DNA from: Bacillus sp. (in: firmicutes)
GTDB lineage: Bacteria > Bacillota > Clostridia > Lachnospirales > Lachnospiraceae
NCBI GenBank assembly: GCA_023666125.1
Contig: JAMPCN010000016.1
Coordinates: 1-39,912, forward strand
DNA: 39,912 bases
Direction of reading: 5' to 3'
The first letter of the stretch is position 1. Every line of letters starts with the position of its first letter. The position numbers were made by a program, and so were the translations under genes. The notes under the pieces were generated by a model. That model saw only the letters and a list, made by a program, of their open reading frames with translations, had not been told where the DNA came from and did not search any database. Shown here piece by piece: positions 1-39,912 of this stretch.

Positions 1-1091
1 GACAGTGCATTGCGAGAGGAGACGGAACGGATTATGAAAAATATGCCCTAAATCCCGTTATAGATGAAAAAAGTCTGCCGGAAAACGGCAGCAAGTATGA
101 TTTCCGCGATCCTAAAATCTGGCGCAAAGCGGACGGCTCTTATCGGTGCGTCGCGGGAAACCGCACAAAAGACGGGGATGGACAGATATTGCTTTACACT
201 TCGCCGGACGGACGGGAGTGGAAATATGAAAAAGTCCTTGCCGCCAATAAAATGCGCTTCGGTAATATGTGGGAATGCCCGGATTTCTTTACGCTGGATG
301 GCATGGGAGTTTTATTGACAAGCCCGCAGGATATGCTGCCGCAGGGATTTGAATATCATAACGGGAATGGAACGCTCTGCCTGATTGGCGCCTATGATGA
401 TGATACCGACACTTTTTCGGAACAGCATAATCAGGCGATTGACTACGGCATTGACTTTTATGCGCCGCAGACGGTTTGCGCGCCGGACGGGCGGCGGATT
501 ATGATTGGCTGGATGCAGAACTGGGATACCTGTACCATGCATACGCCGGAACAGCCGTGGTTTGGACAGATGAGCCTGCCGAGAGAGCTTTTTATCAAAG
601 ACGGACGGCTGTATCAGCAGCCGGTGCGGGAACTGGAGAGCCTGCGCGGCAAAGAAATAAAATATGAAAATCTTACTTTTACGGACGTCATCAGACTGGA
701 TGGCATAAAGGGCAGAAAAGTCGATATGGAACTTTCCATCCGTCCGAAAGATGCGGAGAAGATTTACCGCAAATTCGCGCTGCGTTTCGCGCAGGATGAT
801 ACATATCAGACCTCCGTCAGCTTCCGTCCGTATGAATCTATATTAAAGGTGGACAGGAAATTTTCCGGTTCCAGAAGGGCGATTATCCATCAGCGGCGCG
901 CCAAAGTGAGAAATCATGACGGACAGATAAAGTTAAGGGTTATTTTGGATAATTTTAGTGTGGAAGTATTTGTCAATGATGGGGAATATGTAATGTCCGC
1001 GACCATGTATACGGACTTATCGGCGGATGGCATTTCCTTTTTTGCAGACGGCTTTGTAACAATGGATGTTGTAAAATATGAACTGATTTAG
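1..1091 (+). CDS. GH32 beta-fructosidase / sucrose-6-phosphate hydrolase, 5' partial
   Basis: Glycoside hydrolase family 32 enzyme that would cleave sucrose (or sucrose 6-phosphate) or short fructans in the cytoplasm. The reading frame is open from base 3, so the gene runs off the left edge; the N-terminal WMNDPNG nucleophile motif lies outside. Visible motifs are FRDPK (the RDP transition-state stabiliser) near base 100 and WECPD (the general acid/base Glu) near base 270, followed by the C-terminal beta-sandwich ending in FVTMDVVKYELI. No signal peptide can be judged. The fructokinase that follows supports a sucrose/fructan catabolic operon. An ATG at 189 is internal and not the start. Family is certain; exact substrate is not. 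Confidence 0.93.
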   Translation, partial: QCIARGDGTDYEKYALNPVIDEKSLPENGSKYDFRDPKIWRKADGSYRCVAGNRTKDGDGQILLYTSPDGREWKYEKVLAANKMRFGNMWECPDFFTLDGMGVLLTSPQDMLPQGFEYHNGNGTLCLIGAYDDDTDTFSEQHNQAIDYGIDFYAPQTVCAPDGRRIMIGWMQNWDTCTMHTPEQPWFGQMSLPRELFIKDGRLYQQPVRELESLRGKEIKYENLTFTDVIRLDGIKGRKVDMELSIRPKDAEKIYRKFALRFAQDDTYQTSVSFRPYESILKVDRKFSGSRRAIIHQRRAKVRNHDGQIKLRVILDNFSVEVFVNDGEYVMSATMYTDLSADGISFFADGFVTMDVVKYELI

Positions 1092-1154
1092 TGCAGTAAA
1101 GTTTGGACTGCGTGCGGCAGCTTGGAGCTTATCAGAAAGAGAGGATGCAGACGG

Positions 1155-2123
1155 ATGGGAACGGATAAATTTGATGTAACCGCATTAGGGGAACTGCTGA
1201 TTGATTTTACGGAAAACGGCGTGAGCGGACAGGGAAATCCAATATTTGAGGCAAATCCCGGCGGCGCGCCCTGTAACGTTTTGGCGATGCTTACCAAGTT
1301 AGGGCATAAGACGGCGTTTATCGGGAAAGTGGGAAAGGATTTTTTCGGCGCGCAGTTAAAGGAAGCGCTGGAAGAAGTCGGTATCTGTTCGGATTATCTG
1401 CGTATGGATGATGAAATACATACGACGCTTGCGCTGGTGCATACGCTGCCTGGAGGCGACAGAGACTTTTCGTTTTACCGCAATCCGGGCGCAGACATGA
1501 TGCTGACGGTAAAAGAAGTGCCGGAAGAGGTAATCCGTGGTTCGCGTATTTTCCATTTCGGAACGCTCTCCATGACGCATGAGGGTGTGCGTGAAGCGAC
1601 CAAAAAAGCGGTTGACATTGCGAAAGAGGCAGGATGCCTGATATCCTTTGACCCGAATCTGCGTTTTCCTCTCTGGAGGAGCGAAGAAGCGGCAAGGGAG
1701 CAGGTTTTGTATGGCTTACAATACTGTGACGTTTTGAAAATATCTGATAATGAGATACAATGGCTAACCGGTAAGACGGATTATGCAGAGGGGGTAAAGT
1801 GGATTCGGGACAGATATCCTGTTACCCTGATTCTGGTTTCTATGGGAAAAGAGGGGAGCCGTGCCTATTACCGTGATGGTATGGTAGAAGCTGCGCCTTT
1901 TTTAAGAAAAGATACGGTTGAAACGACAGGAGCCGGTGATACGTTCTGCGGCTGTGTGCTGCATTATCTGTTAGAGCATGATATTAATAAACTGACAGAA
2001 AAGGATTTGCGGGAAATGCTGTTATTTGCAAATTGCGCGGCGTCTTTAGTCACGACAAGAAAAGGCGCGCTGCGGGTGATGCCGGATAAGGAGGAAATAT
2101 TGTCATCCATCCGCCGCTCTTGA
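1155..2123 (+). CDS. Fructokinase, PfkB family
   Basis: Ribokinase/PfkB-family sugar kinase of 322 residues, the usual size, expected to phosphorylate fructose to fructose 6-phosphate after GH32 cleavage. The N-terminal block has ALGELLIDF and the NPGGAPCN sugar-binding motif. The C-terminal signature TTGAGDTF carries the anion-hole GAGD with catalytic base Asp262. The ATG at 1155 is preferred because a GAGAGG ribosome site lies upstream; a TTG at 1122 in the same frame has no better site. It lies 63 bases after the GH32 gene, consistent with one transcript. A promoter for the next unit overlaps its stop codon. Fructose specificity is inferred from neighbour and family resemblance. Confidence 0.93.
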   Translation: MGTDKFDVTALGELLIDFTENGVSGQGNPIFEANPGGAPCNVLAMLTKLGHKTAFIGKVGKDFFGAQLKEALEEVGICSDYLRMDDEIHTTLALVHTLPGGDRDFSFYRNPGADMMLTVKEVPEEVIRGSRIFHFGTLSMTHEGVREATKKAVDIAKEAGCLISFDPNLRFPLWRSEEAAREQVLYGLQYCDVLKISDNEIQWLTGKTDYAEGVKWIRDRYPVTLILVSMGKEGSRAYYRDGMVEAAPFLRKDTVETTGAGDTFCGCVLHYLLEHDINKLTEKDLREMLLFANCAASLVTTRKGALRVMPDKEEILSSIRRS

Positions 2124-2149
2124 TATTTATATTGTTTTGTGCTATAATC
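2121..2149 (+). promoter_or_regulatory. Sigma-A promoter for the MATE leader
   Basis: TTGATA, a 17-base spacer and a perfect TATAAT, beginning inside the last codons of the fructokinase gene. Transcription would start near 2157 and enter the hairpin-rich leader ahead of the MATE gene. Confidence 0.75.
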
Positions 2150-2156
2150 CTCTTGT

Positions 2157-2250
2157 TGGCGCGGAGGGTAGAACATTCGTTAGAAATGTTATGCCGGATA
2201 AGGCTGCAGGTTGAAATATCTGCTATCTTATCCGGCATTTTTGATATAAG
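2157..2250 (+). promoter_or_regulatory. Structured leader of unknown class upstream of MATE gene
   Basis: About 90 transcribed bases between a strong promoter and an intrinsic terminator. The first hairpin pairs AACATT (2172-2177) with AATGTT (2185-2190). The second is the terminator hairpin (2191-2238). I could not match it to FMN, fluoride, guanidine, purine, preQ1 or c-di-GMP consensus by eye. It could be an attenuator or riboswitch for the exporter, or a small stand-alone RNA. Confidence 0.5.
2191..2242 (+). terminator. Intrinsic terminator in the MATE leader
   Basis: Perfect 12-bp stem ATGCCGGATAAG (2191-2202) with CTTATCCGGCAT (2227-2238), plus an inner GCAG/CTGC helix, followed by a T run at 2238-2242. 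It may stop both the fructokinase transcript and the short leader RNA. Confidence 0.8.
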
Positions 2251-2303
2251 TAGGAAATTTCTCCAAGAAGCCAGATAAGTCGCGGAGCGATTTTCTTGTA
2301 TAC
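2251..2303 (+). repeat. Post-terminator leader element, copy 1
   Basis: A 53-base stretch 41/53 identical to 16291-16343 upstream of infC. It begins TAGGAAATT and ends around GCGATTTTCTTGT. In both places it starts about eight bases after an intrinsic terminator and ends shortly before a ribosome binding site. GAAAT..CTCC at the 5' side can pair with GGAGCGATTTTC at the 3' side. Confidence 0.55.
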
Positions 2304-2326
2304 AAATAAATTGAGGGAGAGGAAAA

Positions 2327-3664
2327 ATGGAAAAAACAAGGAATTTTACGGAGGGTGGCGTTTTAAAATCGCTTATCCGGTTTGCCGTACCGGTATTAGC
2401 CGCATTATTTTTACAATCTCTATATGGCGGCGTGGATTTGCTGATTGTAGGGCAGTTTGCTGAAACGGCGGATGTTTCCGGCGTTGCGACGGGGAGTCTT
2501 TTGATGCAGACGGTTACAATGGTTATTACGGGACTAGCGATGGGCGTTACGGTATATGTGGGGCAAAAGATTGGCGAAAAGAATCAGGAGGAAGCTGGGA
2601 AAGCAATCGGAGCGGGGATTGTGCTGTTTTGTCTCCTAGATGCCGTTCTTGCCATTCTCCTTGCCGTTTTTGCGAAAAATTTTGCAAGTGCGCTTCACGC
2701 GCCGCAGGAAGCATATGAACAGACTTGCCAATACATTATGGTATGCGGGATTGGCATTGTATTTATCGGGCTATATAATTTATTGGGCGCGGTTTTTCGG
2801 GGTATCGGAGATTCTAAAACGCCGCTGCTTACGGTCTTTATTGCATGTATTTGCAATATTGCGGGAGATTTACTATTTGTTGCCGTCATCGGATTAGGAG
2901 CGATGGGAGCTGCGCTTGCCACGGTGATGGCGCAGGCGTTCAGCGTTCTTATTTCCTTATTTTTCATTCGGAAAAAGACGCTGCCTTTCGTGTTTTGCAA
3001 AGAGTATATCCGATTTGACAAAAGGCTTATTTTGCGGGAATTGCGCTTAGGAACGCCGATTGCCTTACAGGATCTTTTAGTCGGTATTTCTTTTCTGGTT
3101 ATCCAGACGGTCGTTAATTCAATAGATGTGTTTGCGTCGGCAGGCGTAGGGGTTGCCGAAAAAGTATGCGGTTTTATTATGCTTGTTCCGTCGGCATTTT
3201 CCCAGGCGATGTCGGCGTTCGTGGCGCAGAATATCGGCGCGGGCTTAAAAGGAAGGGCGGTAAAAGCCTTGTGGTATGGTATCGCCACTTCCTTATGTGC
3301 GGCGGTTATGATTGGTTCTTTTACTTTCTGGAAAGGAAATCTGCTTGCGGCTATTTTTACGAAAGATGCGGCGGTTATCATGCAGGCGCACGCTTATTTG
3401 AAAGCGTATGCGATTGACACTCTGTTGACTTCCATTTTATTTTGTTACATCGGGTATTATAATGGTTGCGGCAATACGTTTTTTGTCATGTTGCAGGGTA
3501 TTGTCGGCGCGTTTTGCGTCAGGATTCCCGTTGTCTTTTTCATGAGTCATTTATCGAATGCGACATTGTTCCATATTGGTCTGGCGACGCCGGTTTCGTC
3601 AGCATGCCAGATTATGTTGTGCGTCTTATTTATGCTATATAAAAATCGCAAAGAAAGAACATAA
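2327..3664 (+). CDS. MATE family efflux transporter (first of three)
   Basis: Multidrug and toxin extrusion exporter of 445 residues with twelve predicted membrane segments in two related halves, the normal family length. Family hallmarks are the opening NFTEGGVLKSLIRFAVP, the VDLLIVGQF helix and the FRGIGDSKTPL loop after the fourth helix. Such proteins expel cationic or aromatic compounds using Na+ or H+ gradients; the substrate cannot be read here. The start is supported by GAGGGAGAGG just upstream. It is expressed from its own promoter through a leader with a terminator, suggesting conditional expression. It differs clearly in sequence from the MATE proteins at 6054 and 20984. Confidence 0.93.
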   Translation: MEKTRNFTEGGVLKSLIRFAVPVLAALFLQSLYGGVDLLIVGQFAETADVSGVATGSLLMQTVTMVITGLAMGVTVYVGQKIGEKNQEEAGKAIGAGIVLFCLLDAVLAILLAVFAKNFASALHAPQEAYEQTCQYIMVCGIGIVFIGLYNLLGAVFRGIGDSKTPLLTVFIACICNIAGDLLFVAVIGLGAMGAALATVMAQAFSVLISLFFIRKKTLPFVFCKEYIRFDKRLILRELRLGTPIALQDLLVGISFLVIQTVVNSIDVFASAGVGVAEKVCGFIMLVPSAFSQAMSAFVAQNIGAGLKGRAVKALWYGIATSLCAAVMIGSFTFWKGNLLAAIFTKDAAVIMQAHAYLKAYAIDTLLTSILFCYIGYYNGCGNTFFVMLQGIVGAFCVRIPVVFFMSHLSNATLFHIGLATPVSSACQIMLCVLFMLYKNRKERT

Positions 3665-3690
3665 GAATTATGTTATTCCTATGAAAAATA

Positions 3691-3699
3691 TGGTATGAT
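3691..3699 (+). promoter_or_regulatory. Extended -10 promoter for GH28 gene
   Basis: TGG followed by TATGAT forms an extended -10 element about 50 bases before the GH28 start. The -35 region is poor, which is common for extended -10 promoters. Confidence 0.4.
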
Positions 3700-3746
3700 A
3701 GATAAGATAATAATATTACGGACAATAACGGAAAGAAGGGAAAAAA

Positions 3747-5267
3747 TTGCAAGCTGTTATAACAAACGATTCCATTACGGTATTCTGGGATAGGCCGGAT
3801 AATTTACCGGAGGATTTTTATTACCTGATTTTCCTTGACGGGAAAGAAGCAGGAGAAACAAAAAAAACGCATTATACAATAGACGGTTTATCTGCGGAAA
3901 CGGAATATAAGATAGAAGTAAAACTCTGTGAAATAACGGAAAGTGCGGATGTTGGCGGCGGAGGCTGTATCTTTGCCGAAGCCGTGACGATAAAAACTGC
4001 CCGCCCCAAAGCGCGGCTGGATGTCACTAAAGCGCCGTACTATGCGGTTGGTGACGGGCAGACAATGAATACGAAAATGCTGCAAAAGGCGATTGATGAC
4101 TGCGGGGCGGCAGAGGCTGTCTATCTTCCAGCGGGCGTTTTTATGACGGGTGCGCTGCGGCTGCACAGCGATATGGAACTGTATCTGGATGAGGGCGCCG
4201 TTTTACAGGGAACGGATAATATCGAGGATTATTTACCGAAAATAAAGAGCCGTTTCGAGGGAACGGAGATGGAGTGTTACAGCAGTCTGATAAATCTGGG
4301 CGAGTTGGACCATGAAAGCGGCTGCAACTGCCGGAATGTAGTGATTCGCGGCAAAGGCACGATAGCAAGCGGCGGCGTTACGCTGGCAAAGCGAGTTATC
4401 GTATTTGAAAGAGAACGCTTGAAAGATTACCTTGCTTCTCTGGGGGATAAGATTAACGAATGTGAGTCGAAAGACACGATTCCCGGCAGAATGCGCCCGC
4501 GACTGATTAATATCAGCAATGCGGAAAATGTTGTGTTGTCCGGTCTTACGTTAAAGAACGGCGCAAGCTGGAATGTACATATGATTTATTCGGACAATAT
4601 CGTGACGAATGATTGTACGTTTTATTCGGAGGGAGTCTGGAACGGAGACGGGTGGGACCCGGATTCTTCCACGAACTGTACGATTTTTAACTGCCGCTTT
4701 TTTACGGAGGATGACTGCGTGGCGATTAAGTCCGGTAAAAACCCGGAGGGCAATATCATAAATAAACCGTGTAAGCATATCCGCGTTTTTGACTGCGTCA
4801 GCTCTTTCGGACACGGTATTATTATCGGCAGCGAAATATCGGGCGGTATCGAGGATATCAGGATATGGGACTGCGATGTAAAAGCATCGCTTTGCGGTAT
4901 CGAAATCAAGGGAACGAAAAAACGCGGCGGCTATGTGCGCGATATTCATATCAGTAATTGCAAAACCTCTAAAATCATGCTGCATTCCGTCGGTTATAAT
5001 GACGACGGGATTCCGGCCAAGACGCCGCCTGTTTTTGAAAACTGCCTGTATGAAAACATTGAAATCGGCGGGGAGATTTTGGAGACCGACAGAACGTGGT
5101 CGCACGATACGGCAATTACGGTTCACGGTTTTGACGAGCCGGGATATGAGGCGAGGAATATTACGTTTCGGAATATTACGATTATTGGCAGAGAGGGAAA
5201 TAAGGAGCAGCAGTTTTCGTTGAAAAACTGTGAGAATGTGACTTTTGAGGGAGTACGGTGTTTGTAA
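3747..5267 (+). CDS. GH28 polygalacturonase-like hydrolase with N-terminal FN3-like domain
   Basis: Right-handed beta-helix glycoside hydrolase of family 28 (pectin/rhamnogalacturonan cleavage), 506 residues. Residues about 1-85 resemble a fibronectin type III domain. The catalytic helix follows with NGDGWDPD (N299, D301, D304), EDDCVAIKSG (D322, D323), GHG around H356 and a later EIKGTKKRGG basic motif; together these are the family's catalytic set. The start is TTG, chosen because GAAGGG sits six bases upstream and no ATG gives the FN3 region. There is no signal peptide, so it probably acts inside the cell on imported oligogalacturonides. Exo-action is inferred from resemblance to bacterial exo-polygalacturonosidases. 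Confidence 0.92.
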   Translation: MQAVITNDSITVFWDRPDNLPEDFYYLIFLDGKEAGETKKTHYTIDGLSAETEYKIEVKLCEITESADVGGGGCIFAEAVTIKTARPKARLDVTKAPYYAVGDGQTMNTKMLQKAIDDCGAAEAVYLPAGVFMTGALRLHSDMELYLDEGAVLQGTDNIEDYLPKIKSRFEGTEMECYSSLINLGELDHESGCNCRNVVIRGKGTIASGGVTLAKRVIVFERERLKDYLASLGDKINECESKDTIPGRMRPRLINISNAENVVLSGLTLKNGASWNVHMIYSDNIVTNDCTFYSEGVWNGDGWDPDSSTNCTIFNCRFFTEDDCVAIKSGKNPEGNIINKPCKHIRVFDCVSSFGHGIIIGSEISGGIEDIRIWDCDVKASLCGIEIKGTKKRGGYVRDIHISNCKTSKIMLHSVGYNDDGIPAKTPPVFENCLYENIEIGGEILETDRTWSHDTAITVHGFDEPGYEARNITFRNITIIGREGNKEQQFSLKNCENVTFEGVRCL

Positions 5268-5330
5268 GTGTTAAAAATATCGGCTAATAGACTGTGAAGA
5301 TAGCATTTGCAAATATTTAGGGAGATAAAA

Positions 5331-5828
5331 ATGAAGAAAATAAAAATATATCTTGACACGTCAGTAATCAGTTATCTTGACCAGAGTGATGCACCCGAGA
5401 AGCGGCAAGAAACGTTGGAATTATGGGAATTATTAAAGCAAGGCAGGTATGAGGTCTATATTTCGGATATTGTAGTATATGAAATCAATAAATGCAGCAG
5501 TGAGAAGAAAGAAGTCTTATTGGATTATTTGGAGCAGATAGAGTACAATATTATTGATACGGATGAAGACACAGTGAGTCTGGCTGAAAAATTTATTCAT
5601 TTTGGTTTCCTGAAGCGAAAAAGCTATGATGATTGTAGGCATATAGCGGCAGCGATTCTTGCGGGATGCGATTTTATTATATCGTGGAATTTTAAACATA
5701 TTGTAAATGTAAAAACAATCAAAGGTATAAAAGTGATTACAACATTGGAGGGATATAAGGATTTGATGATATATCCGCCATCGGCGTTAGTGGAAGAGGA
5801 GGATGAAGATGAGCATAAAGGGAAATGA
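5331..5828 (+). CDS. PIN-domain ribonuclease toxin (VapC-like)
   Basis: PIN-fold protein of 165 residues, likely an Mg-dependent RNase toxin. The N-terminal IYLDTSVISYL holds the first acidic residue (D9), VVYEIN the second (E51) and YDDCRHIAAA the third (D101); the last motif is SWNFKH, where other PIN proteins carry an acidic TxDxxF. The ATG at 5331 follows GGGAGATAAAA; an upstream in-frame TTG at 5307 lacks a ribosome site. The small gene at 5809 overlaps its 3' end by 20 bases, so the pair is co-translated with toxin first and partner second, the reverse of most vapBC loci. The acidic tail EEEDEDE is unusual. Toxicity is inferred. Confidence 0.85.
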   Translation: MKKIKIYLDTSVISYLDQSDAPEKRQETLELWELLKQGRYEVYISDIVVYEINKCSSEKKEVLLDYLEQIEYNIIDTDEDTVSLAEKFIHFGFLKRKSYDDCRHIAAAILAGCDFIISWNFKHIVNVKTIKGIKVITTLEGYKDLMIYPPSALVEEEDEDEHKGK

Positions 5829-5994
5829 ACCTATAATCAGTGAACGGTTTGATTTAGATGATATAAGGGCTATACGCGAGTATAATGCTGTAAAATATGA
5901 AAAAATGACTCCTGCAGAAATTGTAGAAGATACAAGGGCTGGCGCAGCAGAACTTCTTACGCGCATGAAGCAGAGAAAGTTTATGAAAGTTTGA
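5809..5994 (+). CDS. Small partner of PIN protein, putative antitoxin
   Basis: A 61-residue protein that overlaps the 3' end of the PIN gene by 20 bases. The ATG at 5809 is chosen over the one at 5803 because AGAGGAGG ends at 5802, leaving a proper six-base spacing only for 5809. It has FDLDDIRAIREY near the N terminus and a basic C-terminal helix ending RMKQRKFMKV. I see no classical AbrB or ribbon-helix-helix signature. Its size, overlap and position argue for an antitoxin that binds the upstream PIN protein, but this is inference. Confidence 0.75.
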   Translation: MSIKGNEPIISERFDLDDIRAIREYNAVKYEKMTPAEIVEDTRAGAAELLTRMKQRKFMKV

Positions 5995-6053
5995 GTTTGG
6001 GCAGCAGTATCAATTTATTGTTTCTAACAGATAAAAAAGTTTGGAGAATGGAT

Positions 6054-7430
6054 ATGGAATTTTTAAAAAAATTTATCGAACCGGTAGACATGACGGAGGG
6101 AACGCCGTGGAAAAAGATAGTATTGTTCGCGGTGCCGATGTTGGTAGGAAACATTGCGCAGCAGCTTTACAATACGGTGGACAGCGTGGTGGTTGGAAAC
6201 TATGTCGGGGATAATGCGCTGGCGGCGGTAGGAAGCGCGGGACCGATTTTGAATCTTTTGATTGTACTGTTTGTGGGAATCAGCGTGGGAGCCGGTATCA
6301 TGGTATCGCAGTACTTCGGCGCAAAGGAGCGTGAAAAGTTATCCATTACGGTCGGCAACTGTATTACGCTGACGGCAATCGCAACCTTATTCGTTATGGT
6401 GGTGGCGTCGTTAGTGGCAAGACCGTTACTGGAGCTGTTAGATACGCCGGAGTCCATTATTGACTGGTGCCATTCCTATCTGCTGATTTTGTTTATCGGT
6501 TCGGTGGGACTCGCGTACTATAATATTTTAGGCGGCATTCTAAGAGGATTGGGAGATTCCGTGTCGGCTCTGGTATATCTTTTGATATCCACCGCGATTA
6601 ATATTGTGCTGGATTTGGTATTTGTAGCCGGGCTGGGGATGGGCGTCAACGGCGTGGCGCTTGCTACGGTGATTGCGCAGGCAGTTTCCGCGCTGCTTTG
6701 CCTGTTCCGATTGATGAGGATGAAAGAATTATTTGATATCAAACCGTGTTATATGAAGCTAAAGGGCAAATATACAAAACAGGTTATTCAGTTAGGGCTG
6801 CCCTCCGGAATTACGCAGGCCATTTTTTCCATGGCAATGATTGTCGTGCAGTCTTTGACAAACAGTTTCGGAGAAATGTTTATTGCCGCCAACGTCATTG
6901 TCATGCGTGTGGACGGCTTTGCTATGATGCCGAATTTTTCTTTCGGAACGGCGATGACGACCTATGCCGGACAGAATGTTGGCGCAAGGCATCTTGACAG
7001 GGTGGATAAAGGAGCCAAACAGGGTACTTGGATAGCGATAGCGGTTTCCACGGTCATTACTTCTTTAATCCTGATTTTCGGAAAATCGCTGATGGGCATC
7101 TTTACCAATACGCCGGAATTAGTGGAACTGAGCCGGGATATGATGGGGATTCTTGCCGTAGGTTATATCGCGATGGCGGTTACGCAGAGCCTTTCCGGTG
7201 TGATGCGCGGCGCGGGCGATACGATGACGCCGATGTGGATTTCCATTGCTACGACCATTTTTATCCGCGTGCCGATTGCATACGGCATCTCATTTTTGAC
7301 AAGGACGCCCGAGCTGCCTAACGGACGGCAGGAATGTATTTTTATCTCGCTTTTATCCTCATGGTTGATAGGCGCGCTGATTACGTTTATCTTCTATAAA
7401 AGAGGAAAGTGGAAAGAGAAAGCGGTGTAA
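6054..7430 (+). CDS. MATE family efflux transporter (second of three)
   Basis: Twelve-helix MATE exporter of 458 residues. Typical features are PWKKIVLFAVPMLVGNIAQQLYNTVDSVVVGNYVGDNALAAVGS in the first two helices (motif spans residues about 18-60) and GGILRGLGDS in the loop between helices. GGAGA at 6043-6047 supports the ATG at 6054 rather than the adjacent ATG at 6048 or the open frame from 5991. It belongs to the NorM/DinF-like branch common in Clostridia and is closer in style to the third copy at 20984 than to the first. The next gene begins just after its stop. Substrate unknown. Confidence 0.93.
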   Translation: MEFLKKFIEPVDMTEGTPWKKIVLFAVPMLVGNIAQQLYNTVDSVVVGNYVGDNALAAVGSAGPILNLLIVLFVGISVGAGIMVSQYFGAKEREKLSITVGNCITLTAIATLFVMVVASLVARPLLELLDTPESIIDWCHSYLLILFIGSVGLAYYNILGGILRGLGDSVSALVYLLISTAINIVLDLVFVAGLGMGVNGVALATVIAQAVSALLCLFRLMRMKELFDIKPCYMKLKGKYTKQVIQLGLPSGITQAIFSMAMIVVQSLTNSFGEMFIAANVIVMRVDGFAMMPNFSFGTAMTTYAGQNVGARHLDRVDKGAKQGTWIAIAVSTVITSLILIFGKSLMGIFTNTPELVELSRDMMGILAVGYIAMAVTQSLSGVMRGAGDTMTPMWISIATTIFIRVPIAYGISFLTRTPELPNGRQECIFISLLSSWLIGALITFIFYKRGKWKEKAV

Positions 7431-7432
7431 AA

Positions 7433-8680
7433 ATGATAACGGAGTTGAAAATAATTCTCTTGTTGTCCGCTGCAATCGGAACAGGCATGGTATTACATCC
7501 GACAGGGTATGGAAGCTATTTTGTATCAAAACAGGACGATACTGCAGAAATAGCGCCGCAGCTTCCTGACTCAGGCGGACAGCTTGCGGATTTTGTACCG
7601 GACGGATGGGAACTGTTAGATAGCGTGGAACTGGATTTTAATGAGGACGGACTGTCTGATTATGTAGGCGTACTGGAACATATCAGGATAGATACAGGAG
7701 AGCATTCAGATTATCAGGATTATGAATATCCCCGTATTTTGTTTGCCATAGCGAGCGAGACGGCGGAGAAGTACCGTCTGGATTTTCAAGATATTAACCT
7801 GATACGCACGGCATATGAAGGCGGCGTTCATGGAGACCCGTATCAACCATTGACTGCGGAGAAAACAACTTTTACCACGTCTGCTTATGGCGGCAGTGCG
7901 TGGAGATGGTTGGACATATATACCTATACTTATTATGAGGGCGTCTGGCGGCTTACTTTATCGGAGCATACTTACGGATATCATGAATATATAACGGACT
8001 ATAGCATGGATGATTGGGAGAAAGGTGTGGGAATCCGAAAAAAGAGAAGTGATTATTGGGAGGCAATGCAAGATGGGGAGTCAACGGAATATGATGTGGT
8101 ATACGAGGTATCTTTGGATGAACCGATGACATTGCAACAGGCGGGAATGCGCAATAGTACGCGTGCGGCAGATCGCGTGACGGATTGGGGAGTGGAAGAA
8201 ATCAGAGTGGCGGATGGCGTGGAGCTTTCGGAGGATATGGTAAGGCTTCCGGAGACTAAAGGATATGTGGATTATACTGATGAAAACTGCGAACTTTATA
8301 TTTTTGATACCGATTCGGATACGGATGTCTATTATCTTGCCATGTATTCCTGGCAGGATAAAGTATTGTATGTGCCGGCACAAGAAGAGACACAAATAAA
8401 ATCTCCAGTTTTTTACAAAGGTAAAATCTATTATTCTGCTAATACGGAGGATGGAGCCGGAATTTATAGAATAGAACCTGACGGAACCGGAAAAGAAATG
8501 ATTTTTGTATACCATTGTCCGAAAGACGAAATTCCCTGGAGCTGGATATATATATTTGAAATCAGTGGGGATGAGATTATTGCGGAAGTATCTACAGGAG
8601 ACGGACAACCTGATTTAATCTACCGGATGAATACTGATGGGAGTGGATGCGGACAGATAGGGCAGATACCGAAAGAATAA
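7433..8680 (+). CDS. Large envelope-associated protein of unknown function
   Basis: About 415 residues with a hydrophobic N terminus (ELKIILLLSAAIGTGMVL) that looks like a signal peptide or anchor. Residues near 65-75 contain DFNEDGLSDY, a DxNxDGxxD calcium-binding loop like those in VCBS or EF-hand-like repeats. The C-terminal third has repeats such as YFKGKIYYSANTEDGAGIYRIEPDG-type strands, reminiscent of DUF5050 beta-propeller blades. No catalytic motif is seen. ATG 7433 lies two bases past the MATE stop with a weak ribosome site, so translation may be coupled; a GTG at 7409 inside the MATE gene is the alternative start. Function not known. Confidence 0.75.
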   Translation: MITELKIILLLSAAIGTGMVLHPTGYGSYFVSKQDDTAEIAPQLPDSGGQLADFVPDGWELLDSVELDFNEDGLSDYVGVLEHIRIDTGEHSDYQDYEYPRILFAIASETAEKYRLDFQDINLIRTAYEGGVHGDPYQPLTAEKTTFTTSAYGGSAWRWLDIYTYTYYEGVWRLTLSEHTYGYHEYITDYSMDDWEKGVGIRKKRSDYWEAMQDGESTEYDVVYEVSLDEPMTLQQAGMRNSTRAADRVTDWGVEEIRVADGVELSEDMVRLPETKGYVDYTDENCELYIFDTDSDTDVYYLAMYSWQDKVLYVPAQEETQIKSPVFYKGKIYYSANTEDGAGIYRIEPDGTGKEMIFVYHCPKDEIPWSWIYIFEISGDEIIAEVSTGDGQPDLIYRMNTDGSGCGQIGQIPKE

Positions 8681-8702
8681 AGAGAAAAAGTGGTAAAACC
8701 TG

Positions 8703-9038
8703 ATGGGTCAGATGAAAAAGATTATTGTTGCAGGAAGCGAAATTCTGGATTTGAAAATAAATCGTATGCAGGATGAAAATAAAAAACAGAGAGTATTGGA
8801 TTTATATAAGGTGGCTGGTATACATATACCATACACAGAAATGATTAGAAAGCGTTCTGCAGATATCATGTCAATTTCAAAGATACGCACATTTGACAGC
8901 TTTCACATTGCGGCGGCAGAGGAAGCTGATGCAGACGTACTTTTGACAACTGATGATAAATTTGAAAAAATGGCGGAGAAACTGGAATTGAAAATAAGGG
9001 TAATGAATCCCCTTAGATTTGCATGGGAGGTAATTTAA
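8703..9038 (+). pseudogene. N-terminally truncated PIN-domain toxin
   Basis: An open frame of 111 codons that matches only the last two thirds of a VapC-like PIN protein. It retains FDSFHIAAAEEADADVLLTTDDKF, with the third and fourth acidic sites, and the typical end VMNPLRFAWEV. The first strand with the LDTC/LDTS aspartate is absent, and the second acidic position, expected in a YEI-type motif, is Lys18 (LDLKIN). About 40-45 residues are missing compared with the usual family length, and upstream DNA shows no remnant. The stop abuts the ATG of the small gene at 9039. An inactive relic is most likely; an alternative role as a partner-binding fragment is possible. Confidence 0.7.
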
Positions 9039-9233
9039 ATGTTAAATGTTAATTTGAGCAATCCGATAGAGATAAGAAATGCAGGTGTGAAGGCATTACA
9101 GGAGGCATTAGGACCTGTGGGAATGGTAAAATTTATGCAGCAATATGATATGGGATATGGAGATTATACAAGGGAAAAGCAGGAACATCCGGACATTAGC
9201 CTGGATGAGGTTGACATGTTGTTGAGAAAATAA
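9039..9233 (+). CDS. Small PIN-associated protein, putative antitoxin
   Basis: A 64-residue protein starting directly at the stop of the truncated PIN gene, with GGGAGG nine bases upstream. The core NPIEIRNAGVKALQEALGPV and the following FMQQYDMGYGDYTREK resemble a widespread small family found beside PIN proteins in Clostridia and cyanobacteria. It is not related by eye to the partner gene at 5809. With its toxin apparently broken, it may be an orphan antitoxin kept because it can neutralise related toxins elsewhere, or it may simply be decaying. Followed by a strong terminator at 9290. Confidence 0.75.
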   Translation: MLNVNLSNPIEIRNAGVKALQEALGPVGMVKFMQQYDMGYGDYTREKQEHPDISLDEVDMLLRK

Positions 9234-9289
9234 TTATTACTTTAGGAATATTGCTGGTATAAAAGAGCATAAAAAGTTAGACAATAAAA

Positions 9290-9328
9290 CCCCCAAAACC
9301 GCATTTTTGCAGTTCTGGGGGCTTTTTT
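9290..9328 (+). terminator. Strong intrinsic terminator
   Basis: CCCCCAAAACCGCA and TGCAGTTCTGGGGG form a stem with a T loop, followed by CTTTTTT. It closes the transcript carrying the second PIN pair. The remaining gene-free sequence to 9539 (from 9234, just over 300 bases in all) is very AT-rich and holds only the promoter below. Confidence 0.9.
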
Positions 9329-9463
9329 AGGGGAGGATAAGTATTTCCTTATCTTTTGACTAATATCATTGTTGCCGGATATGGAAATATTATTCATAAT
9401 TTTTTTGTTTTTTTAGAAAAAATATAAAATGATATAAAATTTTACAAGAATTAGTTAAGAATA

Positions 9464-9492
9464 TTTACTTTTGACACAAAATGTTGTATACT
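9464..9492 (+). promoter_or_regulatory. Probable promoter for the SEC-C gene
   Basis: TATACT (9487-9492) with TTTACT 17 bases upstream, in an AT-rich region after the terminator. A perfect TTGACA at 9471 lies too close to TATACT (10 bases) to be its -35, so the exact pairing is uncertain. Confidence 0.4.
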
Positions 9493-9539
9493 AACAGCGT
9501 ATGATTACAGATAAATAGAAAAAGGTGGGCATTATAAAG

Positions 9540-10046
9540 ATGGCATTATTAGAGAAATGGCGGAATATGGCTTATTCCGAAACAGCTAATAAAGGGGATT
9601 TGCAGAGACTATGGTCTGATTATTTTCAGAAAGAAAAGGAAATTTATGCTAAACTTCTGCAGAATCCTGACGAAACAGTAAAGGGAACGGTCAAGGAGCT
9701 GGCGGAAAAATATGATGTAGATATCATGACAATGACGGGCTTTTTAGACGGTATCAACGACAGCTTGAAAAAAGCGAATCCGATTGAAGAAATGGAAGAA
9801 GATACCAAAGTAAACCTTGGATTTGACAAGACGCTTCTTTATAAGAATATGGTAGCGGCGGGAGCCGATTGGCTGTATAATTTGGAGGAGTGGAACGATA
9901 TTTTTGACGAGGAAACCAGAAAGAGTCTATATAAGGAACAGAAGGAGTCTACTACGATTCACAAGGCGCCGAAGGTATATCCGAATGACCCCTGCCCTTG
10001 TGGAAGTGGTAAAAAGTATAAGAAATGTTGTGGAAAAAACGCGTAG
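9540..10046 (+). CDS. SEC-C zinc-motif protein
   Basis: A 168-residue cytoplasmic protein ending in [19 protein letters not shown], the SEC-C zinc-binding motif known from the SecA C terminus (CxCx8CC). The preceding 140 residues are mostly helical, with [23 protein letters not shown], and match no enzyme I recognise. Stand-alone SEC-C tails are thought to contact ribosomes or SecB-like chaperones in SecA; whether this protein does so is unknown. The ATG at 9540 follows AGGTGG; a GTG at 9525 is the longer alternative. The CAP gene starts eight bases after its stop, suggesting an operon. Confidence 0.85.
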
Positions 10047-10054
10047 GAAAGTGC

Positions 10055-10639
10055 ATGCAGAAAAACAGGAAACTGAATAAAGTATGTGTGGCGCTGCTTC
10101 TTGGCGTTGTCTGTATAACCGGCTTAAGCGCCGGATGGCGTACGGACAGGGCGAAAGAGGTTACGTCCGCTGCGCGTCAATTTATCATCACGCCTAAGGA
10201 GGATGCGGTATATCTTGTTTCCACGGAGGATATGGCAGCCTATGAGACGGAGACGGTTTCCGGAAATGAGACGGGCGTTTTAACGGACGAGATAGCCGCG
10301 GTTTTAGAACAGGTGAATCTGGAGAGAGTCCAAATCGGTCTGCCGGAGTTAATATGGAATGATGAGCTGGCAAAAGCAGCGGATATCAGGGTTAAAGAGA
10401 TTAAAGAGGCATTTTCACATGTCAGGCCGGACGGAAGCGAATGGTGGACGGTCAACGAGGAAGTCATATACGGGGAGAATCTCGCCAGAGGCTATCAGAG
10501 CGCGGATACGGTAATGGATGCGTGGATGAAATCTTCTGAACACAAAGACAATATTTTGTATGCCGCTTTTCAGACAATCGGCATCGCGGTCTATGAGAGT
10601 GACGGACAGTGGTATTGGGCGCAGGAATTTGGTTATTAG
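10055..10639 (+). CDS. Secreted CAP (SCP/YkwD-like) domain protein
   Basis: A 194-residue exported protein. The signal peptide is MQKNRKLNKVCVALLLGVVC followed by a low-complexity linker, then a CAP domain from about residue 80. CAP hallmarks are VNLERVQIGLPELIWNDEL, the FSH histidine, YGENLARG with its glutamate, and the WMKSSEHKDNIL box. CAP proteins of Bacillota (YkwD, SafA-linked) are found on cell envelopes and spores; enzymatic activity is unproven. AGGAAAG upstream supports the start at 10055 rather than the in-frame ATG at 10025, which would overlap the SEC-C gene. Confidence 0.88.
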   Translation: MQKNRKLNKVCVALLLGVVCITGLSAGWRTDRAKEVTSAARQFIITPKEDAVYLVSTEDMAAYETETVSGNETGVLTDEIAAVLEQVNLERVQIGLPELIWNDELAKAADIRVKEIKEAFSHVRPDGSEWWTVNEEVIYGENLARGYQSADTVMDAWMKSSEHKDNILYAAFQTIGIAVYESDGQWYWAQEFGY

Positions 10640-10677
10640 AAAAAGACGCGCCATACAGGAAAGGAGTATGATTTTGC

Positions 10678-11154
10678 ATGAAAGTACCAGAAGCCCCGCA
10701 GTCCAACTCGCGGGTGGGTTATGCGCGTACTCTGTTTGAAAGTGGATGTAACTGCGCACAGTCGGTATTTGCCGCATATGCGGACTTATTTGGGATGGAT
10801 ACGGAAACTGCGTTAAGAATGTCCAGCGCCATGGGCGGCGGCATCGGACGTATGAGAGAGGTCTGCGGCGCGGTTTCGTCGATGGCGATGCTTGCAGGTC
10901 TAAAAGAGGGAAACGACGACCCGGAAAATGAAGAAGCAAAAGAGCATATCTACGCGCTGGTACGCCGGATGAGCGCGTTATTTAAAGAGCAGCAGGGAAC
11001 GATTATATGCAGGGAACTGTTGGGAATAGAGGGGATGGAGGAAAGTGCAAAACCATCCAAAAGGACACCTGAGTTCTATGCTTCCAGACCGTGCGGTAAA
11101 ATCATTGCCTGCGCGGCGGAGATTATCGAGGATGTCCTCTTTATATGTGATTGA
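10678..11154 (+). CDS. C_GCAxxG_C_C family redox-type protein
   Basis: A 158-residue protein of the C_GCAxxG_C_C family, recognised by SGCNCAQSVFAAYAD near residue 23, GGGIGRMREVCGAVSSMAMLAG around residue 60, a mid-protein Cys in ICRELLG and the terminal RPCGKIIACAAEII. The pattern of conserved cysteines suggests a redox or metal-binding role, and relatives often sit near iron-sulfur or electron-transfer genes; no specific reaction is established. AAGGAG at 10661-10666 supports the start. It lies 38 bases after the CAP gene. Confidence 0.87.
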   Translation: MKVPEAPQSNSRVGYARTLFESGCNCAQSVFAAYADLFGMDTETALRMSSAMGGGIGRMREVCGAVSSMAMLAGLKEGNDDPENEEAKEHIYALVRRMSALFKEQQGTIICRELLGIEGMEESAKPSKRTPEFYASRPCGKIIACAAEIIEDVLFICD

Positions 11155-11183
11155 AAAACGCTGTAATCGTAGTGGAGGTTAGA

Positions 11184-11236
11184 CAAGAATTTACGGTGTA
11201 AATTCTTGGAGCGCAAGCTGCGGAGATTGCGCTTTT
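11184..11236 (+). promoter_or_regulatory. Tandem-hairpin leader of thrS
   Basis: A perfect 11-bp hairpin (CAAGAATTTAC / GTAAATTCTTG, three-base loop) at 11184-11208 is followed by GCGCAA / TTGCGC with loop GCTGCGGAGA and TTTT (11211-11236). The second looks like a short terminator. The loop GCGGAG and the following ATATAAATA resemble the end of the element at 2251. No T-box consensus is present. No convincing promoter was found just upstream. Confidence 0.5.
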
Positions 11237-11278
11237 GCATATAAATAGGGCAGAAAAGGAATGAAAGGAGTAAAGCTA

Positions 11279-13243
11279 ATGAAAATTACATTGAAAGATG
11301 GTTCCTATAAAGAATACGCACAGCCGATGAGCATTTATGAAATTGCCGCCGATATATCGGAAGGGCTTGCAAGAGCGGCCTGTGCCGGAGAGGTTGACGG
11401 TAAAATAGAGGACTTAAGAACAATCATAGACAAAGACTGCGAACTGAATATCGTAACGGCAAACGATGCGGCGGGACTGCGCGTTATCAGGCATACAACG
11501 TCCCATGTACTGGCGGAAGCGGTGAAAAGACTTTTCCCGGAGGCGAAGGTGACGATTGGCCCGGCGATTGACGAGGGTTTTTATTATGATTTTGATGCGG
11601 CTCCTTTTTCCAGAGAAGATTTGGACAATCTGGAAGCAGAGATGAAAAAGATTATTAAAGAGGGGCATAAGCTGGAGCGTTTTACGATGCCAAGAGAGGA
11701 AGCCATTCGTTTTATGGAAGAAAAAGGCGAGCCGTATAAGGTGGAGCTGATTCGTGACTTGCCGGAGGATGCGGAGATTTCTTTCTACGACCAGGGCGGT
11801 TTTGTAGATTTGTGTGCGGGACCTCATTTGATGAGCGTAAAATCCATCAAGGCGTTTAAACTGACGTCATCTTCCATGGCATATTGGAGAGGGGATTCCA
11901 ATAAGGCGCAGCTGCAGCGTATTTATGGGACCGCTTTTCAGAAAAAAGAAGAGCTTGCCGCTTATCTGGAGCATTTGGAGGATATTAAGAAGCGCGACCA
12001 TAACAGGCTGGGGCGTGAGATGGAACTGTTTACAACGGTTGACGTTATCGGACAGGGCCTGCCGCTTTTACTTCCCAAGGGAACGAAGATGATTATGAAG
12101 ATGCAGCGCTGGATTGAGGATTTGGAGGATAAAGAGTGGGGCTATGTTCGCACCAAGACGCCTCTTATGGCAAAGAGTGATTTATATAAGATTTCCGGAC
12201 ATTGGGATCACTACAAAGAGGGGATGTTTGTATTAGGAGACGAGGAAACGGACAAGGAGGTATTTGCGCTTCGCCCCATGACCTGCCCGTTCCAGTACTA
12301 TTGTTATAAAAACAGCCAGCACTCTTACCGTGATTTGCCGATTCGCTACGGCGAGACATCTACGTTGTTTAGAAATGAGGATTCCGGCGAGATGCACGGC
12401 CTGACAAGAGTGCGTCAATTTACGATTTCGGAGGGACATCTTGTTATCCGCCCGGATCAGGCGCAGGAAGAATTGAAAAGCTGTCTGGATTTGGCGCATT
12501 ACTGCCTGTCTACATTGGGCTTGCAGGATGAGGTGACATATCGTCTGTCCAAATGGGATCCGAATAATAAGGAGAAATATCTGGGTGACGAGGAGTACTG
12601 GGAATCCACGCAGGATAAGATTCGCGAAGTTTTGGTGGCAAAAGGCGTTCCCTTTACGGAAGCGGACGGAGAAGCGGCGTTTTACGGGCCAAAGATTGAT
12701 ATTCAGGCGAAGAACGTATACGGTAAAGAAGACACCATGATTACCATTCAGCTTGACTGCGCGATTGCGGAAAATTTTGACATGTATTATATAGACCAGA
12801 ATGGAGAAAAAATCCGTCCTTATATTATCCACAGGACTTCCATGGGATGCTATGAAAGAACACTGGCATGGTTAATTGAAAAATATGCCGGGAAATTCCC
12901 GACATGGCTCTGCCCGGAACAGGTACGCGTGCTTCCGATTTCAGAAAAATATGAAGAGTATGCGGAAAAAGTCCGTAAAGAGCTGGCAAAAAATGATGTG
13001 GACGTAACGGTGGATAACCGTTCGGAAAAGATTGGCTTTAAGATTCGTGAAGCGAGACTTGCCAAACTGCCTTATATGTTAGTTGTGGGAGCGCAGGAAG
13101 CGGAAGATAATACAGTTTCCGTCAGAAGCCGTTTTGCGGGCGACGAGGGCGTGAAGCCTTTAAGCGATTTTATCGAACAGATTTGTAAGGAAATCAGGAC
13201 GAAGGAAATCCGAAAAGAAGAAGTACAGGAAGAAAGTAAGTAA
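11279..13243 (+). CDS. thrS: Threonyl-tRNA synthetase
   Basis: Class II aminoacyl-tRNA synthetase charging tRNA-Thr, 654 residues, full length. Order: N-terminal TGS domain (residues 1-62), editing domain with HTTSH (HxxxH) and CAGPH (CxxxH), catalytic core, and C-terminal anticodon-binding domain. The zinc ligands that recognise the threonine hydroxyl are Cys336, His387 and His518, all present. AAAGGAG at 11264-11270 supports the ATG at 11279 over the one at 11261. Its upstream region has two hairpins but not the T-box leader common for thrS in Bacillota. The next gene overlaps the stop by one base (TAATG). Confidence 0.98.
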   Translation: MKITLKDGSYKEYAQPMSIYEIAADISEGLARAACAGEVDGKIEDLRTIIDKDCELNIVTANDAAGLRVIRHTTSHVLAEAVKRLFPEAKVTIGPAIDEGFYYDFDAAPFSREDLDNLEAEMKKIIKEGHKLERFTMPREEAIRFMEEKGEPYKVELIRDLPEDAEISFYDQGGFVDLCAGPHLMSVKSIKAFKLTSSSMAYWRGDSNKAQLQRIYGTAFQKKEELAAYLEHLEDIKKRDHNRLGREMELFTTVDVIGQGLPLLLPKGTKMIMKMQRWIEDLEDKEWGYVRTKTPLMAKSDLYKISGHWDHYKEGMFVLGDEETDKEVFALRPMTCPFQYYCYKNSQHSYRDLPIRYGETSTLFRNEDSGEMHGLTRVRQFTISEGHLVIRPDQAQEELKSCLDLAHYCLSTLGLQDEVTYRLSKWDPNNKEKYLGDEEYWESTQDKIREVLVAKGVPFTEADGEAAFYGPKIDIQAKNVYGKEDTMITIQLDCAIAENFDMYYIDQNGEKIRPYIIHRTSMGCYERTLAWLIEKYAGKFPTWLCPEQVRVLPISEKYEEYAEKVRKELAKNDVDVTVDNRSEKIGFKIREARLAKLPYMLVVGAQEAEDNTVSVRSRFAGDEGVKPLSDFIEQICKEIRTKEIRKEEVQEESK

Positions 13244-14823
13244 TGAAATTAAAAAATATATCTTATAAAGAAGCGTTGGGATGGCTTTTTATCGCTATCA
13301 GTGTCATGATGCTTATAAACAGCGTCCGCTTGTGCTTTAGCAGGGATATCTGGTATGATGAACTGTTCACCATAGGGATGATAGAACATTCCTATGGTGA
13401 ATTAATTCGTTTTACGGCACAGGATGTACATCCGCCATTATATTACTGCATTACAAAAGGAATAGTGGATTTATGTAAACTTATTATACCGGCAGCGGAC
13501 ACGATTATTACAGCTAAGATAGTGTCAGTTGTGCCTTATTTTTTACTGCTTGTTTATGCGTTGTCCTTTCTTCGCAAAAAATTCGGCATTTTTACGGCAG
13601 GAATGTTTACTTTCTGTATCGTATCCATGCCGCAGATGAGCGCGTATACGGTGGAAATACGAATGTATGGCTGGGCGCTTTTTTTTGTGACGGCGGCTTT
13701 TTTTCATACCTATGAGATAATCAGGGATGATGAGTGCCGGATAAGGCATTATGCCGCGCTTACCCTGTATGGCTTGGCGGCGGCTTATACACAGTATTTT
13801 GCCTGTGTCGCCATCGTTATGATATATGTTTCGCTGCTTGTGTGGTTCTTTATCCGCTCTCAATCTTTCAAAAAATGGGCCGTCTGCGTAGCTGTTTCCA
13901 TTATCGGATATCTGCCGTGGCTGTCGGCTTTGCTTTCCCAGATTACGGCGGTACGCGAAAATTACTGGATTTTACCGCTCACATGGCGAAGCCTTGGCGG
14001 CTGTGTAAAATTTCTGATGAAACCGGCGTTTTTGACTGAATGGGTCAACACAGCGTTTGCCGTAATCATGTTTTTGTTGTATCTTGCCTTGCTTGCCGTG
14101 CGCGCCTATCGGACATATCAAATATATCAGACAGGGAAGCGGGATGAGGATAAGGAAGCAAAATGGGAGAATTTTTATTATGCGGCATCGGGCTGTATGG
14201 TGTTATGCGGTCTGGTGGCGTTTGGTTTTCTGGCATCTGTCGTTGTCAGGCCGGTTTTTGTTTACCGGTATATGATTCCGGCAATGGGATGTTTCTGGTT
14301 TTGTTTTGTATTAAATATAGATGCGCTGACGGATGAAAAAGAGCGTGGACAAAAAAAGACGGCGTGGCGTCAGACAGTATGTATGCTTGCCCTGATTTTG
14401 GTTTTTATCGTTGGAATCAGGGATTATCGGGCGTTCATGGGAGAAGAAGAGTATAAGATTGTTTTAATGGAAGAAACGAAGCAGGCAATTTCTGACATTG
14501 CGAAAGAAGATATTATTGTGTATAATTTTGACCAGTTACAGGCGGTGGCGGGATATTATCTGACGCAGGAAAATTATTTGTGGAACCAGGCGCCGGAGAG
14601 ATTGATAGAGGAAATGTTCGGCGATAAAAAGACCGTAGAGGATGTCTCACGGATAAGGGAGTGGCTGTCGGCCGGAAAAAAAGTCTGGTTTTTCGGCAGT
14701 TTTAACAGCAGGGAGGATATCAAAGCGCAGTGGGAAGCCGACGGCCTTATGGTGGAGGAAACCGGGAGTTATATGTTGGAGCGGTACTGGTTTAATATTT
14801 ATGCCGTTTCCGGGCAGCGATAG
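13243..14823 (+). CDS. Membrane glycosyltransferase, GT39/ArnT-like (PMT superfamily)
   Basis: Integral membrane protein of 526 residues with about ten to twelve hydrophobic segments. The first extracytoplasmic loop contains SRDIWYDELFT, whose acidic DE pair matches the catalytic region of PMT/ArnT-type enzymes, and DVHPPLYY, another family landmark. These enzymes move sugars from polyprenyl-phosphate carriers to proteins, lipids or cell-wall polymers outside the membrane. The C-terminal 100 residues form a soluble domain. Translation starts within the thrS stop codon, so the two are coupled, although no functional link is evident. Acceptor unknown. Confidence 0.8.
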   Translation: MKLKNISYKEALGWLFIAISVMMLINSVRLCFSRDIWYDELFTIGMIEHSYGELIRFTAQDVHPPLYYCITKGIVDLCKLIIPAADTIITAKIVSVVPYFLLLVYALSFLRKKFGIFTAGMFTFCIVSMPQMSAYTVEIRMYGWALFFVTAAFFHTYEIIRDDECRIRHYAALTLYGLAAAYTQYFACVAIVMIYVSLLVWFFIRSQSFKKWAVCVAVSIIGYLPWLSALLSQITAVRENYWILPLTWRSLGGCVKFLMKPAFLTEWVNTAFAVIMFLLYLALLAVRAYRTYQIYQTGKRDEDKEAKWENFYYAASGCMVLCGLVAFGFLASVVVRPVFVYRYMIPAMGCFWFCFVLNIDALTDEKERGQKKTAWRQTVCMLALILVFIVGIRDYRAFMGEEEYKIVLMEETKQAISDIAKEDIIVYNFDQLQAVAGYYLTQENYLWNQAPERLIEEMFGDKKTVEDVSRIREWLSAGKKVWFFGSFNSREDIKAQWEADGLMVEETGSYMLERYWFNIYAVSGQR

Positions 14824-14949
14824 TATTTTCCGGATTATGATAAAAGAATGATAAAGATAAAACGCATATTTTCATGCGGCATGGCAATAATAACCTTAAT
14901 AACGCATTTGGCAGCGTTAGAAAATTCATTGGAAAATCAGGAGGTTATT

Positions 14950-15264
14950 ATGGCAGAGTTAAAATGTGGCGTGGAAAATTGTTCTTATAATGAGGAATGC
15001 CGCTGTTGTAAAGGCGATATTATGGTAGGCGGGCAGCATGCGGATAGAAGCCGCGATACATGCTGTGAGAGTTTCTCACAAAGAAGAGGGGATTCCTATA
15101 CCAGCTCTTTGAATCATCCAAGCCGTGTTATCAGTATTGATTGCGAAGCGGCAAATTGTGTGTATAATAGTAATTATAAATGTCATGCGGAGCATGTGGA
15201 TATCTGCGGCTGCGGAGCGGCGGACTGCAAAGGTACGGAGTGCGCGACCTTTAGAGAGGCTTAA
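14950..15264 (+). CDS. DUF1540 protein with two Cys-rich repeats
   Basis: A 104-residue Cys-rich protein made of two DUF1540 modules, each starting with a CGVENCSYNEECRC-like or CEAANCVYNSNYKC-like segment and ending in a second Cys cluster. The spacing suggests metal binding, and the family is common in Clostridia with no established role. AGGAGG five bases before the ATG at 14950 makes this start much better than the in-frame ATG at 14848, whose extra 34 residues do not resemble the family. The 126-base gap from the glycosyltransferase holds no other evident signal. Confidence 0.9.
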   Translation: MAELKCGVENCSYNEECRCCKGDIMVGGQHADRSRDTCCESFSQRRGDSYTSSLNHPSRVISIDCEAANCVYNSNYKCHAEHVDICGCGAADCKGTECATFREA

Positions 15265-15288
15265 GATAGATTTAGGGGAGGTTAAGCT

Positions 15289-15330
15289 GTCTGCCTGCAT
15301 GGACATACGATAATGATAAGGCAGGTAGAC
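15289..15330 (+). promoter_or_regulatory. Hairpin masking the ribosome site of the lipoprotein gene
   Basis: GTCTGCCTGC (15289-15298) pairs with GCAGGTAGAC (15321-15330) over ten base pairs with one G-T wobble and a 22-base loop. The 3' arm contains the AGGT ribosome site directly before the ATG at 15333. An unused strong site AGGGGAGG lies at 15274-15281 just outside the hairpin. Confidence 0.5.
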
Positions 15331-15332
15331 TG

Positions 15333-16067
15333 ATGAAAAAGAAAGTAAGCAGAAAATGGATATTGCCGGTTCTTGGCGTTTTGCTGGCATGTATGATAGG
15401 CGGCTGCGGTGACGGAGGAGTTCAGGAAACGGCGGCACAGGCCGGTGCTGTATCGCCGGAAGATACCGCGCAGGCAGAGGCGGCAGATACTGCTGATAAT
15501 GCGGGCGGGGCAGATGAAACGGCGGAAAACGCACAGGCGCAGACGGAAGATATCATCATCGACGAAGAGACAAAAGAGGAGCTGACGACGCAGTTACTGG
15601 AAGAAAATGAACTGGACACTTCTATTATAGAGAATATGGTGAAAACAAGAGGATGTACGTTTACGCTGCCGGAGGGCTTTACGGAAGTCGAGGACATTCC
15701 AGGCATGTATGTGACGAAACGTTATCCGATAGATGCCTCGACCATATACTATGTGGAAATGGATAAGGATATTTCCATGCAGCTTATGACGGAAGAAACT
15801 TTTCTGACACAGACACAGAATAATTTTGAGCAGATTTACGGTACGGACGTAGGGCTGGATTTGAAAAGTTATGAAAAAATGGAGATAGACGGTTATCCCG
15901 CGTTTCGGATTTTATGTACATATACGGTTGATGATGTGGAGATTACCCAGATGGAATACGTTATTAATGCCGATAAAAGCTATGTCGTAACATATTCCCA
16001 GACGAGCGAATACGATAGGATGGAAGAGTTTGAAGCGAGTGCGGCGACGATACATCTGACATTTTAG
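15333..16067 (+). CDS. Lipoprotein of unknown function
   Basis: A 244-residue exported lipoprotein. The signal sequence KKKVSRKWILPVLGVLLACM ends in a lipobox MIGGC, with the lipid-modified Cys at about residue 25. Residues 27-75 are an Ala/Glu/Asp-rich low-complexity linker, and residues 105-244 form a compact domain starting RGCTFTLPEGFTEVEDIPGMYV that I cannot assign to an enzyme. It resembles small surface lipoproteins of Lachnospiraceae whose function is unknown. Its translation may be limited by the hairpin at 15289. It stands alone before the L20 leader promoter. Confidence 0.85.
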   Translation: MKKKVSRKWILPVLGVLLACMIGGCGDGGVQETAAQAGAVSPEDTAQAEAADTADNAGGADETAENAQAQTEDIIIDEETKEELTTQLLEENELDTSIIENMVKTRGCTFTLPEGFTEVEDIPGMYVTKRYPIDASTIYYVEMDKDISMQLMTEETFLTQTQNNFEQIYGTDVGLDLKSYEKMEIDGYPAFRILCTYTVDDVEITQMEYVINADKSYVVTYSQTSEYDRMEEFEASAATIHLTF

Positions 16068-16094
16068 AAGTTTTAAAAATTAAAAAAATATCGG

Positions 16095-16123
16095 TTGACA
16101 TACGGAATAAGATATGATATAGT
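16095..16123 (+). promoter_or_regulatory. Sigma-A promoter of the infC-rpmI-rplT operon
   Basis: Perfect TTGACA, 17-base spacer, TATAGT. It gives a leader of about 230 bases before infC. Confidence 0.85.
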
Positions 16124-16130
16124 AACCAAG

Positions 16131-16290
16131 TGTGTAAAGAACATATGGAAATCAAGCAGAGTATCCACTCTCACCCTGCAGCCAATGCGCTCGCAGGCGT
16201 TTATAAATCAGAAGTTGTAACTTTGGTATGTCCGGAGTTATGATGATGTCATTTATGGTGGATAGTTATGCTATCCACTTTTTTATAATA
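16131..16290 (+). promoter_or_regulatory. L20 leader (attenuator of infC-rpmI-rplT)
   Basis: Structured leader in the position of the known L20-binding attenuator. TATCCAC at 16162-16168 can pair with GTGGATA at 16258-16264; the same bases otherwise form the 5' arm of the terminator, so the pairings exclude each other. Internal hairpins CCTGC/GCAGG (around 16175-16197) and AAGTT/AACTT (16212-16223) lie between. L20 binding would favour termination and so feed back on the operon. Confidence 0.8.
16258..16284 (+). terminator. Attenuation terminator of the L20 leader
   Basis: GTGGATAG (16258-16265), loop TTATG, CTATCCAC (16271-16278), then TTTTTT. A perfect 8-bp stem. Confidence 0.88.
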
Positions 16291-16343
16291 TAGGAAATTG
16301 CTCGATACAGTTAGATAATTTGCGAAGCGATTTTCTTGTTTTC
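16291..16343 (+). repeat. Post-terminator leader element, copy 2
   Basis: Matches 2251-2303 at 41 of 53 positions without gaps. It follows the attenuation terminator and ends six bases before the AGGAGGG ribosome site of infC. GAAATTGCT can pair with AGCGATTTTC allowing one wobble and one bulge. Confidence 0.55.
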
Positions 16344-16362
16344 TTAGCAGGAGGGTAAAGCA

Positions 16363-16869
16363 ATTAGCGATTTATTCATTAACGAACAGATTAGAGACAA
16401 AGAAGTCAGAGTCATTGGAGAAGACGGGGAACAGCTTGGAATCATGTCTTCTAAAGAGGCGTTACAGCTTGCGGAGGAAGCCGGCGTCGATTTGGTAAAG
16501 ATTGCGCCGACAGCAAAGCCGCCGGTCTGCAAGATTGTGGATTATGGTAAGTACAAATACGAGCAGACCAGAAAAGAAAAAGAAGCCAAGAAGAAACAAA
16601 GGGTGATTGAAATTAAGGAAATCCGGTTATCGCCCAATATTGATACCAATGATTTGAATACGAAGGTAAATGCGGCAAGAAAGTTCATTGCCAAAGGCGA
16701 CAGGGTGAAAGTTACGCTTCGTTTCCGTGGACGTGAAATGACGCATATGAATAGCAGCAAGCATATTCTGGATGACTTTGCGGAGGCGCTTGCGGATGTT
16801 GCAGTGATAGAGAAAGCTCCAAAGGTAGAGGGCAGGAGCATGACAATGTTTTTAGCTGAGAAAAGGTAA
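16363..16869 (+). CDS. infC: Translation initiation factor IF-3, AUU start
   Basis: IF-3 of 168 residues, which binds the 30S subunit and enforces start-codon fidelity. The N domain opens ISDLFINEQIRDKEVRVIG, the linker is KYKYEQTRKEKEAKKK and the C domain includes EIRLSPNIDTND and VKVTLRFRGREM. The only way to include the conserved N terminus is an ATT start at 16363, placed seven bases after AGGAGGG; the first in-frame ATG (16444) would remove 27 conserved residues. A rare AUU start is known for infC and lets IF-3 repress its own translation. First gene of the infC-rpmI-rplT operon. Confidence 0.96.
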   Translation: MSDLFINEQIRDKEVRVIGEDGEQLGIMSSKEALQLAEEAGVDLVKIAPTAKPPVCKIVDYGKYKYEQTRKEKEAKKKQRVIEIKEIRLSPNIDTNDLNTKVNAARKFIAKGDRVKVTLRFRGREMTHMNSSKHILDDFAEALADVAVIEKAPKVEGRSMTMFLAEKR

Positions 16870-16941
16870 TGTGACTCAGTTTAAAATAAACGGTATCTAT
16901 AAGGATACCGAATGAATGATAAATACAGGAGGATTTTGAAA

Positions 16942-17139
16942 ATGCCAAAAATGAAGACAAGCAAATCAGCCGCGAAACGTTTTAAAGTGACTGGAACAGG
17001 TAAATTAAAAAGAAGTAAAGCTTATAAACGCCATATCTTAACTAAGAAAACAACCAAGAACAAGAGGAATCTTAGAAAACCTGCTATGACGGATACAACG
17101 AATGTTAAAAATATGAAGAAAATTTTACCCTATCTGTAA
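16942..17139 (+). CDS. rpmI: Ribosomal protein bL35
   Basis: A 65-residue basic 50S subunit protein opening [22 protein letters not shown], the usual length and sequence for bL35 (the quoted stretch is the family signature). AGGAGG at 16927-16932 supports the ATG at 16942. It sits between infC and rplT as in most bacteria and is controlled by the same L20 leader. Confidence 0.98.
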
Positions 17140-17153
17140 GGAGGAGAATAGAC

Positions 17154-17510
17154 ATGGCAAGAATTAAGGGCGGTATGAACGCTAAAAAGAAACATAACAG
17201 AGTGTTAAGACTTGCAAAAGGATACAGAGGAGCAAGGTCAAAACAATATAGAGTAGCAAAGCAGTCGGTAATGAGAGCCTTAACTTCCTCATATGCCGGC
17301 AGAAAAGAAAGAAAACGTCAGTTCAGGCAGTTATGGATTGCGCGTATTAATGCGGCGGCAAGAATGAACGGCATCTCCTATAGTAAATTTATGTACGGAC
17401 TGAAAAACGCCGGTGTGGAGATGAACAGAAAGATGCTGGCGGAGATGGCGGTAAACGATGCAGACGGTTTTAAGACATTAGCTGAACTTGCAAAAGCAAA
17501 CCTGAAATAA
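17154..17510 (+). CDS. rplT: Ribosomal protein bL20
   Basis: A 118-residue early-assembly 50S protein and the repressor of this operon. It has the basic N-terminal extension [20 protein letters not shown] and the globular part with [13 protein letters not shown] and the usual [16 protein letters not shown] segment. It starts 14 bases after rpmI with AAGGAGGAG upstream. When in excess over rRNA it would bind the leader at 16131-16290 and lower operon expression; this is established for Bacillota and inferred here from the leader. Confidence 0.98.
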
Positions 17511-17519
17511 AAGCATATT

Positions 17520-17552
17520 AAATGGAGGATGGCAAAGCGCTGTTCTCCATTT
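17520..17552 (+). terminator. Probable terminator after rplT
   Basis: AAATGGAG (17520-17527) pairs with CTCCATTT (17545-17552), with a short interrupted T stretch after it. Position directly after the operon supports the call; the T run is weak. Confidence 0.55.
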
Positions 17553-17571
17553 ATGTTTCATATTAATTTGC

Positions 17572-17593
17572 GCCTGCATGAAACGATGCAGGC
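17572..17593 (+). promoter_or_regulatory. Perfect hairpin ahead of pepD
   Basis: GCCTGCAT and ATGCAGGC form an 8-bp stem with loop GAAACG, ending just before the GAAAGGAAG ribosome site of the peptidase gene. No T run, so not a terminator; it may stabilise the 5' end of the transcript. Confidence 0.4.
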
Positions 17594-17611
17594 TGAAAGG
17601 AAGACGTCATC

Positions 17612-19072
17612 ATGGATAATAATGTATTGGCAGGAATAGAACCGATTCCGGTTTTTCACTTTTTCGAGGAAATCTGTAAGATACCGCACGGTTCCGGTAA
17701 TGAAAAAAGGATAAGCGATTATATAAAGGAGTTTGCCAAAGAACGCGGGCTTTTCTGTCTTCAGGATGAGTGGAATAATATTATTATCGTCAAAGAGGCG
17801 GCTCGCGGCTATGAGGAGGAAGAGACGGTCATTTTGCAGGGGCATATGGATATGGTGGCGGTAAAAGACGAGACATGCGATATTGATATGCAGACGCAGG
17901 GGCTGCGGCTTTGCAGAGACGGTGATTTTGTTTCGGCGAAAGGGAGCAGTTTAGGCGGCGATGACGGTATTGCCGTAGCATATGCGTTAGCGCTTTTAGA
18001 TGCAAAAGAGATTCCGCATCCGCGCCTGGAAGTCATTCTTACCGTGGGAGAAGAAACCGGCATGGACGGAGCCAGAGTCATTGATGTGTCCATGTTAAAA
18101 GGCAGAAGAATGATAAATCTGGATAATGAGGAAGAAGGCGTCCTTCTGACAAGCTGTGCGGGCGGCGTAAGAGCGGATTGCATACTGCCCGTAACATGGG
18201 AGACGGGAAAAGGAGAGGAGATTCAGATTCAGATAAAAGGACTGTGCGGCGGACATTCCGGCGTAGAGATTCATAAGGAAAGAGGAAACGCCAACTGTTT
18301 GATGGGGCGTGTGTTGGACGCGCTGTTACAAAAGGTTTCTTTTTCTCTTATCAGTCTGGAGGGAGGACTTGCTGACAATGCCATTCCCAGACAGGCATCC
18401 GCCCGTATTGTGGTACGTTCGGAAGATGCCGACGCCAGCCTTTCGATTGTCGGGGAAATGGAGCGGCAGATACAAAAAGAGTTAGCGGGAAAAGATGACG
18501 GCGTCACCATATCGGCCGTAAAGGAAAAAAAGCAAAATGACCGAATGAGCGCCTGTCTGACGAAAGAGAGTACGCAAAAAGCCACAGCCTATATCATGGC
18601 AATGCCAAACGGCGTACAGGCAATGAGCGTGGATGTGGCAGGACTTGTAGAAACATCCTTAAATATGGGGGTTATGACTTTAACAAAAGAGGCGCTTACG
18701 CTTTCCTATGCCATCAGAAGTTCCGTAGAAAGCGCGAAAGAGGCCGTATGCCAAAAACTCCGGGCAATATCGTATCTGGCGGGAGGCGATGTTACCATGC
18801 GGGGCAATTATCCCGGCTGGGCTTATCGGAAAAACTCTCCTCTGCGCGATAAAATGATACGGATTTATGAAAAAATGTATGGAGAAAAGCCCAGGGTAGA
18901 GGCCATTCATGCAGGACTTGAATGCGGTTTGTTTGCAGGAAAGCTGCCGGAACTGGACTGCATTTCCTGTGGGCCGGATATGCAAAATATCCATACGACG
19001 AAGGAAACGCTTAGTATCTTATCCGTAAAAAGAATGTGGGAGTATCTTTTGGAAATTTTACGGCAAAAATAG
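17612..19072 (+). CDS. pepD: Aminoacyl-histidine dipeptidase (M20 metallopeptidase)
   Basis: Cytoplasmic zinc dipeptidase of 486 residues, the family's usual length, that hydrolyses Xaa-His and other dipeptides. Metal and catalytic residues are visible in QGHMDMVAVKD (His, Asp), GGDDGIAVAYA (bridging Asp), VGEETGMDGA (catalytic Glu pair) and the late CGPDMQNIHTTKE (His). A lid/dimer domain occupies the middle. The start follows GAAAGGAAG. Monocistronic between the rplT terminator and the next promoter. A tripeptidase-like M20 member is a less likely alternative. Confidence 0.94.
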   Translation: MDNNVLAGIEPIPVFHFFEEICKIPHGSGNEKRISDYIKEFAKERGLFCLQDEWNNIIIVKEAARGYEEEETVILQGHMDMVAVKDETCDIDMQTQGLRLCRDGDFVSAKGSSLGGDDGIAVAYALALLDAKEIPHPRLEVILTVGEETGMDGARVIDVSMLKGRRMINLDNEEEGVLLTSCAGGVRADCILPVTWETGKGEEIQIQIKGLCGGHSGVEIHKERGNANCLMGRVLDALLQKVSFSLISLEGGLADNAIPRQASARIVVRSEDADASLSIVGEMERQIQKELAGKDDGVTISAVKEKKQNDRMSACLTKESTQKATAYIMAMPNGVQAMSVDVAGLVETSLNMGVMTLTKEALTLSYAIRSSVESAKEAVCQKLRAISYLAGGDVTMRGNYPGWAYRKNSPLRDKMIRIYEKMYGEKPRVEAIHAGLECGLFAGKLPELDCISCGPDMQNIHTTKETLSILSVKRMWEYLLEILRQK

Positions 19073-19085
19073 CCGCCCTTTCTTA

Positions 19086-19114
19086 TTGACACTTACAGGG
19101 GAAAAATGTAGACT
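19086..19114 (+). promoter_or_regulatory. Promoter of the EAL gene
   Basis: TTGACA, 17-base spacer, TAGACT, about 22 bases before the ATG at 19136; the ribosome site GAGGGTG lies between. Confidence 0.6.
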
Positions 19115-19135
19115 ATATAAAGAGGGTGATTCTTT

Positions 19136-20473
19136 ATGGGAGAGATAAAAGATATTTTAACGGGACTTGACCGTTACGAAGAATTTTTGGAGAAACTGCA
19201 GACGGAAATTGATAAGATGGATGACTACCGGATTGCCATTATCTATACGGATATCAAGCATTTTAAGTATATTAACGATACGTATGGATATCAGCGCGGC
19301 GATATGCTCTTAAAGGAATTTGTGGACAGGGTAACGGGGGATAATGATTATATGCTTTGCGCCGCAAGGGTATATTCGGATAATATCGTCATGGCGGTTC
19401 GGCTGGAAAATGACATACCAAACGAAGAGTTCCGTAAGTTCATTCAGAGACAGAATACGGAACTGGAGAGCAGTTTCAGGGAAAGATATTTGTCCGCAAG
19501 GCTGAAATTCTGTACGGGTATCAGCATCATAGCCAAAGGTGACAGACGTTTAGACCCTGCGACTTCCGTTTCCAATGCAAACCTGGCGAGGAAAATTGCC
19601 AAGGAAATGGAAGAGGACTGCTGCGTGTTATTCGATAAGACGATGTTGGAGGGGATTAAAAAGGAAGTTGAAATTACATCCTCGATATCCAGAGCTATCG
19701 AAAACGGTGAGTTTAAAGTCTATTATCAGCCTAAGATGGAGACCAATACGCTGCGGATTATCGGGGCTGAAGCGCTTATCCGCTGGCAGAGAGCGGACGG
19801 CACGTTTATGTATCCGGATGAGTTTATTCCGTTAGTGGAACGCAGCGGGCAGATTGTAGAACTGGATTACTATGTATATAAAGAAGTTTTCCGTTTTATT
19901 GCCGAACGGTTGAGAGAAAATAAAATGATTGTGCCGATTTCGGTCAACGTATCGAGGGCGCATTTGAATAAGATGGGGATTTTACCTTATGTCCGTTCGT
20001 TATTTGAAGAATATGGAATCCCGTCGGATTTGATAGAATTTGAACTGACGGAAAGCATCTATATCAAAAATACCAAGAAAGCATTGGAACTGATAGACGG
20101 GCTTCATGAGATGGGAACGAAAGTGTCCATGGACGATTTCGGGTCCGGCTATTCGTCCTTAAACCTGCTTAGCAGGCTGCCGATAGACATTATTAAGCTG
20201 GACAAGGTATTTTTGCAAAATTACGACGGAAAGAATATGTTGCGCGAAAATGATAAGATTATTATCTCCTGTGTCATCGACATGGCGCGCAAGCTGCAGA
20301 TTACTTCTTTGTGCGAGGGTGTGGAAACGCCGGAACAGAGCGATTATCTGTCGCAGGTAGGCTGTGAAATCCAGCAGGGTTATTATTTTTCCAAGCCGAT
20401 TCCGCAGAGTGATTTTGAGGCGTTCATGGATGAAAATGCCCGGGCGCATGAGATGGCGAATGTTGAAATATAA
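19136..20473 (+). CDS. c-di-GMP phosphodiesterase: degenerate GGDEF + EAL
   Basis: Soluble 445-residue protein with an N-terminal GGDEF-fold domain (about 10-175) and a C-terminal EAL domain (about 185-435). The GGDEF signature is replaced by RVYSDNIVM, so no cyclase activity is expected; the domain may bind GTP or sense a partner. The EAL set is complete: EAL at 212-214 with the following IRW arginine, SVNVSR, ELTES, MDDFGSGYSSL, IIKLDK, EGVET and QQGYYFSKP. It should hydrolyse c-di-GMP to pGpG, opposing cyclases such as the one at 38046. No membrane segment or sensor domain is present. It has its own promoter and terminator. Confidence 0.93.
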   Translation: MGEIKDILTGLDRYEEFLEKLQTEIDKMDDYRIAIIYTDIKHFKYINDTYGYQRGDMLLKEFVDRVTGDNDYMLCAARVYSDNIVMAVRLENDIPNEEFRKFIQRQNTELESSFRERYLSARLKFCTGISIIAKGDRRLDPATSVSNANLARKIAKEMEEDCCVLFDKTMLEGIKKEVEITSSISRAIENGEFKVYYQPKMETNTLRIIGAEALIRWQRADGTFMYPDEFIPLVERSGQIVELDYYVYKEVFRFIAERLRENKMIVPISVNVSRAHLNKMGILPYVRSLFEEYGIPSDLIEFELTESIYIKNTKKALELIDGLHEMGTKVSMDDFGSGYSSLNLLSRLPIDIIKLDKVFLQNYDGKNMLRENDKIIISCVIDMARKLQITSLCEGVETPEQSDYLSQVGCEIQQGYYFSKPIPQSDFEAFMDENARAHEMANVEI

Positions 20474-20479
20474 AAATCA

Positions 20480-20518
20480 AAAAAGCAACTGCTTTTGCAA
20501 GAAGAACAGTTGCTTTTT
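20480..20518. terminator. Bidirectional terminator between EAL gene and tRNA
   Basis: GCAACTG (20485-20491) and CAGTTGC (20507-20513) flanked by an A run on the left and a T run on the right. It can end the EAL transcript rightward and the tRNA transcript leftward. Confidence 0.85.
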
Positions 20519-20527
20519 ATATGCGAA

Positions 20528-20600
20528 TCGGAATGACAGGACTTGAACCTGCGGCCTCTACTTCCCTAAAGTAGCGCTCTACCACCTGAGCCACATCCCG
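20528..20600 (-). tRNA. tRNA-Pro(AGG)
   Basis: The minus strand folds into a 73-base cloverleaf. Acceptor stem CGGGATG/CATTCCG with discriminator A, D arm GCTC/GAGC, anticodon stem CTACT/AGTAG around loop TTAGGGA, and T arm GCAGG/CCTGT with TTCAAGT. Anticodon positions 34-36 read AGG (proline CCU; CCN if A34 is converted to inosine), and G37 after it is typical of proline tRNAs. CCA is not encoded. A strong promoter lies just upstream. Confidence 0.93.
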
Positions 20601-20612
20601 AAAGCAGTTACC

Positions 20613-20641
20613 ATTATAACCAATTTCAGGGGAAAAAGCAA
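20613..20641 (-). promoter_or_regulatory. Promoter of tRNA-Pro
   Basis: On the minus strand TTGCTT, a 17-base spacer and a perfect TATAAT end 12 bases before the mature tRNA 5' end. Confidence 0.75.
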
Positions 20642-20679
20642 GTACTATCTCATAGAAATTAGACGAAAAGGAAGATACT

Positions 20680-20976
20680 ATGATAGACAAGGAGAACTTC
20701 CATCCGCTTAATTATATTAAGAAAGAAGAATACTCGGGCAGCATGGACGGTATGCGGTACATGTTGAAACGGGTAAAAAGCGGGGAAGAGGATAAAATCA
20801 GGGTGACAATCTGGCCGGAACCGTTCGGCATCCATAAAACGCCGGAGGAGGAAAAAGAGTCGATAGAGGTTGCGCTTAACGAAGAGGGCGTGGAAGAGGC
20901 GGCGGACTGGCTGAATGCCAAATATGAGGAAGAGAAAGAAAGATGGAAAGGAAGCCTGCGTAAACCGTGGGTTTGA
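20680..20976 (+). CDS. Conserved small protein of unknown function
   Basis: A 98-residue acidic protein, MIDKENFHPLNYIKKEEYSG at its start, with a central strand region KIRVTIWPEPFGIHKTPEEEKE and a C-terminal helix rich in Glu. Similar small proteins are widespread in Clostridia and sometimes labelled as acetyltransferases, but I see no acetyl-CoA binding motif, so I leave it unnamed. The ribosome site is AAAAGGAAGA. The MATE gene follows within eight bases and is probably co-transcribed. Confidence 0.8.
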   Translation: MIDKENFHPLNYIKKEEYSGSMDGMRYMLKRVKSGEEDKIRVTIWPEPFGIHKTPEEEKESIEVALNEEGVEEAADWLNAKYEEEKERWKGSLRKPWV

Positions 20977-20983
20977 TTTATGG

Positions 20984-22360
20984 ATGATGATGACGAAAGA
21001 AAAAACGAAAAAATATGAAATGGATATGTGCAGCGGTTCGATTCTGGGAAAAATACTGCTGTTTTCCCTGCCGCTTATGTGTTCGAGCATTTTGCAGCTT
21101 CTCTTTAATGCGGCGGATATCATTGTCGTAGGGCGGTTTGCGGGTGATAATTCGTTGGCGGCGGTAGGCTCCACCTCATCGCTTATCAATCTTTTGACGA
21201 ATTTCTTTATGGGGCTGTCCGTGGGTGCGAATGTATTGGTGGCGCGGTATTTTGGCGCAAAGCATCAAAAGGATTTGTCGGAAACGATACATACGGCCAT
21301 GACGTTAAGCCTTTACAGCGGCATTATCCTGACCGTGATAGGATGCGTGGGGGCAAAGCAGATTTTAACATGGATGCAGACGCCGGAGGATGTGTTACCG
21401 TTAGCAACGATTTATCTGCGGATTTATTTTGCGGGCATGACGGCTACGATGCTTTATAATTTTGGCAGTGCGATTTTGAGAGCCATCGGCGATACGAAAC
21501 GTCCATTATATTTCTTAGCGATTGCAGGTGTGATTAACGTTGTGCTGAATCTGATATTTGTGATTGTTTTCAAAATGGACGTGGCGGGCGTTGCTCTTGC
21601 CACGGTTATTTCCCAGTGCATTTCCGCATTTCTGATTGTCAGATGTATGATAAAAGAGCAGGGCAGCATTCATCTGGAATTGTCGGGGCTGCGCATTAAT
21701 ATGGATAAATTCAAGAAGATTATACAAATAGGACTGCCTGCAAGCTTTCAAGGGATTCTTTTTTCCTTTTCAAACGTTATCATCCAGTCGTCGGTCAATT
21801 CTTTTGGCGCGGTGACGGTTGCAGGAAACTCCGCGGGAGCCAATATAGAAGGCTTTGTGTATGTGGCAATGAACGCATTCCATCAGGCGACGATTTCCTT
21901 TACCAGCCAGAATATCGGAGCGGCAAAATATGAAAGAGTCAACAGGATTTTGTATACGGCGGAGTTTTGCGTGTTGGCAGCGGGCGTGATACTCGGCAAT
22001 CTCGCCGTTTTCTTCGGCTATCCGCTGCTTGGCATGTATACGTCGAGTCCGGCGGTCATGGAAGCGGGCATGACGAGAATGAAAGTTATCTGCCGTTACT
22101 ATGCGCTGTGCGGCATGATGGACGTTATGGTGGGGGCGCTGCGTGGACTGGGATATGCGGTGATGCCCATGATAGTATCTTTAATTGGAGCCTGCGGTCT
22201 GCGGCTTTTGTGGATTTTTACATTCTTTCAGACAGAGCCTTTCCATACGGTCACTTCCTTGTATCTGACCTATCCGGCAAGCTGGTTTTTGACCTTTCTG
22301 GCGCATGTGGTCTGTTTTGTGATTGTACGGCGCAAGTTAGCAAAAAAGTGGGGCGCATGA
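20984..22360 (+). CDS. MATE family efflux transporter (third of three)
   Basis: Twelve-helix MATE exporter of 458 residues. Hallmarks are LLFSLPLMCSSILQLLFN, VVGRFAGDNSLAAVGST and SAILRAIGDTKRPLYF, with the duplicated half starting near residue 235. The start is uncertain: ATG codons occur at 20984, 20987 and 20990 without a strong ribosome site, so reinitiation after the upstream stop at 20976 is likely; an in-frame ATG at 20915 overlaps the upstream gene. The 3' end lies inside its own terminator. Substrate unknown. It is more similar in style to the 6054 gene than to the 2327 gene. Confidence 0.93.
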   Translation: MMMTKEKTKKYEMDMCSGSILGKILLFSLPLMCSSILQLLFNAADIIVVGRFAGDNSLAAVGSTSSLINLLTNFFMGLSVGANVLVARYFGAKHQKDLSETIHTAMTLSLYSGIILTVIGCVGAKQILTWMQTPEDVLPLATIYLRIYFAGMTATMLYNFGSAILRAIGDTKRPLYFLAIAGVINVVLNLIFVIVFKMDVAGVALATVISQCISAFLIVRCMIKEQGSIHLELSGLRINMDKFKKIIQIGLPASFQGILFSFSNVIIQSSVNSFGAVTVAGNSAGANIEGFVYVAMNAFHQATISFTSQNIGAAKYERVNRILYTAEFCVLAAGVILGNLAVFFGYPLLGMYTSSPAVMEAGMTRMKVICRYYALCGMMDVMVGALRGLGYAVMPMIVSLIGACGLRLLWIFTFFQTEPFHTVTSLYLTYPASWFLTFLAHVVCFVIVRRKLAKKWGA

Positions 22361-22372
22361 CCCCGCTTTTTT
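22342..22372 (+). terminator. Terminator overlapping the end of the third MATE gene
   Basis: An A run and GTGGGG (22348-22353) pair with CCCCGC (22361-22366) and a T run to 22372. The stop codon lies in the loop. The symmetric A and T runs could also let it work leftward. Confidence 0.85.
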
Positions 22373-22405
22373 AGTTTATAAAGAATCATGTTGAGGAGGC
22401 AAATG

Positions 22406-23011
22406 ATGATATACGGATATGCAAGAGTTAGTACAAAAGAGCAGAATGAAGATAGGCAGGTCATGGCATTTTTGAAAGCAGGTATACCGATAGACCATAT
22501 ATTGATTGATAAGCAGTCGGGCAAGGATTTTGACCGTCCGGTATATCGTGGATTGGTTCGGAAACTTGAAAAAGACGATTTGCTTTATATTAAGAGCATT
22601 GACCGTATGGGAAGAAATTATGAGGAAATTATAGAACAATGGAGAATGCTGACCAGAGAAAAAGAGGTTGATATTGTTGTATTGGATATGCCGCTTTTAG
22701 ATACCAGACGCGGAAAAGATTTGATGGGGACATTTTTAAGTGATATCGTTTTACAGGTATTGTCATTTGTGGCGGAAAATGAACGCAAGAATATCCGGCA
22801 GAGACAGAGAGAGGGGATTGAAGCTGCCAAGCGGCGTGGAGTACGGTTTGGCAGACCAATGAAGCCTTTGCCGGAGAATTTTCCAAAAGTATACGGAATG
22901 TGGACGGCTAAAGAAATTACAGGAACAGAAGCGGCGAAACAATGTGGTATGCCATGCACAACATTTTACAGAAAAGCGCGGAAGTTACAGGGAATGGAAA
23001 GCGGACAGTGA
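22406..23011 (+). CDS. Small serine recombinase (resolvase/invertase family)
   Basis: A 201-residue serine site-specific recombinase. The N-terminal catalytic domain opens IYGYARVSTKEQNEDRQ with the nucleophile Ser in ARVS, then RPVYRGLVRKL and the conserved SIDRMGRNYEEI. The long E helix has ENERKNIRQRQREGIEAAKRRG, and a C-terminal helix-turn-helix covers EITGTEAAKQCGMPCTTFYRKA. Size and order match resolvases and invertases, not large integrases. AGGAGG at 22394-22399 favours the ATG at 22406 over 22403 or 22388. No transposase accompanies it. Two inverted copies of an 18-bp sequence begin 14 bases after its stop and could be its sites. Confidence 0.92.
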   Translation: MIYGYARVSTKEQNEDRQVMAFLKAGIPIDHILIDKQSGKDFDRPVYRGLVRKLEKDDLLYIKSIDRMGRNYEEIIEQWRMLTREKEVDIVVLDMPLLDTRRGKDLMGTFLSDIVLQVLSFVAENERKNIRQRQREGIEAAKRRGVRFGRPMKPLPENFPKVYGMWTAKEITGTEAAKQCGMPCTTFYRKARKLQGMESGQ

Positions 23012-23025
23012 AACAAAAAATAGAG

Positions 23026-23049
23026 TTTCAAAAAGTGTACTTTTTGAAA
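23026..23049. repeat. Palindromic candidate recombination site 1
   Basis: TTTCAAAAAGT and ACTTTTTGAAA are perfect 11-base inverted arms around a central GT. This is the size and geometry of a serine-recombinase crossover site. A hairpin with loop TGTA (weak terminator of the recombinase gene) is an alternative reading. Confidence 0.55.
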
Positions 23050-23186
23050 AATACAATATACATTTTTAATTCTACTACTAATTCATTTATAAAACAAGAA
23101 ATTATTTGCTTTTTCTGCAATTATCCCATTTTTTTACTTTTTTTCATTTTTTAATATTTATTTTAATCAGTTGATGTTTTTTCCAT

Positions 23187-23204
23187 AAAGTACACTTTTT
23201 GAAA
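23187..23204. repeat. Inverted copy of site 1, candidate recombination site 2
   Basis: The reverse complement matches 23026-23043 exactly over 18 bases (TTTCAAAAAGTGTACTTT). The full right arm ACTTTTTGAAA is kept, while the left arm is degenerate. Between the two copies are about 143 bases of very AT-rich DNA without a gene; on the minus strand it holds TTGTTT-17-TAGAAT (23069-23097), a possible promoter. Confidence 0.6.
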
Positions 23205-23265
23205 AAAGAAGATTGTACGGATTTGAAATATGAAAAACATAAGCAAATAGCAGGAGGATGTCAAA

Positions 23266-23700
23266 ATGAAGTGGAAACCGGAGAAAGAACCGACAGAAAT
23301 GGAACGAATACAGGAAAACATTGCGCAGGCGGAGATGGAAATACAGCAGCGCATTTTCCAGTTGGGGCAGATGTATTACGAAGATAATAAGGAGAAAGAG
23401 AGCGGTAGCATAGAGGAAAAATATTATACAATCATAGATTTGATTCAGAAGCTTGATTTAAACAGAATGGGGTTTTATAAAAACAAACTGCGTCTGGAAG
23501 GACAGATGATTTGTGAAAACTGCGGCTCCGTCATTTCATATGGCAGCGTGTATTGCAATATCTGCGGTAAAAAAGCGGATGAGAAGCAGGAAGGAGAACC
23601 CGCTAAAATGACTGCAGCCATGAGAAAATGTGCGGCGTGCGGCGCCGAATTGGATGATAACAGTATATTTTGTGAAGCCTGTGGTACAAAGGTAGAGTAG
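23266..23700 (+). CDS. Double zinc-ribbon protein with N-terminal coiled coil
   Basis: A 144-residue soluble protein. Residues about 10-45 form a helix rich in Glu and Gln (MERIQENIAQAEMEIQQRIF), likely a coiled coil. Two CxxC...CxxC zinc ribbons follow: ICENCGSVISYGSVYCNICG and KCAACGAELDDNSIFCEACG. No enzyme motif. AGGAGG eight bases upstream supports the start. It is first of four linked genes whose products combine zinc ribbons and membrane segments. The region ahead of it holds the inverted repeats, so its expression could depend on their orientation; this is inference. Confidence 0.85.
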   Translation: MKWKPEKEPTEMERIQENIAQAEMEIQQRIFQLGQMYYEDNKEKESGSIEEKYYTIIDLIQKLDLNRMGFYKNKLRLEGQMICENCGSVISYGSVYCNICGKKADEKQEGEPAKMTAAMRKCAACGAELDDNSIFCEACGTKVE

Positions 23701-23750
23701 CAGCTTTTCAGGCGTTAAATTTGTTAAAAAATATTTTGGAGGATAACATT

Positions 23751-24152
23751 ATGAAATGTTTTAAATGCGGAGCAGAAATACCGGCAGGTAAAATGGCATG
23801 TGAGAAATGCGGTGCGATTGCTTTTGCCGGAAGTAATAATATTGTTGGCAATATGCAGGAAAACTATAAAAATACGCAGAAAAGCGGCGTAAATATGTCT
23901 AACTCGAACAGGGAACCCATAGGCTCCGGATATTCCGTTGCATCAATGGTACTTGGAATTATTGGTCTGGTTCTTTTCTGGACGTTCATCATTGGCATTC
24001 CTGCAGGAATCTTAGCAACGGCATTGGGAGGATACGCCCTTTATCGAGGAGCTTCCGGGAAAGGTATGGCGATAGCGGGGCTTTCCTGCGGTATCATAAC
24101 GCTTTTTCTGTGCATTTTTATAATTTGTGTTGTGGGAGTGAACAATTTATAG
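23751..24152 (+). CDS. Zinc ribbon + DUF4190 membrane protein
   Basis: A 133-residue protein with an N-terminal zinc ribbon (CFKCGAEIPAGKMACEKCG), a polar linker, and a DUF4190 domain from about residue 58: SVASMVLGIIGLVLFWTFII and a second hydrophobic segment around 105-130 (two membrane helices with the usual AIAGLSCGIITLFL). GGAGG seven bases upstream supports the ATG at 23751; an in-frame start at 23721 lacks one. Such proteins are membrane-bound with the ribbon in the cytoplasm; no function is known. It lies 50 bases after the first ribbon gene. Confidence 0.87.
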   Translation: MKCFKCGAEIPAGKMACEKCGAIAFAGSNNIVGNMQENYKNTQKSGVNMSNSNREPIGSGYSVASMVLGIIGLVLFWTFIIGIPAGILATALGGYALYRGASGKGMAIAGLSCGIITLFLCIFIICVVGVNNL

Positions 24153-24185
24153 TTTATCTTGAAAGATATCAGAGGGAGAGAATAA

Positions 24186-24872
24186 ATGTTTTGTAAAAAA
24201 TGTGGTCAGAAGATTAAGGATGGTGTAAAGTACTGCCCGAAATGCGGTAATGAAACGGGAAGCGTTTTGCCTCAGATGCAGGCAGGCGGTCAGCCGCTTT
24301 CCTTTCAGCAGTCCGTTTCATTCCGACAAAGCAGTCCGGTGCAGCAGGAAAAACGAACGGATAAAGGCAAAGCCATCGACAGGCGTATCTTGTTTGTAGG
24401 AATCGGAATAGCGGTTATCGTATTGGCGGCAGTCATAATCGGGCTAATCATGAAAGCAGGACAGGAAGATTCGGAAGAAGATGCCACTATTATCGGCGAA
24501 TGGATAAGCGACGATTTCGTTAATATGGGAACTTACATGGAAGATGTCTTTGAAGAAGTCGGGGTTCCTGATTGGGCAATCGATTTTGTCATGGAGCAGA
24601 CGGGATTGAATACGATGGGAACACTGACGCTGACATTTACGGGCAGCGGTAAAATCCTGCTTGGGGTGGATGGCGTATCAATGAGTTTTGGTTCGATGAC
24701 CTATGAAGAATTGCGCGAGGGACGTATTGTGTTGAAATATGATGTAAATGCGACCGTGTTGGGCTTCGGCGTTCCTGTTTCCGTTGCATATACTTCAGAT
24801 TATACGATTGATAAGGATAGCATGGAAATGGATTTCTTCGGATGCAAAATTAAATTTTCACGGGTGGATTAG
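24186..24872 (+). CDS. Zinc-ribbon, single-pass protein with lipocalin-like outer domain
   Basis: A 228-residue protein: zinc ribbon MFCKKCGQKIKDGVKYCPKCG at residues 1-21, Gln/Ser-rich linker, one membrane helix at about 61-85 (ILFVGIGIAVIVLAAVIIGL), then an extracytoplasmic domain. That domain begins GEWISDDF and has alternating strands such as LTLTFTGSGKILLGVDG and ends MEMDFFGCKIKFSR, the layout of small lipocalin-like proteins of Clostridia. The ribbon would face the cytoplasm. Third gene of the ribbon cluster, with AGAGGGAGAG upstream. Confidence 0.85.
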   Translation: MFCKKCGQKIKDGVKYCPKCGNETGSVLPQMQAGGQPLSFQQSVSFRQSSPVQQEKRTDKGKAIDRRILFVGIGIAVIVLAAVIIGLIMKAGQEDSEEDATIIGEWISDDFVNMGTYMEDVFEEVGVPDWAIDFVMEQTGLNTMGTLTLTFTGSGKILLGVDGVSMSFGSMTYEELREGRIVLKYDVNATVLGFGVPVSVAYTSDYTIDKDSMEMDFFGCKIKFSRVD

Positions 24873-24886
24873 AATGGAGGATTATT

Positions 24887-25522
24887 ATGAGTAATAACGG
24901 ATTACAGGATATAGGTTCTATGCAGATGGGGACATTGTCCACAACAACATCATCAAACAGCGGCGGGAAGAAACCGCAGAAGAATGGCAGACAGATACCG
25001 TTTAAGATAATCATACCGGCAGCAGCGGTTATATGCGTGATACTATTGCTGGTTATCATACTGCCGACGCCGCTTGGCAAAAGTAAAGCGAAAAAAGCCT
25101 GTAAAGAGGTTGTAGAAAATATGTTTACAGGTGATGAAGAATTTTTTGAAAAATATTATCCCGAGGAATTTGCGGAGGTATTGTACGAATATTATAGTAT
25201 AAATTCTGAAACCAACAAAGGCGCTATAAACGAAGATGATATAAAAGTAGATGCTGAAGTTAAATCGGTAACGCCTATAAACGTAAAGAAAAATAAAACG
25301 ACGCTGCGAAAAAGAGTAAAAGAATATTTTGAAGAGGTATTAGAAGAAGTGGATGTTTCCGATATGAAGATATCGAAAGCATATTTAGTAAAAGTCAAAA
25401 TGGATATAAATTATAGCGACGAATCAGAAAAAGACACTGTATCAGCGTTAGTGCTGAAAATAGATGGAAAATATGGCGTGTATTTTTTTTGTGAAGATTT
25501 TGACAAAGAGCTTGATTTCTAA
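24887..25522 (+). CDS. Single-pass membrane protein with NTF2-like outer domain
   Basis: A 211-residue protein without a zinc ribbon. The N-terminal 38 residues are Ser/Thr/Lys-rich and probably cytoplasmic, one membrane helix spans about 39-61 (IIIPAAAVICVILLLVIILP), and the outer domain starts SKAKKACKEVVENMFTGDEEFF. The helix-strand order of the outer domain resembles DUF4878/NTF2-like folds; this is a weak assignment. It starts 14 bases after the previous gene and completes the four-gene cluster. Confidence 0.8.
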   Translation: MSNNGLQDIGSMQMGTLSTTTSSNSGGKKPQKNGRQIPFKIIIPAAAVICVILLLVIILPTPLGKSKAKKACKEVVENMFTGDEEFFEKYYPEEFAEVLYEYYSINSETNKGAINEDDIKVDAEVKSVTPINVKKNKTTLRKRVKEYFEEVLEEVDVSDMKISKAYLVKVKMDINYSDESEKDTVSALVLKIDGKYGVYFFCEDFDKELDF

Positions 25523-25573
25523 ATGGCAGTCAATAAAGCAGTGACAGTAAAGCAGCAGAGAGGAGTTGAGCGT

Positions 25574-25756
25574 ATGAGTTTTTCAATCAGATTGACAGCG
25601 GAAGAAAAAGCCCTTAAAGCATTCAAGAGAGCACTTTTTGAACGGATAGAGGATGAATACGATATTGCGGTTGCTGATGAAGCGTATCGCGAATATGTGG
25701 ACGGTGGTCGTAAGGGCAGAAATATTTCTGAACTTTGGGGAGATTTGAACTTATGA
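25574..25756 (+). pseudogene. RelB/RHH-type antitoxin with internal deletion
   Basis: A 60-residue frame opening MSFSIRLTAEEKAL and continuing directly into AFKRALFERIEDEYD, then EAYREYVDGGRKGRNISELW. In intact relatives about 14 residues containing the turn and second helix of the ribbon-helix-helix fold normally lie between these two blocks, so DNA binding and dimerisation are probably lost. AGAGGAG nine bases before the ATG at 25574 supports the start. Its stop overlaps the ATG of the toxin remnant (ATGA), as in intact relBE operons. The deletion is inferred from memory of the family. Confidence 0.65.
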
Positions 25757-25800
25757 GATATAGGATAGACGATAACCGCCTGATTATTCTTTCCCCCTAA
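25753..25800 (+). pseudogene. RelE toxin remnant, copy 1
   Basis: A 15-codon frame, MRYRIDDNRLIILSP, that equals the last core strands of RelE/ParE-type toxins with everything before them and part of the middle removed. It shares a 27-base identical stretch (25765-25791) with the remnant at 26576. Not expected to encode a working toxin. Confidence 0.65.
25765..25791 (+). repeat. 27-bp direct repeat, copy 1
   Basis: Identical to 26576-26602 over 27 bases (IDDNRLIIL codons). Similarity resumes after a gap: CTTTCCCC...ACAACATTACGG here resembles the end of degV next to copy 2, so a longer block was duplicated and then decayed. Confidence 0.85.
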
Positions 25801-25923
25801 AACAACATTACGGGCGTATTTCATATATGCTGACTGGATGATGCAGTATTTGAGAGGATTATGAAAATTACGAAAAATGACGGATAAAAATATGGCGGTG
25901 TAAAAAATGCGAAATGGTTCTGA

Positions 25924-25952
25924 TTGCCTTTTTAACGCTTAATGGATATAAT
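25924..25952 (+). promoter_or_regulatory. Promoter of the Rpn remnant
   Basis: TTGCCT, 17-base spacer, perfect TATAAT, followed by AAAAGGAG and an ATG at 25980. Both signals survive although the coding region behind them is shortened. Confidence 0.65.
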
Positions 25953-25979
25953 GTAAGTAGGGAAAAGGAGATTTTTTAT

Positions 25980-26518
25980 ATGCAGACAAGACGCCTAAAA
26001 CAACAACTATTACTTTTACATTTCCGGATGGGCAGATGGTTGATTATAAATCCGATAATGTAATTTTGGAAGATTTTACAAAGGAAATGATTATTGAAAA
26101 AAAGTTATTTCCATATATTCCGTTTTATGTTGCACGGTATGAAAAAGAAATCGCATCGGAAGGCAATATAGAAAAAGCGGTAGAGTCGCTGGTTTATTTT
26201 AGGAATGAAATGGAGCGTATGCATCAGGCAGACGAATTAACAGACGATGAACTGATAGATTTGAAAGGATTTGTGAATACTATCATTACGCATATCACAA
26301 ATGGAAACAAAAATGAAGAAAGGCTGGTAAACATTATGGGTGGAACTGTTATTGAAACTGAATCTGATAAGATTAAAATAAGGACAATTATTGAAATAGG
26401 GCAGGAAGTTGGTCTTGAAGATTCGGCGATTTTGAAAAAACTGCAAGAGAAAATTATTGGACTGCCGTTAAACCGGGCAGAGATATATCTGAAACAGTAT
26501 GGTAAACAACTTGTCTAA
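25980..26518 (+). pseudogene. Rpn-family nuclease, C-terminal part only
   Basis: The open frame 26036-26518 (160 residues) and the codons before it (TFTFPDGQMVDYKSDN) match the C-terminal half of Rpn/PD-(D/E)XK recombination-promoting nucleases: FTKEMIIEKKLFPYIPFYVARYEKEI, a helical middle and IMGGTVIETESDKIKIRTIIE. The nuclease core is absent. The ATG at 25980 with promoter and ribosome site is in another frame and stops after 26 codons, so a deletion with frameshift is likely. If translation starts at 26036 the product resembles the short C-terminal Rpn proteins that inhibit full-length Rpn nucleases. Confidence 0.65.
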
Positions 26519-26608
26519 GTCTGCGGGAAAAAGATTACCAAGGAAACGATAGGCGGTTACCGTCTTATCTGTCACATAGACGATAACCGCCTGATTATTC
26601 TTACTTAG
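26519..26608 (+). pseudogene. RelE toxin remnant, copy 2
   Basis: An open stretch without a start codon, ending GGYRLICHIDDNRLIILT. It corresponds to the RelE/ParE C-terminal region GDYRLICxIDDNRLIIL with a gap before it and loss of the terminal EVGHR segment. It overlaps the 3' end of degV on the other strand by four bases. Confidence 0.6.
26576..26602 (+). repeat. 27-bp direct repeat, copy 2
   Basis: Exact copy of 25765-25791, 811 bases away. The pair brackets the Rpn remnant. Confidence 0.85.
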
Positions 26609-27492
26609 TTGATTCTTTCCTTTCCCCAGAAAAACAACGCTACGGTTCCCGGCCCGGTATGGCTGCCGATAGTCGCGCCGATGGGATAAATCTGCACCTT
26701 GCCGTCAAGGTTGGGGAAACGGCTCTCTATCAGGTTGGCAACGGCGCGGGCGTCCTCCATACAGGCGGACTGGCTGATAAAGCATCTGCCGGAATACTGC
26801 AAGCCGTCGCGGGCATTCTGTTCCATTTGTTCTACGATTCGTTCAATGACTTTTTTCTTAGTTCTGATTTTTTCTCTCGGGATGAGGCGGCCTTCAAAAT
26901 CAACATTAAGGAGCGGGCAGATGCTTAAAACAGTGCCGATAAAACCGCTTGTCTTAGAGATTCTTCCCCCCTTGATATAAAAAGTTAAGTCGGTTGAGAA
27001 AAACCAGTGCTGTAGTTTTTTCTTATTATTTTCCGCCCATTCGTACAGTTCGTCAATACCCATACCGGAATCCCGCATATCTGCTATACCATCCACGAGT
27101 AAGCCGAAACCGCTGGAAGCGGCAAGGGAGTCTACAACATAGATTTTTCTGTCGGGGTATTTTGCGGACAACGTTTCCCTGGCGATACAGGCGGAGTTAT
27201 AAGTGCCTGAAATACCGCTGGATAGGCAAAGGTGCAGGATATCTTTGCCGTCCTGTAACATGCGTTCAAAATATTCTTCGTATTCGTTTATGGTAATCTG
27301 CGAGGTTTTGGTGTCGGCGCCCTCGGACATCATGCGGTACATGGTATCCGGCGGAACGGACTCGCCCAGGTCATCCAAATACTCTTTTCCGTCTAATTCA
27401 AAATGAAAACATATATAATGGATATCTCTTTTTTCAAAATATTCCTTGGATAAATCGGCTGTGGAAGAACAGCTTAAACAGTATTGCGCCAT
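26605..27492 (-). CDS. DegV family fatty-acid-binding protein
   Basis: DegV/DUF194 protein of 295 residues, the usual length. DegV proteins bind a fatty acid and, as FakB, present it to a DhaK-like kinase for acyl phosphate formation. Visible blocks are CLSCSSTADLSKEYF, SEGADTKTSQITINEYEEYF, LCLSSGISGTYNSA (the lipid head-group site), VVDSLAASSGFGLL, FYIKGGRISKTSGFIG and the terminal GPGTVALFFWG. Transcribed leftward, divergent from the chemoreceptor. Its 3' end touches the decayed toxin copy. A paralogue specific for other lipids cannot be excluded. Confidence 0.94.
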   Translation of the reverse strand: MAQYCLSCSSTADLSKEYFEKRDIHYICFHFELDGKEYLDDLGESVPPDTMYRMMSEGADTKTSQITINEYEEYFERMLQDGKDILHLCLSSGISGTYNSACIARETLSAKYPDRKIYVVDSLAASSGFGLLVDGIADMRDSGMGIDELYEWAENNKKKLQHWFFSTDLTFYIKGGRISKTSGFIGTVLSICPLLNVDFEGRLIPREKIRTKKKVIERIVEQMEQNARDGLQYSGRCFISQSACMEDARAVANLIESRFPNLDGKVQIYPIGATIGSHTGPGTVALFFWGKERIN

Positions 27493-27607
27493 GAAAAAAG
27501 CCTCCTTACTGATACTGTGTCAAAAGTTAATAGAATCTTATCAAAGTGTAACACGCCTGATTTTGGGATGCAATAAAAATATCGTGGCGTTTCGTGTGAT
27601 ATAATTG

Positions 27608-27636
27608 TGGACGGCTTTCGGGAAAAAGTGTATAAT
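27608..27636 (+). promoter_or_regulatory. Possible promoter of the chemoreceptor gene
   Basis: Perfect TATAAT at 27631-27636 about 27 bases before the start codon, with only a weak -35 (TGGACG at 17 bases). A sigma-D motility promoter was looked for and not seen. Confidence 0.4.
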
Positions 27637-27662
27637 GGGGAGTACAGACTGGAGGGAGATAT

Positions 27663-29681
27663 ATGAAAACAATTAAAGGGAAATTGATTGCGGCGATATC
27701 TGCTGCGGCTGTTGTGATTTTGTTGACAGGGTCGATAGGAAGCTATCTGATTGCGAATAGCGTAGTAAGCAGGAAAGTAAAGGAATTGCAGCTTGAGAAA
27801 GCGCAGAAAACATCCGAGGAAATGAGCGGATGGCTCTCGGAGCAGATTGCGTGGGTCAAGGAAAACGTAAATACATATGAACTGAAAATGCAAAAGGAGC
27901 CGTATGCGGAGATGAAAGCGTATCTGGCGGAGCGGCTTGCGAACAGCGATGGCACAATAATGGATGCCTATTATGGTTTTGAGGACCATACGATGTTGAT
28001 TATCAATTCGGAAGTGGGCGAAGATTATGACTGCTGTGAGCGCGGATGGTACATACAGGCGAAAGAAGCCGGTACGGTGGTGGTAACAGACCCCTATGTG
28101 GACGCTTTTACCGGCAGGATAGTCGTAACGGTAGCCGCGCCGATGTATAATCAGGCAGGGGAAATTGCCGGTGTGTGCGGTGCAGATATTACGACAGAAG
28201 AACTGGTGAATGTAGTCAATAACTTACAAAAAGATGATGGGTACGGCTTTTTGGTAGACAGTGCGGGATGTTTTGTTACACATCCCAATCAGGAATTTCT
28301 GCCTACGGGAGATACTTCCGTTGCCGTTGCCGAAGCGGCGGGCGGCGCGCTGGGAGAAGTGAGCAGACTGATTACGCAGGAACAGGGCATGGTTGAAAGT
28401 AAAGATTACGACGGTCTTGTCAAATACTTTACGGTGGTACCCATGAAAAACTGCGACTGGACGGTCGGCGTTGTCATCCCTAAAAGCGCGGTTACGAAAG
28501 AATTAACGACATTGGTTGTCGCTTCCGTGCTTATCTGTATTATCGGTATGGTTTTAATTATAGGAATCGTAGTTTTTACGGCGAATAAGTTCTTGGCGCC
28601 GATAGCGGATTTAAAACAGTTTGCAAGCGGTGATTTCAGAGATGAGACCATGCAGCAGGAAAAGATAAAACATCAGGTTGCCGAGGGATTTAAGGATGAA
28701 CTGGAAGAAATCGAGTATGCGACCAAGTCTGTCAGGAAACAGATTCGTGATACGATTCTGGGAACGAAAGAAGAAGCAAACGGCATAGCTGATACAGCGT
28801 CGGAAGCCTATAGCGATATGGCGGAGTTAAACAACGGACTGGACCGCATGGACCAGTTAATAGAAGCTGTCAAGGTTAAGGCAAATGACGCGGCAGGCGT
28901 AACCAATACTATCAGTATAGCGAGTACTGAAATCGGTACGGTCGTAGACAGCGTTTCCATGAAAGCTTCGGAGGCGGCGGACGCATCCGGCGTTATCAAT
29001 GTACGCGCAGAGAAACTGTTAGAGTCAACGGAAAACGCTAAAAAACGGGCAAGCCAGATTTACAGGAAAGTGGAAAAGGAACTGGAAGCGGCGTTGCAGG
29101 AAGTGGAAAAAGTCGATGAGATTAAAACATTGTCTCAGGAGATTTTGAGTATCACGGCTAAGACTAACCTGATTGCATTAAATGCGTCTATCGAAGCGGC
29201 GCGTGCCGGAGAGGCGGGCAAAGGCTTTGCGGTAGTGGCTGAGGAAGTCAGGACGCTGGCGGAAAATTCCAAAGCCGCGGTGGACAATATTCAGGCGGTT
29301 ATCAATGAAGTCGTGGACTCCGTCATGGCGTTAAAAGACAGTTCGGGAACGCTGCTTAACTTTATGAAAGACCATGTTATCGGTGATTACCATACAATGT
29401 TGGATACGGCAAAACAGTATAAGGAGGACGCCGTATTCTATGATGGCATTGCCACCGATTTGGGCGCGTCTGCGCAGGAGATGGGAGCGTCCATACAGCA
29501 GATGATAGCTTCCCTGCAGACGATTACGGAAACGACTGCAGCTATGGTGGAGGATATCCACAACGTAGCGGACACCATGCAGCATACGAATGTCAGTTCC
29601 GAAGAGATTATGCGGAAGATGGCCATTTTGGAGCGCAGCAGCCGTTCTTTACAGGAAATTATCCGTAACTTTAAGATTTAA
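27663..29681 (+). CDS. Methyl-accepting chemotaxis protein with dCache-type sensor
   Basis: Chemoreceptor of 672 residues. One membrane helix at about 8-31, an extracellular Cache sensor at about 35-270 ([30 protein letters not shown] and [23 protein letters not shown] are Cache signatures), a second helix at about 278-308, a HAMP-like linker and a cytoplasmic coiled coil. The signalling tip at about 490-540 contains [30 protein letters not shown], binding CheA/CheW (quoted as motif range). Ligand unknown; Cache domains often bind amino or organic acids. GGAGGGAG precedes the ATG. No other chemotaxis gene is nearby. Confidence 0.95.
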
Positions 29682-29736
29682 TAAACGCAAGCCCTGCAGA
29701 TTGCGCATGGAATGATTTATACTGTGGCATTTGTGG

Positions 29737-31038
29737 CTACGATTTAATATGGCGGCGTAAAAGGTAGAGCGCAAGGACATTCGGCAGTACCATAAGGCCG
29801 TTGATAAGGTCGGTACATTCCCACACAATATTCATGGGGATGATGGCTCCGAAATATATCATGACAATATAAAACAGTTTATAATACGGAATACCGGAGT
29901 TCCCTACCAGGTATTCCGTTGCCTTTTCACCGAAATAGGACCAGCCGATTAATGTCGTGACGGCAAATGTCATAAGAGAGATTGTTAAAAAGGCGTCTCC
30001 GACATACGGCAGATGCGCGAATGCGGCCGAAGTAAGTCCGGTCGATGGAACGTTTTGAATGCTGACAGGGTCATAAAGCATATTGGAGACTACAACAAGT
30101 CCGGTGAGCAGGCACATAACGACGGTATCCCAGAATACCGCGGTCATGGAAATGTAGGCCTGTTTGGAGGGTTCATGAAGGCCGGAGGCTGCCGCGGCAA
30201 TGGCGGAAGTGCCGATGCCGGCCTCGTTGGTAAATAACCCTCGGGCGATACCGTAGCGGAGCGATAACTGTAAGGTAGAGCCGACAAAACCGCCAGCGAT
30301 GGACGAGACGGAAAAAGCGTCTTTTAAAATCCACAGACATGCCTGCGGAAGCTGCCTGCGATACAGAATCAATAGCAAGATACAACCGAACAGGTAGACG
30401 AAACTCATGGCGGGAACGACCCGTTCGCATAAATTACCGATGGTTTTGACGCCGCCTAAGATGACGATGCCGGTCAGTACGGCAAGTACGATACCGACAA
30501 GGTGCGGCGACAGATGGAAAGAAGCTTCGGCAGCTTGTGAAACAGAATTGGCCTGTGTTGTACAGCCGACGCCAAAGGCCGCAAAAAGAGTACAGAGGGC
30601 ATAGAAAGAACCTAACGCTTTGTTATGTAAACCGTTTCGCAGAACATACATGGGTCCGCCGGCATAGGCGCCGTTTTTCTGCTTTGTACGGAAGAGGACG
30701 CTTAGATAGCATTCACTGTAAGCGGTTGCCATACCGAGGATTCCGGTAATCCAGCACCAGAAAATGGCGCCCGGGCCTCCAAGCGCGACAGCGGTCGATA
30801 TACCGATGATGTTGCCGGTGCCGAGGGTGGCGGCGAGCGTTGTGGCAAGTGTGGAAAAGGAAGACAGGTTCTGTTCTCCGCCGTTTTCCATACCGAGAGA
30901 AAGTTTAATCGCGTAGAAAATTCTGCGCTGCGGCATATGCAGCTTCCATGTGAAATAGATATGGGTTCCCATCAGGATAAAAAGAAGGGGAACGCCCCAG
31001 ATAAAGTCGTTGGCTTTTTGGATAATATGCAGCATCAT
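29737..31038 (-). CDS. Sodium:alanine/glycine symporter (AGCS family)
   Basis: Membrane transporter of 433 residues with about ten or eleven helices that imports alanine or glycine with Na+. The family signature lies in LGTGNIIGISTAVALGGPG followed by FWCWITGILGMATAYSE. NGAYAGGPMYVL and LFTNEAGIGTSAIAAAA are the other conserved blocks. The protein is slightly shorter than many relatives. Its 3' end faces the chemoreceptor gene, and the gene is divergent from 31122. The ribosome site before the ATG at 31038 is weak. Confidence 0.94.
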   Translation of the reverse strand: MMLHIIQKANDFIWGVPLLFILMGTHIYFTWKLHMPQRRIFYAIKLSLGMENGGEQNLSSFSTLATTLAATLGTGNIIGISTAVALGGPGAIFWCWITGILGMATAYSECYLSVLFRTKQKNGAYAGGPMYVLRNGLHNKALGSFYALCTLFAAFGVGCTTQANSVSQAAEASFHLSPHLVGIVLAVLTGIVILGGVKTIGNLCERVVPAMSFVYLFGCILLLILYRRQLPQACLWILKDAFSVSSIAGGFVGSTLQLSLRYGIARGLFTNEAGIGTSAIAAAASGLHEPSKQAYISMTAVFWDTVVMCLLTGLVVVSNMLYDPVSIQNVPSTGLTSAAFAHLPYVGDAFLTISLMTFAVTTLIGWSYFGEKATEYLVGNSGIPYYKLFYIVMIYFGAIIPMNIVWECTDLINGLMVLPNVLALYLLRRHIKS

Positions 31039-31121
31039 AAGGGATAACGACCTGTACTTTTTCTTATTCTATTTATATGGAATGTGTTATGAAAAAAGAA
31101 CGCCGGAAAGGAGAAAACATT

Positions 31122-31511
31122 ATGTCGGATGAAGAAAGCAGAAAAGAAGCAGCCGGGCAGTGGGCGCGCGCATTATGCGCATATGCGGGTAAAGATGAGG
31201 CATTTTTGGAAAAGTTTTGGAACGCTCTGCAAAATTCCACTCCGGTCTATCGTGAATTTGTATATTATCTGGAGCATCAGAACTTTTTGTGCGAATATCG
31301 GATAGAGGGCTATACGGTAGTCGATATTATGGTATGGCAGATGGACCATTTTAAGGCGCAGATGGACAGAGGGCATTATGATATGAAGCAAAACGGCGAT
31401 AATATGTTACTGATGGCGTTTGATACGATGCTTCAAATGGAAAAAGAACCGGAAAAATATATACAGCTTATGCAGTCGGAGACGGGAACGGATTATCCGG
31501 AAAAATACTGA
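31122..31511 (+). CDS. Conserved small protein of unknown function
   Basis: A 129-residue acidic helical protein, MSDEESRKEAAGQWARALCAY at its start and MDRGHYDMKQNGDNMLLMAFDTMLQME near the end. No enzymatic or membrane motif. GAAAGGAG eight to nine bases upstream favours the ATG at 31122 over the in-frame ATG at 31077. Homologues seem restricted to related Clostridia. It precedes the Trk genes by 85 bases and may share their transcript. Confidence 0.78.
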   Translation: MSDEESRKEAAGQWARALCAYAGKDEAFLEKFWNALQNSTPVYREFVYYLEHQNFLCEYRIEGYTVVDIMVWQMDHFKAQMDRGHYDMKQNGDNMLLMAFDTMLQMEKEPEKYIQLMQSETGTDYPEKY

Positions 31512-31596
31512 TATGCAATAAACGTTTTATGAGTTGCTTCTTATAGAAAGAACGGATATAATAACAAAGGAAATTGCAGGAAAGGTATAAAAAACA

Positions 31597-32952
31597 ATGC
31601 AGATAATTATTGTGGGATGCGGTAATGTAGGCGCGACGCTGACGGAACAGTTGAGTTCGGAGGATCATAACATTACGGTCATTGACATGGACAATCAAAA
31701 ATTACAGAATTTAATTAATAATTATGATGTAATGGGAGTCGTAGGAAACGGCGTCAGCTTCGCCGTACAGAAAGAAGCGGGCGTGGAACATGCCCATCTT
31801 TTAATAGCCGTGACAGGTTCCGACGAGGTCAACCTCCTGTGCTGTTTGATTGCGAAAAAGACCGGTGGTTGTCATACGATTGCAAGGGTCAGGAACCCGA
31901 TTTATAATATGGAAATCAGTTATATCAAAGAAGAACTGGGACTTTCCATGATTATTAACCCGGAATTTACGGCGGCGTCCGAAATGGCAAGGCTGTTAAA
32001 GTTCCCGTCGGCGATTACGATAGATACGTTTACCAAGGGAAGAGTGGAGGTTGTAAAATACCGTGTAGAGGAAGATTCCGTACTCTGTGACCTTTCCTTA
32101 CAGCAGATTGCTTCCAAGTTAAAGACCGATATTTTGATATGTACGGTAGAACGTGATGAAAATGTCTATATTCCGGGTGGTAATTTTATTATCCGTGCCA
32201 AAGATGAAATTTCCATTGTAGGTACGCCGCAAAAGACGCTGGCCTTTTTTAAGAAACTGGGAGCGGCCGTTACCAGAGCCAAGAGCGTTATGATTATCGG
32301 GGGTGGCGATACGGCGTATTATTTAGCCAGACAACTGACGAGTATGGGTATGCAGATTAAAATTATCGAGATAGACAAAAAGCGCTGCGAGGAATTGAGC
32401 GAACTGTTACCTAAGGCCATTATTATCCGGGGAGACGGCACGGACAAGAATCTGCTTTTGCAGGAGGGGCTTTTACAGACGGAAGCGTTTGTCGCCATGA
32501 CGAATGTGGACGAGGAGAATATTATGCTTTCACTGTTTGCCAAAAGTATGTCCAAGGCCAAACTGATTACGCATGTACACAGAATTTCTTATGATGAGAT
32601 TATAGACAGCCTGGATATCGGGAGCGTTGTTTATCCCAAGTATCTGACGGCGGAAAGCATTATTAAATATGTGCGCGCGATGGATAATTCCCTCGGCAGC
32701 AATATAGAGACGCTGTACCGTCTCAATGACAATCGGGTGGAAGCATTGGAGTTTAGCATAAAAGAGGATTCTCCGGTGGTCGGCATCCCGTTACAGAAGA
32801 TGCAGATAAAACCGAATATTCTTATTTGCTCCATTAACCATAACGGCGTTATCAGTATTCCGGGCGGACAGAGTGTGATAGAGGTAGGCGACATGGTAAT
32901 TGTGGTGACAACAAATACGAGACTGAATGATATTAAGGATATTCTAAAATAA
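31597..32952 (+). CDS. trkA: Trk potassium uptake regulator TrkA
   Basis: Peripheral NAD-binding subunit of the Trk K+ system, 451 residues, with two RCK modules. The first Rossmann motif is IIVGCGNVGATLTEQL and the second, near residue 230, is VMIIGGGDTAYYLARQL; each is followed by a C-terminal RCK_C part (around 140-220 and 370-451). It binds NAD(H)/ATP and gates TrkH. AGGAAAGG lies upstream. It starts a tight unit with trkH 20 bases later. Confidence 0.96.
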   Translation: MQIIIVGCGNVGATLTEQLSSEDHNITVIDMDNQKLQNLINNYDVMGVVGNGVSFAVQKEAGVEHAHLLIAVTGSDEVNLLCCLIAKKTGGCHTIARVRNPIYNMEISYIKEELGLSMIINPEFTAASEMARLLKFPSAITIDTFTKGRVEVVKYRVEEDSVLCDLSLQQIASKLKTDILICTVERDENVYIPGGNFIIRAKDEISIVGTPQKTLAFFKKLGAAVTRAKSVMIIGGGDTAYYLARQLTSMGMQIKIIEIDKKRCEELSELLPKAIIIRGDGTDKNLLLQEGLLQTEAFVAMTNVDEENIMLSLFAKSMSKAKLITHVHRISYDEIIDSLDIGSVVYPKYLTAESIIKYVRAMDNSLGSNIETLYRLNDNRVEALEFSIKEDSPVVGIPLQKMQIKPNILICSINHNGVISIPGGQSVIEVGDMVIVVTTNTRLNDIKDILK

Positions 32953-32972
32953 TTGACAGACGGGGGATTGAG

Positions 32973-34415
32973 ATGAATTTTTCTATTATCAGATATATTT
33001 TATTCCGTGTTCTGGAATTTACGGCGGTTTTTTTGACGCTTCCCTGTCTGGTGGCGGTTATATATAAAGAAAAAGCGGGATTTGCTTTTGCTGCTGTGAT
33101 GATAGGCTGTTTTTTGGTGGCGGAAATTGGGAAACAGTGGAAGCCGAAAAGCAACGTTTTCTATGCAAGAGAGGGTTTTGTTACGGTTTCTTTAACATGG
33201 ATTATATTGAGTTTGGTCGGCGCCTTGCCCTTTTATTTCAGCAGGGAGATTCCAAGTTTTGTGGATGCGCTGTATGAGACGATTTCCGGATTGACGACGA
33301 CAGGAGCCAGTATTTTATCGGATGTGGAGCCATTGTCTAAATGCGTGCAGTTCTGGCGGCTTTTTACGCACTGGATTGGCGGTATGGGCGTGCTTGTACT
33401 TATCATTGCGGTACTGCCGCTGTCCGGCGGTTATAATATGCACTTAATGCGGGCGGAAAGCCCCGGCCCTACGGTGGGAAAACTGGTTCCCAGAGTGCAG
33501 ACGACGGCGAAGATTCTTTACGGTATCTATATCGGCATTACGCTGTTACAGATTATTTTGTTAAAGGCGGCGGGCATGAGCCTGTATGATTCCATCGTGC
33601 TTTCTTTTTCCACGATGGGAACGGGAGGCTTTGGCGTTTTAAATACCAGTATCGGAAGCTATACGATACCGGTACAGGTGATTTTCATTGTTTTTATGAT
33701 ATTGGGAGGCATGAACTTCAACGTCTATTATCTGCTTTTAGTGGCGAGAAAGCCGAAAGACGCCATAAAGCATGAGGAGGCGAGAATGTATCTGTTCATC
33801 CTGTTTGGCGCGGCGGCGTTTATTACATGGAATATCAGAGGATATTATGACAGCATTGCCATCGCGTTTAAAGACGCGCTTTTTCAAGTGGCTTCTCTGG
33901 GCAGCAGTACCGGGTTTTCGACGACGGATTTTGATTTGTGGCCGGAGTTTTCCAAAGCGATTCTGATTGTCGTCATGACTATCGGCGCATGTGCAGGCAG
34001 TACGGGAGGCGGTTTTAAAGTTTCGCGTGTGATGATTTTAATACAGGATATGCGCAAGGAACTGATTCGCGTCGTCCATCCGCAGATTGTAAAAAAACCG
34101 CACTTGGAGGGCAGGGCGGTGGATGATGAAACGGCGACGTCGATTCATTCTTATCTGATTATATACCTTGTGATTTTTCTGGTGTCTTTTTTGCTTTTAT
34201 CAATGGATAAGTATGATTTTACCACGAATGTCAGCGCGGTTTTGGCGAATTTAAATAATACGGGGCCGGGTTTCCATGCGGTCGGGCCGACATGCAACTA
34301 TGGTGAGTATAGTATTTTTTCCAAACTGGTATTGATGTTCGATATGCTGACAGGACGTTTGGAGCTTTTACCGATGTTGATTTTATTCGCCCCCAGAACA
34401 TGGAAAAAATATTGA
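32973..34415 (+). CDS. trkH: Trk potassium transporter membrane subunit TrkH
   Basis: K+ channel-like transporter of 480 residues with four M1-P-M2 repeats. The four selectivity-filter segments are TTTGASIL, STMGTGGFG, GSSTGFSTT and NNTGPGF, each with the conserved Gly, and all are intact. It imports K+ under control of TrkA (previous gene). The start ATG at 32973 follows GGGGGATTGAG. A nucleoid-associated protein gene follows 27 bases later. Confidence 0.96.
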   Translation: MNFSIIRYILFRVLEFTAVFLTLPCLVAVIYKEKAGFAFAAVMIGCFLVAEIGKQWKPKSNVFYAREGFVTVSLTWIILSLVGALPFYFSREIPSFVDALYETISGLTTTGASILSDVEPLSKCVQFWRLFTHWIGGMGVLVLIIAVLPLSGGYNMHLMRAESPGPTVGKLVPRVQTTAKILYGIYIGITLLQIILLKAAGMSLYDSIVLSFSTMGTGGFGVLNTSIGSYTIPVQVIFIVFMILGGMNFNVYYLLLVARKPKDAIKHEEARMYLFILFGAAAFITWNIRGYYDSIAIAFKDALFQVASLGSSTGFSTTDFDLWPEFSKAILIVVMTIGACAGSTGGGFKVSRVMILIQDMRKELIRVVHPQIVKKPHLEGRAVDDETATSIHSYLIIYLVIFLVSFLLLSMDKYDFTTNVSAVLANLNNTGPGFHAVGPTCNYGEYSIFSKLVLMFDMLTGRLELLPMLILFAPRTWKKY

Positions 34416-34442
34416 GTGAAATAGAATAGGAGTTTACATAAT

Positions 34443-35462
34443 ATGGTAAAGGAAAATATAAGGGTCAAAAAAGTTATCGTGCATATTATGGATTCTACGA
34501 TAGGGATGCCGGTTTTATCGGATACGGAACTGGAATACGGCTCGGAATTTGCGGACTTTATCAAAGAGCATATCGCGAAGATAAGTTCCGGCGACGACGC
34601 TAAGGAGTGCCGTTTTTATCAGGAGGAATCGGAAGTCTATCATATCCTGGAGGAGTATGCGGACGATTCTTTTGTCGATATCAGTAAGGATATCGCTACG
34701 CTTTTATATGCGATTATGCAGAGTAATATCGATATTCCGCCGGCGGATTTGGTTGTGGTGCGCTTCCAGTATGAGTCAGAGGAGTATCTGGGATTGTTAA
34801 AGATGAATTATAAGTCTCTTTATACGCATAGGACATTGTCTTTGGAAGAGGGCAACAGCAATGAGATTATCCGCCATAAGTCGATTCTGCCCTCGGAAAG
34901 CCAAAGACTTTCGGAGGCGGCGATTATCAGGCTGGACGATTTGGCTCTCTGGACGGTGGAGAAAAAGTATGAGGTAAACGGTGAAAAGACCAATTACTTT
35001 TCTTTCCTGTTTTTAAAGTGCAGTTCGCATTTATCGCATAAGTCCAAACTCTCGATTGTGAACAGGGCGATAGAAGGCGTTCAGAAAGAGGGGTATGACG
35101 AGACGAAACGGTTTGCGAAACAGATGGAGGCAAAGCGCGTCATACAGGAGGAAATAGAAGAAAACGGCGGCTTTACCGTAGAGGAAATCGCGGAGAAGAT
35201 TTTCTATGAGGAACCGGAATTAAAAGTTGCTTTTCAGGATAAAATGGAAAAGTATGATATGGTAAAGGAAGAAATTAAACCGCAGAGCGAGAATACGGTC
35301 AAAAAGTATCAAAGCCAGCATTTGTATACCGATACCGGCATTGAAATTAAGATTCCGATGGAGCAGTATAAAAATCCGAGAAGCGTAGAGTTTATTACCA
35401 ATCCGGATGGAACGGTTTCAGTGCTGATTAAGAATATCGAACACTTGGAAGCAAGAATGTAG
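34443..35462 (+). CDS. Nucleoid-associated protein, NdpA/YejK-like
   Basis: A 339-residue protein of the 37-kDa nucleoid-associated family (NdpA/YejK). The N-terminal block has VHIMDSTIGMPVLSDTELE, the middle LLKMNYKSLYTH and the C-terminal half KCSSHLSHKSKLSIVNRAI with a predicted coiled coil. In gamma-proteobacteria such proteins bind DNA; the role in Bacillota is not known, though they often occur near defence or stress genes. It is probably the last gene of the trkA-trkH transcript. Confidence 0.87.
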   Translation: MVKENIRVKKVIVHIMDSTIGMPVLSDTELEYGSEFADFIKEHIAKISSGDDAKECRFYQEESEVYHILEEYADDSFVDISKDIATLLYAIMQSNIDIPPADLVVVRFQYESEEYLGLLKMNYKSLYTHRTLSLEEGNSNEIIRHKSILPSESQRLSEAAIIRLDDLALWTVEKKYEVNGEKTNYFSFLFLKCSSHLSHKSKLSIVNRAIEGVQKEGYDETKRFAKQMEAKRVIQEEIEENGGFTVEEIAEKIFYEEPELKVAFQDKMEKYDMVKEEIKPQSENTVKKYQSQHLYTDTGIEIKIPMEQYKNPRSVEFITNPDGTVSVLIKNIEHLEARM

Positions 35463-35502
35463 AGTAGAGGTTGTCGTCACATACGGGTAAGGTGGGATGT
35501 CT

Positions 35503-36621
35503 ATGGGAACGATTATTGATTATGTGAAAGACTATGGTGATTACACATTTTTGGAAAAACCGCTTAGTGAGGTTGACAGCCTGGTATTGTGCCAGTTTGC
35601 CTATTTAAAATTTGACGCGCTTGTTCCGGAACCGGAAAAAGAAGCGTCTTCGGTAACGATGCAGGAACTTATACGCCACCCGGCATATGACAGCCTGTAT
35701 GCGGATGAAAGATACAGAGAGAAAAATACAAAATTGTTTCTGGCAATGGAACATAGCAGACGGTTCGGAACGCTGCGTATGAGTAATTATGTAAACCAAA
35801 TTGAACTGGAAAAAGAAACGCAGTTTTCCGCAATTACCATTCAACTGGAGGATGGCACATATTATGTGGCCTATCGCGGGACGGATGAGAATATCGTGGG
35901 CTGGAAAGAGGATTTGAATCTGGCTTTTTCGGAACCGTCGCCGGGGCAGCTTATGAGCGTGGACTATTTGAACCGGGTGGCAAAAAATATAACGACGCCG
36001 TTTTATACCGGCGGCCATTCCAAGGGCGGGAATTTTGCCGTATATGCGGCAATGAACTGCGAAAAGCAGATACAGGATAACATCATTACCATATTTAACC
36101 ACGACGGACCGGGATTTCGCCCGGAGGTCAAAGAAAAATGCGGGTTTGAGAGGATTGAAGAGAAAATCGACAGAACAGTTCCCCATTCTTCGCTGGTGGG
36201 GATGCTTCTTTATTCCGAGAAAGACTACCATGTCGTCGAGAGCAAAAATATCGGGCTGGCGCAGCATGACCCTTATTCATGGCTGGTGAAAAAGGATGGC
36301 TTTCAACTGGCGAAACAGGTGTACTCCACGACAATGTTTATGGATACAACATTAAACGACTGGATATTGTCGCTTAATCAGGAGGAAATGCACATCTTTG
36401 TCGATACGCTGTATGACGTTATGAAAGCGTCGGAGGCGGATAACCTGATTGATTTTACCGCTAACTGGAAAAGAAGCATTCAGGGCATTATGGCGGCGGT
36501 TAAAAATGTGGACGCCGATGCCCTGAAAGTGATGAACGATATTATGAAAACATTGTTCGATATGCTTTCCCAGCATGCGAAAGAGGAATTTCAGAGCAAA
36601 TATCTAAAAAATAAGATATAA
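35503..36621 (+). CDS. Mbeg1-like (DUF2974) alpha/beta hydrolase
   Basis: A 372-residue protein of the DUF2974/Mbeg1 lipase-like family. The nucleophile elbow is GGHSKGG (Ser in GHSKG), with VAYRGTDENIVGWKEDLN before it as the oxyanion-side block and FNHDGPGF after it, containing the catalytic Asp candidate. Substrate unknown; a lipid esterase is likely. AAGGTGG at 35489-35495 favours the ATG at 35503 over 35497. Its last 80 bases overlap the tail of the amidotransferase gene on the other strand. Confidence 0.88.
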   Translation: MGTIIDYVKDYGDYTFLEKPLSEVDSLVLCQFAYLKFDALVPEPEKEASSVTMQELIRHPAYDSLYADERYREKNTKLFLAMEHSRRFGTLRMSNYVNQIELEKETQFSAITIQLEDGTYYVAYRGTDENIVGWKEDLNLAFSEPSPGQLMSVDYLNRVAKNITTPFYTGGHSKGGNFAVYAAMNCEKQIQDNIITIFNHDGPGFRPEVKEKCGFERIEEKIDRTVPHSSLVGMLLYSEKDYHVVESKNIGLAQHDPYSWLVKKDGFQLAKQVYSTTMFMDTTLNDWILSLNQEEMHIFVDTLYDVMKASEADNLIDFTANWKRSIQGIMAAVKNVDADALKVMNDIMKTLFDMLSQHAKEEFQSKYLKNKI

Positions 36622-37231
36622 GTTTCTCCCCGCCCTTTTCCATGATGCGTTCCGGGTGCCATTGCACCGCCATCACAGGGAGTTCGGTATGGGCAATGGC
36701 CTCTATAACGCCGTCGTGTGCCTGACAGACGGGAACAAGTTTTCTGCCTAACTGTTCCACAGCCTGATGGTGGGCGGAATTGACAAAGGCGCTGCTTCCG
36801 TATAGTTGATAGAAAAAGTCGGTGCGGCTGCAACCACAGTGATATACATAGTGGAAACGGTCGCTTCCATTCCATTCATGTACTGCGGCGTTTCTTAAAT
36901 GCTGGCAGATTGTGCCGCCAAAATGTACGTTGATGATTTGAAGCCCTTTACAGATACCGAGTACGGGCTTTTTCCATTTGATAAACATATCCAGTATTTG
37001 AAGCTGTAAAATATCCAGCTCCGTGTCGATTTTACGGGAACCGTGGTTTCGCTGTCCGAAAAAAGCGGGAGTAATGTCGCCTCCTCCGGGAAGTAACAAA
37101 GCGTCGCAGTCCATACACTGCTGCGGGTCAAGACAGGAGAGCGTATGCGCGCCTAAGCGTTGCAGCGCTTTCTCATAATTGGCGGTATCGGGAGTGCGTC
37201 CGGCAATAGCGATAGAAAGAGATGAATACAT
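36542..37231 (-). CDS. Class I glutamine amidotransferase, peptidase C26 (PuuD-like)
   Basis: A 229-residue protein of the gamma-glutamyl-GABA hydrolase type. The catalytic Cys is in VLGICKGLQIINV, LLLPGGGDITP marks the family, and MAVQWHPER holds the His and Glu of the triad. It would cleave gamma-glutamyl amides. GGGG seven bases before the ATG at 37231 is the only ribosome site. The last 26 codons lie antisense to the hydrolase gene; without them the core would end near FLDIC, so the tail may be a run-on extension. Confidence 0.9.
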   Translation of the reverse strand: MYSSLSIAIAGRTPDTANYEKALQRLGAHTLSCLDPQQCMDCDALLLPGGGDITPAFFGQRNHGSRKIDTELDILQLQILDMFIKWKKPVLGICKGLQIINVHFGGTICQHLRNAAVHEWNGSDRFHYVYHCGCSRTDFFYQLYGSSAFVNSAHHQAVEQLGRKLVPVCQAHDGVIEAIAHTELPVMAVQWHPERIMEKGGEKLISYFLDICSEIPLSHAGKAYRTMFS

Positions 37232-37317
37232 GCTAAAACCCCGATAGGAGAGATTTTATATATTATATGTGATGTCAGAGAAAGCGTGATGTTAAAAAAG
37301 GCGGCAAAAAGAAACAG

Positions 37318-38034
37318 TCAATATTTTTGGTAAAGAACGGGCATCCATTTGGAAAGAGATTCATCCTCTATAGAATAGCTGCGAAACGTATTTTCTTCCG
37401 TGCTGAGAAGTAAAACGGCGTCGGCAAAATAATCCTCCAGTTGTGTTATCCAGGCTAAAGGAAAACTCCTGCTGTCACTATCGTCATCATATATGGCAGT
37501 AAAGAAACATTCGGAACCTGTAATCAGGACGGGTTCATTATTTTCATCCAGACGAAAAATCTCATATTGATAGTCGCATGTCCATTCAAAAAAGTCATTA
37601 ATGCGAAATGTCATGAGCATGGCGGTTCCCTCTTTTTCGTATAAGTAAATCGAATTTCGGTTATCATCGCGGGAGTTGGAAGAGAGGACAGTCAGTATAT
37701 TGCCGGAGGCATCTTTTATAAGCACAATGCCATACGCCAAATTTTCCGGGGAATTTTTCCTATAGATTTCAATGGTTTCCATTCCGGCGGCATCGGCAAT
37801 ATCCGCTTGAAGTGACGCGGACGCTTCATATTGAAGCTGTAATAAAAGCGGATGAGTTAAAGTATAGATATAGTTATTGTCATACCAAATATCCCGGCTG
37901 ACTTCGTCAAGAGGGGTAATCCGGTAATCGTCCTGCCGATTCCAGTATTCGATATAACTGGCAAGAAAATAAATGGCGACACAGAGAAGAAGTAAATCTA
38001 TCAATAATGTCTTTGCATTTTCGGTTAATCGCAT
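37318..38034 (-). CDS. Membrane-anchored protein of unknown function
   Basis: A 238-residue protein with one N-terminal membrane helix (TLLIDLLLLCVAIYFLASYI, about residues 9-28) and an extracytoplasmic domain of alternating strands, including IEIYRKNSPENLAYGIVLIKD. The domain could be a sensor-like fold, but no family is recognised. AAGGAGG before the ATG supports the start. It begins 11 bases after the GGDEF gene, so the two form an operon and may act together in signal input. Confidence 0.78.
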   Translation of the reverse strand: MRLTENAKTLLIDLLLLCVAIYFLASYIEYWNRQDDYRITPLDEVSRDIWYDNNYIYTLTHPLLLQLQYEASASLQADIADAAGMETIEIYRKNSPENLAYGIVLIKDASGNILTVLSSNSRDDNRNSIYLYEKEGTAMLMTFRINDFFEWTCDYQYEIFRLDENNEPVLITGSECFFTAIYDDDSDSRSFPLAWITQLEDYFADAVLLLSTEENTFRSYSIEDESLSKWMPVLYQKY

Positions 38035-38045
38035 ACAGCCTCCTT

Positions 38046-39758
38046 TTAAGAAGAGAGTTTCTCCTGCTTCATCTGCTTCTTTTTCTCGTACATGCGGTTA
38101 TCCGCAATCTGATATATTTTCTCGATATTATATTCCTTTGGATTGCAGGAGGCGTAACCGTACGCAATGGACATATGCAAATCGGGTATTTCTTCATTCT
38201 TGGAGTCCATATTTTGACGGAACAACTCCATCAGGCGGTTGATTTCTTCCGTCTCGGAGGTTTCGATAATGGAAATAAATTCGTCGCCGCCCATTCTGGC
38301 TACAACGCCGTGTTTGCCAAATGTTTCTGAAATGACATCCGCCGCGCTTTTGATTAAGATATCCCCTTTTGCATGTCCGTATGTGTCATTGACAGTTTTT
38401 AAATTATTGACATCAAAACAGATAACCGTATAATCAATACTTTCAGAGTCTTTGATTTTATTCATGTATTCCATGCAGTAGCGGCGGTTGTGAATCTGTG
38501 TCAGCTCGTCCGTATAGGCGCTTTTAATCAGGAAATTCCGTTCCGTTTCCTGCATCAGCTTCTGCGTTAAATCAATGTAGAAAGAACCGATTAAGATAAA
38601 GATAAAAATGACAAGCCCCATGGAGGTTACGCCTTTTAGCGTAAAAATGGATCTGCCTGAATAACGGTTAAGGGAATAACCGATTAAGTCATAGGATACA
38701 CAGATGGCAACCAACAACATGCCTACCAAAAAGAGCCGGTCGTTCGTACGGCTGGATTTTAGGTTCATAATCTCTATGAAGATAAAATACAGCAAGGAGA
38801 TAACAAGGAGCGTCTGCATATATTTTAAGGTTGCCGCACAGTGCAGTGTATCCGTAGCATGGAGGGCTAACATGACCGCCGTAGCCGCTATATGGAATAC
38901 GGAAAGGAGCCAGTAGCATACTTTAAATGCATGTTTTTCCAGCTTCTGTACATCCGTCCACAAATAGATAATCAGCGGAACAGGCGCAAGGTAGAGCGTG
39001 ATATATTCCAGCATGGAAATAGAATATAATGGTATGGAAAAAACAGCAATCACGTTGTAATAGCATAACGTCCACAGCCCCGTGCAGATGGCGAAGACGG
39101 AAAGACAGAGCATTCTGATATATTTGGTGGAAAAGGCCAAGGCAAATATGGTAATGAAGCATGTTACCAGTCCAAAAATGGTTAAAAAGCAGCCTAAAAA
39201 CATAGGAAGCCTGTTTTCCGTCAATAACATACGGTAGGCGTTCTGCCATTCGTAAATATGGATAGGGTCAAACGAGGTAAATGCCTTGTCTTCCGCCAGT
39301 ATGAGCCGAATCGTTATTTCTTTTCCCTGATATTCGTTTGGAAGATTAACGAACAAATAGCCGCTGCCGACTGTCTTATTCTTTAACATCCGGCTGTGTC
39401 CATATTGATAGATAGGTTTATCGTCAATATAAACCGATACGACGGTCTGCCTGATATGTAAGCGCAGCGCGCCTTCCGCCATATCCCAGTTATCGGGGAG
39501 CATACGCGTCATGATTATTTTGGTTCCCTTATTTACGGCGTCAAACTTGAAAGTATCTAAAGCAATATCGTGGTAGGTATCATCTCCGATGGTAATATCC
39601 CAGGAATCATTGAGTGAAATATGTTCTGATATGGATGCGTAGTCTTGAGAAAAAAGCTTATCCACTTTTGGCAGCCATATGATAATATTTACCAGCGCAT
39701 AAGTAATCCACAATGCCTGCAGTATGATTTTTTTGGTAATTTTCTTTGGCTTTTTCAT
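38046..39758 (-). CDS. Membrane diguanylate cyclase: 7TM sensor + GGDEF
   Basis: A 570-residue protein that makes c-di-GMP. After an N-terminal membrane helix an extracytoplasmic beta-rich domain (about 40-175, with LRLHIRQTVVSVYIDDKPIYQ) resembles the ligand-binding part of 7TMR-DISM receptors. Seven hydrophobic helices follow (about 185-405), then a GGDEF domain with the intact motif RMGGDEF (G490-F494) and the FDVNNLKTVNDTYGHAKGD block. There is no EAL domain and no obvious I-site (RxxD) immediately before the motif. The signal it senses is unknown. It opposes the EAL enzyme at 19136. Confidence 0.94.
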   Translation of the reverse strand: MKKPKKITKKIILQALWITYALVNIIIWLPKVDKLFSQDYASISEHISLNDSWDITIGDDTYHDIALDTFKFDAVNKGTKIIMTRMLPDNWDMAEGALRLHIRQTVVSVYIDDKPIYQYGHSRMLKNKTVGSGYLFVNLPNEYQGKEITIRLILAEDKAFTSFDPIHIYEWQNAYRMLLTENRLPMFLGCFLTIFGLVTCFITIFALAFSTKYIRMLCLSVFAICTGLWTLCYYNVIAVFSIPLYSISMLEYITLYLAPVPLIIYLWTDVQKLEKHAFKVCYWLLSVFHIAATAVMLALHATDTLHCAATLKYMQTLLVISLLYFIFIEIMNLKSSRTNDRLFLVGMLLVAICVSYDLIGYSLNRYSGRSIFTLKGVTSMGLVIFIFILIGSFYIDLTQKLMQETERNFLIKSAYTDELTQIHNRRYCMEYMNKIKDSESIDYTVICFDVNNLKTVNDTYGHAKGDILIKSAADVISETFGKHGVVARMGGDEFISIIETSETEEINRLMELFRQNMDSKNEEIPDLHMSIAYGYASCNPKEYNIEKIYQIADNRMYEKKKQMKQEKLSS

Positions 39759-39802
39759 AAGCGGCTTGTTCCTATCTTAAAAATAGTAAAATCTTATATC
39801 TT

Positions 39803-39811
39803 ATTGTATCA
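39803..39811 (-). promoter_or_regulatory. Extended -10 promoter of the GGDEF gene
   Basis: On the minus strand TGA followed by TACAAT, about 45 bases before the GGDEF start. The -35 region is poor. The bases from here to the window end are AT-rich and show no gene. Confidence 0.4.
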
Positions 39812-39912
39812 TATATTTGCAGTATTTCATAGAAAAAAGAAGAGAATGTATGTAGAAATTGCAAGATTTTCAGGGTAACTGCAACACCTATTGAAATGCC
39901 GAAAAGCAACAC

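Follow-up and report, generated by a model that had tools for sequence, protein, structure and literature searches.

A recombinase gene, two opposed sites and a zinc-ribbon operon

The window (the whole 39.9-kb stretch of DNA analyzed here) carries a gene for a small serine recombinase and, behind it, two opposed 24-bp sites flanking a short A/T-rich segment, followed by an operon that encodes zinc-ribbon proteins (Table 1). The recombinase stop codon ends at 23011, and 14 bases separate it from the first palindrome. The architecture described in a reading made from the sequence alone (the sequence-only reading) was confirmed. The palindrome has 11-base arms around a central GT, an exact 18-base inverted copy lies downstream with its center opposed, and the "about 143 bases" of gene-free, AT-rich DNA proved to be 143 on counting, with no recognizable gene and 17% G+C between the cores. 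The site centers are 155 bp apart and opposite in orientation. Pfam likewise bears out the start of the zinc-ribbon cluster at 23266.

Table 1. Features of the recombinase locus, by position in the window
Feature	Position	Strand	Basis
Small serine recombinase, 202 aa, presumed invertase	22403..23011	+	Pfam Resolvase PF00239, 2.3e-27
Recombinase-proximal crossover site, TTTCAAAAAGT-GT-ACTTTTTGAAA, perfect 11-bp arms	23026..23049	.	Sequence and site matrix
Putative invertible segment separating the 24-bp sites, no gene recognized	23050..23180	.	
Candidate promoter TTGTTT-17-TAGAAT, weak, aimed at the recombinase (operon OFF)	23069..23097	-	
Distal crossover site, 24 bp, inverted; exact 18 bp at 23187-23204	23181..23204	.	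Sequence
AGGAGG, ribosome-binding-like, ahead of the first operon gene	23252..23257	+	Sequence
Zinc-ribbon protein, first gene that a flipped promoter would face	23266..23700	+	Pfam Zn_Ribbon_1 and DZR above cut-off
Zinc-ribbon-like protein	23751..24152	+	Zn_Ribbon_1 24.1/25 bits and DUF4190 26.9/35, both below cut-off
Zinc-ribbon protein, hydrophobic stretch (by eye)	24186..24872	+	Zn_Ribbon_1 above cut-off
Probable last operon gene, hydrophobic stretch (by eye)	24887..25522	+	No Pfam or NCBIfam match

The repeats are not due to chance. Theirs is the only exact inverted 18-mer pair within 300 nt in the whole window, and no such pair arose in 20 Markov-resampled windows or in 2,000 resampled local stretches; here, as for the site pairs and promoters below, the nulls are first-order Markov resamplings rather than strict shuffles. 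A search of the whole assembly placed the 18-mer, without mismatch, at these two positions only. Opposed repeats around a short segment are the arrangement of an inverton.

The recombinase matches the Pfam Resolvase domain alone. Read from the sequence and aligned to Sin, it has R8, S10, D67, R68, and R71, which we take to be the catalytic residues, and it thereby has both the catalytic domain PF00239 and the serine/arginine pattern expected of small serine recombinases. Its best matches among solved structures by sequence were Sin/Tn552 Bin3 (up to 103.5 bits), followed by the Tn3 and gamma-delta resolvases (up to 77 bits), while two structures named as DNA-invertases (4m6f and 3uj3) reached about 59 bits and the NCBIfam Mpi model (PRK13413), which has a cut-off of 272 bits, gave 45.8. 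Because of these scores, the protein is, by sequence comparison, a small serine recombinase closer to resolvases than to Hin-type invertases.

The operon (23266-25522) comprises genes for two clear zinc-ribbon proteins, one protein just below threshold, and one without a family match. Homologues of the first gene occur at 55 to 62% identity in eight genomes of the genus, and in those eight no recombinase match was found within about 1.5 kb of them. The operon can therefore exist without the switch, and the switch was either gained in this lineage or lost in others. The window genome holds a second cassette on a separate contig (G000:C69, locus L149), with a complete site pair ahead of a hexapeptide-transferase gene and a recombinase gene broken off at the contig end. 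This cassette is nearly identical to one in genome G036 (locus L100; 244 identities, 7 mismatches, 2 gaps) and has the same orientation. A further recombinase fragment lies at the end of contig G000:C102 (L150).

Paired sites and downstream genes among related recombinases

Recombinases with an inverted 24-bp site pair behind the stop codon form a large set, mostly clostridial by record names. We sampled 80 relatives from one-per-species genomes, at 66 to 77% identity to the window recombinase, and a site matrix found an inverted pair 3' of the stop in 47 of them; the matrix was built from 34 pairs, which it later scored as well. Nearest to a held-out set are 19 family loci; the matrix found a pair in 12, and repeats of earlier loci are among them (for example, L173 of L099 and L156 of L044). 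Among the 47 relatives plus the window, 35 of 48 pairs had exactly GTGTAC as the proximal and GTACAC as the distal core, and the rest varied. By the matrix or by a second criterion (any GTNNAC center with at least 16 of 24 positions matching), and with loci from the genus, family, and order added, a pair was found at 93 of 151 recombinase loci. Since some loci recur across the collections (L099 and L173, for example, are one stretch of genome G004), counts below use the 72 distinct segments that these represent. Eight of the loci in which the GTNNAC test found no pair had less than 300 nt of sequence after the stop. Exact paired sites turned up in 4 genomes when 392 from the order were searched.

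The same GTNNAC criterion found no pair in 1,510 resampled regions, and relatives on viral contigs with sufficient sequence had one in 3 of 71 cases (0 of 7 at 65 to 80% identity). The site pair is therefore no artifact of loose matching, and some relatives are without it. In a recombinase tree, built without those pairless loci that had less than 300 nt behind the stop codon, pair-bearers were clustered (35 changes, versus 69 on average when labels were shuffled) and did not form a single clade. The window's own clade is mixed: 9 of its 26 members, the window included, have a pair, and in 17 none was detected.

Several loci depart from this layout. Three of those with exact paired sites in the order (L151, L152, and L154) were excluded from the counts since the fetched stretch contained no recombinase match. 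Two of these, L151 (G319:C7:14479-14604) and L152 (G374:C204:1073-1198), have exact GTGTAC/GTACAC pairs; their segments resemble each other and lie on opposite strands of the contigs, and both are possibly switches served from elsewhere. In L137, L138, L146, L147, L092, L095, L183, L188, and L190, the sites have the self-complementary center AT (GTATAC), and there the central dinucleotide by itself cannot set the direction of recombination. At L139, a related recombinase stands directly ahead of what looks by eye like a flagellin-like reading frame, and no pair was detected there; at L136 two related recombinase genes stand in tandem with what seems, by eye, to be a single site behind each.

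A first open reading frame could be chosen mechanically behind the cassette in 67 of 71 paired relatives. Near-repeats and a few doubtful picks were left out, and the remaining 51 were scanned together with the window's own. Among these 52 first genes, family-2 glycosyltransferases and Zn_Ribbon_1 proteins (window included) were each found four times, S-layer homology and BspA-type repeats three times each, C5 DNA methylases, Eco57I-type methylases, and the Cas12f1-like TNB domain twice each, and many other families once or twice. A C5 DNA methylase gene (L031:6866-7975, plus strand) lies behind a cassette known both ways round (L164 versus L031, L036, and L166), which makes it a candidate for a phase-variable methylome. 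TnpB/Cas12f-like proteins adjoin such recombinases at L020:6807-8201 (+), L076:6823-8178 (+), and L095:2-1303 (-). The latter two are 51 to 54% identical to the first, the Pfam TNB domain is found in L020 and L076 and not in the incomplete L095, and a site pair was detected ahead of the gene at L020 and L095. Because the position that we take to be the first RuvC aspartate appears to be S or A in these proteins, they may have lost nuclease activity and be TldR-like, with an invertible promoter controlling them.

Promoter direction, segment orientation and site spacing

Promoters were scored with a sigma-A hexamer matrix and spacer penalties of our own. A first count with free offset in 48 segments gave 34 promoters pointing toward the recombinase (OFF), 10 pointing away (ON), and 4 undecided. 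With the end of the -10 box required to lie 34 to 38 bp from a site core, a promoter was present in 45 of 57 distinct segments (37 toward the recombinase, 8 away, none both), compared with a resampled mean of about 1.9 and 2.0 in the two directions and at most 10 in total. In the full set, 55 of 72 distinct segments have this standard promoter, of which 45 face the recombinase, 10 face the downstream gene, and none face both. Column profiles of the segments made without a promoter model had no column above the information cut-off; the evidence for the promoters is therefore the matrix test.

A standard promoter is missing from 17 of the 72 distinct segments, the window's among them. The minus-strand TTGTTT-17-TAGAAT of the sequence-only reading is present, at an offset of 28 that falls within a smaller peak at 25 to 29, but it is a weak match: a promoter scoring as well at any position arose in 90 of 300 resampled segments, and one as good at the offsets known from relatives arose in 31 of 1,000.

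The sequence-only reading had also proposed that the segment inverts and suggested a search of other genomes for it in either orientation. Among relatives of the same build, cassettes were found both ways round. L164 (from the one-contig genome G774) and L166 (from G746) are identical at 540 of 540 positions once the segment of one is turned in silico between the site centers; unturned, they give 486 identities, 42 mismatches, and 24 gaps. Two further genomes, D16-50 (L031) and IMSAGC_012 (L036), share the L166 orientation; in these bases L036 matches L166 throughout, and L031 departs from it at a single base. Within the window's genus, the segments of L098 and L107 match only if one of them is reversed (score per base, 0.96), with identities rising from 194 to 267 over 303 and 302 bases. 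For L022 and L045 the rise is from 195 to 229 of 252, without gaps, and a more distant fourth case, L092 and L095, gives 182 identities and 63 mismatches when turned. Other close pairs, including L100/L149, L105/L106, and L052/L063, have the same orientation.

The boundaries of the turned stretches fall inside the site cores, so the inner half-sites swap partners; this is what strand exchange at the central dinucleotide requires. Across the whole set, swapped inner half-sites showed a mild trend (7/12 versus 4/12 for ON and 26/47 versus 15/47 for OFF) and, being only mild, it was not counted as proof.

No second orientation of the window's own segment was found in a protein search of 77 genus genomes, its own included, where the best recombinase match besides the window itself had 74% identity. 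Nor was there a counterpart among the matches listed from a DNA search of 397 family genomes, where the matches listed over the segment were short A/T-rich pieces only (for example, one at 76% in G708 over query 743-818, and others 25 to 62 bases long around query 732-793 in a few genomes). The proposal of an invertible promoter switch thus stands for the kind of cassette, through relatives that occur turned either way and carry a one-strand promoter, and for the window itself it would follow from membership in that kind, given the lack of a counterpart segment, the weak promoter at another offset, and a spacing out of phase.

Spacing in the set is periodic. Measured from center to center, the 72 distinct segments have spacings of 113-118, 125-129, 134-139, 147, 166-167, and 176-177 bp, plus five other values (106, 155, 160, 211, and 229 bp). 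For a period of 10.5 bp the Rayleigh R is 0.685, the best period being 10.3 bp, and none of 10,000 jittered sets and none of 10,000 random sets of distinct lengths were equally periodic, a null in which kinship is handled only through the removal of similar segments. We infer that both sites need to lie on the same face of a short loop, and such phasing is suggestive of inversion through a small loop. The window, at 155 bp, lies 2.8 bp from the mean phase.

Interpretation of the window cassette and its place among known systems

The window segment is very probably an on/off switch ahead of the zinc-ribbon operon, because relatives of the same build occur in both orientations with the promoter turning along. 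At a probability of about 0.8, we read the cassette as a self-contained phase-variation system in which a promoter flip switches the operon, assembled here in the OFF state. The recombinase (22403-23011) would bind both opposed 24-bp sites, pair them across a short, helically phased loop, cut at the central GT/AC, and rejoin the ends after inversion of the 155-bp (center-to-center) segment. A promoter near one end of the segment, directed outward, would in the assembled state aim into the recombinase gene and, once inverted, face the operon (ON). Inversion in the window, the role of TTGTTT-17-TAGAAT as promoter, synapsis that depends on phase, and dependence of the operon on this promoter are all parts that we infer.

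Three other explanations were weighed against this reading. The one with the most in its favor, to which we give a minor share of the probability, is that the sites are real but the window cassette is dead or locked, with no inversion or no working promoter and with the operon transcribed by other means. The weak promoter, the spacing 2.8 bp off phase, the lack of a detected pair in 17 of the 26 members of the clade, and the zinc-ribbon homologues that stand without a nearby recombinase in eight genus genomes would all fit such a locus; an intact recombinase frame with the catalytic pattern and a proximal site that is still a perfect palindrome argue for a working one. It is far less probable that the palindromes are terminators or RNA hairpins at the 3' end of the recombinase gene rather than crossover sites. 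As RNA, the proximal site forms a 10-bp stem whichever strand is taken (-7.8 kcal/mol with z -2.5, and -7.7 kcal/mol with z -3.4), followed on the minus strand by a T run, and the minus strand of the distal site gives a fold slightly more stable than those of shuffled sequences (-6.5, z -2.1), but the stems are A/T-rich, the distal plus-strand fold is no better than shuffles (z -0.35), and a terminator scan calls none at either site. The scan and the RNA folding led us to reject this as the main reading; for the kind of cassette, the crossover-like swapping of inner half-sites on turning, as in L164 and L166, also speaks against it.

Slightly less probable again is a resolvase of a mobile element, with the repeats as binding sites for resolution or for regulation of its own gene. 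The closest solved structures are indeed resolvases (Sin/Tn552 Bin3, Tn3, and gamma-delta), plasmids carry relatives (397 records at E of 1e-40 or lower, all below 60% identity), and the relatives on viral contigs are mostly without a site pair. The directly repeated sites of resolvase systems such as Sin and Tn3 are, however, not what the window has: its sites are opposed, so recombination between them inverts the segment, and relatives of the same layout occur both ways round. On these two grounds the resolvase reading was rejected.

Returning to the promoter flip, a broader account may be offered tentatively, as one that we think rather less likely to hold than to fail: the window would be one copy of a widespread, portable clostridial cassette with a phase-dependent loop, perhaps free of an enhancer, in which antisense RNA stabilizes the OFF state. 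Such a cassette would consist of a segment of mostly 11 to 17 helical turns, two simple sites, and a resolvase-type recombinase, and its targets would include methyltransferases, glycosyltransferases, S-layer proteins, zinc-ribbon proteins, and TnpB-like proteins. The promoter pointing back would yield RNA antisense to the recombinase gene, and this stabilization would explain why 45 of 55 standard-promoter segments were assembled OFF. The OFF bias in relatives could reflect either selection or such antisense transcription. The cassette lets phase-variable operons of many uncultured Clostridia be predicted from sequence alone. Surface glycosylation is among the predicted targets, as are DNA methyltransferases, through which a whole methylome would switch, and the zinc-ribbon operon of the window. 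The set could yield compact one-enzyme DNA switches.

The res sites used by resolvases are complex and directly repeated. Sin/Tn552 Bin3 and gamma-delta are the nearest solved relatives of the window protein by sequence, whereas its own sites are two, simple and opposed. In Hin/Gin-type systems, such as the Salmonella flagellar phase switch, inversion turns a promoter, and the likeness extends to a small serine recombinase and opposed sites. To our knowledge, Clostridia have no Fis. Hin is regulated by a remote Fis-bound enhancer (PMC3798978), and its gene is located inside its invertible segment (PMC5903667). Here, in contrast, the gene lies beside the segment, site centers are 106 to 229 bp apart, and the protein scores higher against Sin than against the DNA-invertase entries (103.5 versus about 59 bits). 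Mpi of Bacteroides fragilis is a serine master invertase acting on at least 13 scattered small regions (PMC5903667). It resembles the present system as a serine recombinase inverting small DNA regions; the recombinase here, however, adjoins its own site pair, and the Mpi model gave 45.8 of the 272 bits required.

A genome-wide search for invertons was reportedly introduced by Jiang et al. in 2019. Short invertible segments in Clostridia have been linked to tyrosine-type recombinases in two cases, the RecV switches of C. difficile (PMC5903667) and inverton group 139 of the hCom2 community, where the strongest clostridial link was to a recombinase of that type (PMC11892184); this set differs from both in having a serine recombinase. 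The latter source gives a median of 3 invertons per genome for Clostridia-like members versus 8.5 for Bacteroidota and reports other Firmicutes_A groups, for example 125 (PMC11892184). Members of the present set may be among those groups, whose motifs are in its supplement. In the literature searched, we found no description of this set, and some members may already be listed. Serine invertases as such were known, Hin and Mpi being described in earlier work (PMC11868660, PMC5903667, and PMC3798978), and invertible promoters of gut bacteria are well known. The window cassette would be a variant within the known kind of serine-recombinase phase-variation invertons.
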